Assembly (NCBI GenBank): GCA_949915775.1
Contig: CATLEG010000004.1
Location: forward strand, 1 to 48,869
DNA length: 48,869 nucleotides
Reading direction: 5' to 3'
Source of the DNA: an uncultured Candidatus Melainabacteria bacterium
GTDB taxonomy: Bacteria; Cyanobacteriota; Vampirovibrionia; Gastranaerophilales; Gastranaerophilaceae
In this document: positions 1 to 48,869 of the stretch, piece by piece
Numbering within the stretch: position 1 is the first letter of the stretch
Layout: each line of letters opens with the position of its first letter
Position numbers and translations under genes: made by a program
The notes under the pieces: model-generated
Database searches by the model: none
What the model was told of the DNA's origin: nothing
What the model saw: only the letters and a program-made list of their open reading frames with translations

Positions 1-152
1 CTCTTTTTTGCGACGAAAAGAGAAAGAATACTGCACAAGAAAAGTGTCGCTACCGACATTGATTGAGCGACGCCATTTTGCACGTTTCGCCACAGCTCAA
101 CGGCAAAAGAAGGCAAACACGCTAACTATTTAATCTGCACTAAATTCAACCT

Positions 153-189
153 AAAAGCGACTTAATCGCTACGCTTAACAGTCGCTTTT
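153..189. repeat. Inverted repeat aaaagcgact...agtcgctttt in GC-richer intergenic DNA
   Basis: Perfect 10-bp inverted repeat at 153-162 and 180-189. Confidence 0.6.
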
Positions 190-266
190 GTCATTGTTTC
201 ATTAAGTGCTGATTACTGAATAAAAAAGAATATTTGGTGCGGATGGGGGCGCATAGCTTCCTTAAT

Positions 267-304
267 CACCCTCTCCCTAGCCCTCCCCCCTCAAGGGGGA
301 GGGA
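267..304. repeat. Palindromic GC-rich intergenic repeat (ccctctccct...ccctccccc ctcaa gggggaggg)
   Basis: 9-bp stem 281-289/295-303; the ccctctccc / ctcaagggg motifs recur at 8330-8350 and 24737-24882. Confidence 0.7.
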
Positions 305-361
305 ATAATAGTACTGATAATATTTATTATGTAAATTAATAATTTCTGTTATAATTTAATT

Positions 362-1729
362 ATGAAAAAATTAATATTATTATTAAACCTGGTTTTATTT
401 GGAAGCAACTGTTTTGCGTTTGATATAGTTTATCCAAAAAAAAATGATGTAACTATTAATGCTAAATCGACTTTTTTTATAGGTTCATCAGATAAACCGT
501 TAAAAATTAACGGGCAAGATGTTAAATTACACTCATCTGGAGGATTTGCACATGTTGTAAATCTTATAAATGGCAAAAATACATTTATAATACAATCAGA
601 AAATAAAAGACAGATATTTGTAATCACCAAACCGGAAATAAAAGCTATATGTAACTTACCGCAACAGTTTATTAAATACAGTAAAAATAAATATTTTGAT
701 GTAGTCACAGAAAACGCACCTTTACGTTCAACTCCTGTAAATGCAGGAATAAACAGGCTTGCTCATCTGCAACGCAATATATTACTAACAATTGATGGAG
801 AAAAAGGCGGTTTTTATAGAGTGATTTTAGGAAAAAATTTTGGATGGATTGCAAAATCAGATGTTAAACAAACTCCCGAAAATATAATTCCTGCTGAATT
901 AAGTGGTTATGATTATGTAGACAGTGAAGAATATTTTACATTTATTTTCCATCTGAATAATAAAGTTCCGTTTGAAATTGTGGAATCTGATCCAATGGTT
1001 TTAAAACTTTATAATGTTAAAGATAATCCGGATAATACATATATCATGGACTTTCCGGTATCAGAAGCTTTAAATGGGGCTTCATTATCAGGTTATAGCG
1101 GGGAATACAATGGAAACGATTTTATATGGAAAATCAGAAAACCGCAGACAATCAATCATAAAAAACCATTAAAAAATATTAAAATCGCAATAGATGCAGG
1201 TCATGGCGGTTCTGAAATTGGAGCAATAGGGTGTCTTGGCAATAAAGAAAAAGATGTTGCGCTTGATATTGCAAAACTTTTAGAAACCGAACTCAAAAAA
1301 CGTGGTGCAAAAGTTTTTATGACACGTGAAGATGATAATTATATCGGGCTAAAAGATCGTGTAGATTACGCAAACAAAGAAGATGCCGTAGTTTTTATAA
1401 GTATTCACAGCAACGCATTACCCGATGGCACCGACCCTAATAAAATCAGCGGCACGAGTATTTATTATTATTACAATCAAGCAAAACCGCTTGCTGAAAC
1501 GATATTGAATTCTATAGTAACACAGACGGGCTTAAATGATGATAAAGTCCGCCAGGCAAGTTTTGCTGTCGTCAGAAACACAAATGCATTAAGTATTCTG
1601 ATTGAAACTGCATATTTAATTAATCCTGAAGACAATGCAAAACTCATTGACCCGCAATTTCAAAGGGTTTTCGTGCAATCTGTTGCTGACGGTTTAGAAA
1701 GCTATTTTTCTAGTCATCATAAAATGTAA
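362..1729 (+). CDS. N-acetylmuramoyl-L-alanine amidase (Amidase_3) with SH3-like domain, secreted
   Basis: Signal peptide; IAIDAGHGGSEIGAIG, MTREDD, ISIHSNA and ETAYLINPEDN motifs of the Amidase_3 family. Confidence 0.92.
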   Translation: MKKLILLLNLVLFGSNCFAFDIVYPKKNDVTINAKSTFFIGSSDKPLKINGQDVKLHSSGGFAHVVNLINGKNTFIIQSENKRQIFVITKPEIKAICNLPQQFIKYSKNKYFDVVTENAPLRSTPVNAGINRLAHLQRNILLTIDGEKGGFYRVILGKNFGWIAKSDVKQTPENIIPAELSGYDYVDSEEYFTFIFHLNNKVPFEIVESDPMVLKLYNVKDNPDNTYIMDFPVSEALNGASLSGYSGEYNGNDFIWKIRKPQTINHKKPLKNIKIAIDAGHGGSEIGAIGCLGNKEKDVALDIAKLLETELKKRGAKVFMTREDDNYIGLKDRVDYANKEDAVVFISIHSNALPDGTDPNKISGTSIYYYYNQAKPLAETILNSIVTQTGLNDDKVRQASFAVVRNTNALSILIETAYLINPEDNAKLIDPQFQRVFVQSVADGLESYFSSHHKM

Positions 1730-1973
1730 AACCTTCAGGCAAATAACCTTCAGCAATTACCATAAGTTCGGATGATTTTAGATTTAACGTTTCTGCAAAC
1801 CTTGCAATTGTAGTTACATAAAAATCTTTTTTCCCTTTTACAAGCGTACTCGTTGTTGCCGGTGAGAAGCCGTATTCATTAGCAATTTTTGATGGAGGAA
1901 TATCACCTAAAACTTCATTCGCAGCTTTTGCAAGCGCTTGTACATAAATATGTTCTTTACTATTTTCTTTCAT
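1710..1973 (-). CDS. Small XRE-like helix-turn-helix protein
   Basis: PPSKIANEYGFSPATTSTLVKGKKDFYVTTIARFAETLNLKSSEL resembles a Cro/C1-type HTH; overlaps the amidase 3' end convergently. Confidence 0.7.
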   Translation of the reverse strand: MKENSKEHIYVQALAKAANEVLGDIPPSKIANEYGFSPATTSTLVKGKKDFYVTTIARFAETLNLKSSELMVIAEGYLPEGFTFYDD

Positions 1974-2044
1974 TTCTCTATTTTACGAACGTGATAAATT
2001 TATCGCATTCGCGAGCACGAAAATTCAAAAATATTATTCTCTTA

Positions 2045-2074
2045 AAAAAGGCCCGATTAAAATCAGGCCTTTTA
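2045..2074 (-). terminator. Intrinsic terminator-like hairpin downstream of pepA
   Basis: aaaaaaggcccgattaaaatcaggcctttt; GC stem with T-run on the minus strand. Confidence 0.65.
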
Positions 2075-2076
2075 AT

Positions 2077-3462
2077 TTATTTTAAATAATTTAGTAAAGT
2101 TCGAACCCCAACGCCTGTAGCTCCCGAGATAAACTCATTTTGAGGTTTTTCAAGATATGCAGTTCCCGCAATATCTATATGAACCCATTTTACATCTTTT
2201 ACAAATTCCTGTAAAAATACGCCGGCAGCAGATGCGCCTCCGTATCTTGAACCGGTATTTTTCATATCGGCAATATCTGATTTCAAACTGTTAAAATATT
2301 CTTTAAACATAGGTAATTGCCAGCATTTTTCGCCAGAATGTTCTGCTGTTTCCATTACTCTTTTAATCATATCTTCATCGTTGCCCATAACACCTGTTGC
2401 TATAGTTCCTAAAGCTACCATACAAGCACCTGTTAAAGTTGCAATATCAATAACTTCATCTACACCAAGTTCACAAGCATAACATAGAGCATCTGCCAGA
2501 GTTAATCTGCCTTCTGCATCAGTGTTATCTACTTCAATAGTTTTTCCGTTTTTGGCAGTCAAGATATCACCAGGTTTGTATGATGAACCGGATGGTATAT
2601 TTTCACAAGCGGCAATAATACCATGAACTTCTATTTCCGGATTTAGTTTTGACAATGCTTGCATTACACCTAAAACACAAGCAGCACCTGACATATCATC
2701 TTTCATTGTAAGCATTGATGATGCAGGTTTAATATCAAGTCCGCCGGAATCAAAACAAATACCTTTACCAATAATTGCAATTCTTTTTTTAGGATTGCCG
2801 TTTGAGTATTTCATGTGAATAAATTTTGGAGGATTAACGCTTCCTTGTCCGACAGCAAGAAAAGCACCCATACCCATTTTTTCAATTTCTTCTTTTTCAA
2901 AAACTTTTGTTTCAACACCTTCAATATTTTGAGCGATTTCAGCAAGTTTAGAAGGTGTAGCAATTTGAGCCGGTGTATTTGCAAGATCTCTCGTAAATTT
3001 CATTGCTTCGCCAAAAATCCGGCCTTCATCAAGCTGTTCTTGAGAAAATTTTGTAAAAGCGATTTCATCTAAATGATGAGCTTTTTCTGATTTAAATTTA
3101 TCATATGCATAATCTGCAATCATTGCACCAAGTGCAGCAGATTTACCGTAATCTTCATTAAGATCAAAATCAAAGACAGCTTTTTTAGCTCTAATTTGAT
3201 GTAATTTTCTAACGGCTTTTGAGACAATAGTTCTCATTTTATCAGCATTAAATTCATCTCTTTTACCGCATCCTATAACTAAAATTTTAGCAGCCGCGAT
3301 TTGACCTAACGTATGTAAAAGATAAGTTTGTCCGAACTTTCCTTCAAAACCGTCTTTTTCTAAAACATAAGTGTTTGCGAGTTCTTGAGATGTTTTTTCA
3401 CCTTCAAACATATTGATAACAAGAACTTCAGTATCAACACATTGTGAAACTTTAATTTCCAT
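2077..3462 (-). CDS. pepA: Leucyl aminopeptidase (M17)
   Basis: GKGICFDSGGLDIKPASSMLTMKDDMSGA and NTDAEGRLTLADAL are M17 signatures. Confidence 0.95.
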   Translation of the reverse strand: MEIKVSQCVDTEVLVINMFEGEKTSQELANTYVLEKDGFEGKFGQTYLLHTLGQIAAAKILVIGCGKRDEFNADKMRTIVSKAVRKLHQIRAKKAVFDFDLNEDYGKSAALGAMIADYAYDKFKSEKAHHLDEIAFTKFSQEQLDEGRIFGEAMKFTRDLANTPAQIATPSKLAEIAQNIEGVETKVFEKEEIEKMGMGAFLAVGQGSVNPPKFIHMKYSNGNPKKRIAIIGKGICFDSGGLDIKPASSMLTMKDDMSGAACVLGVMQALSKLNPEIEVHGIIAACENIPSGSSYKPGDILTAKNGKTIEVDNTDAEGRLTLADALCYACELGVDEVIDIATLTGACMVALGTIATGVMGNDEDMIKRVMETAEHSGEKCWQLPMFKEYFNSLKSDIADMKNTGSRYGGASAAGVFLQEFVKDVKWVHIDIAGTAYLEKPQNEFISGATGVGVRTLLNYLK

Positions 3463-3509
3463 AATTTCTCTCCTATTTAACGATAATAATTATATTATAA
3501 AAATAAAAT

Positions 3510-4406
3510 TTACTGCATTTTTTGTTTCAAACCATTTTTCACATCAACAAGCGGCCCATTATTAGGAGTTCTTATATTGTGATAATATTTTTTTATATAT
3601 GTAAACGGATATTTTGGAATCCAGCTTAATTTCATAAATATAGAAACAGTATCTGCACCTTGAGAAAACATTAATTCATCAATAGTTTCTTCATGAGCAG
3701 GTGATATTGAAGAAAACACTTTTAGTAAATAATCTGTAAATGTAACAGCAGAATATCCCGAGGCAGTTACTGGGTCTTTGATAAATGCTGTAACTTTAAA
3801 ATCACTGTTTTCTTTGATATTTTTAACATCTTCCGGCAGCGCAAAATCACCGCTTGCAATTTGTTCAATTTCATACCATTCCCCATTGTATTGAATCCGC
3901 ATCACGTTAGGTTTAGGCATATAAATATCATCAAAAATATTATCTAATATTACTTTTCCATTTTTATCACTAATTCCGTATTTATAATTTTTGCATGTTA
4001 AAAACATTTCGCCAAATAACATATTAATTGAAGAATATTCAGGTGGAATAAGTGTTTCACCTTTATCATTATATACGGCAAAATCTCTTTCATTTCCAAG
4101 TTTTACATATTTTCCAAGCATTCTGTCTGCATGACGATATTTTAAATTAATAAGAACCTCGCCATTATTATTAATAAGTCCGTATTTTCCTTTTTTTTGA
4201 GCAATCCATGAAGAATTTCCAAGCCTGATAAGTTTTTTATATTGAGGTTGTACTATAATATTCCCGTCGTTATCTTTGAGCCCGAAATTATTCTCTTCAT
4301 TAAATACTGTCAATGCAGAATTTGATATTTCACCCTTCAATGTATCTGCATAAGAAATACCATTCATCAATAATATAAAACTAAAAATTAAAATTATTTT
4401 CTTCAT
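3510..4406 (-). CDS. WG-repeat-containing secreted protein
   Basis: Signal peptide; repeats such as KKGKYGLINNNGEVLINLKY and YKYGISDKNGKVILDNIFDDI. Confidence 0.8.
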   Translation of the reverse strand: MKKIILIFSFILLMNGISYADTLKGEISNSALTVFNEENNFGLKDNDGNIIVQPQYKKLIRLGNSSWIAQKKGKYGLINNNGEVLINLKYRHADRMLGKYVKLGNERDFAVYNDKGETLIPPEYSSINMLFGEMFLTCKNYKYGISDKNGKVILDNIFDDIYMPKPNVMRIQYNGEWYEIEQIASGDFALPEDVKNIKENSDFKVTAFIKDPVTASGYSAVTFTDYLLKVFSSISPAHEETIDELMFSQGADTVSIFMKLSWIPKYPFTYIKKYYHNIRTPNNGPLVDVKNGLKQKMQ

Positions 4407-4442
4407 AATTTTATGATAGCATAAAATTATGATATAATCATA

Positions 4443-7229
4443 TTGGAGAGGATTATGAAATTATCTACAAAAATAATAATAGGTATATTTACATCAATAA
4501 TTTTAAGCACTCCGTTTGTAGTGTATTTAAAAGTATTGCCGGCAGCGGTTTCAAACCATAAATTTATAAATTTTGTCGAAAAACAATTAGAAAATTCAAT
4601 CGGCTTAAAAGCAGATATTAAAAATCCGGTTTTAAAAACTTCACTCAGACCTGAAATCGAATTTAAAGTCGATAGAATTGATTTAACCGGAAAAACAGGC
4701 CATCTATTTGAAGCAGATAATTTCGACATAATTTTGTCGTTTAAAGAAATTTTTGCTAAAAATATTATAATAAAACAACTTGGCAGTGATTATATTTTCG
4801 CCGACATAAATAAACTCTCCAATATATCTGGAACCGAAACAGAAAAAAAAGAAAGTAACTGGAATCTAGACTTTTTTGATTCAATTTTATATTTAAAAAA
4901 ATCATTATTTTTATATAAAGTTGAGCCATCAACTTATGTAACTGTTAACGCAGATAATATAAGAATTGACAATACTCAAAAACAACTTAGATATGTACAT
5001 TTCAACTTAACTTCTGATATTAAAAAGAACGAAAAAAATTTACATTTTAACATTGCTGACAGAAATTCCGTTTATATTAAAAACAAAGCCATCTGGGTTG
5101 ATAATTGTTATTTAACTATCAATAAATCTAAAATTTTCTTTAATGCATTTGCAGACAAAAAGAAAAATTTCAATTTTGAAGTTTTTTCAGATAAAATATT
5201 TGTAAATGATGTTTTAACTCTTATTGATTCCAATATTGTAGAAAATAATTTAAACGAACCGCTTGCTTATTTCAAAGACCTAAATGGCGATTTTAATTTT
5301 AATATAAAACTCGATAACAAAAATTTAAACGGTATTGTCGGTTTGAACAAAATTTCAGGCAAAATTGTTCCCGTAAACAATATTCCATTTCTTCTTGAAA
5401 AGGGGAAAATTGCTATGACAAATGATAAAATCACACTTTCTGATTTTAAAGGTTATTATAACAATAAAAAAGAGAATGCAATTGAAATGGAAGGTGATGT
5501 AAAAGATTACCTGAAATCAATTGATACAACAATTATTACACGCGCCGTTGTAACAAATGATTTCATGAAAAATTACCTGTCAAAAATGGCAGGAGTACCT
5601 GTCGAACTCACCGGAGGTTCAACAAAAACACGTCTTGATTTAAAATCTATTAATAACAAAATTGATTTAAAATGGCTGTTTGGAATTAAAAAAGGACAGG
5701 ACATTTTGGTTGACGGAGCATCTTTGAGCCCTGTTGATTATATCAGAGGTTTAAGTGCAGATATGCATTTTGAAGACAATATTTTAGATTTAAAATCAAT
5801 AGATTACTACATTATTCCTAATGAATATACAAAAGAACAGCAGCAAAAAGTTAAACCTATTTTAAAACTTGCAGGAAATATTGATTGTTCAAAAGAAGTT
5901 CCGGAAGTTAAAACAATGGGATTTGAAATTCCAAAACCGTTACCAAGTGAATTTTTGAATGTTTTAATCGGTCAAAAATTATTCAAAAAAGGTACAATTG
6001 CCGGTAATATGCAGGTAGATAACAGAGGAAAATATCCTTTTCTTAACGGCAATTTAACTATGGACGGCGTATTAATTCCATCTCAAAGGATTTTCTTAAA
6101 ACATGGCGAAATGAACACCGATAACGGGACTTTAAACCTTGCTGCAAACGGAAAATACAGACGTTCAGGTTACGACTTTTCAGGAAGACTTGTAAATGAA
6201 TTAAAATTCCCGATTATAGTAAAAGATATTAACCTAACAGTCGATGATGTTGATATCGAAAAATTTATGGCTTCTGCAAATAATCAAAATTCAGAAGCAA
6301 TTTCGTCTGAAAAATTTGATCTAACCCCATCCGGTACAGCAAAAGACGATGATGATGATTCTCCGACTTTTGATGTTGGTAATTTTATAGTCGAAAACTG
6401 TGAATTAAACCTTTTAAAAGGCAAATATAAAGACATTAATATAAACAATGTAAAAGCAAATTTAACTCTTGATAAAAACAGTATTTTAAATATGTATTCA
6501 AACAGATTTGAAATAGCAGAAGGTCATTCTTCGGCAAAAGTAAACTGCGACTTGAAAAAGCATAAATACTCCGTAATTTTAGGAGTTAAAGAAGTTGAAT
6601 CTTCACTTCTTGCCGGCACTCTTTTGCAGATGGAAAGAGAGATTTCAGGCAAAGCCAGCGGTTTACTTGAATTGAATACAGACGATTCTATGAAATTAAA
6701 CGGTTCTTTAAAATTTATGATACAAAACGGTCAAATCCAAAAAGTTGGACTTGTTGAATATGTTTTAAAATTTGCGGCATTGTTCAGAAATCCGTTAACA
6801 ATGATTAGTCCTTCAACATTTTCAGATTTAGTAAATATTCCGGAAGGCAATTTTGACAAAATATCAGGAACTCTTGATATTAAAAATAACGTAATTGAAC
6901 GCATGATGATTAAATCTTCTGCCCCGCAATTAAGCTCATTTATAGCCGGCAGGTATGACCTTGAAACACGTGATGCCTCTTTAAGAATTTACACTAAATT
7001 TTCTAACAAAAATAAAGGTGTTTATGGTGCTTTAAGAAACATTTCATTAAATAGTCTGGCAAACAGAATTCCATTAAACAGCAGAAATGACAGTAATTAT
7101 TATTCAGCAGAGCTTTCTCAATTACCTGAAATTGATGCTGATGAAAAAGATTGTCAGGTATTTTTGACAAAAGTTGATGGTGATGTTGAACATAACAACT
7201 TTATTTCATCTTTGAAAAAAATCAAATAA
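4443..7229 (+). CDS. AsmA/YhdP-like envelope protein
   Basis: N-terminal TM, long beta-rich body, C-terminal GSLKFMIQNGQIQKVG...SGTLDIKNNVIERMMIKSSAPQLSSFIAGRYDLETRDASLRIY typical of AsmA-like proteins. Confidence 0.75.
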   Translation: MERIMKLSTKIIIGIFTSIILSTPFVVYLKVLPAAVSNHKFINFVEKQLENSIGLKADIKNPVLKTSLRPEIEFKVDRIDLTGKTGHLFEADNFDIILSFKEIFAKNIIIKQLGSDYIFADINKLSNISGTETEKKESNWNLDFFDSILYLKKSLFLYKVEPSTYVTVNADNIRIDNTQKQLRYVHFNLTSDIKKNEKNLHFNIADRNSVYIKNKAIWVDNCYLTINKSKIFFNAFADKKKNFNFEVFSDKIFVNDVLTLIDSNIVENNLNEPLAYFKDLNGDFNFNIKLDNKNLNGIVGLNKISGKIVPVNNIPFLLEKGKIAMTNDKITLSDFKGYYNNKKENAIEMEGDVKDYLKSIDTTIITRAVVTNDFMKNYLSKMAGVPVELTGGSTKTRLDLKSINNKIDLKWLFGIKKGQDILVDGASLSPVDYIRGLSADMHFEDNILDLKSIDYYIIPNEYTKEQQQKVKPILKLAGNIDCSKEVPEVKTMGFEIPKPLPSEFLNVLIGQKLFKKGTIAGNMQVDNRGKYPFLNGNLTMDGVLIPSQRIFLKHGEMNTDNGTLNLAANGKYRRSGYDFSGRLVNELKFPIIVKDINLTVDDVDIEKFMASANNQNSEAISSEKFDLTPSGTAKDDDDDSPTFDVGNFIVENCELNLLKGKYKDININNVKANLTLDKNSILNMYSNRFEIAEGHSSAKVNCDLKKHKYSVILGVKEVESSLLAGTLLQMEREISGKASGLLELNTDDSMKLNGSLKFMIQNGQIQKVGLVEYVLKFAALFRNPLTMISPSTFSDLVNIPEGNFDKISGTLDIKNNVIERMMIKSSAPQLSSFIAGRYDLETRDASLRIYTKFSNKNKGVYGALRNISLNSLANRIPLNSRNDSNYYSAELSQLPEIDADEKDCQVFLTKVDGDVEHNNFISSLKKIK

Positions 7230-7230
7230 A

Positions 7231-8253
7231 TTATTCAGTAACTTTACCGCGCAACTGTCCGCAAGCAGCATCAATATCAGCTCCGCGCTCTAATCTTACT
7301 GTTACTTTTTTGCCTGACTGTTCAAGTAAAGATTTGAAGCGCATTATAGAGTTATTTGATGGTTTTTGATAATCATTTTTTTCTGTCGGATTATATGGAA
7401 TCAAATTAATATTACATTTCAAATCCTGCAAATAATTCACAAGCTGTTTAGCGCTTTCTAATGTATCATTCAAATCCTTTATCAAAAGATATTCAATCGT
7501 AATTCTTCTGCCGGTTTTAGCAATATAATTTTTTAGAGCTTTTTTCAATTCAGGCATAGAATATTTATTTTCAATCTGCATCAATTTAGCTCGAATATCA
7601 TGGTTTGGAGCATGCAGAGAAATTGCAAGAGTTGATTGCATATCAAGTTCAGCAAGCCTGTTTATACCCGGAATTATACCGGAAGTTGAAACTGTTAAAC
7701 GGCGTGCACCGATTTGAAAATTTTCATTAAAAATTTCCATAGCTTTTAAAACATTATCTAAATTCAATAAAGGTTCACCCTGTCCCATAAATACAACATT
7801 AGTAACCTTCAAACCGGTATCTCTCTGAATTGTCAAAACTTGTTCTATTATTTCTTTATAAGAAAGATTTCTTATAAAACCGCGTTTTCCGGTAGCACAA
7901 AACGAACAATTAACCGCACAGCCAACCTGAGAACTTACACATGCTGTTAAATTTGCACGATTATCGAAACGCATTAAAACAGTCTCAACGCATTCGCCAT
8001 CCGGAAATTCCAGCAAATATTTTAACGTCCCGTCAGAACTTTCCTGTTTAACCTTGATTTTTATATCTGTAACTTTAGCTATCTGTTTTAATTCATCGCG
8101 AAACTTTACAGATAAATCTGTCATTTCATCAATTTCTTTAACAGATTTAAGATATATCCAATTATGAATTTGACGCGCTCTAAACTTTGATGCGCCTAAC
8201 TCATCTGTAATTTGTTCTATTTCTTTTAAATTTAATCCTGATAATATTTTCAT
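7231..8253 (-). CDS. rlmN: 23S rRNA (adenine2503-C2)-methyltransferase, radical SAM
   Basis: CAVNCSFCATGKRGFIRNL, NVVFMGQGEPLLN and VRLERGADIDAACGQL. Confidence 0.96.
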   Translation of the reverse strand: MKILSGLNLKEIEQITDELGASKFRARQIHNWIYLKSVKEIDEMTDLSVKFRDELKQIAKVTDIKIKVKQESSDGTLKYLLEFPDGECVETVLMRFDNRANLTACVSSQVGCAVNCSFCATGKRGFIRNLSYKEIIEQVLTIQRDTGLKVTNVVFMGQGEPLLNLDNVLKAMEIFNENFQIGARRLTVSTSGIIPGINRLAELDMQSTLAISLHAPNHDIRAKLMQIENKYSMPELKKALKNYIAKTGRRITIEYLLIKDLNDTLESAKQLVNYLQDLKCNINLIPYNPTEKNDYQKPSNNSIMRFKSLLEQSGKKVTVRLERGADIDAACGQLRGKVTE

Positions 8254-8350
8254 TACCCCTCCTCGAGATCATTCGCTGCGTTCGCATTAAACGGGTACGC
8301 TTTCGCCCTCTGCGAACTTGCAGATTTCGGTCCTCCCTCAAGGGGCGAGG
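8254..8350. repeat. GC-rich composite intergenic repeat filling the rlmN/YkgJ gap
   Basis: acccctcctcgag ... gttcgca...tgcgaac ... tcctccctcaaggggcgagg; outer motifs match the 267-304 family. Confidence 0.7.
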
Positions 8351-9030
8351 AACGAAATTTTATCTTTATAATAATCAATAATTTCCATCATTGAATGAAG
8401 CATTAAAGTAGCAGGCTCAACTTCTTGCCTCCATTCATAAAACCCGCAGCTTTCCGGTAAAATACACAACGGATTATCCGGGAAATGACGACAAATATCC
8501 GGTCTATTCTCATAATCAGAACAGCGTTTGCATTCAGTAAGTTTTGGACAATGATAAAAATAAACATCTTCCTCTTTTGAATCTTTGAGAAGTTTTAAAT
8601 ATTCAGGATAAATTTTTTCTGCTTCTTCCCGCGTTTCATAAGGAATAAAAATACTAGTAAACTGAGTTGCAAACTTATCTCCATTTTTAGCTTTTTCTTT
8701 TAACTGTTCCGGCGAAAACTCTGAACATGCAAGATTACAGCATGTTGCACAACCGTTACAATGAAAATTTTCTCTATAAGACAGAATTTCATTCCATTTT
8801 TGATAAATTTCACGAGAAATATCTTTTTCAAACATCTCAAGAACATCAGCCTGCCATTTTCTGCCGATACTATCTTTCTCATATACATCAAAAATATCAC
8901 CCTCAAAATTTTCAGGCTTAAGTTCGTTTACCCGTTGTTCAATTGCTTCCGCAGATGACATAAAAATTTCGCGGTATTTTTGTTTCATATTGTTTAATTT
9001 TGAATTTAAATCAGTCATAAAACATTCCAA
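8338..9030 (-). CDS. YkgJ-family cysteine cluster protein
   Basis: FHCNGCATCCNLAC, CPKLTECKRCSDYENRPDICRHFPDNPLC. Start possibly at the second Met (MTDLNSK). Confidence 0.85.
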   Translation of the reverse strand: MECFMTDLNSKLNNMKQKYREIFMSSAEAIEQRVNELKPENFEGDIFDVYEKDSIGRKWQADVLEMFEKDISREIYQKWNEILSYRENFHCNGCATCCNLACSEFSPEQLKEKAKNGDKFATQFTSIFIPYETREEAEKIYPEYLKLLKDSKEEDVYFYHCPKLTECKRCSDYENRPDICRHFPDNPLCILPESCGFYEWRQEVEPATLMLHSMMEIIDYYKDKISFLAP

Positions 9031-9057
9031 AACCTAATGTGGCGGGTGGGCACGCTC

Positions 9058-10062
9058 CTATGAAATATCCCATCTTCCGCAAGTACCGCCCCAGCGTGCA
9101 ATAATATTCCCTTTTATATCTTTAATATTATCAACATGCTGAATAGCCTGTTCGCCTTCAACAATTGTAATAACTTCGCAATTGTTTGAACAACCATTGC
9201 AAGAACTTGTAATTGAATGGAAAGACATATCCGCAACTTCCCAGCCTTTAAAAGTTGTTTTAGCTTCAGTATATTGGTGATTTTCCATTGCTAAAAGCGC
9301 AGCCCCGATAGCACCCATAGTCTGGTGATGATCCGGAACTATAACTTTGTGTCCCAAAGCTTCTTCAAAAGCTTTTACCATACCGGAATTTGTTGCAACT
9401 CCGCCCTGGAAAGAGAATACAGGAAGCAATTCTTTACCCAATGCAAGGTTTGCAAGATAGTTTCTAACAAGTGCCTGACAAAGCCCGTATAGTAAATCTT
9501 CTACAGGATAACCAAGCTGTTGTTTATGGATTAAATCACTTTCAGCAAATACACCACAGCGTCCCGCAATACGTGCAGGATTTTCTGATTTCAATGCAGT
9601 TTCTCCAAATTGCTCAATCGGAACATTTAATCTCTGAGCCTGATGGTCTAAAAAAGAACCGGTACCAGCAGCACAAACAGTATTCATGGCAAAATCAGTT
9701 ACAATACCATCGCGCAAAATAATAATTTTACTATCCTGACCGCCAATTTCCAAAATTGTTTGAACGCCCGGAACATTTATACTTGCGGCAACAGCATGTG
9801 CTGTAATTTCATTTTTTACAACATCTGCTCCAACTAAAGCACCGGCAAGATTACGTCCGGAACCGGTTGTGCCAACACCCATTACATCATAGTCTGTTAT
9901 ACGTTTTTTGAAGAGTTCATTCAACCCGGTTTGAACGGCTACAACAGGTTTTCCTGCCGTTCTAAGCATATAACTGTCTACATATTTACCTTTTTCATCA
10001 ACTAATGCAAGTTTTGTTGTTACTGAACCTACATCTATCCCTAAGTATACTGTTAATCCCAT
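9058..10062 (-). CDS. Acyl-CoA dehydratase activase (BadF/BadG/BcrA/BcrD ATPase family)
   Basis: YLGIDVGSVTTKLALVD, GGQDSKIIIL, NTVCAAGTGSFLDHQAQRL, AGRCGVFAESD; C-terminal CNGCSNNC. Confidence 0.9.
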   Translation of the reverse strand: MGLTVYLGIDVGSVTTKLALVDEKGKYVDSYMLRTAGKPVVAVQTGLNELFKKRITDYDVMGVGTTGSGRNLAGALVGADVVKNEITAHAVAASINVPGVQTILEIGGQDSKIIILRDGIVTDFAMNTVCAAGTGSFLDHQAQRLNVPIEQFGETALKSENPARIAGRCGVFAESDLIHKQQLGYPVEDLLYGLCQALVRNYLANLALGKELLPVFSFQGGVATNSGMVKAFEEALGHKVIVPDHHQTMGAIGAALLAMENHQYTEAKTTFKGWEVADMSFHSITSSCNGCSNNCEVITIVEGEQAIQHVDNIKDIKGNIIARWGGTCGRWDIS

Positions 10063-10187
10063 ATTTTTCCTTTTCTATTTCCTACAACTATTTTAACACA
10101 AAAAAATTTCTTACAAGATTATTTATTCGGGTAGTGACAAAAATATATATATTGTGTTAGTATGTTATTAAAAAGGGGATTAAATCT

Positions 10188-10685
10188 ATGAATAATAAAA
10201 TAAAAAGTTTAATTTTAGTATTAGCAGTAGCAGCCGGCTTAAATGTATATGCAGTAACCCAGCAAATACCATCCAGAACTGTCGTTACTGCAAACGGAGT
10301 TCAACAAGCAGATTGTGCATATGCTCTTGTAAATCCGCTTGATGTAGTTGCTAGACCAAACTTCTATTTAAATAAAAATATTAAAATAAAAGCAAAATTC
10401 GACAAATTTTCTACACTCGGACTTGATTACAAACCGGCTATGAAAAGTTCAGAAAAATATATTTCATTTTTAATCCAAAGACCGGACATAACTGACCATA
10501 ATATCCCTTTGTCTGAATTAAAAATCTTTTTAGACAGAACAGAAGCTGAAAAACATATTGAGTTAAATTCAGGCGATATTGTAGAATTCACAGGCAAAAT
10601 TTTTTCAACCGCACTCGGTGATCCCTGGATGGAAGTTAACAAATTTACAGTAGTTAGCACAAAACCCAAAGAAGAAACAAAATAA
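10188..10685 (+). CDS. Conserved secreted hypothetical protein, possible OB-fold
   Basis: Clear signal peptide MNNKIKSLILVLAVAAGLNVYA; beta-rich body KNIKIKAKFDKF...GDIVEFTGKI. Confidence 0.6.
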   Translation: MNNKIKSLILVLAVAAGLNVYAVTQQIPSRTVVTANGVQQADCAYALVNPLDVVARPNFYLNKNIKIKAKFDKFSTLGLDYKPAMKSSEKYISFLIQRPDITDHNIPLSELKIFLDRTEAEKHIELNSGDIVEFTGKIFSTALGDPWMEVNKFTVVSTKPKEETK

Positions 10686-10700
10686 CTTTAAATAACGGAG

Positions 10701-13193
10701 TTGAGAGAGATGAAAGATATATTTTTAACAATTCACGGGCATTTTTATCAGCCGCCGCGCGAAAATCCATGGCTTGAAGCGATTGAACTTCAAGACAGCG
10801 CACTGCCGTTTCACGATTGGAATGAAAGAATAAACAAGGAATGTTATAATCCTAACTCCGTATCTAAAATCGTAGACAGCAGAAACAGAATTCTTGATGT
10901 TGTTAATAACTATGAATATATGAGTTTCAATTTTGGACCTACTCTTCTATCATGGATGGAACATTTTGCTCCGCTTACTTATGAACGCATTATAAAAGCT
11001 GATATTGAAAGTATTGCTGAGCATAATGGTCATGGAAACGCAATGGCGCAGGTTTATAACCATATAATTATGCCGCTAGCAAATGAACATGACAAAGAAA
11101 CTCAAATAAAATGGGGGATAAGAGATTTTGAATACCGTTTCGGAAGGAAACCGGAAGGGATGTGGCTTGCTGAAACTGCTGTTGATGACGATACTTTAAG
11201 ACTTTTAGAATCAAACGGTATTAAATTCACAGTTCTTTCACCATATCAGGCTGATAAATTTAAACAAAAAGGCGACAGAGATTGGACAGATGTAAGTTGG
11301 GGAAATATTGACCCTGCACGCTCATATAGATATTATATAAAATCAGCCCCAGGTAAATTTATAGATTTATTCTTCTACGACGGTGCAATATCACGCTCAG
11401 TTGCATTTGATGAATTATTAAAAGACGGAAATAAATTTATCCGGCGTTTAAAAGAAGGTGTTTCTGATTGCAGAAACTTCCCGCAGCTTATAAACATAGC
11501 AACTGATGGGGAAAGTTATGGTCACCACACTAAATTCGGTGACATGGCTCTTTCATATGTTCTTAAAATTCGTGCAAAAGATGAAGGATTTACCATTACG
11601 AATTACGCAGAATTTTTAGACAAATACAGAAGTGATTGTGAAGTAGAAATCAAACAAGCATCAAGCTGGAGCTGCTTCCATGGCGTTGGCAGATGGAAAG
11701 AAGATTGCGGCTGTTCAACAGGCGGTCATCCCGGCTGGAATCAAAAATGGAGAAAACCTTTAAGACAGGCTCTTGATTATTTGAGAGATGAATTTATTGA
11801 AATATTTGAAACTGAAGGTAAAAAATATTTTATAAATGATGTATGGGAAACCAGAAATAAATATATTGATGTAATTCTTGATCGTAATGAAATGAATGTA
11901 AAAAAATTCCAGCAGGTGAATTTTAAATCCGATTTGTCTGATAATGATAAAGTTCATGCAATGGAACTTCTTGAAATACAGCGTCAAGAACTTTTAATGT
12001 ATACAAGCTGCGGCTGGTTTTTCTCAGAGATTTCCGGTATCGAAACTGTTCAAATTATGAAATATGCAGCACGCGCAATGCAGTTAGCGGCAAAGTTTAC
12101 AGATAAAAACCTTGAAGAGAAATTTTTAAACATTTTATCTGAAGCGAAAAGCAACATGCCGGAACATGGCACAGGCAAAGATATTTTTGAACGTTTTGTA
12201 AAACCATCAATTGTTACAACAAAACAAATTGCCAGCTTATGGGCATTATCTTCGCTTTATCAGGATTTTGAGGATGAAGAAAGCGTATATTGCTATACTA
12301 TAAACAGAAAAACGTATAAAAAAGTTCAAAAAGGAAATTCAGCCTTTATTATTGGTCATATTGAAATACAATCAAAAATCACATTACAAAAATCAAATGT
12401 TATGTTTGCTCTTATGCAGTATTCAGGCGGAGATTTCCACTGTGCAATCAAAGAGTATTCGGATGATTTAGAATTCAATAGAATAAAAAATAATTTAATC
12501 AAAATATTCATGATGAATCCGCTTACAGAAATTATTCGTTCAATGGATGAAATCTTTGGAAAAGAATATTTTACATTAAAAGACATATTTATTGAAGAAC
12601 GCAGAAAAATTTTACAAATTCTTTTAAAAGGAAAACTTGAAAAATTTTCTCAAATTTATCAAAATATGTATGACGAAGGTAAAGGTTCTATTTACCACCT
12701 GCAAGGACTTGGACTTAAAATACCCGATGAATTTAAAATTTCTGCACAATATGCTTTAAGCCATAAATTCAATGATATAGTTATACATTCCGGCGGTTTT
12801 GTTGAAGAAGATTTAATTCAGCAGGCAAAAGATATTAATTATGAAGCTCAAAAAATAGGTATTAAGCTTGATAAATCAAAATCTAATGATTTATTCAGCC
12901 GAAAAATTTTACAAAATATCAACAGACTTGTTCACAGTTTTGAAATTCAACAGGCTGACGTTGTCTTAGAACTTTTTGATAATATAGAAAAGCTTGAACT
13001 TGAAGTTGATATTTCAGAAGCTCAAAATACATATTTTTCAAAGATTTATCACCGCATAGGAGACATTTTAGAAACAACTTCCAAACGTTCAGCTAATATA
13101 AAATTTATTGAAATGTTATTGGAAATTGGCGAAAAACTAAATATTAATACTGAATTTTACCACAGAAAACTTGACAAAATGCTTTCAAAATAG
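10701..13193 (+). CDS. Glycoside hydrolase family 57-like / DUF3536 protein
   Basis: IHGHFYQPPRENPWLEAIE, GMWLAETAVDDDTL, ATDGESYGHHTKFGD. Confidence 0.88.
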   Translation: MREMKDIFLTIHGHFYQPPRENPWLEAIELQDSALPFHDWNERINKECYNPNSVSKIVDSRNRILDVVNNYEYMSFNFGPTLLSWMEHFAPLTYERIIKADIESIAEHNGHGNAMAQVYNHIIMPLANEHDKETQIKWGIRDFEYRFGRKPEGMWLAETAVDDDTLRLLESNGIKFTVLSPYQADKFKQKGDRDWTDVSWGNIDPARSYRYYIKSAPGKFIDLFFYDGAISRSVAFDELLKDGNKFIRRLKEGVSDCRNFPQLINIATDGESYGHHTKFGDMALSYVLKIRAKDEGFTITNYAEFLDKYRSDCEVEIKQASSWSCFHGVGRWKEDCGCSTGGHPGWNQKWRKPLRQALDYLRDEFIEIFETEGKKYFINDVWETRNKYIDVILDRNEMNVKKFQQVNFKSDLSDNDKVHAMELLEIQRQELLMYTSCGWFFSEISGIETVQIMKYAARAMQLAAKFTDKNLEEKFLNILSEAKSNMPEHGTGKDIFERFVKPSIVTTKQIASLWALSSLYQDFEDEESVYCYTINRKTYKKVQKGNSAFIIGHIEIQSKITLQKSNVMFALMQYSGGDFHCAIKEYSDDLEFNRIKNNLIKIFMMNPLTEIIRSMDEIFGKEYFTLKDIFIEERRKILQILLKGKLEKFSQIYQNMYDEGKGSIYHLQGLGLKIPDEFKISAQYALSHKFNDIVIHSGGFVEEDLIQQAKDINYEAQKIGIKLDKSKSNDLFSRKILQNINRLVHSFEIQQADVVLELFDNIEKLELEVDISEAQNTYFSKIYHRIGDILETTSKRSANIKFIEMLLEIGEKLNINTEFYHRKLDKMLSK

Positions 13194-13202
13194 GAGAGAA
13201 TA

Positions 13203-14966
13203 ATGGAATCGACAATAATTTTAGATAAGTTAAATTCCCCGAAAGATTTAAAAAAGATGTCTTTTAACGAGATGAAAGATTTAGCCGGAGAAATCAGAGA
13301 ATTAATAATAAAAAAAGTAAATACAATCGGTGGTCATATGGGACCTAATCTTGGTATTGTAGAAGCAACAATTGCACTGCATTATGTATTCAATTCTCCT
13401 GTTGACAAAATTGTTTACGATGTATCACACCAATGCTATCCTCACAAGATTTTAACAGGTAGAAAAGAAGGTTTTACTAATCCTGATAATTATCTTAAAT
13501 ACACCGGTTACACAGCTCCAGAAGAAAGTGAACATGATTTATTTAAAGTTGGTCATACTTCAACTGCTGCCAGCTTAGCTTGCGGAGTTGCAAAAGCTAG
13601 AGACTTAAAAGGTGAAAAAGGAAATGTAATTGCTTTAGTCGGCGATGGCTCTTTAAGCGGCGGCGAAGCATTAGAAGGCTTAGATAACGCAGCTGCTTTA
13701 GATTCTAATATCATTATTGTTATTAACGATAACGATATGTCCATAGCCGAAAACCATGGCGGTGTTTATGACAATTTAAAATTATTACGTAACACAAACG
13801 GCAAAGCTGAATGTAATTTCTTTAAATCTCTTGGTTTTGAATACTATTATGTTGCAGAAGGTAATAATGTTGAAAAACTTGTTGAAACTTTTGAAATAGT
13901 TAAAGATACAAACAAACCGACAATTGTTCATATAAAAACTCAAAAAGGCTGCGGACTTTCTGTTGCTGAACAAAACAAAGAAGCCTTTCACTGGATTTTA
14001 CCCGGAACTTTAGATGAAAACAAACAACCAGTAGAATTAGTTGAAAATTACACCTCACTCACACGTGAATATATTTTAAACAAAACGAAAGAAGACAAAA
14101 CCGTTATTGCAGTAAATGCAGGAACTCCAGGAGTTTTTGGGTTTGATTCTGAATTTAGAAATACATTAGGCAAACAATATACTGACGTCGGTATTGCAGA
14201 AGAACATGCAGTGGCATATTCATCCGCTCTTGCAAAATGCGGAGCTAAACCAATTTTCACAGTAATGAGCTCATTTGTTCAAAGAACTTATGACCAGTTG
14301 TCCCAAGATTTATGTCTAAACAATTCACCTCTTACTATGCTTGTATATTGGGGAGGAATTTCTGGCGCAGATGCAACTCATTTGTGCACATTTGACATAC
14401 CTTTAATTTCTAATATCCCTAATATGGTTTATCTTGCACCAACTAACAAAGAAGAATATTTAGCAATGCTTAACTGGTCAGTAGAACAAACTCAATATCC
14501 TGTAGCAATAAGAGTTCCTAATATTGCTCTTGTTTCAACAGGTATCGAAGATAATACCGATTATTCTGTTTTAAATAAATTTAAAATTGAAGAATCTGGT
14601 GAAGAAATTGCCATAATTGCTGCCGGAAATTTCTTTGCGTTAGGTAAAGATTTAAAAGATTATTTAAAAGAAAAATTTGGATATAATGCAACATTAATCA
14701 ATCCGCGATTCTTGACCGGTATTGATGAAGACTTATTGGAAAATTTAAAACAAAATCACAAGATTGTAATAACATTAGAAGACGGCGAACTTGACGGCGG
14801 TTTTGGTGAAAAAATCACAAGATTTTACGGAAACAGCAATATGAAAGTATTGAATTACGGTTCAATAAAAGAATTTACAGACCGTATTCCTCTTGATGAG
14901 TTGTATCAAAGATACAGATTGACTCCTGAATTAATTTCGGAAGATATACAGGCAAATTTTAAATAA
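13203..14966 (+). CDS. dxs: 1-deoxy-D-xylulose-5-phosphate synthase-like transketolase
   Basis: IGGHMGPNLGIVEATIALHYVFNSPVDKIVYDVSHQCYPHKILTGR, VGDGSLSGGEALEGLDNAA, VGIAEEHAV. Confidence 0.82.
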   Translation: MESTIILDKLNSPKDLKKMSFNEMKDLAGEIRELIIKKVNTIGGHMGPNLGIVEATIALHYVFNSPVDKIVYDVSHQCYPHKILTGRKEGFTNPDNYLKYTGYTAPEESEHDLFKVGHTSTAASLACGVAKARDLKGEKGNVIALVGDGSLSGGEALEGLDNAAALDSNIIIVINDNDMSIAENHGGVYDNLKLLRNTNGKAECNFFKSLGFEYYYVAEGNNVEKLVETFEIVKDTNKPTIVHIKTQKGCGLSVAEQNKEAFHWILPGTLDENKQPVELVENYTSLTREYILNKTKEDKTVIAVNAGTPGVFGFDSEFRNTLGKQYTDVGIAEEHAVAYSSALAKCGAKPIFTVMSSFVQRTYDQLSQDLCLNNSPLTMLVYWGGISGADATHLCTFDIPLISNIPNMVYLAPTNKEEYLAMLNWSVEQTQYPVAIRVPNIALVSTGIEDNTDYSVLNKFKIEESGEEIAIIAAGNFFALGKDLKDYLKEKFGYNATLINPRFLTGIDEDLLENLKQNHKIVITLEDGELDGGFGEKITRFYGNSNMKVLNYGSIKEFTDRIPLDELYQRYRLTPELISEDIQANFK

Positions 14967-15048
14967 TAGAAATCTTTTCTTAAAAATCTTTAATATTTAA
15001 ATATTTTCACCTTCCTTGTGATAAAATATTTATAAAGAGGGATAGATT

Positions 15049-16791
15049 TTGAGGGAAAGATTAAGAAATAAACAGGAAAATGAACTGGAAAAAAGAAGTA
15101 GAACTCTAGATAAGATAGTAGGATTTTTACATATATTCTTTATCGGATTTATGACTCTTCTTATAATATACCTTTTCTTTATTCAAGTCGTTGACGTTGG
15201 TAAATATAGAGCAAGAGCAAGAAGTCAGCGTGTCGGCAGAATTTTTTCAATGCGAGGCGACATTTATGATAGAAACGGGATTAAACTTGCTACAGACAAG
15301 GTTTATTCGGATGTTTATGCACACCCTGCCGACTACGACCATACACCGGAAGAACTTGCTCAAAAACTTGCACCTATATTAAAAATGCCAAAAAACCAAC
15401 TTTTACAAAAACTAAAAAAACCAGGCCCTGTTATTACACTAAAAAAAGATATTGACAGAAATACTTCAAAAGAAATTGCGAAATTGCATTTAAGAGAAAT
15501 AAGTTTAGGCAAAAAAAACACAAGAGAATACCCTCAAGGAACTCTTGCTGCACATGTTTTAGGGTACTATAACTTTGATGCCGATATCGCAAACGGCATT
15601 GAATACACAGCTAAAGATAAACTTGAACATGTAATTAATACCGTTAAATTTCAAAAAACAAGAGACGGTAAAATTATTTATGATTTCACAACTGACCCTG
15701 TAGCAACAACAACAAATCCAAAAGGTGAAAATGTCACCTTAACTATTGATGCCGCAATACAACATATTTGCGAAAAAGAAATTGAAAAAAAAGTAAATGA
15801 AACAAGAGCAGATGGCGGCGCAGTTATAGTTATGAATCCTAAAAACGGCGAAATTCTTGCATATGCGGTTTATCCAACATTTGACCCTAACAATTACAGG
15901 AAAGCAACGCCGACTCAATTGAAAAACTGGACACTGACAGACGTATTTCCGCCTGGTTCTACATTTAAAACAATTACTGTTGCTTCAGCAATGGATTTAG
16001 GCAAAATCAATGAACATTCAAAAGTTATGGATACCGGTAAAATGACTATCGGAAAATGGGAAATTAAAAACCACGATTATCATATACACCCTTATCCTGG
16101 TATGATTTCACTTGAATATTTATTTGAACATTCAAGCAACATCGGTTCAATTAATATTGCAAGAATGATGTCTCCTTTTGAATTTTACGGAGTTTTGAAA
16201 AAATTTGGCTACGGAAGTAAAACAGGAATTGACCTGCCGGGTGAATCCAGCGGCCTGTTGCAATCCTGGGCTCATTGGGATCAAGGTCTTCATGCAACAA
16301 TGGCATACGGCTATGGTACTTCAGTTACTGCAATACAAATGATTTCTGCTGTACAAGCAATTGCAAACAACGGGGTAAAAGTTACACCGCATATTATAAA
16401 ATATTCTCAAGAAGAATTTGATAATAAAATTCATTATACTCAGGTAATAAAACCCGAAACCGCTCAGGCTGTAACCAGACTACTTGTTGCAAGTATCGAA
16501 AACAGTAAATCTGAAGTTAAAATGGACAAATACAAAGTTGCCGAAAAAACAGGAACTTCCAGAAAACCAAATAAAAGCGGCTCCGGATACTCATCATATC
16601 TATATACATCTTCAATCGGTTATTTGCCGGCATCAGATCCGCAGGTTTTGATATACGTAATTGTAGACAGTCCAAAAGAAGGTGCAATATGGGGAAGTAC
16701 AGTTGCGGCACCGGTTTTCAAAGAAGTCGCGACACAAGTTGCAAGAATAATGAATTTAAAACCAGATAAGGCAATGCGGCAGCCGGAGTGA
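15049..16791 (+). CDS. Penicillin-binding protein, FtsI/PBP2-type transpeptidase (TTG start)
   Basis: MRGDIYDRNG, PPGSTFKTIT, EHSSNIGSI and AEKTGTS (SxxK/SxN/KTG). The last five codons (MRQPE) lie in GC-rich repeat-like DNA. Confidence 0.93.
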   Translation: MRERLRNKQENELEKRSRTLDKIVGFLHIFFIGFMTLLIIYLFFIQVVDVGKYRARARSQRVGRIFSMRGDIYDRNGIKLATDKVYSDVYAHPADYDHTPEELAQKLAPILKMPKNQLLQKLKKPGPVITLKKDIDRNTSKEIAKLHLREISLGKKNTREYPQGTLAAHVLGYYNFDADIANGIEYTAKDKLEHVINTVKFQKTRDGKIIYDFTTDPVATTTNPKGENVTLTIDAAIQHICEKEIEKKVNETRADGGAVIVMNPKNGEILAYAVYPTFDPNNYRKATPTQLKNWTLTDVFPPGSTFKTITVASAMDLGKINEHSKVMDTGKMTIGKWEIKNHDYHIHPYPGMISLEYLFEHSSNIGSINIARMMSPFEFYGVLKKFGYGSKTGIDLPGESSGLLQSWAHWDQGLHATMAYGYGTSVTAIQMISAVQAIANNGVKVTPHIIKYSQEEFDNKIHYTQVIKPETAQAVTRLLVASIENSKSEVKMDKYKVAEKTGTSRKPNKSGSGYSSYLYTSSIGYLPASDPQVLIYVIVDSPKEGAIWGSTVAAPVFKEVATQVARIMNLKPDKAMRQPE

Positions 16792-16889
16792 GCCGGTATC
16801 GGCTTGCGATGAGCAAGACGAGCAGGGCGTAACTCAACGATAGCGACGTAGGATTGCAGACACGAAGTGTCGAAACCCACAGGAGCATA
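16770..16889. repeat. GC-rich hairpin-dense island overlapping the PBP 3' end
   Basis: ccggagtgagccgg, cttgcgatgagcaag (16803-16817), gacacgaagtgtc (16859-16871); GC content far above flanking DNA. Confidence 0.6.
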
Positions 16890-16910
16890 AAACAAAAGGA
16901 GAAACAATAA

Positions 16911-18566
16911 ATGAAACTTGACGAATTAATCGAATACTTAGATTATAAAGATTTAATAAATTTCAAAAATATTGATATAACTGGAATTTCCTATAACTCA
17001 AAAACAACAAAAAAAGGGGATATATTCATTTGTCTTATTGGAGAACACACAGATGGACACGAATTTGCAAAAATGGCTATTGATAATGGCGCTGCTGCAC
17101 TTTTAGTCGAAAGAAAAGTTGAAGGTACAAAAATTCCTCAAGTAGTTGTTTCTTCCACAAGACATAAAATCGCTAATATTGCAGACAGATTTTATTCAAG
17201 CCCATCCAAAGGAATTAATTTAATAGGGATAACCGGCACAAACGGAAAAACTACTGTTACTCATTTAATCCAGAAAATCTTTGAAGAAAACGAACAAAAA
17301 TGTGCACTTATCGGAACTTTAGGTTATAAATTAAGCTCAAACGGAGAATACAGAGATGCAAAACACACAACTCCTCAAGCTCCGGAACTTCAAGCAACAT
17401 TAAGAATGATTAAAGATGTTGAAAAAATTGACAATGTTGTAATGGAAGTAAGTTCACACGCTCTAGAACAAAATCGCGTAGGCGGATGCCGTTTTAACGG
17501 CGCTGTATTAACAAATCTTACACAAGATCATTTAGATTACCACATAACAATGGATAACTATTTCGATGCAAAAGCTTTATTGTTCCGTTCACTTTCCCCT
17601 CTAACTCTGGGAGAGGGTAGAATTCTCAACGAGCCTGTGAGTTGTAAGAATTCGGGTGAGGGTGTTACACACGCAGACCTGCCGATAAATGTTGGTGATA
17701 ATTTTATAAATTCTAGTGAGGGTTCTTTTGCAGTAATTAACGCCGATGATGCTTACGCTGAAAGATTTTTAAATGTAGTACCCGAAGGTGTTAGAAAATT
17801 TACTTATGGCGTTAAAACCGAAAGTAATGTAATGGCAAAAGATATTAATTTTTCTCTAAACGGTGCTGAATTTACACTTGTAATCAATAAAAATTGTCAT
17901 TCTGAGCCTTTAGGCGAAGAATCCCATGAGATCTTTCGCTCTGCTCAAGATGACAATTATAAAGTTAATCTTCACATGAACGGAATGTTCAGTGTTTATA
18001 ACGTACTTGCGGCCGTTACCGCGGCATTGGCAATGGGAATTGATATAGAAGTTTCTTTAAAAGCTTTGCAAAACGTTAAAGGTGTTGCAGGAAGATTTGA
18101 AGCAGTTGTAAAAAAACCCCTTGTAATCGTAGATTATGCACATACTCCAGATGGTTTGGAAAACGTTTTGAAATCAGCAAGAGAAATTACACCGGCTGAT
18201 GGCAAATTAATTTGTTTATTTGGCTGCGGCGGCGACAGAGATGCTACAAAACGTCCAAAAATGGGAGCTATTGCTGAAAAACTTGCCGATAAAATCGTTA
18301 TAACAAGCGACAATCCGCGTTCTGAAGATCCGCAAATAATTATCACAGATATTATTGCTGGCTTAAAATCCGTTAATACAGAAAACGTAATCGTCGAACC
18401 AGACAGAGGAACAGCAATCGGACTTTTAAAAACAATAGCAAACAACAATGATGTTGTAATTATTGCAGGAAAAGGCCACGAAGATTATCAAATCTTAAAA
18501 GACAAAACAATTCACTTTGATGACCGCGAAGAAGCACGTAAAGTTTTTGAAGGCAGTGTAATATAA
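16911..18566 (+). CDS. murE: UDP-N-acetylmuramyl-tripeptide synthetase (MurE ligase) with two repeat-like in-frame insertions
   Basis: GITGTNGKTTVTHLIQ, HTTPQAPELQATLR, MEVSSHALEQNRV, DYAHTPDGLENVL, GCGGDRDATKRPKMG, TSDNPRSEDP; plus SPLTLGEGR...NSSEG and NCHSEPLGEESHEIFRSAQDDN. Confidence 0.94.
   Translation: MKLDELIEYLDYKDLINFKNIDITGISYNSKTTKKGDIFICLIGEHTDGHEFAKMAIDNGAAALLVERKVEGTKIPQVVVSSTRHKIANIADRFYSSPSKGINLIGITGTNGKTTVTHLIQKIFEENEQKCALIGTLGYKLSSNGEYRDAKHTTPQAPELQATLRMIKDVEKIDNVVMEVSSHALEQNRVGGCRFNGAVLTNLTQDHLDYHITMDNYFDAKALLFRSLSPLTLGEGRILNEPVSCKNSGEGVTHADLPINVGDNFINSSEGSFAVINADDAYAERFLNVVPEGVRKFTYGVKTESNVMAKDINFSLNGAEFTLVINKNCHSEPLGEESHEIFRSAQDDNYKVNLHMNGMFSVYNVLAAVTAALAMGIDIEVSLKALQNVKGVAGRFEAVVKKPLVIVDYAHTPDGLENVLKSAREITPADGKLICLFGCGGDRDATKRPKMGAIAEKLADKIVITSDNPRSEDPQIIITDIIAGLKSVNTENVIVEPDRGTAIGLLKTIANNNDVVIIAGKGHEDYQILKDKTIHFDDREEARKVFEGSVI
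17592..17730 (+). repeat. Intergenic-repeat-like insertion inside murE (insert 1, boundaries approximate)
   Basis: cccctctaactctgggagagggtagaattct...aagaattcgggtgagggt; agaattcgggtga is also present at 24898-24910. Confidence 0.7.
17892..17958 (+). repeat. Palindromic repeat inside murE (insert 2)
   Basis: aattgtcattctgagc...ctcaagatgacaatt with 8-bp perfect terminal inverted repeats; matches the widespread tgtcattctgag...gaagaatc intergenic repeat type. Confidence 0.8.
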
Positions 18567-18589
18567 CAATGTTCTTAAATAATAATTAA

Positions 18590-18618
18590 TATCCGACAAT
18601 TATAAAAATTGTCGGATA
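18590..18618. terminator. Terminator-like hairpin between convergent murE and glnA
   Basis: tatccgacaatt ataaa aattgtcggata: 12-bp perfect stem. Confidence 0.75.
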
Positions 18619-18654
18619 TATTTGTAAAATTTTATAAAAGTTATTAATGATTTT

Positions 18655-20019
18655 TTAATATCTTTCTAAATATCTATCAATTTCCCATTGAGAAACATAT
18701 GTTCTAAATGAATCCCACTCTTTTTTCTTAGCTGACATAAATTCATTAAATATATGTTCACCTAAAGCAGCACGAGACACAAGAGATTTATCAAAATAAT
18801 CCAAAGCCTCTGCCAAAGAACCCGGAAGAGCATCAATTCTCTGTTTTTTACGTTCTTTTGTCGTTAATTTATAAATATTACTTTCTACAGGTGCCGGCGG
18901 ATCAATTTTGTTTCTCACACCATCTAAACATGCTTCCAAAATAGCAGCAAAAGCGAGATAAGGATTACATGCCGGATCCGGTGAGCGAAGTTCTACACGA
19001 GTTGACATTCCGCGTTTTGCTGGAACCCTCAACAGTGCACTTCTATTCGCTAATGACCATGCTAGATAGACAGGAGCTTCATAACCTGGGACTAAGCGTT
19101 TAAAACTATTTACTGTCGGGTTAAGAATTGCTGTTATACTTTTTACATGTTTTAGCATACCGCCAATTGAGTATTTCGCAATATCAGAAAGCTGATATTC
19201 AGCATTTTCATCGTAAAAAGCATTTTTACCATCTTTAAACAATGAAACATTACAATGCATACCGGAACCGTTTATACCATAAATAGGTTTCGGCATAAAT
19301 GTTGCATGTAAATTATGTTTAGCAGCAATTGCTTTGACTGCAATTTTAAATGTTGCAACATTATCAGCAGCAGTCAGAACATCTGCATATCTAAAATCAA
19401 CTTCATGCTGTCCATCTGCAACTTCATGGTGAGATGCCTCAATATCAAAACCCATTTCTTGCAAAGTCAAAACAATATCAGATCTAACATCTTCGCCTAA
19501 ATCTTCCGGTCCTACATCATAATATCCGGCACTATCTTGAGTTGTTGTTGTAACATTTCCATTCTTATCTTTTGCAAATAAAAAGAATTCAGCTTCCGGA
19601 CCAATATTCATTGAAAATCCCATTTTTTCAGCTTCTTTCATAAGACGTTTCAAATTACATCTCGGACAACCTTCAAATGGAGTTCCATCAGCATTATAAA
19701 TATCACAAATAAGTCTTGCGGAATTAATTCCATCTTGTCCTCTCCATGGCAAAATTTGGAATGAATTTTTATCAGGATAGAAAAACATATCAGAAGTTTC
19801 AATGCTTCTAAAACCTTTAATTGATGAACCATCAAGCATAATTTCATTATTCAAAACTTTCTCAATATGATGCGATGGTATTGTCATATTTTTGACCTGA
19901 CCATTTATATCGACAAATTGAAGTTTTATAAATTTAATATTATATTCTTTTATTAAACTTTTAATTTCTTCATCAGTGAACTGTTTGTTGTCTAACCTTG
20001 TGTGAGTGAATTCTTTCAT
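18655..20019 (-). CDS. glnA: Glutamine synthetase type I
   Basis: LQFVDINGQVKNMTIP, MLDGSSIKGF, GSGMHCNVSLF, VPGYEAPVYLAWSLANRSALLRVP, RVELRSPDPACNPYLAFAA. Confidence 0.95.
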   Translation of the reverse strand: MKEFTHTRLDNKQFTDEEIKSLIKEYNIKFIKLQFVDINGQVKNMTIPSHHIEKVLNNEIMLDGSSIKGFRSIETSDMFFYPDKNSFQILPWRGQDGINSARLICDIYNADGTPFEGCPRCNLKRLMKEAEKMGFSMNIGPEAEFFLFAKDKNGNVTTTTQDSAGYYDVGPEDLGEDVRSDIVLTLQEMGFDIEASHHEVADGQHEVDFRYADVLTAADNVATFKIAVKAIAAKHNLHATFMPKPIYGINGSGMHCNVSLFKDGKNAFYDENAEYQLSDIAKYSIGGMLKHVKSITAILNPTVNSFKRLVPGYEAPVYLAWSLANRSALLRVPAKRGMSTRVELRSPDPACNPYLAFAAILEACLDGVRNKIDPPAPVESNIYKLTTKERKKQRIDALPGSLAEALDYFDKSLVSRAALGEHIFNEFMSAKKKEWDSFRTYVSQWEIDRYLERY

Positions 20020-20462
20020 AAAACCTTCTTTCTATTTCTTTATCAGAATACTTTTTTTTGAACGAAAGGTCAAGGGTTTTTAAATTAAGATTAAGTAAAG
20101 GTTTTGACGAATATTTTAAGTTTTCTTAATGTTTTTCTAAAAATACGTTTAATTATTGAAAAATTGTGGCATATTTATTATTACTTGAGGGATAGGAAAT
20201 TTTATTTATTAAAAATCTTATTTTTGATGTTAAATTCATCTATGCCGTAAAAAGCGTTATATTTAAGCTATTTATGAATACATGTAAAGAAATGTAACAA
20301 TATAAACAAGATATAGCAATTATATACTCCAGAAATACTTTATATAAATGTAAGCGATAAACAAAAGATTAATCAAAGAATTAAATAAACACGAGACAAT
20401 TTACACTACCTACTACACACTAACCTTCTACACACGAGGAATTACGTAAAAAGAATTCCGAA

Positions 20463-20490
20463 CTCTATCTTCCAGATAGGGTTTTTTTTT
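20463..20490 (+). terminator. Strong plus-strand intrinsic terminator in ORF-free DNA
   Basis: 9-bp stem actctatct-tcc-agatagggt followed by a T9 run; no plus-strand ORF upstream. Confidence 0.7.
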
Positions 20491-20592
20491 GGCCAGTTAA
20501 GCTGGCTTTCCCTCTTTGCAGGTTTTGAATAACACTTTTTAGTTTACTCTAAAAAGTCTTCCAACAAAGTTGGCTTCCCATTTTTTTAATTT

Positions 20593-22179
20593 TTACGCAT
20601 CAATAATAGTTATCCTGCCATCATCAAATATATCTATAGGTTTATTAAGTTTTTTGATATAATCACAGGTTAATTTATCTTTGTCAAAATCAAAAACTTC
20701 ATCAACTTCATTTTTTTCAATTTTATTTGAAATCAACTTATCACCGCCAGATGCAAAGAAATCATCTGTGGCAACTGTATAAATTTTATTCGGGTTAGGA
20801 TTATTTATATCTATCGAAATTTCTTTTCCTTGTTTGTCTATATAAGATGCAGATTTAATCTCACCGTTTCGTGTAACTGTATATTTCAATCCTGATGGTA
20901 TAACTATACTTGGTTTATTGCCCGGATTGATAAATGATTTTGCACCATTTTTAAGAGCCTCTACAACTTCTTGTTCTGTTAATTTAAGTTTAACCATATT
21001 ATTTTTCAATGGGACAACTTCAAACACTTGTCTAGAATCTACAGGACCTTGTTCAAAAAATCCTCTGACATTTCCAACGTTAATTAATGCTAAATCTGTA
21101 TTAAATTCATGTCTTACAGCGTCCATTATAAAATATGCATTTGGATTTGGATCAATAAGTCTATTTTTCGTTGGACCGGTTGCAGATTTTATCTCACCCA
21201 AATGCTCCGGTTTTCCAAGAATATCATCAAATACATTTTTTAATACTCGATTACGTTTGAATCCTTGAGCAGAAGTTACATTATTTTGTGCTTTTACAAT
21301 AACCCCGTTTTTATCCCAGGTTAATTTCAATTCTCCGAAATATTCACCATCTTTTCCACCCTGAGTAATAATAACAGGCTCATTGTTTTTTGAATAAAAT
21401 AAATTTTCGTTTTGTATTACATTTTTTATTAAATCATGAGTGTGACCGCCAATTATAACATCAACACCTGAAGTTTCTTTTGCTAATCTTTTATCTTTAG
21501 TTAAACCGCAATGTGAAAGTAGAATAATTTTATTGATATTTTGTTTTTTAAATTTTTCAACTTCCTGTTGAACATCACTTATTGTTTTTTCAAAATCATC
21601 TACACCGATTTGTTTTCTGGACTCATTATCTCTTATTCTTTCATGCAAATCGGGAGGTGCTAAACCAATTACACCATATTTATGTCCGTTTTTTTCAAGT
21701 ACATATGATTTCTCAATTACATTTTCTAAAGGATTACCTTTTGGAATTTGTAAATTCATTCCTAAACTTTTAAATTTGGCATTTTCTTTTGCTTTAGCGA
21801 GAACATCAGGATTTGCATCATATTCATGATTTCCATCAGAAACAGCATCCAATCCAATACCATTCATAAATGCTGTTGAAGCTTTAATTATATGGGCATC
21901 GGCACCGGCAGAAATATCGCCTGCTGATAAAACCAATTTATCAATATTTTTATTTACGTTTACAGCATCATAAACTTTTTTTGCTGAATAAATACGAGCC
22001 ATATTACCAATACGGCCATGAATATCATTTACATAAAATATACTTGTATCAACTGTTCCTTCTTTTTTATCGGATTTTTCAAACTTATCTGGCTGCTGCA
22101 ACGGCTTTATAACAGCCTTCGGCTTTGCAACTTGCGGCAAATTGCTATATCTTTGTACTGCATTTATTAATAGATTCAT
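20593..22179 (-). CDS. 5'-nucleotidase / cyclic-nucleotide phosphodiesterase-type metallophosphatase (UshA-like)
   Basis: FYVNDIHGRIGNM, SAGDISAGADAH, SDGNHEYDANP, IILLSHCGLTKD, IGGHTHDLI; C-terminal 5'-nucleotidase domain. No evident signal peptide. Confidence 0.88.
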   Translation of the reverse strand: MNLLINAVQRYSNLPQVAKPKAVIKPLQQPDKFEKSDKKEGTVDTSIFYVNDIHGRIGNMARIYSAKKVYDAVNVNKNIDKLVLSAGDISAGADAHIIKASTAFMNGIGLDAVSDGNHEYDANPDVLAKAKENAKFKSLGMNLQIPKGNPLENVIEKSYVLEKNGHKYGVIGLAPPDLHERIRDNESRKQIGVDDFEKTISDVQQEVEKFKKQNINKIILLSHCGLTKDKRLAKETSGVDVIIGGHTHDLIKNVIQNENLFYSKNNEPVIITQGGKDGEYFGELKLTWDKNGVIVKAQNNVTSAQGFKRNRVLKNVFDDILGKPEHLGEIKSATGPTKNRLIDPNPNAYFIMDAVRHEFNTDLALINVGNVRGFFEQGPVDSRQVFEVVPLKNNMVKLKLTEQEVVEALKNGAKSFINPGNKPSIVIPSGLKYTVTRNGEIKSASYIDKQGKEISIDINNPNPNKIYTVATDDFFASGGDKLISNKIEKNEVDEVFDFDKDKLTCDYIKKLNKPIDIFDDGRITIIDA

Positions 22180-22252
22180 ATTTTCTCACCTTTGTTATAT
22201 TAAATCTCATCAAGAAAATTTTTGCTAAAATTTTGCTTAATGTAAAAAAACA

Positions 22253-23626
22253 TTAAGCAATTCTTTGATATTGATTATTTTGTAATGATTGTTGTTTTAG
22301 TTTTTTATATGTTTTCAACCCTTCAACCCAGTTTTCGACGATATTCATATCATTTGAAACTACAGATTGAGGTAATGCGGCATGATGAATTTTCGGTAAC
22401 AAATAGTCTTCTGAATATTCAACAGATTTTGACATATCATCATCTGTATCATTACAGATAAATATCAATTTACCATTTTTTTCTGTTCTTGTACCGGTTA
22501 TAGTTATCTCATGACCGTTAATTATTGTATTGCTGCCATCTACTAAAGTATAACCAATAATTACATTGTCACCGAGTTTTAGTGCATCAGTAATCTGTTT
22601 TTTCATAGTATTAAAATCTGTTTCGTATCCGACAAGTCTTGCATTTTCATCAATTGTTTGATAAGTAACGGAAATTTTATTTTTATCTTCAACGACTGAT
22701 TCTGTAAATGTTTTTTCAAATTCAATCAAACCTTTATCATTTTGATTAAACTTACCGGCACGCTTGTCACATAATGAGTCATAAGATTGTTGAGAGCCAA
22801 CCTGCATAAAAGTGGATTGCATTAATACATCAAGAGAAGAACGCTCCAAAGGATCTTTATCAACCGTTTGAATATGAGCGCGAACAATTGCATTTTTATC
22901 CGGTGCAAATTTCAAATGAGCCTCATCAAAATTATTTGCTTCAAAAGGAATTTCAAATGCATTCAAAAGCCATATTGCATCAAGCGTATTATCAGCAAGA
23001 TTATTCATCTTAATGGTTTTATTTACTGACATTTGAGGAGAACTCAAACCTGCTGCAAATCTTGCAAATTCAGCGGGGTGTTTTTGTGCAAGATTAAATT
23101 CTATACTTGAGGCAACACAAGTTCCGGAGTACTCAACATTAACATCAGCAGCATGTTCTCCTGCGAGTTGTACAGCCTGATTTTGATAAGTTTGAGGAAT
23201 ATTACCGAACCTTTGAGTAATAATATGCGGATCTGATAAAGTTGCAATTGTTTCTTTTAAAATATTTGCATTATTCAAACCTTGAGCACGTTCAGTTGTA
23301 GCAATTTTGTATAAATTATCAAGCGTAGTGGATTTGTCATTGGAATCAGAATTTAGTAAAATACCAGATTTTAAAAGATAATTTAATTGTTTTTTAGTAT
23401 CTTTATCAGTAAATTTAACCAGAGTTTTATATTTATTTTTTTCATCTTTTGAAGAAAGACTTGTCCTTAATTGCACAGTGGAAGCGCCAAAAGAAACATT
23501 TGACATAAACGGATTAAAAGCAGGCTTTTCACATTTCTTTTCTATTTTTGAATCAGAAGCGGTCACAGTATTTATTGCTGTGTTATAATTATTATATGAG
23601 GTTGTATTTAAGCCAATTGAATACAC
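22253..23626 (-). CDS. Orphan hypothetical protein, candidate papain-like cysteine peptidase
   Basis: VEYSGTCVASSIEFNLAQ (Cys), INGHEITITG (His), LIFICNDTDDD (Asn/Asp) in the order expected for a papain-like fold; N-terminal NVSFGAS motif. Confidence 0.6.
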   Translation of the reverse strand: MYSIGLNTTSYNNYNTAINTVTASDSKIEKKCEKPAFNPFMSNVSFGASTVQLRTSLSSKDEKNKYKTLVKFTDKDTKKQLNYLLKSGILLNSDSNDKSTTLDNLYKIATTERAQGLNNANILKETIATLSDPHIITQRFGNIPQTYQNQAVQLAGEHAADVNVEYSGTCVASSIEFNLAQKHPAEFARFAAGLSSPQMSVNKTIKMNNLADNTLDAIWLLNAFEIPFEANNFDEAHLKFAPDKNAIVRAHIQTVDKDPLERSSLDVLMQSTFMQVGSQQSYDSLCDKRAGKFNQNDKGLIEFEKTFTESVVEDKNKISVTYQTIDENARLVGYETDFNTMKKQITDALKLGDNVIIGYTLVDGSNTIINGHEITITGTRTEKNGKLIFICNDTDDDMSKSVEYSEDYLLPKIHHAALPQSVVSNDMNIVENWVEGLKTYKKLKQQSLQNNQYQRIA

Positions 23627-23712
23627 TATTCCACTCCACTGCTATTATATAGAAAAAACAGAAAAATAAAAAATTGCTTTTTTAATAAAAATTTATTAAG
23701 AATTATTACAAT

Positions 23713-24663
23713 ATGAAAATAAAAAAACTCACAAAAGAACAACTTATTATATCAATTGACAGACTTACAAGATTTAAAGAGCCTGAAATTAAATATTTAC
23801 GGGTATTTAAAGACATTATATTAACTAATCTTATTGAACCGAAATTTAAAAAATCAGAACTTGAAGAGATGGATTATGAAGACTTGAAACAACTTGCCGA
23901 AAATATTATAAATTTATCTTTGGAAAGCAATAATGATGATTTAACAATAAATCGAAAACTTTATGATTATGAAATGTCTGCATTTAAAATTGATAAAAAA
24001 ACAGAAAAACTTTTGAAAAACAAAATAAATTACAAAGAAATTTTAAAACTGCTGCCTAAAGAAATTCCGGATAATTTAAAATGGTTAATTTCTCCATCTA
24101 TTTGCGGTTTTCCGGTTAAAAAAGTTATATTATGTGAAGGGATAACTGAAGAAATTCTTTTGCCTGAATTTGCTAAAATTTGCGGATTTAATTTTAAAGA
24201 AAACGGAATACATATAATTTCCGCAGGAGGCAAAAATCAGGTTGTCAAAATGTTTTATAATTATGCTGAATGTTTAAAAATCCCAATTTTTGTATTATTA
24301 GACAACGATGCTAGTGAAAATCAGCAGCAAATTTTTCCGCGCTTAAGACCATTTGATAAAATACATTTATTAAGAAGTGGAGAATTTGAAGATTTATTGC
24401 CGGATTCATTAATAATAAAAACCTTAAATTATGCAACCCAAAATATTTCACTTGCCCCGATTGAAGGTTTAAAAGAAAGTACATCAAAAGTAAAATTTCT
24501 TGAAGAATTTTTTAGACACAGAGGTTTACATGAATTTAAAAAAGCTGAATTCGCAAATCTTGTAAAGCAAAATATTTCAGACACCTGCGATATATCAGTA
24601 GAAATTAAAGAAATTATAGACGAATTATCAAAAATTTCAGTTAAGAAAACTCCCGTTGTATAA
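23713..24663 (+). CDS. Stand-alone OLD-family-type TOPRIM domain protein
   Basis: VILCEGITEEILLPEFA, IISAGGKNQVVKMF, IPIFVLLDNDAS, HRGLHEFKKAEFANLV resemble the OLD nuclease TOPRIM; no Walker A ATPase present. Confidence 0.65.
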   Translation: MKIKKLTKEQLIISIDRLTRFKEPEIKYLRVFKDIILTNLIEPKFKKSELEEMDYEDLKQLAENIINLSLESNNDDLTINRKLYDYEMSAFKIDKKTEKLLKNKINYKEILKLLPKEIPDNLKWLISPSICGFPVKKVILCEGITEEILLPEFAKICGFNFKENGIHIISAGGKNQVVKMFYNYAECLKIPIFVLLDNDASENQQQIFPRLRPFDKIHLLRSGEFEDLLPDSLIIKTLNYATQNISLAPIEGLKESTSKVKFLEEFFRHRGLHEFKKAEFANLVKQNISDTCDISVEIKEIIDELSKISVKKTPVV

Positions 24664-24669
24664 CGGGAG
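24650..24669. repeat. Perfect hairpin overlapping the TOPRIM stop codon
   Basis: ctcccgtt gtat aacgggag; 8-bp stem containing the TAA stop. Confidence 0.65.
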
Positions 24670-24736
24670 AAAAAATGAAAGTTCCCCGTAGGGGGAAGTA
24701 TGAAAATTTAGCAATTCGGGTGAGGGGTAAAAATTT

Positions 24737-24910
24737 AACCCTCTCCCTGACCCTGTCTTGAAATTGCTCCACGCTCACAGAGTTTCGCCAAAGTTGCTAC
24801 GCAACATAAGGCTCAATCTGTTCGCTATCCGGACTCGTTTTTCTCCGTCCGTCCACAATTTCGCTCTCCCTCGGAGAGGGAACTTAATTTATCTGATAGA
24901 ATTCGGGTGA
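24737..24910. repeat. Composite intergenic repeat, possibly nested
   Basis: ccctctccctgaccct...ctctccctcggagaggg flanks a GC-rich module with gttgctacgcaac (24793-24805); ends with agaattcgggtga, shared with murE insert 1. Confidence 0.65.
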
Positions 24911-24974
24911 ATTATCTCCTTTCAAGTTTATCAATTCGTTTCTTCAACTCTTTATTTTCTTTGCGCAAGGCATT

Positions 24975-25003
24975 TATGTCATTCTAAGTGGAACGAAGAA
25001 TCT
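24975..25003. repeat. Partial copy of the tgtcattctgag...gaagaatc repeat
   Basis: tatgtcattctaagtggaacgaagaatct, similar to murE insert 2. Confidence 0.65.
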
Positions 25004-26887
25004 TTAACTCTTCATCCTGTGCTTGTTTCAATTGTTTCTGATTGCGAGATACTTCGGCTAAAGCCTCAGTATGACGTTTTATTTGTTCGGTTAAGGCTGT
25101 TATCTTTGCATCAAGTTCTTTTACCGCATTTATCAAGGCATAGAACATGTCTTCTTTGCGGATTGTTAAAAAGCCGTCAGAGCCCTTTTTCACAGCATTT
25201 GGAAAAACTTTTTGCAAATCCTGTGCGATTACACCGACATGCGGAACTTTTTTGTCGTCCTTTTTGTATGTATAATTAAAAACTTTTAACTGACGAATTT
25301 TATCTAAACCGGAAGTAGATTCTGTACCGACGTATTTCAAGCGGCGGTCGGACATAATCATATCACCATTACCATCTGTTACCATTTGATTATCTGAATC
25401 AATCAATGGGCCTTTCAGATATAATGCACCGGTAATCTCTACATTGCCCTCAATAACCAACACATTGCTAGAATCATAAGGTTTTATTTGATTTGGAACT
25501 ATAGCTGTAGTATCTTTATCACCCAGATAAAGTAACTTGCTGTTATCTGTTGCTTCTGTACTACCTTTTACTGGGCCGGAATAATTGCCAATACAAGTTT
25601 TGTTAGATCCGGTTACCCATTGGCATGAATAAAAACCTAATGCTGTATTATTGTTACCAGTTGTATGACCAACTAAGTGATCTCCTTCATCTTTAAATAA
25701 AGCATATGCGCCAATCGCTGTATTATAGCTGCCTGTGGTATTTCCCATTAGTGCACCATGACCAAGTGCAACATTATCGTTTCCTGTTGTATTCTGATTC
25801 AAAGAATATGAACCAACTGCTGCATTTTCATAACCTGCTGTATTTTCAGACATTGAAACAAAACCTACAGCAGTATTACTAGCTGTATTTTTTCTCAATG
25901 CAGAAGTTCCTATAGCTACAGAAGAATATGCTCCATTACTTAATTCCATAGCTTGCGAACCTACTACTGTATTATGACTTCCTGCATTAGCTGCTTTTTG
26001 CATAGCTGAAGCACCAACTACAGTATTTGAATAACCTTTTGTAGATTCAGACATTACCCTATCACCTATAGCCAAATTAAAATCACTATTTTTTGATGCA
26101 TCGTAAACTTTCGTATTGAGTTGTTTCATCGCAAAATAACCTATGGCAATATTATGAGAACCTGCATTATTATTACCGGCAGAATCACCTATAGCAATAT
26201 TATCTGAGCTTTGAATTTGACTTCCTGCATTGCTGCCAATAGAAATACCACGATCACTGCCTGATTTTGCATTATTACCAATTACAACAGAATATTCACC
26301 ATAGTTTACAGGATTTCCTGCACTGGAAATAGCTCCTAAGGTTGCACCAGAACCAATAACAACTCCATTTGGACGTGTTGCTTTAGCATTCGTACCTATA
26401 ATTACTCCATTTGATGAACTCGGATTTATGCCTCTCCCCAAAGCGATTGTATTTGAACCTATTGTTGAAATATCTTCAACAAAAGAACCTAACATCATAC
26501 CATTTGATCCTAAATACATATCAGCAGTTTTTGTTCCATTCAATTTGAAAGAAATTGCCGGTGTTGAGGTATTTGGAGTATTTATTATCAATTTACCGGA
26601 ATCGGTAGCGGCTTTTGTTGACTGACCTAACATTGCTGATTGGGTATTGTTTACCCCAAAATAAGCATCAATACTATCTAAGCCTGCCCAGCGCCATGGT
26701 GATGATTGACTGTTATCTGAACGCATTTTGGTCGTCATTACTGGAGCCATTGCAGCTAAAATTATACTCATTATCAAGAGTACAACCATCATTTCTGCTA
26801 ACGTAAAGGCATTATATCGGCCTATAATAAAAGGATTTCGTAATGTACGAAAAATTTGGCCTAATTGGGTAATTAATTGCGGTTCAG

Positions 26888-26896
26888 CCCCCCCCC
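26888..26896. repeat. Homopolymeric C9 (G9 on minus) tract near the 5' end of the prepilin-like gene
   Basis: ttcag ccccccccc gaccggg; the longest G/C homopolymer I noticed in this AT-rich window. Confidence 0.9.
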
Positions 26897-27004
26897 GACC
26901 GGGTCAGAAGACGCTTACTGAGCCATTTTTCACATCTTTTCATTCAACAACTCCTCTATTCATTCTATACTAATTATATATTATTATTAACATTTTTTCA
27001 AGCT

Positions 27005-27382
27005 TTATGTTAATAAGTTTAATAATGAAGAGCCGAAGAGCAAAATTCCAATTATTATTGCAGTTACTGATGCAAACATAACAGCACCGGCAGATATATC
27101 TTTCGCCATTCCAACCAATTTTGAATACCGATTATGAAATACAGCATCTAGTGAAAATTCTATTGCAGAATTTAACATTTCAGTAACTATGACAAATGCG
27201 ATTGTTAAAAGTAATATACACATTTTTTCTATCGAAAAATTAAGTAAAAACGCAAATGCGATAACAATCATAGCAATACATATATGCACTCTAATATTTA
27301 TTTCTGATTTCAGAACGATACGCATACCCTTACGAGCATTTTTAAATGTATTTGAAAAACCTTGCTGTTTAAATTTTGACAT
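27005..27382 (-). CDS. dgkA: Diacylglycerol/undecaprenol kinase
   Basis: SEINIRVHICIAMIVIAFAF...VIVTEMLNSAIEFSLDAV...AKDISAGAVMFASV. Confidence 0.93.
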   Translation of the reverse strand: MSKFKQQGFSNTFKNARKGMRIVLKSEINIRVHICIAMIVIAFAFLLNFSIEKMCILLLTIAFVIVTEMLNSAIEFSLDAVFHNRYSKLVGMAKDISAGAVMFASVTAIIIGILLFGSSLLNLLT

Positions 27383-27887
27383 ACTCCAGTGCCCTATTTT
27401 GTAAATCTATAATAAAATTATATTCTTCTTCTGTTTGATGGTCAAATCCAAGAAGATGCAAAATTCCATGACTTATTAAAAACGCTAACTCATGTTCTTT
27501 TGTTGTTCCTTTTTTCTCTGATTCTTCAATAACTTTGTCCAATGCGATTATCACTTCACCGAGATTAATTTCTCCATCAAAAATAAATTTTTCATCACTA
27601 TCTGCAAATATAGCAAATGTAATTATATCAGCCGGATAATCTTTCTGACGGTATTCGCGATTAATCTCATGAGTTTTTTTGCTGTCACAATACAAAAAAT
27701 CAAAAGAAATTGTATTAAATTGCTGATTATTAAGACAGGATAATTCTTCAACCTCCTTCAGATAAAACTTTAGGATTTCTTTTGCAATATCTATAAAATA
27801 TTTTTCATCTACTTCCCAATCTTCATAGATATTTTCACTAAACAAATTAAGTTTGGTCATGTCTATCCTCATCAGCCTGGCCTTCAA
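27369..27887 (-). CDS. ybeY: Endoribonuclease YbeY (likely start MTKLNLF at 27860)
   Basis: EINREYRQKDYPADIITF, HELAFLISHGILHLLGFDH metal-binding motif. Confidence 0.93.
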   Translation of the reverse strand: MKARLMRIDMTKLNLFSENIYEDWEVDEKYFIDIAKEILKFYLKEVEELSCLNNQQFNTISFDFLYCDSKKTHEINREYRQKDYPADIITFAIFADSDEKFIFDGEINLGEVIIALDKVIEESEKKGTTKEHELAFLISHGILHLLGFDHQTEEEYNFIIDLQNRALEYVKI

Positions 27888-30036
27888 GCTTTTTGATTTT
27901 ATTTTCTAAATCTTCATCAAGCAATTTTGACGGCATATTCATTTTTTCTTTTTGAAGTTCTTCAGGAAGATTTTGATATTTAATTCTATTATGCTGCATA
28001 CCACGCAAAATTCTTGAAAAAGTTTCTGCGATAATTTTTAAATCTTTCAAGGTTAAAGGGCTATCAGACAACTGACCATCATTTAATCTTTCTATAATTA
28101 TTTTATTAATCATTGCCTCAATTTCTTCAGGAGTTGGATTTTTCAAAGAACGAACAGCCGATTCAACAGCATCTGCAATCATTAAAATTGCAGTTTCTTT
28201 CATATTAGGTTTCGGACCGGGGTATCTGTATTGCTCTTCTTTTACATTTTCCAAACCTTCTTCTTTTACAGCCTGATTATAGAAATAACTAGCCAAACCT
28301 TCACCATGATGCTGAAGAATAAAGTTTTGAATTACCTGCGGCAATTTATATTCTTTTGCGAATTTAATACCATCCTGCGGATGTGCTGTAATAATCATTT
28401 TGCTTATTCGCGGCGTAAATTTGTTATGAGGATTTTCAATCAAAAAATAAGATTGATTTTCAACAAAAAATAATGGTCTTTGCAATTTCCCAATATCATG
28501 ATATAAAGCTCCGACTCTTGCTAAAATGGGGTCTGCTCCAATCGCTTCTGCTGCCGCTTCACAAAGATTTGAAACCATCAAACTGTGATGATAAGTTCCC
28601 GGAGCATCCATTTGAAGACGTTTCAAAAGTTTCTGGTTATGATCACCCAACTCTGCTAACCCGTATGGAGTTACAATCTTAAATGTACTTTCAAATAACG
28701 GCAAAGAACCGGATGCAATAATTGCACTTATTATTCCATTTAACAGAATATAAGCACAATTTTTCATAATTAAAATATTACTAACATCAATTAAGCATTT
28801 CTCTAAAGTATAAATACTTAATAAAATAATCACACCAAACAATCCGATATTAAATCCGGTTTTTATAACATCAACGCGTTCAGCATATCTTATCTGCGAA
28901 ATAGCAATAGCTGCAATTAAACTTAATAAAATAAATGCAACAAGATATTGAATATTATATTGAAATCCTATAGACATTATAGAAAGTATAATTGTTGATG
29001 CTACAAAAGCTATTCTTGGCTTTGTAAAAATAGCCATAAGAATTAAAAACGCCGGCACAGGAAGTATATAAGGCGAAGTTCCTGTCGGCAAAACAACCGC
29101 AATAAAAGCAAGTAATATCGATAAGAAAGCAGAAATTGCCAGATATCTTGGCTGTAAAAACTCTTTCTCAAAGTATTTCATATATCCAAGGAATAAAAGA
29201 GTTCCAATAAATACAATAATATATATTGCAATTAATCCATTCGAGTTCAGTTCATAAACATTGTATCCGGCAAGCCTTAACGCATCTCGTTTTAATCTTG
29301 TAACAGGCTCACCTTGAAATAAAATTTTATCCCCTTTTTGAAATACAACTTCATAAGGTTTAATTGAATTTTGTGCATTTTTTCTTGCGATTTCTGTTGC
29401 AAACTCATCGACAACAAGATTAGGAACAATAATTTGTTCCAGCATAGCTGTGATTACCGAAACTTGACGTTTAGAAACATTTGAAACAAGATTATTCATA
29501 ATAATCTTATTAATATTATCTTTTTCGTAATCGCGTTCAGTAATTCCTGAGCGCAATATATTAGACAGGGTTAATGTCGATTTATCAAAAACTTCATGAA
29601 GACTGTTATCATCTACATTCAAAAGAAAATTAACCACAAAATTAAGTTTCGCACTATCTGATAAATCGAAAAGCAATCCAATTTCTGTTTTCTTAACTTC
29701 ATTTGATACATCTTTTTTTCTTATCTGAGAAATAGATGTTTGAAGAGTTTGCAAATTATTTTTGATAAAATCATCTTCAGCCGGAGCTAAAACCGGTTCT
29801 ACTTTTTGAGCAGCTTCTTTTCTGTGAAGTTCTGTACGTTTAATATCTTCAACCGTAAGTGTTTTCTGCGCAACAATATCGCGTTTACTAACTCCATTTT
29901 CAATTATATTTTGAAAAAAGAAATTTTGTGACGCAATTATTGCAGTCATTAAAACAGAAAACCCGGCAAATGCAAGTATTTTTTGCACAGAAGAAGACGA
30001 AAAATAGTCTTTCAATATAAATTTATTTTTAATCAT
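27847..30036 (-). CDS. 7TM-HD membrane phosphodiesterase (PgpH/YqfF-like)
   Basis: APGTYHHSLMVSNLCEAAAEAIGADPILARVGALYHDIGKL, multiple TMs, 7TM extracellular-domain-like N-terminus. Confidence 0.92.
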   Translation of the reverse strand: MIKNKFILKDYFSSSSVQKILAFAGFSVLMTAIIASQNFFFQNIIENGVSKRDIVAQKTLTVEDIKRTELHRKEAAQKVEPVLAPAEDDFIKNNLQTLQTSISQIRKKDVSNEVKKTEIGLLFDLSDSAKLNFVVNFLLNVDDNSLHEVFDKSTLTLSNILRSGITERDYEKDNINKIIMNNLVSNVSKRQVSVITAMLEQIIVPNLVVDEFATEIARKNAQNSIKPYEVVFQKGDKILFQGEPVTRLKRDALRLAGYNVYELNSNGLIAIYIIVFIGTLLFLGYMKYFEKEFLQPRYLAISAFLSILLAFIAVVLPTGTSPYILPVPAFLILMAIFTKPRIAFVASTIILSIMSIGFQYNIQYLVAFILLSLIAAIAISQIRYAERVDVIKTGFNIGLFGVIILLSIYTLEKCLIDVSNILIMKNCAYILLNGIISAIIASGSLPLFESTFKIVTPYGLAELGDHNQKLLKRLQMDAPGTYHHSLMVSNLCEAAAEAIGADPILARVGALYHDIGKLQRPLFFVENQSYFLIENPHNKFTPRISKMIITAHPQDGIKFAKEYKLPQVIQNFILQHHGEGLASYFYNQAVKEEGLENVKEEQYRYPGPKPNMKETAILMIADAVESAVRSLKNPTPEEIEAMINKIIIERLNDGQLSDSPLTLKDLKIIAETFSRILRGMQHNRIKYQNLPEELQKEKMNMPSKLLDEDLENKIKKLEGQADEDRHDQT

Positions 30037-30061
30037 AATTTATCCTTTACCATATATTATT

Positions 30062-31006
30062 CTATAAATTTTTCAAGTCAAACATTTTAAGTCTTCTTTG
30101 AATATCTTCTAATAGTTTCCTATTTATAGAAAGAAGTTCTGATAACACTGCAATAACACCAACCTGAACACCTGTAATTATTAAAATTGCAGACAAAATT
30201 AAAGACTGAATATGTCCGCTGCCGCTTTCAAATATGTAATAATATAAAAATCTTAACCCTAATAAAGTCCCTAACACAAAAAACAAGCCTGCAAGTATAG
30301 CAAAAAATCTAAACGGTCTGTATATAATAAACATCCGTAACATAGTAAAAACAGAGCGTCTGATATAATCAAACATATTTTTTACAAGTTTAGATTCACG
30401 TAAATCTTCATTAACATTTACCGGTACACATTTTAAAATAAGTCCTTTTGCTCTTGCTTGAATAATTGTTTCCAGTGTATAAGTATAATTATCAAAAACA
30501 TTAAGCTGAAGAGCGGCATTTCTCGTAAACGCTCTAAAACCACTCGGCGCATCTTCTACTTTTGTTGAACTTATTACACGCATAACTTTTGAACCTAATT
30601 TTTGCAAAAACTTTTTCAATAATGAAAAATGTTCAATTTGTGAAACAGGACGAGTTCCAATTACGATATCTGCTTCTTTTGACAAAATAGGCTGAATAAG
30701 TTTTTCTATATCATCAGCACAATATTGATTATCTGCATCTGTATTAACGATTATATCTGCGCCAATTTCCAATGATTTATGCAAACCGGCAACAAATGCT
30801 TTTGCCAAACCGCAATTATGAGGCATATCAACAAAAGATTTCACCCCATAAGATTTCGCAACTTCAACCGTATTATCAGTAGAACCGTCATTTATAATCA
30901 AAACTTCTATTTCGTCAATACCTTCAATATGCTTTGGCAAAGCGTTTAACGTTACAGGAAGTGCCATTTCCTCATTATAACAAGGAATTTGTATAACTAA
31001 TTTCAT
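30062..31006 (-). CDS. Family 2 glycosyltransferase, dolichol-phosphate mannosyltransferase-like
   Basis: IPCYNEEMALPVTL, EVLIINDGSTDNTVEVA, IIVNTDADNQYCADD, two C-terminal TMs. Confidence 0.9.
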   Translation of the reverse strand: MKLVIQIPCYNEEMALPVTLNALPKHIEGIDEIEVLIINDGSTDNTVEVAKSYGVKSFVDMPHNCGLAKAFVAGLHKSLEIGADIIVNTDADNQYCADDIEKLIQPILSKEADIVIGTRPVSQIEHFSLLKKFLQKLGSKVMRVISSTKVEDAPSGFRAFTRNAALQLNVFDNYTYTLETIIQARAKGLILKCVPVNVNEDLRESKLVKNMFDYIRRSVFTMLRMFIIYRPFRFFAILAGLFFVLGTLLGLRFLYYYIFESGSGHIQSLILSAILIITGVQVGVIAVLSELLSINRKLLEDIQRRLKMFDLKNL

Positions 31007-31055
31007 ATAATCCTCTTTTAAATTTTCTTATTTATTATATAATCAAAGTGGGATT

Positions 31056-32690
31056 TTGACAATCGTGAAAAAATATTTAAGTATAATAACAATAATCATA
31101 ATTGGTCTTTTATTGAGACTTATTTTTATTGATAAACCGGATGGGTTATGGAATGATGAATATGTAAGCTGGCAAATTGCAGCAACTCCATTTTTTAGCG
31201 GATTTTTTAATGCTGTAAAGTCCCAATGTCACATGCCATTTTATTATCTTTATTTAAAATTTTTCATGAATATTTTAGGTCAAAGCGACTTGATGTTAAG
31301 ATTAACTTCTGTTTTTGCAGGAATTCTTGCAGTTCCTGTCATGTATTTTTTAGGCAAAGAGAAAAGTGAAGAAACAGGAATTTTATGCGCCGGTATGACA
31401 GCTGTCAGTTCCTTTTTGATTTACTATTCTCAAGAAGTTCGACTATATTCTATTTTATTTTTATTCTCAGCATTAACACTCTTATACACATTAAAAATCA
31501 TAAAAAATCCAACCCTCAAAAATCTTATTTTATGCGGTTTATTCAATTTTATGATTATATTTACCCATACAATTGGATTTGTTTTCGTATTTTTCAACTT
31601 AATATTTTTAAGTTTGAATTTGTACAAAAAGTTCAAAAAAGCTATAATAGTATTCTGGTTAACAATTGCAGGAAGCACAATAGTGGTATCACCATTGATA
31701 ATAGGGATTTTAACAACAAAATCTTTTTCTCAATGGTGGGGACATTTTTCAATTTCTAAAATTGGATTTTTATTTACGGATTATTTTTCTCCGGTTTTAA
31801 CAAATCTAACAAATGCTCCGGATAATTTTTTCTATATGCAAAAACTTGCATTTTTTATGATTGTTCCGTCTTTAATTGCAATAATTTGCATTATAAAAGC
31901 TTTAATTAAAAATAAATTAAATCAACAATTATTTTTACTTGCAGTATTTTTTATTTCGGTTTTAATAATTGCCTCATTAAGCGGTAAACTGGTTTTTATA
32001 ACAAAATATTCAATAGAAATTTATCCTATATTAATATTTTTGGCATGTTCAGGATTATCTTCATTTAATAATAAACTTATAAAAAACGTATTTATAATAT
32101 TATATTTTTTAATTTCATTTGGGTATATTTTGATACATCCTTATTCGGCGCCTAAAATGCACCGTTCGGAAGGACACAAAATAGTTGCTGATATTTTAAA
32201 AAGAATGGATTTAAAACCTGATGATATTATTCTGCTTGAATATTATCCTCATAACAAATATGAAAAATATTTTGATTTTTCACCATACAGAATATTGACT
32301 ATTAATAAAGGTAATTTTCCGGAATACATGTCTGAAAATACTGATGATATATACAAAAATGGCAAAAAATTATACAAGGCCTTTTTCAAAACTTTAAAAA
32401 ATTCTCATTTTGAGAACTTGATAAAAAAAGATGTTTTTGATAACATAAACGAGGGGCAAAATGTTGTAATTGTTATATTAGACAGTGTATCCTTTTATTC
32501 GCCGCAAAAATTATATGAAATTGCGCAAAATGATACGATTTATGACAAAGAGCCGTTATTGTTTTTAGTTTTATCATACATTAAAAACAAAACATTTATA
32601 GACCTGAATGAGGTCTTACAACTTACCAGACTTGAAAGAAAAGGCAGTTGGACTGTAATAAAGTTTACAAAACTTAAAAAATCACAATAA
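31056..32690 (+). CDS. Membrane glycosyltransferase, GT39/ArnT-like (start TTG 31056 or GTG 31065)
   Basis: LLLRLIFIDKPDGLWNDEYVSWQIA, multiple TM segments, SDLMLRLTSVFAGI. Confidence 0.8.
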   Translation: MTIVKKYLSIITIIIIGLLLRLIFIDKPDGLWNDEYVSWQIAATPFFSGFFNAVKSQCHMPFYYLYLKFFMNILGQSDLMLRLTSVFAGILAVPVMYFLGKEKSEETGILCAGMTAVSSFLIYYSQEVRLYSILFLFSALTLLYTLKIIKNPTLKNLILCGLFNFMIIFTHTIGFVFVFFNLIFLSLNLYKKFKKAIIVFWLTIAGSTIVVSPLIIGILTTKSFSQWWGHFSISKIGFLFTDYFSPVLTNLTNAPDNFFYMQKLAFFMIVPSLIAIICIIKALIKNKLNQQLFLLAVFFISVLIIASLSGKLVFITKYSIEIYPILIFLACSGLSSFNNKLIKNVFIILYFLISFGYILIHPYSAPKMHRSEGHKIVADILKRMDLKPDDIILLEYYPHNKYEKYFDFSPYRILTINKGNFPEYMSENTDDIYKNGKKLYKAFFKTLKNSHFENLIKKDVFDNINEGQNVVIVILDSVSFYSPQKLYEIAQNDTIYDKEPLLFLVLSYIKNKTFIDLNEVLQLTRLERKGSWTVIKFTKLKKSQ

Positions 32691-32723
32691 ATTAGCAATT
32701 TTTTTTTTGTTCAAACTTTATAT

Positions 32724-34199
32724 ATGTGGGTAGTAGGTGAAATAATGAAAACAGACAAGATTAATCGAAATTATGCTGCGGTTTATCAGCAGAACAGAAA
32801 AGCAAAAGCGGATAAAACTGCTTTCACCGGCAGTAACGTAAGTAAACAGATTACAGAACTTTTACCGCAGAAAAAATCAATTAAAATCATGGAAAAAATG
32901 AAATGGTTTGATGGAGAGCATGGCAGAATATTATTAACTGCATTAGGCACCGGTGCAATTGCACCTTTATTTATTGCCTGGAACCCATATGTCAAACCGA
33001 AACCAGGTGCAACTGAAGAAGAGAAAAAAGATTTAGAAAATACAAAAAAATATACAGCAATGAGACAGCCTATTTCTGCTGTATTACAGATTATTTTCCA
33101 ATTAAGTTTACTAGCTCCTTTATATAAAGGTTTAGATGCAATATTCAATAATCCAAATAATTCAAAATTCATTTGGAAAGAACTTGATAAGAGCGCACTT
33201 CAAGATGACAAATATGTTGAAAGACAAGTAATAAAAGATCTTAAAAACTCTAAACAAACATTTACTGACAAAAATGCATATAAAGAAGAAGTCGAAAGAC
33301 TAAAAAAAGCGAAAATAGATTCTCAAATAAAACAAGTAGCAGATAAATTACAGACTAGCGGTCAAATACACATTAACGGAAATGCAATTGATAATAAAGT
33401 TACCGCAGAAATCTTTAATGATACAGTAAATAGCTATATTAAAAAGACAAAAAAATTAAGAATTGATAGCAAAGGTCAAGATTTTTATGCACATAGAGCT
33501 GAAGTTCTAATCAATAATAAAAAAGAAATAACCGACGTATTAAAACATATTCCTGACAAAGATTCAGAAATCGCAGATTATTTAAAACAAAAACTTGAAA
33601 CTACAAAAAATGAAGATGTCAAAGAAATCTATAAAGAAATAATAGATTATCCTGAAAATCTTCGCGCAAGCAGAAGTCAAAGAACAATAGCACGCATTTC
33701 AAAAATTGAAAGTATGTGCGATGGTAGCTTCACAAAGAAAAAGTATCTTCAAGCAATGAGAAACGATTACGATATGTTGACTGATGTTATAGAAAACATG
33801 GAAAAACTAAAAATAAAAGATGTAAGCAAATCAACCCCAGAAATGTTAAAAGAACAAGTAGCAAAATTATCTAAACTTTGCACATATGATGCTGAAAAAC
33901 ATTCAAGAATTTTTGGAAATACAGCAGTTTTCCATACAGATTCAAGCAAACTTTTGAAAAAGATATATATAGATATAACAAAAGGCTATAAAGGTGTAGT
34001 TAATAAAAAATACAGAGCATTCAAAGAATTTGCTGGTATTACAATAGGTTTATTTATTACAACACCAATTACATGTACAGCACTAAACTGGGTATATCCA
34101 AGATTTATGGAAATCTTCTTCCCTGGTTTAACAGGTAATCAGAAGGCTAAAGAAAAAGCCAAACTGGCAGCTCTTCAAAAGAACGGAGGTGAAAAATAA
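32724..34199 (+). CDS. Lineage-type membrane protein with N-terminal KTAFTGSN motif (likely start MKTDKINRNY)
   Basis: TM segments near TALGTGAIAPLFIAW, SAVLQIIFQLSLLAPL and ITIGLFITTPITCTAL; no known family recognised. Confidence 0.6.
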   Translation: MWVVGEIMKTDKINRNYAAVYQQNRKAKADKTAFTGSNVSKQITELLPQKKSIKIMEKMKWFDGEHGRILLTALGTGAIAPLFIAWNPYVKPKPGATEEEKKDLENTKKYTAMRQPISAVLQIIFQLSLLAPLYKGLDAIFNNPNNSKFIWKELDKSALQDDKYVERQVIKDLKNSKQTFTDKNAYKEEVERLKKAKIDSQIKQVADKLQTSGQIHINGNAIDNKVTAEIFNDTVNSYIKKTKKLRIDSKGQDFYAHRAEVLINNKKEITDVLKHIPDKDSEIADYLKQKLETTKNEDVKEIYKEIIDYPENLRASRSQRTIARISKIESMCDGSFTKKKYLQAMRNDYDMLTDVIENMEKLKIKDVSKSTPEMLKEQVAKLSKLCTYDAEKHSRIFGNTAVFHTDSSKLLKKIYIDITKGYKGVVNKKYRAFKEFAGITIGLFITTPITCTALNWVYPRFMEIFFPGLTGNQKAKEKAKLAALQKNGGEK

Positions 34200-34963
34200 T
34201 GGGTATTTCATCTATTAGTTCTAAATTCGTAGGAAGTATTACAAAATCAAAACCAATGCAAAAATGTTGTAATTACTTCAAAAAGAATCCGGAAAAAGCA
34301 ATTGCATATGCAACATTAACTTCATTAGTAGGTAAAGATGGCATCGGATGTTATCTTTATGTAACTCAAAGTTTAAACAACAAAAGAATTCCTGATGATA
34401 AACGTCGTTTCGTTGCGGCAATGGATTTAACAAACGGTATCTTAATGATGGCTTCTCAAATAGCATTCTTCTTCGCTATGAGAAAATTCAACGAACCTAT
34501 CTTTAACAAATTATTCCAAAAATCATTTGATAAAGAAGGAAAAATGTTCAAAACAGTTGCAACTCAAATTCGTAAAACTCAAAAAGATGCTCAAATTGCA
34601 GCACAAGCAGCAGGCAAAGAAGCCGGACATTCGGTAACAAGAAAACCTGAATTGAAAGAAGAATATGATGCACTAAGAGGAACTTGTATTGCAGCATTTA
34701 AAAACGTAGTAAACATTGTCGCAGCAACAATTCTTGCAAAACGTGTATTCGTACCATTTGTTTCAACTCCTCTGGCTCAATATTGCACAAACAAAGTTGA
34801 TCAGAGAAATGCTAAAAAAGCTGCAAAAAACGGTCAAGCAAACGACCAACAACCAGCTAAAGTTGAAGCAAAAAACGAACCAACTCAGAACGTAAAACCT
34901 GAAACTAAAATAGAAACTCTAAAATCTGAAGAATCAAACTTACTAAAAAAATTCCAAAAATAA
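34199..34963 (+). CDS. Lineage-type membrane protein, translationally coupled to the preceding gene
   Basis: TAATG stop/start overlap at 34197-34201; same overall TM layout as the preceding protein. Confidence 0.6.
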   Translation: MGISSISSKFVGSITKSKPMQKCCNYFKKNPEKAIAYATLTSLVGKDGIGCYLYVTQSLNNKRIPDDKRRFVAAMDLTNGILMMASQIAFFFAMRKFNEPIFNKLFQKSFDKEGKMFKTVATQIRKTQKDAQIAAQAAGKEAGHSVTRKPELKEEYDALRGTCIAAFKNVVNIVAATILAKRVFVPFVSTPLAQYCTNKVDQRNAKKAAKNGQANDQQPAKVEAKNEPTQNVKPETKIETLKSEESNLLKKFQK

Positions 34964-34965
34964 AG

Positions 34966-35016
34966 TCATGCTGAGAATTGGCATCTCTTGAGGAAACAAG
35001 TTCAAGGTGACATTAA
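34966..35016. repeat. Intergenic repeat of the gtcatgctgag...tcaaggtgaca type
   Basis: gtcatgctgagaattggcatctcttgaggaaacaagttcaaggtgacatt. Confidence 0.65.
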
Positions 35017-35047
35017 AAAAATAACCGCTATTAAGCGGTTATTTTTT
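35014..35047. terminator. Bidirectional intrinsic terminator
   Basis: aaaaaaataaccgctattaagcggttattttttt between convergent genes. Confidence 0.85.
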
Positions 35048-36288
35048 TAATATGTAAATCCATCTTCTTTTAATCGATTTATAACTTCATGCAATTGTTC
35101 ATCCGAACAAACATAAGAAAGTCTGAAAAATCCTTCTCCATAAGTTCCGAAAGCATTACCCGGTACCAAAACAATACCTGATTTTTTCAAAACATCTTCA
35201 CAAAATTCAAATGCCGAAGAATATCTTTTGGGGATAGGAAGCCATAGATAAAATGTAGTATGCGGAACATTTTCAATAGGCCAACCAAGCTCTTTAAAGC
35301 CTTCTACCATAATTTTCTGTTTTCTTGCATAACCTTTATTTCCTTCTGCAATGTATTTGTCACCTTCTTCTGAATTCAAAATTTCAGCACAAGCTTTTTG
35401 AAGAGCCTTAAATATACCATTATCTATTGTAGATTTGCCTTTACCTAAACGCTGAACAACTTCTTTATTTCCGCACACCCATCCTAAACGCCAGCCTGTA
35501 ACGGCATAAGGTTTAGAAAAACTGTAAAATTCAATACCAATATCTTTTGCCCCATCCAGTTCAAAAATACTGAAAGGTTTTTCATCTTCTGCAAAATACA
35601 AATCACAATATGCCGCATCAGAAACAAGTAAGATTTCATGTTTTTTACAAAAATCAATTACTGATTGAACATATTCGCGGCTTGCAGAACTTCCAAGAGG
35701 ATTGTTCGGATAATTTATAAACAAAGCTTTTATATTTTCTGCTTTATAGCCGTCTTTAAGAATTTGATTATAAATTTCTTCAACATCCGGTTGATAATTA
35801 TTTTCAGCTACTAAAGGCATAGAATAAGCTTTTGCACCGGAACATTTTATAAATTGCAAATAAGATGCATAGCAAGGATCGGGAACCATGATAACATCTT
35901 TTTCCAGTTCTTCTGATTTTGGAGTTGTAATAAATCTTACAAGATTTGCAATACCTTCTTTTGAACCCACAAGAGAAAAAATTTCTGTTTCAGGGTCTAA
36001 TTCCACACTAAAACGATTTTTCATTCTTTGCGCAATTGCTTTTCTGAAATAAGATTCGCCTTTTGGAGTTGAATACATGTGAATACCATCTTCATCAAGA
36101 ATTTCTTTCAGCCTGTCAATAAGAACTTTAGGAGGATTTAAAGTCGGTGCCCCCATAGAAAGTGCGATAGGCGCTCTATTTCTTGCCGTCAATTCATCTT
36201 TTAATCTTGCTGTCTCTTCTTTTAATTTAAACATTATATAAGTATCAAGAGACATTACTTCTTTATTAAATAGCTTTTTCATATCCAT
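35047..36288 (-). CDS. PLP-dependent class I/II aminotransferase
   Basis: INYPNNPLGSSAS, LLVSDAAYCDLYF, SFSKPYAVTGWRLGWVCG. Confidence 0.92.
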   Translation of the reverse strand: MDMKKLFNKEVMSLDTYIMFKLKEETARLKDELTARNRAPIALSMGAPTLNPPKVLIDRLKEILDEDGIHMYSTPKGESYFRKAIAQRMKNRFSVELDPETEIFSLVGSKEGIANLVRFITTPKSEELEKDVIMVPDPCYASYLQFIKCSGAKAYSMPLVAENNYQPDVEEIYNQILKDGYKAENIKALFINYPNNPLGSSASREYVQSVIDFCKKHEILLVSDAAYCDLYFAEDEKPFSIFELDGAKDIGIEFYSFSKPYAVTGWRLGWVCGNKEVVQRLGKGKSTIDNGIFKALQKACAEILNSEEGDKYIAEGNKGYARKQKIMVEGFKELGWPIENVPHTTFYLWLPIPKRYSSAFEFCEDVLKKSGIVLVPGNAFGTYGEGFFRLSYVCSDEQLHEVINRLKEDGFTY

Positions 36289-36302
36289 AATTTATACCAT
36301 CC

Positions 36303-37028
36303 TTAATTTTCTGAAATCATATGCATAGGCCCGTCTAAAGATGCCGTTACAAATTGTTTCGTATATTCATTTTCTTGTCTTAACATTTCTTGAGGTGTGC
36401 CTTCAAATACGACCTTTCCATCATACAACATTATAACATGATTTGCCGTTCTTGTAATAGTCGACATTTGATGTGTTACAACAATTGAAGCTGCGTTGGT
36501 TTCATCTTTTAATCTTACAATATAATCTTCAATCAAAGTCGATGAAATCGGATCTAATCCAGCTGTAGGCTCATCATAAAGAATCGAATTCGGTTCTGTC
36601 ACAATTGCACGCGCAAAACTTACACGTTTTTGCATTCCGCCTGAAAGTTCAGAAGGGAACTTGTTTTCAATACCTTTTAAACCGACAAGCTCTAATTTTT
36701 CTGAGACAATTTTTCTTATCTCTTTTTCTGAATATTTTTTTCTCAAATCTTTTCTTTCATGAAGCGCAAATGCAATATTATCAGCGACATTCAATGAATC
36801 AAATAGTGCTGAATACTGAAAAACCATTGCAATATCACCTTTTGATGTAATAATTTCGCCGCTGTCAGGTGTCAAAAGTCCGCAAATAAGTTTTAAAATT
36901 GTGCTTTTACCCGAGCCTGAAAAACCGACAATTGCAAGCGTTTCGCCATCCTCAACTTTGAAAGAAACGTCATCTATAACTCGTCTTTCTCCAAAAGTTT
37001 TTATTAAATTTTTAACCTCTATACTCAT
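36303..37028 (-). CDS. mlaF: ABC transporter ATP-binding protein, MlaF-like
   Basis: VGFSGSGKSTILKLI, ELSGGMQKRVSFARAI, ILYDEPTAGLDPISS. Confidence 0.9.
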   Translation of the reverse strand: MSIEVKNLIKTFGERRVIDDVSFKVEDGETLAIVGFSGSGKSTILKLICGLLTPDSGEIITSKGDIAMVFQYSALFDSLNVADNIAFALHERKDLRKKYSEKEIRKIVSEKLELVGLKGIENKFPSELSGGMQKRVSFARAIVTEPNSILYDEPTAGLDPISSTLIEDYIVRLKDETNAASIVVTHQMSTITRTANHVIMLYDGKVVFEGTPQEMLRQENEYTKQFVTASLDGPMHMISEN

Positions 37029-37041
37029 TACCTACCTCACT

Positions 37042-37866
37042 TTAGAAGAAAAATACCATTGCAAAGAACATATCCAAAATAACAATAGCTACGAATGACC
37101 ACACTACAGCTTTTGTAGTGGCTTCACCAACACCTTTTGCTCCGCCTTTTGCATAATATCCGCATGAACAACTTATCAAAGCAATTACACCGCCAAAAGT
37201 AAATGCCTTTAAAATACTAACAAACAAATCTTTCATATAAATTCCAAGCCATGCTGAATCAAAAAAGGCACGATAACCTAACCCAGAAGTCAGATGAGCA
37301 GTAACAGCACCTGCAATAACTCCAACTGCCGATGCAATTAATACAACCGGCGGCATCATAATAAACCCTGACAATACCCTTGGGACAAACAAATATCTTA
37401 TAGGATTAACTTTCAAAACAGAAATTGCATCAATTTGTTCTGTAACACGCATTGTCGCAATTTCAGAGGCTAGTGAAGAACCTATCATTGAAATTATCGC
37501 AAAACCGGACATAATAACTCCAACCTCTCTTACAATAAGCATTGTCATTAGAAGGCCGACAAAGTTACCACCACCCTGTTTTACCATCTCTAAAGCAACT
37601 TGAGAAGCAACAATAATTGATGTCATTCCGACAATAGAAAGAGTTATCGGTAAAGAAGATACTCCAAATCTGCTGCATTGATTTATTACTTCTCTCCAAT
37701 CAATTTGTCCTTTAAAAATCCATTTGTATACTTCAATTGCATTTAATGTAATTTTTCCTAAAGTATCAAGAAACTTCTCTAATTCCGAAAACATTCCGGA
37801 AAAAATTTTATAAGTTGCGGATTGTTTATAATACTTTTGCAAACTGCTCATTTCATAATTATACAA
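37042..37866 (-). CDS. mlaE: MlaE-family permease
   Basis: GREVGVIMSGFAIISMIGSSLASEIATMRVTEQIDAISVLKVNPIRYLFVPR-type region; adjacent to mlaF. Confidence 0.9.
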   Translation of the reverse strand: MYNYEMSSLQKYYKQSATYKIFSGMFSELEKFLDTLGKITLNAIEVYKWIFKGQIDWREVINQCSRFGVSSLPITLSIVGMTSIIVASQVALEMVKQGGGNFVGLLMTMLIVREVGVIMSGFAIISMIGSSLASEIATMRVTEQIDAISVLKVNPIRYLFVPRVLSGFIMMPPVVLIASAVGVIAGAVTAHLTSGLGYRAFFDSAWLGIYMKDLFVSILKAFTFGGVIALISCSCGYYAKGGAKGVGEATTKAVVWSFVAIVILDMFFAMVFFF

Positions 37867-37958
37867 AAAATTTATATATAATGCAATTAGTATTTATCAC
37901 TTGTATTAAAACTTTGATTATATATAATAACTGTATAAATCTTTTGAGAGGGGTATTT

Positions 37959-39347
37959 ATGATTAGTTTAAGTTACAGAAACACTGATGAGAATATTATT
38001 GGCGCGGAAAATGGACTTAATGTTCAACAAGAATTTGCAAATTACAGAGAACAAATTGCAAATATAATCACTAACTTAAACAAAAGAAAAGATAAACCTG
38101 GCCAATGGCTCCAGTGGATGAATTTAGGCTACAATGAAGAGACTGTGTGGTATGTGAAAGAATATGCTGCAATGGTTCAAGGCAGATTTGATAATGTTTT
38201 GGTACTTGGAATTGGCGGTTCTGCATTAGGAGGAATGGCCGTTACAGAAGCACTTTTAAAACCATATTGGAACTTACTTACAGAAGAGCAAAGAAACGGA
38301 CTGCCAAAAATATTTTTTCTTGACAATATTGATCCTGATTCAATTTGCGGGTTATTAAATATTTTAGACTTAAAAAGGACTCTGGTTAATGTAGTTACCA
38401 AATCAGGTTCTACAGCTGAAACTATGGCTCAATTTATGATTGTTAAAAATCTTCTTGAAAAAGAATTAGGTGACAATTACAGATATAATATTGTTGCCAC
38501 AACCGATAAAAAAACAGGAGTTTTAAGACAAATTGCAGAACAAGAAGGTTACAAGACTTTTGTTGTTCCTGATGATGTCGGCGGAAGATTTTCTGTATTT
38601 TCAGCAGTAGGTTTATTGCCTTTTGCACTAGTCGGACTTGATATTGACGAAATCATGAACGGCATAAAAGATATGGATTTAGCATTAAAAAACACCGATA
38701 TTAACGAAAATATTGCCGCCCAAAATGCACTTATTCATTATCTAATGGACATTAAAAAAGGTAAAAATTTATCTGTTATGATGCCTTATTCAAGCAGATT
38801 AAAATATGTTTCAGACTGGTATGTACAATTGTGGGCTGAATCTTTAGGGAAAAATAAAGATAAACTTGGAAACGATATTCATATAGGTCCGACACCAATA
38901 AAAGCTCTCGGGGCAACTGATCAACATTCTCAAATTCAACTATATAATGAAGGACCAAATAATAAATTAATTAATTTTATAAGAGTTAAAGAATTTGATA
39001 ATACACTTGAAATTCCTAATATATTTGAATATACGGGAATCGGTTATCTTGGCGGAAAAACAATAAATCGTTTAATTAATGCAGAAGCTGACGCAACACG
39101 CGTTGCACTAACAGACTATAACCGGCCGACGGTTACAATTACCATAGATAAAATTAACGGATATAATATCGCGCAATTGTTATATATGTTAGAAATTCAA
39201 ACAGCAATTGCCGGAGAATTATACAATATTGATGCATTTAATCAACCGGGTGTTGAACAAGCAAAAAATTATACCTATGCACTTATGGGCAGAGCCGGTT
39301 ATGAAGACTCGGCACAGACACTTCAAGAAAAAATGGCCGCCGTTTAA
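37959..39347 (+). CDS. pgi: Glucose-6-phosphate isomerase
   Basis: VLGIGGSALGGMAVTEALL, VVTKSGSTAETMAQF, GATDQHSQIQLYNEGP. Start moved from 37815 to ATG 37959 after ggagagg-like SD gagagggg. Confidence 0.92.
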   Translation: MISLSYRNTDENIIGAENGLNVQQEFANYREQIANIITNLNKRKDKPGQWLQWMNLGYNEETVWYVKEYAAMVQGRFDNVLVLGIGGSALGGMAVTEALLKPYWNLLTEEQRNGLPKIFFLDNIDPDSICGLLNILDLKRTLVNVVTKSGSTAETMAQFMIVKNLLEKELGDNYRYNIVATTDKKTGVLRQIAEQEGYKTFVVPDDVGGRFSVFSAVGLLPFALVGLDIDEIMNGIKDMDLALKNTDINENIAAQNALIHYLMDIKKGKNLSVMMPYSSRLKYVSDWYVQLWAESLGKNKDKLGNDIHIGPTPIKALGATDQHSQIQLYNEGPNNKLINFIRVKEFDNTLEIPNIFEYTGIGYLGGKTINRLINAEADATRVALTDYNRPTVTITIDKINGYNIAQLLYMLEIQTAIAGELYNIDAFNQPGVEQAKNYTYALMGRAGYEDSAQTLQEKMAAV

Positions 39348-39352
39348 TCATA

Positions 39353-41590
39353 CTATAATGATTTAAAAACAAATGGAATTACTTCTTTTTGAATAATTTC
39401 ATGCAGTTGTGGCAGATTTTCTTTTAAATATTTTAAACATTCCGGATTTACAGAATTATACTGTAAAATAAAACTTGATTGATGATTTAATTCATAAAAC
39501 ATAATCTGCTCTAATTTAGCTAATTTTTCAGCTTTAGAAATACTTTTATCTAAAAGCATTTTAGCCGATGCACCATAATCTTTTATTGACTTTCTAAAAT
39601 GGTTTCTTAGCACCTGCACTGAACTTGAATTATTTTTTACCGGCAAAAATGTAGAATAAATAAGATGCATTGTTTCTTTTTCATTTTTATAATTAGAATT
39701 ATTTGCAAATTCATAATCTTTTATTTGATTAATAAGCTGCAATGAAAGCTTATTGCATTCTGATTCTGACAAAGGTTTAAGATATTCTTCATATCTATTA
39801 TTCATGAAAACTTTGGTTTTATTCAGTAACTCGGAAAGTTCTTCTGGAACTTGATGCCATAATTTTGAAAATTCTTCAGAACTAAATGTATACAATTCTA
39901 AATAATCTTTTTTCTTAGGCATCACTGAAAGTATAGTATCAATAGCTGCTTGACGTGCTGATTCTGTTTCTTTAATATATTTTTCAGAAAATGCTCTGGT
40001 TAATTCTGAACTTATCTCTTTATGCTGTTCTGAACTTAAAAGTCTTTCGTCTTCAGGAAGTTCAATGTCTTTACTTAAAAGAAGTGATGTTAAAAAGTAT
40101 TTATCATCAACTTGAGGTTGTTTTTTTATAAAACGTATAAATTTATTCACATAATTATCAGGGAAACAGCTATATGTATCTCTAATACATTCTGCAAATG
40201 CATTTTCTATATCGCCAATAATCTGAACTTTACCTTTACTTGTATTGAATTCATATGTACAATCTTTCAATTCTTCTAAAAGTTTTTTTGCTTCTTCAAG
40301 TTTATTATTAAGTTCTTTTAAATCATTTAATGAATTATCAGTATTAATATGAGTTTCAGGCTTTTGAGCAAAAATTTCATCATAAAAAGCTTGACGTTTT
40401 GCATGTTCTTCAGCCAATTTTATACGATTAGGTTTTATATTATGCGCATAATCAAGAAGCTGTTTAAACTCTTCATTATTACCATCAACACCATAAGAAT
40501 CAAAGAATGTTCTTATTGTAGACTGCATAACTTTTGAACGCCATTCATTAATTTCCGGCAATCTCATATATTCTGTAAATTTTTGTTTTTGATTTTTTGA
40601 TAATCCATCATAATTTTCAAAGAAATCTTTCATATCAGGAGAAATATGAAGTTTTTCCAATACTATAGAATTTATTTCACCCATATATTTTGCAACAAAA
40701 TTTAACGATGATTCATCTCTAACGCCTGTACGTTTTAAATTTTTTACAGTCTCAGAATTGTTTCCATTACCCTTTACAACGGCATCTGTAATTTTATCAA
40801 TTTCCCAATCTTTCATGCCGTCAAATTTATTTTTTGGACGATATTTAACAGTTTCCACAGGGTTTTTTACATCGGTTTTATGATAAGACAGACTTCTTGC
40901 ATTTGCTTTTCTAGGTTTATATTCATAAGGAAATTCCTCTCTGGTCGCTAAAAGAGATTTCCAAAAGCCATTATTTGGATATTTAATTCCATAAGCTGAA
41001 AGTGTATCATAACCAATAGGACTTAAACCATTATAATGAACAGAAATATCTCTTTTAAAATCTTTATTAATTTCTTTTAACGATTTCCCTTCTAAATATA
41101 TTTTTTTAAGAATATAATGTCCTAAATTATCTTTTCCATTTTTAAAAAGTGTTTTCCCTTCTTCTTTCATTAATTCTATTTCTGCAATAACACCTGTTCT
41201 GGCTTTTCTGTTAGGAACATCTGTTAAATTCTGAAACAATGGTTCAAATCTATTTTCTTTAGAAAAAATTTTCTTTACCTGTTCAAGATTAGAAGTTTCA
41301 TTTATATCATCATATGTAACACTAAGCATTTGAGCCGGAGGCATTTTCCTGCGATCTTCAAAATCATCTAACAAATAATTTCTCATCAAATCAGGCATAC
41401 CATTCATATTAAAAGGCTGAGCATAAAAGTTTTCAGGTGTTCTGAAAAGACGTGCAGTAAAATTTACATTGTAATCTTTATATGCAATCGGATTATATGT
41501 ATTATTTTGAATATAATTTTGATTATTTTCTACTTTAGTTTGTCTTGCTGTTTTTTGAGGGGTAAATAAATTAATTTTTTCTACTTTCAT
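39353..41590 (-). CDS. Large orphan, probably lineage-restricted protein with VNFTARLFRTPENFYAQPFN N-terminal block
   Basis: Long intact ORF; no recognised domain; charged alpha-helical composition. Confidence 0.6.
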   Translation of the reverse strand: MKVEKINLFTPQKTARQTKVENNQNYIQNNTYNPIAYKDYNVNFTARLFRTPENFYAQPFNMNGMPDLMRNYLLDDFEDRRKMPPAQMLSVTYDDINETSNLEQVKKIFSKENRFEPLFQNLTDVPNRKARTGVIAEIELMKEEGKTLFKNGKDNLGHYILKKIYLEGKSLKEINKDFKRDISVHYNGLSPIGYDTLSAYGIKYPNNGFWKSLLATREEFPYEYKPRKANARSLSYHKTDVKNPVETVKYRPKNKFDGMKDWEIDKITDAVVKGNGNNSETVKNLKRTGVRDESSLNFVAKYMGEINSIVLEKLHISPDMKDFFENYDGLSKNQKQKFTEYMRLPEINEWRSKVMQSTIRTFFDSYGVDGNNEEFKQLLDYAHNIKPNRIKLAEEHAKRQAFYDEIFAQKPETHINTDNSLNDLKELNNKLEEAKKLLEELKDCTYEFNTSKGKVQIIGDIENAFAECIRDTYSCFPDNYVNKFIRFIKKQPQVDDKYFLTSLLLSKDIELPEDERLLSSEQHKEISSELTRAFSEKYIKETESARQAAIDTILSVMPKKKDYLELYTFSSEEFSKLWHQVPEELSELLNKTKVFMNNRYEEYLKPLSESECNKLSLQLINQIKDYEFANNSNYKNEKETMHLIYSTFLPVKNNSSSVQVLRNHFRKSIKDYGASAKMLLDKSISKAEKLAKLEQIMFYELNHQSSFILQYNSVNPECLKYLKENLPQLHEIIQKEVIPFVFKSL

Positions 41591-41704
41591 TTGGGTTCCT
41601 TTCGCTCTAATTTATAAACACTGAACAAAATATTTTTTGCTATTATTTTTACATAAATTAATAACTTTTTTGTGATAGTATTAAAATGAATAGGAGAGAA
41701 AATT

Positions 41705-42748
41705 ATGTATGATGTAATAACTATTGGCAGTGCAACAATGGACGTATTTGTAGAAAGTGATGATGCAAATATCGTTTCTGTTTATACAAAAAATAAAAAA
41801 TCTGAATTTATGAGTTACCCTTACGGCGCGAAAGTTGAAATTTCAGATTTTGATTCTCAAGTTGGCGGCGGCGGGGTTAATACTGCTGCGAATTTTGCGA
41901 ATTTAGGATATAAAACCGGCGCAATATTTAAAATTGGAGACGATATTTATTCTGATGGAATACTACAATCTTTTAAAAACAGTAAGGTCGATTTATCTAA
42001 TATAGTACAGGATAAATCTTTAAGTACCGGATTTTCTATTATCTTAGTAAGCTTTCAAGGTGATAGAACAGTATTGGCACATCGTGGTGCTAATGCAAAA
42101 ATAAAAAAATCTGACATTAATTTTGAAGCAATAAAAGCTGCAAAACTTTTATATATTGCACCAATGAACGGAGACAGTACAAAAATTCTTGATGATATCG
42201 CAAATTTCGCAAGAGAAAATAATGTTTATGTTTGTTTTAATGCAGGTTCATCAAGTCTTAAAAAGGGATTTAATTATCTCAAAAAAATTCTTGCAAATGC
42301 AAATATCGTAATGATGAATAAAGAAGAAGCTTCTATGGCAACTCAAATTGAGGTTCGTCCGGATACCAGAGATGAAAAATTTTCAAACGAACTTATTCAT
42401 CCTGATGTAAAAGAGATGTTTAAGAAATTAAAAATAGCAGATTATCAGATTATTGTAATAACTGACGGAAAAAACGGAGCTTATGCATATAACGGAAAAC
42501 AATATTATTACTGCCCAGTATTTGACGGGCCTGTAGTTTCTACATTAGGCGCGGGTGATGCTTTCGCTTCAACATTCTGCGCAGCTCTTGAAAAAACAAA
42601 TAAAGACATAGGAAAAGCTTTAATGTATGCATCTGTTAATTCGGCAGGAGTTGTTTCTAAATTCGGTGCAACTCAAGGACTTCTGACTTTCGAACAAATA
42701 GAAAATATATTAAAAGATAATCCCGATTACAATTATAAAATAGATTAA
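41705..42748 (+). CDS. PfkB-family carbohydrate/nucleoside kinase
   Basis: VGGGGVNTAANFANLGYKTG, VVSTLGAGDAFASTFCAAL. Confidence 0.92.
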   Translation: MYDVITIGSATMDVFVESDDANIVSVYTKNKKSEFMSYPYGAKVEISDFDSQVGGGGVNTAANFANLGYKTGAIFKIGDDIYSDGILQSFKNSKVDLSNIVQDKSLSTGFSIILVSFQGDRTVLAHRGANAKIKKSDINFEAIKAAKLLYIAPMNGDSTKILDDIANFARENNVYVCFNAGSSSLKKGFNYLKKILANANIVMMNKEEASMATQIEVRPDTRDEKFSNELIHPDVKEMFKKLKIADYQIIVITDGKNGAYAYNGKQYYYCPVFDGPVVSTLGAGDAFASTFCAALEKTNKDIGKALMYASVNSAGVVSKFGATQGLLTFEQIENILKDNPDYNYKID

Positions 42749-42775
42749 AAAAGGCTCTAAATGAGCCTTTTTTTT
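42747..42775. terminator. Intrinsic terminator
   Basis: aaaaaaggctctaaatgagccttttttttc between convergent genes. Confidence 0.85.
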
Positions 42776-43531
42776 CTAATCCAATTCAGGTTCAATTTTT
42801 TCTTGATAAATTTTAACTGAACAATATGCCCATAACAGACCCATCATTGAACCTAGATAACCGCCAAGCAAACCGCCGGCATACATTCCCATGCCGGAAG
42901 CACTTCCGCCGGTCAATCCTATAATAACACCAACAATAAAACTAGGAATCATTGCTATTATAAATACCGGAATAAATAAAAGTCCAAGAAGAATTATTGG
43001 TAAAATTGCAGGTTTCATATACCTGATAGGCAAAGAAATCTTGTATAATCCGGATGTATTAAAATTTTTTGCATACGCAACATAAATAAATTGAATAAAC
43101 GGTGCCCAAATAATTAAAAGTACAAATAACGCAATCCAGCCTAAAATCGGAATTATAGCAAGTAAATACACCGCAATTGCATACAATATCCATACAATCA
43201 TCAACGGTAATGCCCCGAAAAATACACCAAAAGGTTTTGAATCGATTTCGGGCAGCAATTCCTGATTTTCATCCTCAAAAGCATTATGCATTAATGACAA
43301 ACTGTATCCCGTAATATAAATACTAACAGCAATTGCTGCAATTATTCCAACAACAATTGTCGAAATATCCGGACTAGCACCAGCCTTTATTGAATCTTGA
43401 AGAGTTTCAAAATGCAAAGACACAGCAGATAAAATTCCAGTTATTGCAAAAAGACAAACGTGTTTTAATCCAGCATTAGGCCCGGAATAAATTCTTTTCA
43501 CACCATCCACAACTAAAGCGACCAAATTCAT
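42776..43531 (-). CDS. Polytopic membrane protein (DUF4013-like)
   Basis: Multiple TMs; Gly-rich GGSASGMGMYAGGLLGGYLGSMMGLLWAY; overlaps upstream gene by ATGA. Confidence 0.6.
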   Translation of the reverse strand: MNLVALVVDGVKRIYSGPNAGLKHVCLFAITGILSAVSLHFETLQDSIKAGASPDISTIVVGIIAAIAVSIYITGYSLSLMHNAFEDENQELLPEIDSKPFGVFFGALPLMIVWILYAIAVYLLAIIPILGWIALFVLLIIWAPFIQFIYVAYAKNFNTSGLYKISLPIRYMKPAILPIILLGLLFIPVFIIAMIPSFIVGVIIGLTGGSASGMGMYAGGLLGGYLGSMMGLLWAYCSVKIYQEKIEPELD

Positions 43532-44256
43532 AATTCCTCTCTTTCATAAGTTTTTATTAATTCATAATCCCACGCCATACAACCTAAAGTCAAAATATAT
43601 ACAAGTAATACTCCGGCGATTAATCCGGATAATCTAGTAATAGCAAATTGTTGAGAAGACAATAACAAAGCAATTGAATTTATATCACCTCTATACAATA
43701 TTGCCAATATTACCCCTGCAATAAAAAATATCACGAATATAATTGCACATACCAATAAATATCCGCAGATTAAAACCAATAATCTTTTGAAAAACAATAT
43801 GATATAATCATTAAGATTTAATTTTTTCAAAAGACTAACAGCATCATTATTCTGATAATTATAAGAAAATCCCGCCTGCAACATAGTCAAAGGAACTGCA
43901 AGCAGCATTTCAAGCCCAAAAGTAAGCTGCCATTTATGCATAAAAAGTTTTACAAAAAACAATAATACACCTACAAAAAATGTAAAAAATAAGACTTTAC
44001 TAAATACCAGCTTTAACGACCTACAATCAATCTCCGGCAATTCTCTTTCATGCATGAATATTGTTTCATATCCGGTATAAAAAAGTGCAAATAAAATCGC
44101 TACAACTATATATGCAACTTTTTGCAAAGGAGAAATTGATGCTCCAGAGTTTACAAAAGCCTCAAAAACACCGACAATTCCGCAAATAGAAAACAATGTT
44201 AATTGTCTGTGAAAAACATCATCTCCTGAAAATAACCTTTTTAAACCTTCTATCAT
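43528..44256 (-). CDS. Polytopic membrane protein, paralogue-like partner of 42776..43531
   Basis: Similar N-terminus (GLKRLFSGDD vs GVKRIYSGPN) and topology. Confidence 0.6.
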   Translation of the reverse strand: MIEGLKRLFSGDDVFHRQLTLFSICGIVGVFEAFVNSGASISPLQKVAYIVVAILFALFYTGYETIFMHERELPEIDCRSLKLVFSKVLFFTFFVGVLLFFVKLFMHKWQLTFGLEMLLAVPLTMLQAGFSYNYQNNDAVSLLKKLNLNDYIILFFKRLLVLICGYLLVCAIIFVIFFIAGVILAILYRGDINSIALLLSSQQFAITRLSGLIAGVLLVYILTLGCMAWDYELIKTYEREEL

Positions 44257-44327
44257 CTATCCTCCATACAAATTATAACATTTTTTTGAACAATTGCAAG
44301 AATATATTTTTTTAGTAAAATTATTTT

Positions 44328-45410
44328 ATGGATATAGAATTAAAACAGCAATATAACGCGTTAAAAACCAGATTTGATAAAATAAACACATTTGATACAG
44401 AAACATTAAAAAAAGATTTGTTAGCTCTTGAAGAGAAAATGCAAACTCCGGAAATCTGGGCAAACCAGAAAAAAGCATCAGAATTAGGTACTCAAATTCG
44501 AGAAATCAAAGACAATCTTGAATTTATTACAAAATGGCAGGGAGTATTAGACGACACTTCAATTGCATTGGAAATTCAAGATGAAGATTTACTTGAAGAA
44601 TGTACTCAAAATCTTGCAAAAATGGAAAAAGCATTAGACAAATTTGAAGTAAAACAAATGTTATCAGGCGAATATGATGATGCGGATGCAATTTTAACTA
44701 TTAATGCCGGAGCCGGCGGTACAGATGCGCAAGACTGGGCTAGTCTGTTACTTAGAATGTATACAAGATGGGTTGAAAGTAAAGGTTGGAAATTTGAACT
44801 TTTAGATAAACTTGATGGAGATGAAGCCGGTATTAAATCAGCAACAATAAAAATTATCGGAAAATATGCGTTCGGTTATGCAAAAGCTGAAAAAGGAGTT
44901 CATAGACTTGTCAGAATTTCTCCATTCAATGCCAACGGCAAACGTCAAACAAGTTTTGCCTCAGTTGAAGTTTCACCGATTATAGAAGATTTTGAAAAAA
45001 CAATAGTAATTCCGCCCGAAGAATTAGAAATTGATACAATGCGTTCAGGCGGTGCAGGCGGTCAAAATGTCAACAAAGTTGAAACTGCCGTCAGGATTTT
45101 ACATAAACCTACAGGAATTGTCGTAAAATGTCAGCAAGAACGTTCTCAATTACAAAACAAAGAAAATGCAATGCAAATTCTTGCCTCAAAACTTCTTGCA
45201 ATAAGACAGGAAGAACACGAAAAGAAACTTGCAGAACTTAAAGGCGAAAATGTTGATATTAATTTCGGTTCACAAATTCGTTCTTATGTATTCCATCCTT
45301 ATAAAATGGTTAAAGACCATAGAACAGGATATGAAGTTAGCAATGTTGATGCCGTAATGGATGGGGATTTGGACGAATTTATTGAAACATACCTAAAAAT
45401 AAATATTTGA
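44328..45410 (+). CDS. prfB: Peptide chain release factor 2
   Basis: [19 protein letters not shown] (GGQ), [20 protein letters not shown] (SPF). Confidence 0.95.
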
Positions 45411-45441
45411 TAATCTTGCTTGTTTTTGATAATAATTAGTT

Positions 45442-46398
45442 ATGGGAATTTACTTTTTTTACGGCGAAGAAGATTATAATATAGAACAAGAAATTAACAA
45501 GCTTAAAAAAGGACTTGATAAAAATTTTCTTGAAATGAGTTATAAAACTTATGACAATCCAAAATTTGCCGATTTAATTTCTATACTGCGCTCTCAGCCT
45601 ATGATGTTTGGGAAAATGCTTATTATTATTAATTGTTTTGATTATTTTTTCAAGAATTTTGAAGACAATGAAATCAAAGAAATAGAAAAAGCATTAGAAG
45701 ATAATAACGATAATCTTGATATTGCATTTGTTGCAGAAGTTCCGCATGATAGCATCAAAAAAATTGACAGCCGAAAAAAATTATTCAAACTTCTAAAAAA
45801 ATATAACAGCGTAGAATGTGCTGTTATACCAACCTACAAAACAGCCGAATTAGAAAGCTGGATTACAAAACAAGGAAAATCTAAAGACATAAAACTTGAT
45901 AAAAATGCTCTGACTGCACTCATTTCACAAGTTGGAAACAATCTTCGCCAAATTGATAAAGAACTGGATAAATTAAAATTATTTGCTTATCCAAAAAATA
46001 TTATCACTTCAGATATGGTTAAGGAAATTTGTATTTCTAACGAAGATTTATTTGCTTTTTCTGACTTTTTAATGGAGAACGAAAAGGACAAAGCTCTTTT
46101 AGAATACAGAAAACTGTTAGATTCAAGATATCCGTTAGAAATTTTATCAACACTACAGACAATGACCAGACGCTGGATTATTTTAAAAGCAAAAGGCAAA
46201 ACTTCAACACCAATGGAACTTTCCAGACTGACCGGCATGCATGAATATGTTGTAAAATTAACATTACAACGTCTAAGAAAAAACAATCTTAAAGATTTGG
46301 TCAGATTAAAACAAAATCTCGCAGATGCAGAATATAAAATCAAATCAGGTTTAGTATTAGATGTAGAAAAAGAGGTTGAAAATGCACTCTTTAGATGA
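45442..46398 (+). CDS. holA: DNA polymerase III subunit delta
   Basis: YFFYGEEDYNIEQEI, FSDFLMENEKDKALLEYRKLLDSRYPLEILSTLQTMTRRW. Confidence 0.85.
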   Translation: MGIYFFYGEEDYNIEQEINKLKKGLDKNFLEMSYKTYDNPKFADLISILRSQPMMFGKMLIIINCFDYFFKNFEDNEIKEIEKALEDNNDNLDIAFVAEVPHDSIKKIDSRKKLFKLLKKYNSVECAVIPTYKTAELESWITKQGKSKDIKLDKNALTALISQVGNNLRQIDKELDKLKLFAYPKNIITSDMVKEICISNEDLFAFSDFLMENEKDKALLEYRKLLDSRYPLEILSTLQTMTRRWIILKAKGKTSTPMELSRLTGMHEYVVKLTLQRLRKNNLKDLVRLKQNLADAEYKIKSGLVLDVEKEVENALFR

Positions 46399-47248
46399 AT
46401 CTATAAGAACAAAATATCCATTTTTAATTAAATATTTTAACAATGCTGTAAATAATGAAAACATGGCACATTGTATACTATTTTACGGCTCAGATATTCA
46501 AGCCCAATACGATTTAGCACTTGAAATTTCAAGATTACTTAATTGCAAAGGCACTCATGATGAGTTTTGTAATTGTTTGAACTGTAAATGGATTAGAGAA
46601 AACAATCACCCTGCCGTTCTTACAATTTCAAAAGTTGACAACAAGCCGTCAGATGACACCTCAAAAACCGTTATTTCTATTGATCAGGCAAGAATGATTA
46701 AAAACGATTTACTAATCACATCAGATTATCATAGAGTTTTAATCTTTTGTGACAGAGACAAAAATGGCAACATTTGCGGACTTAATCAACAAACTTTTCA
46801 GGCAGATGCGGCAAATGCATTACTTAAAACTTTTGAAGAACCGCCTTCAAATACGACTTTTTTCTTTTTAACAAAAGATAAGTCCGATATGATTACAACA
46901 GTTGTTTCAAGAGCGCAAAGTTTTTATGTTCCGTCGATGAAAGATGAAGATTGTGATTTTTCTGATGTAAAAGATGTTATGGATGGCTATCTGGAATTAG
47001 AGCGCAATGAAGTATTAGAGTTTAATGATAAAGTTTTAGAACTTGCTAGAATGATTGATCCTGAACAAATTTTCACCCAAATGCAAAACTATATAAAAGC
47101 ATTACTGCTTTCAAATATAGATAATTCCTCAATCAAAGTAAAGTTAATTTCCGATATCAAAGCACTGGAAACCGCAAAAAAAGAATCCAGATTAAACATG
47201 AATATTCAAACTGTTGTTGAAACTTTAGGGTTTAAATTAATACTGTAA
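46376..47248 (+). CDS. holB: DNA polymerase III subunit delta' (start possibly ATG 46382)
   Basis: ILFYGSDIQAQYDLALEISRLLNC, CNCLNCKWI zinc-binding, AANALLKTFEEPPSNTTFFFLTKD. Confidence 0.88.
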   Translation: MKMHSLDESIRTKYPFLIKYFNNAVNNENMAHCILFYGSDIQAQYDLALEISRLLNCKGTHDEFCNCLNCKWIRENNHPAVLTISKVDNKPSDDTSKTVISIDQARMIKNDLLITSDYHRVLIFCDRDKNGNICGLNQQTFQADAANALLKTFEEPPSNTTFFFLTKDKSDMITTVVSRAQSFYVPSMKDEDCDFSDVKDVMDGYLELERNEVLEFNDKVLELARMIDPEQIFTQMQNYIKALLLSNIDNSSIKVKLISDIKALETAKKESRLNMNIQTVVETLGFKLIL

Positions 47249-47815
47249 TTATTTTTTAATTGCTTTTAAAATTTTTGTAGTATCCGGCAAGACTGCTTTT
47301 GTTTTATTCGCAGCATTACTAACATTTTCAATTAACGGTTTTACCGCATTTTTCTGAGGTACTGTTCTACTTTCCAAATAAGCTATTGTTGCAGTAGATA
47401 AAAGAAGTAAAAAAGAAATAATACCAAAAGCACGATTATTACTTTGTGTATTTTTTATACCACTTTTAATATCTGAAATTTTAAACTCGGAATTTTTATC
47501 ATACTCACCTATATCAATTCTATCAGAATAAATATGAGCCCTGTCTATTCCCGTTCCGGTTTCTCTAAGCCCTTTATATCCGCTTAAATAAACAGAATCG
47601 CCGGAATGAGGACGAATCATAAAGTCAATACCTTTTTTCGTTTTATAAAAACCTTCCGCAGTTTGTCCGTTAAATTCCTCTAAAGGCTTTCTCATAGCTG
47701 TTTTTATAGAATTAACAAGTGCATCTTGAACCTGATTATATTTTACATTTCTAAGTTTATAAATTCCGGTAAAATTTGCTTTATTATTCTGATTATCTGC
47801 TGCATAAATTTTCAT
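47249..47815 (-). CDS. Orphan hypothetical protein with N-terminal KANFTGIY motif and one TM
   Basis: MKIYAADNQNNKANFTGIYKLRNVKYN; TM AFGIISFLLLLSTATIAYL. Confidence 0.55.
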   Translation of the reverse strand: MKIYAADNQNNKANFTGIYKLRNVKYNQVQDALVNSIKTAMRKPLEEFNGQTAEGFYKTKKGIDFMIRPHSGDSVYLSGYKGLRETGTGIDRAHIYSDRIDIGEYDKNSEFKISDIKSGIKNTQSNNRAFGIISFLLLLSTATIAYLESRTVPQKNAVKPLIENVSNAANKTKAVLPDTTKILKAIKK

Positions 47816-47845
47816 ATTATTTCTTTCTAAATTATTATTATATAA

Positions 47846-48610
47846 TTAATTAATATTTTTATCAGCTAATGCGGTTTCAATTTCATCAATAATTAGCTTT
47901 GCCGCAGCAATTCTATTTTCAGCAGTCGTAATCGGTCTGCCAACAACCATATAATCGACACCTGATAAAATCGCATCACGCGGAGTATCTACTCTTACCT
48001 GATCATTTACAGAAGACCAGGTTGGACGTGTTGCCGGACATAGAATTATAAAATCTTCACCAATTTCTTTTCTAATACGCTTTGCCTCTTCCGCACTAGC
48101 TACAACACCGTCTAATCCGGTTTCTCGTGCTACTTTTGCAAGCTGTAAAACAAAATCTTCTATATTTTTATCTACACACAATTCTGTAGTCAATGTTTTT
48201 TGTCCAAAACTTGATAATAATGTGACACCTAAAATTGTTGGAGGTTCTAAACCATAGGATTTTGCCGCGGCGCGTGAAGCTTTTACTACAGCTGATGTCA
48301 TTTTAGACCCGCCCTGAATATGAACATTAAAGAAATTTACATTATTTTTCACAAGACTAATACATGCTTTTTGAACAGAATGTGGAATATCATGAAATTT
48401 ACTGTCATAATAACATTTAGCACCATGTTCTTCCAAAAGTCTAAAAGCTTCAAATCCATAATTAACAATAAGAGGCAGACCAATTTTAAAATAACCTACA
48501 TAATCTTTAAGTTCTTTTACAAGCTCTTCAGCCTCTTTTAAATTATCAACATCTAACGCCAAAATTATGCGGTCTTTTGCATTTACAGGTTTTTCAATCA
48601 TAGCAGACAT
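47846..48610 (-). CDS. pyrF: Orotidine 5'-phosphate decarboxylase
   Basis: IILALDVDNLKEAEEL, CYYDSKFHDIPHSVQKA, DYMVVGRPITTAENR. Confidence 0.95.
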   Translation of the reverse strand: MSAMIEKPVNAKDRIILALDVDNLKEAEELVKELKDYVGYFKIGLPLIVNYGFEAFRLLEEHGAKCYYDSKFHDIPHSVQKACISLVKNNVNFFNVHIQGGSKMTSAVVKASRAAAKSYGLEPPTILGVTLLSSFGQKTLTTELCVDKNIEDFVLQLAKVARETGLDGVVASAEEAKRIRKEIGEDFIILCPATRPTWSSVNDQVRVDTPRDAILSGVDYMVVGRPITTAENRIAAAKLIIDEIETALADKNIN

Positions 48611-48694
48611 ATTTTACCACCGCGAAAAAAGAAAATCAACCTGTTAATTGACTTATATACAAAAAAACTTTATAAATAAAACCATTTGTAACCC

Positions 48695-48723
48695 TTGACA
48701 AACACTGAAAAATCGTAAATAAT
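48695..48723 (+). promoter_or_regulatory. Sigma70-like promoter upstream of a truncated CDS
   Basis: TTGACA - 17 nt - AATAAT. Confidence 0.6.
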
Positions 48724-48840
48724 GGGTTAGAAGAAGAATTGAAGCTTGGAAGAACGGAAGTCAAGAGGTCAGGCTATTAAAAAAATAATTTTCTGACTTG
48801 TCATCTTCTTGCCATATGAGCAACTAAGGAGGTAAATATA

Positions 48841-48869
48841 TGTTTAACAAAACTTCACACATCGCCCCC
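48841..48869 (+). CDS. Start of a truncated CDS (MFNKTSHIAP...)
   Basis: aaggagg SD followed by ATG at 48841; runs off the window. Confidence 0.65.

Follow-up and report, generated by a model that had tools for sequence, protein, structure and literature searches.

A poly-G tract in the leader of a prepilin-like gene, a candidate phase-variation switch with a genus-wide distribution in gut Gastranaerophilales

Introduction

Phase variation by poly-G tracts is characteristic of pathogens of mucosal surfaces, among them Neisseria, Campylobacter and Helicobacter, and PilC of Neisseria is an example of a phase-variable pilus gene. To our knowledge, few pilus genes of Neisseria are phase-variable and no large prepilin family with leader tracts exists there. 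Poly-G switching is classical in Neisseria (PMC5953494) and in Campylobacter (PMC6321876), where 5–81 genes per strain are phase-variable. It has also been shown for the sortase pili of a gut commensal, Bifidobacterium breve, in which mixed tract lengths were measured and the in-frame length was enriched in mice (PMC9187656). That system is the closest measured precedent for the locus described here, with G10 in 93% and G9 in 6.5% of cells (PMC9187656). A first-pass annotation of our sequence had assumed such switching to be unfamiliar in gut bacteria; the Bifidobacterium pili contradict this.

The present locus resembles the B. breve sortase-dependent pilus in that a gut commensal carries an intragenic G-tract near the start of a pilus gene (G10–G12 in B. 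breve) and that the annotated state is OFF (PMC9187656). However, B. breve has one or two clusters per genome encoding Gram-positive sortase pili, whereas in the present case the tract lies in the predicted cleavable leader of single prepilin genes, which number in the dozens and belong to the type IV pilin superfamily. The Campylobacter phasomes are similar in another respect, with many poly-G/C tracts in a small AT-rich genome, a peak at 9–10 and a genus-wide occurrence; they involve diverse genes, and the ON share in one set was near the prediction for drift (PMC6321876). In contrast, the tracts described here belong mostly to one protein superfamily and 87% of them are ON at 8/11/14. With Neisseria they would share poly-G slipped-strand switching of pilus-related genes (PMC5953494). 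Our literature search found no report of phase variation for the Melainabacteria/Gastranaerophilales lineage and nothing on slipped-strand mispairing in the leader peptide of prepilins. The lineage, the scale, the placement in the leader and the uniform setting one base short of ON appear to be new.

Results

The window analysed here is a contig of 48,869 nucleotides from the genome of an uncultured Candidatus Gastranaerophilales bacterium (2.04 Mb, 143 contigs, 98% complete). The minus strand at the locus reads aatagaggagttgttgaATGaaaagatgtgaaaaatggctcagtaagcgtcttctgacccggtcGGGGGGGGGcTGAacc. Inspection of this sequence identified an ATG (26943-26941) preceded at a distance of 7 nt by the Shine–Dalgarno-like gaggag (26956-26951), a G9 tract (26888..26896) that starts 47 nt past the ATG, and an in-frame TGA directly behind the tract. 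A homopolymer in the size range of contingency tracts (7–9 or more) thus lies inside the 5′ coding region. With nine Gs, the consensus of a metagenome assembly like all tract lengths in this study, the product is the OFF-state peptide MKRCEKWLSKRLLTRSGGG (26884..26943, minus strand), which ends after 19 codons at the TGA. Ten Gs give 23 codons, whereas eight give a frame of 652 codons. Eleven Gs open the same frame as eight, a length on which the first-pass annotation was silent. One tract length in three therefore opens the full frame and the others truncate it, in the window gene as in the 133 tracts that we classified. The start, the gaggag, the tract and the stop had all been placed correctly by that annotation, which was also right that eight Gs join the two frames into a single ORF, that the upstream extension of the body frame lacks a good start before it meets a TGA, that a prepilin-type N-terminus is encoded in frame upstream of the listed ORF and that the current state is OFF.

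In the long frame, the remainder of the prepilin leader, from the tract to the FTLAE motif (26811..26887, minus strand), is free of start codons. The N-terminus that follows, AFTLAEMMVVLLIMSIILAAMA (26739..26810, minus strand), matches N_methyl (PF07963) above the cut-off (E=1.4e-5) and shows the leader, the cleavage site of the form [G/A/S]-F-T-L-x-E and the hydrophobic helix of the type IV prepilin superfamily. The surface-protein body (24984..26810, minus strand) has repeats that weakly resemble the YadA head at about 26226-26300 and, C-terminally, the chaperone domain Peptidase_S74 (about 25188-25352, E=2.5e-16). Together, the PF07963 and Peptidase_S74 matches confirm the predicted product as a prepilin-like surface protein. 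Cleavage of the leader would be expected from membership of the prepilin family; pilA-D, and hence pilD, and pilT have been reported in a Gastranaerophilales genome (PMC5877343). The upstream neighbour (27005..27382, minus strand) is a prokaryotic diacylglycerol kinase gene by its Pfam match (PF01219). In four congeners the diacylglycerol kinase gene is likewise followed by a prepilin gene that bears a tract, although the body of that gene is different. A gene with an OLD-like TOPRIM domain (PF20469, 23713-24663 of the window), possibly involved in phage defence, also adjoins the surface-protein gene.

A paralogue of the window gene on contig C5 of the same genome shares 93.7% identity with it starting shortly before the FTLAE motif, and its leader of 20 residues is tract-free and not homologous to the window leader (26811..26887). 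When leaders at least 65% alike were paired in three genomes, the bodies behind them were less than 35% alike in 50 of 59 pairs. Taken together, the shared leaders before unrelated bodies, the C5 paralogue and the body swap at the diacylglycerol kinase locus indicate that the tract-bearing leader behaves as an exchangeable module, the boundary of which would lie at or near the predicted cleavage site. From start to motif, leaders in the window's genome reach 281 residues, with a median of 107 compared with 44 in congeners. They (e.g. L040, L058, L037 and L074) are in part made up of dispersed repeats such as gtcatcctgagcaaagcgaagga, which are kept open in the long frame. These repeats seem to break the assembly, so that many contigs end there.

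The window's genome contains 61 G/C runs of 9 or more, against 0.2–0.7 expected for its size and GC content (32%), an enrichment far beyond chance. Runs of 8 and 7 occur only once and twice respectively, and this bimodal length distribution is unlike that of chance runs. Among 24 congeners, 21 have between 11 and 151 runs of 9 or more (the other three have 0, 1 and 4), compared with 0–7 in each of 15 genomes from other genera of the order; most of the genomes are fragmented, with many contigs ending in leader repeats, and the counts per genome are lower bounds. In the window's genome, read around its tracts and prepilin genes, and in two well-assembled congeners, nearly every tract lies 15–120 nt past an ATG, and at nearly every tract one of the three lengths opens 130–650 codons, mostly of prepilin-like genes. 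Prepilin-like genes have 84 matches in the window's genome. In most of its tract-bearing prepilin genes the sequence from tract to FTLAE is stop-free in the long frame, with many stops in the other two. Non-prepilin tract genes also occur, for instance an acyltransferase in a congener. Three tract genes of the window's genome (L048, L061 and L090, with G13, G10 and G12) lie outside the prepilins and match no Pfam family; they indicate that switching may reach past pilin-like proteins.

In congeners and in named metagenome-assembled genomes (MAGs), some homologues of the window gene carry leader tracts of G9–G11, in both ON and OFF phase, and others have tract-free leaders. Length thus differs among homologues, that is, between paralogues and between species rather than within one strain. 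Paralogues with similar flanks and different lengths were also found (G9/G10, G9/G10 and G16/G14). The first-pass annotation had suggested looking for further 5′ G-tract genes in the same genome, where most of the 61 runs are at prepilin-like starts, and following tract length in relatives. Viral contigs were scanned for the tract contexts with the aim of finding same-species copies of other lengths, and gave no match. A MAG labelled Heliobacteriaceae (Gx481_bin9) encodes prepilins with FTLAEMMIVLL and tracts of G11–G16 and C23 (L168, L181, L187, L197 and L226), longer than those of the window's genus; the label looks wrong.

The lengths and frames of the tracts are regular. Of 133 classifiable tracts, 116 are ON only at 8/11/14, 15 at 10/13 and two at 9/12. 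The majority class comprises 87% of tracts and 44 of 50 leader clusters (p about 1e-15); paralogues are not independent, and counting by leader cluster reduces this non-independence without removing it. The rule holds in all three codon phases and for poly-Gly and poly-Pro sense alike. The commonest length is 10, found in 90 of 115 tracts from the three genomes and the loci linked to the diacylglycerol kinase gene, and these need exactly one more base. Since ON requires 8, 11 or 14, the consensus shows most genes OFF and a single base away from ON; consensus-ON genes numbered 3/32, 0/31 and 5/42 in the three genomes. A stop codon follows within 15 nt of the tract in the 10-phase in 95 of 108 cases, compared with 14 of 108 in the 9-phase. 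Genes of the S74 type from named MAGs deviate, with a larger share open at 10. The near-constant length of 10 and the rarity of ON at 9/12 (2/133) are more regular than unbiased slippage with neutral frames would predict, a point against the switching model, and we know of no such regularity of ON lengths at classical contingency loci. The window gene is no special case, as nearly all tract genes are OFF and ON at 8/11.

The G-runs of adjacent tracts lie on the same rather than on different DNA strands in ratios of 15:2, 43:4 and 69:2. In the congeners G045 and G007, C-sense genes share the G-run strand with their neighbours. The G-run therefore remains on one DNA strand for long distances along a contig, and genes on the opposite strand carry C-runs. 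That the run follows the DNA strand and not the direction of the gene suggests slippage in replication over recoding of the mRNA, since a process tied to replication should give such constancy, and slippage by the ribosome or RNA polymerase should not. Local GC skew, taken as a marker of the replication strand, agreed in G-sense genes (positive in 61 of 66 in G045 and G007); among C-sense genes it was a weak guide (7 of 11), and the strand argument therefore rests on the concordance of neighbours. In the same two genomes the G-run changes strand no more than once or twice within a large contig, as if at a replication origin or terminus, and its strand could be used as a replichore marker. MutS1 and MutL normally reduce one-base slippage, and their presence counts against the switching model. 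Both were found throughout the genus and in nearly all relatives, with tracts or without, and loss of mismatch repair was rejected as the cause of the tracts.

The alternative of recoding, in which at 10 Gs or Cs the ribosome shifts by −1 or RNA polymerase adds one base, would yield a fraction of full-length protein without a change in the DNA. It would account for the need of exactly one more base at 90 of 115 tracts and for the 10-phase stop close behind the tract, a layout similar to that at recoding sites. However, tracts of 9 (the window gene included) and of 7 in the window's genome would need another shift and would be dead; indeed, tracts of 7, 9, 10, 12 and 13 that share one ON class need different shifts instead of one fixed shift at a conserved slippery site. 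Stimulatory RNA structure is common, though not universal, in programmed frameshifting, and no such structure was detected in the 50 nt after the tract, where the mean fold z was near 0. The same layout is found with poly-C and in all codon phases, and the run follows the DNA strand rather than mRNA sense. A run of seven would already be long enough for a slippery site, but runs of 7–8 are almost absent, and transcriptional slippage typically takes place at A/T runs (PMC3711429). Recoding is less likely than switching at the level of the DNA, and we consider it improbable.

A sequencing or assembly indel would mean that the real tract has 8 or 11 Gs and that the gene is intact. Homopolymers are error-prone and Illumina reads have trouble at G-tracts (PMC9187656), but the same layout recurs in many independently assembled genomes, including assemblies of five and eight contigs, and tracts of 11–16 were assembled as well. 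An error would need to drop one base at more than 100 loci, and even if the count at the window gene were wrong, the tract would still exist and resemble the others in kind. The window gene could also be a plain pseudogene with the tract as a relic, as it is OFF and the tract-free paralogue on C5 looks intact; against this, the body of 600 codons shows no other damage, the joined frame runs open through the leader, and congener homologues retain tracts at the same position in ON and OFF phase. In view of the 61 tracts, the congener tracts behind ATGs and the ON and OFF homologues, it is very unlikely that assembly error or plain pseudogene explains the pattern in general, and for the window gene itself we give each little credence. 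Finally, translation from an internal start or promoter past the tract, with the tract and short frame a mere upstream element, can practically be dismissed: TATAAT-like and ATG triplets do precede the motif in many congener leaders, but between tract and FTLAE the window gene lacks any start codon, as do several congener genes, and 44 of 50 leader clusters match the frame that runs through the tract.

Discussion

We suggest, with a probability of about three in four, that the G9 tract acts as an ON/OFF switch by slipped-strand mispairing in a cleavable prepilin leader and belongs to a genus-wide set of such switches that are rarely ON. The proposal builds on the anatomy of the locus, the enrichment of tracts, the regularity of frame and strand, the distribution in the genus and the tract-free paralogue. 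DNA replication would add or remove Gs in the leader tract, and its length would thereby change in living populations. Only with 8, 11, 14 and so on would translation that begins at the true ATG run on into the body of the prepilin, and the assembly has the OFF length of 9 at the window gene. The ON frame would then be translated, cleaved and displayed. Because the leader would be cut off by prepilin peptidase, the length of the tract would leave the mature protein unaltered and set only whether it is made. With dozens of tract-bearing prepilin genes across the genus and a commonest length of 10, one short of ON, most tract genes would be OFF in most cells and each cell would express a small, changing subset. 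This suggests that each cell switches on a few surface proteins out of a large set, and the one-short setting may have been selected for rare expression.

The contingency locus claimed by the first-pass annotation is thus strongly supported by comparison, through 61 tracts in its own genome, dozens in most congeners and homologues in both states. A more specific model seems to us evenly poised between right and wrong: that the genus controls dozens of prepilin-like proteins by leader cassettes, each with a ten-base G/C run one base short of ON, oriented with the replication strand and recombined near the cleavage boundary, so that most proteins are silent and a few are shown stochastically per cell.

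There is a practical consequence for annotation, as gene callers mis-start or miss many tract-bearing genes. The fixed one-short setting also makes it testable whether the phase of the frame relative to the mutational equilibrium is itself selected and so sets the ON frequency of a contingency gene. If the proposed switching is real, up to about 150 tracts, genus-wide and concentrated on prepilin leaders, would rank with the largest known repertoires of phase-variable genes, hosted by non-photosynthetic relatives of cyanobacteria, and the surface display of these gut bacteria would be poorly predicted by a consensus genome.
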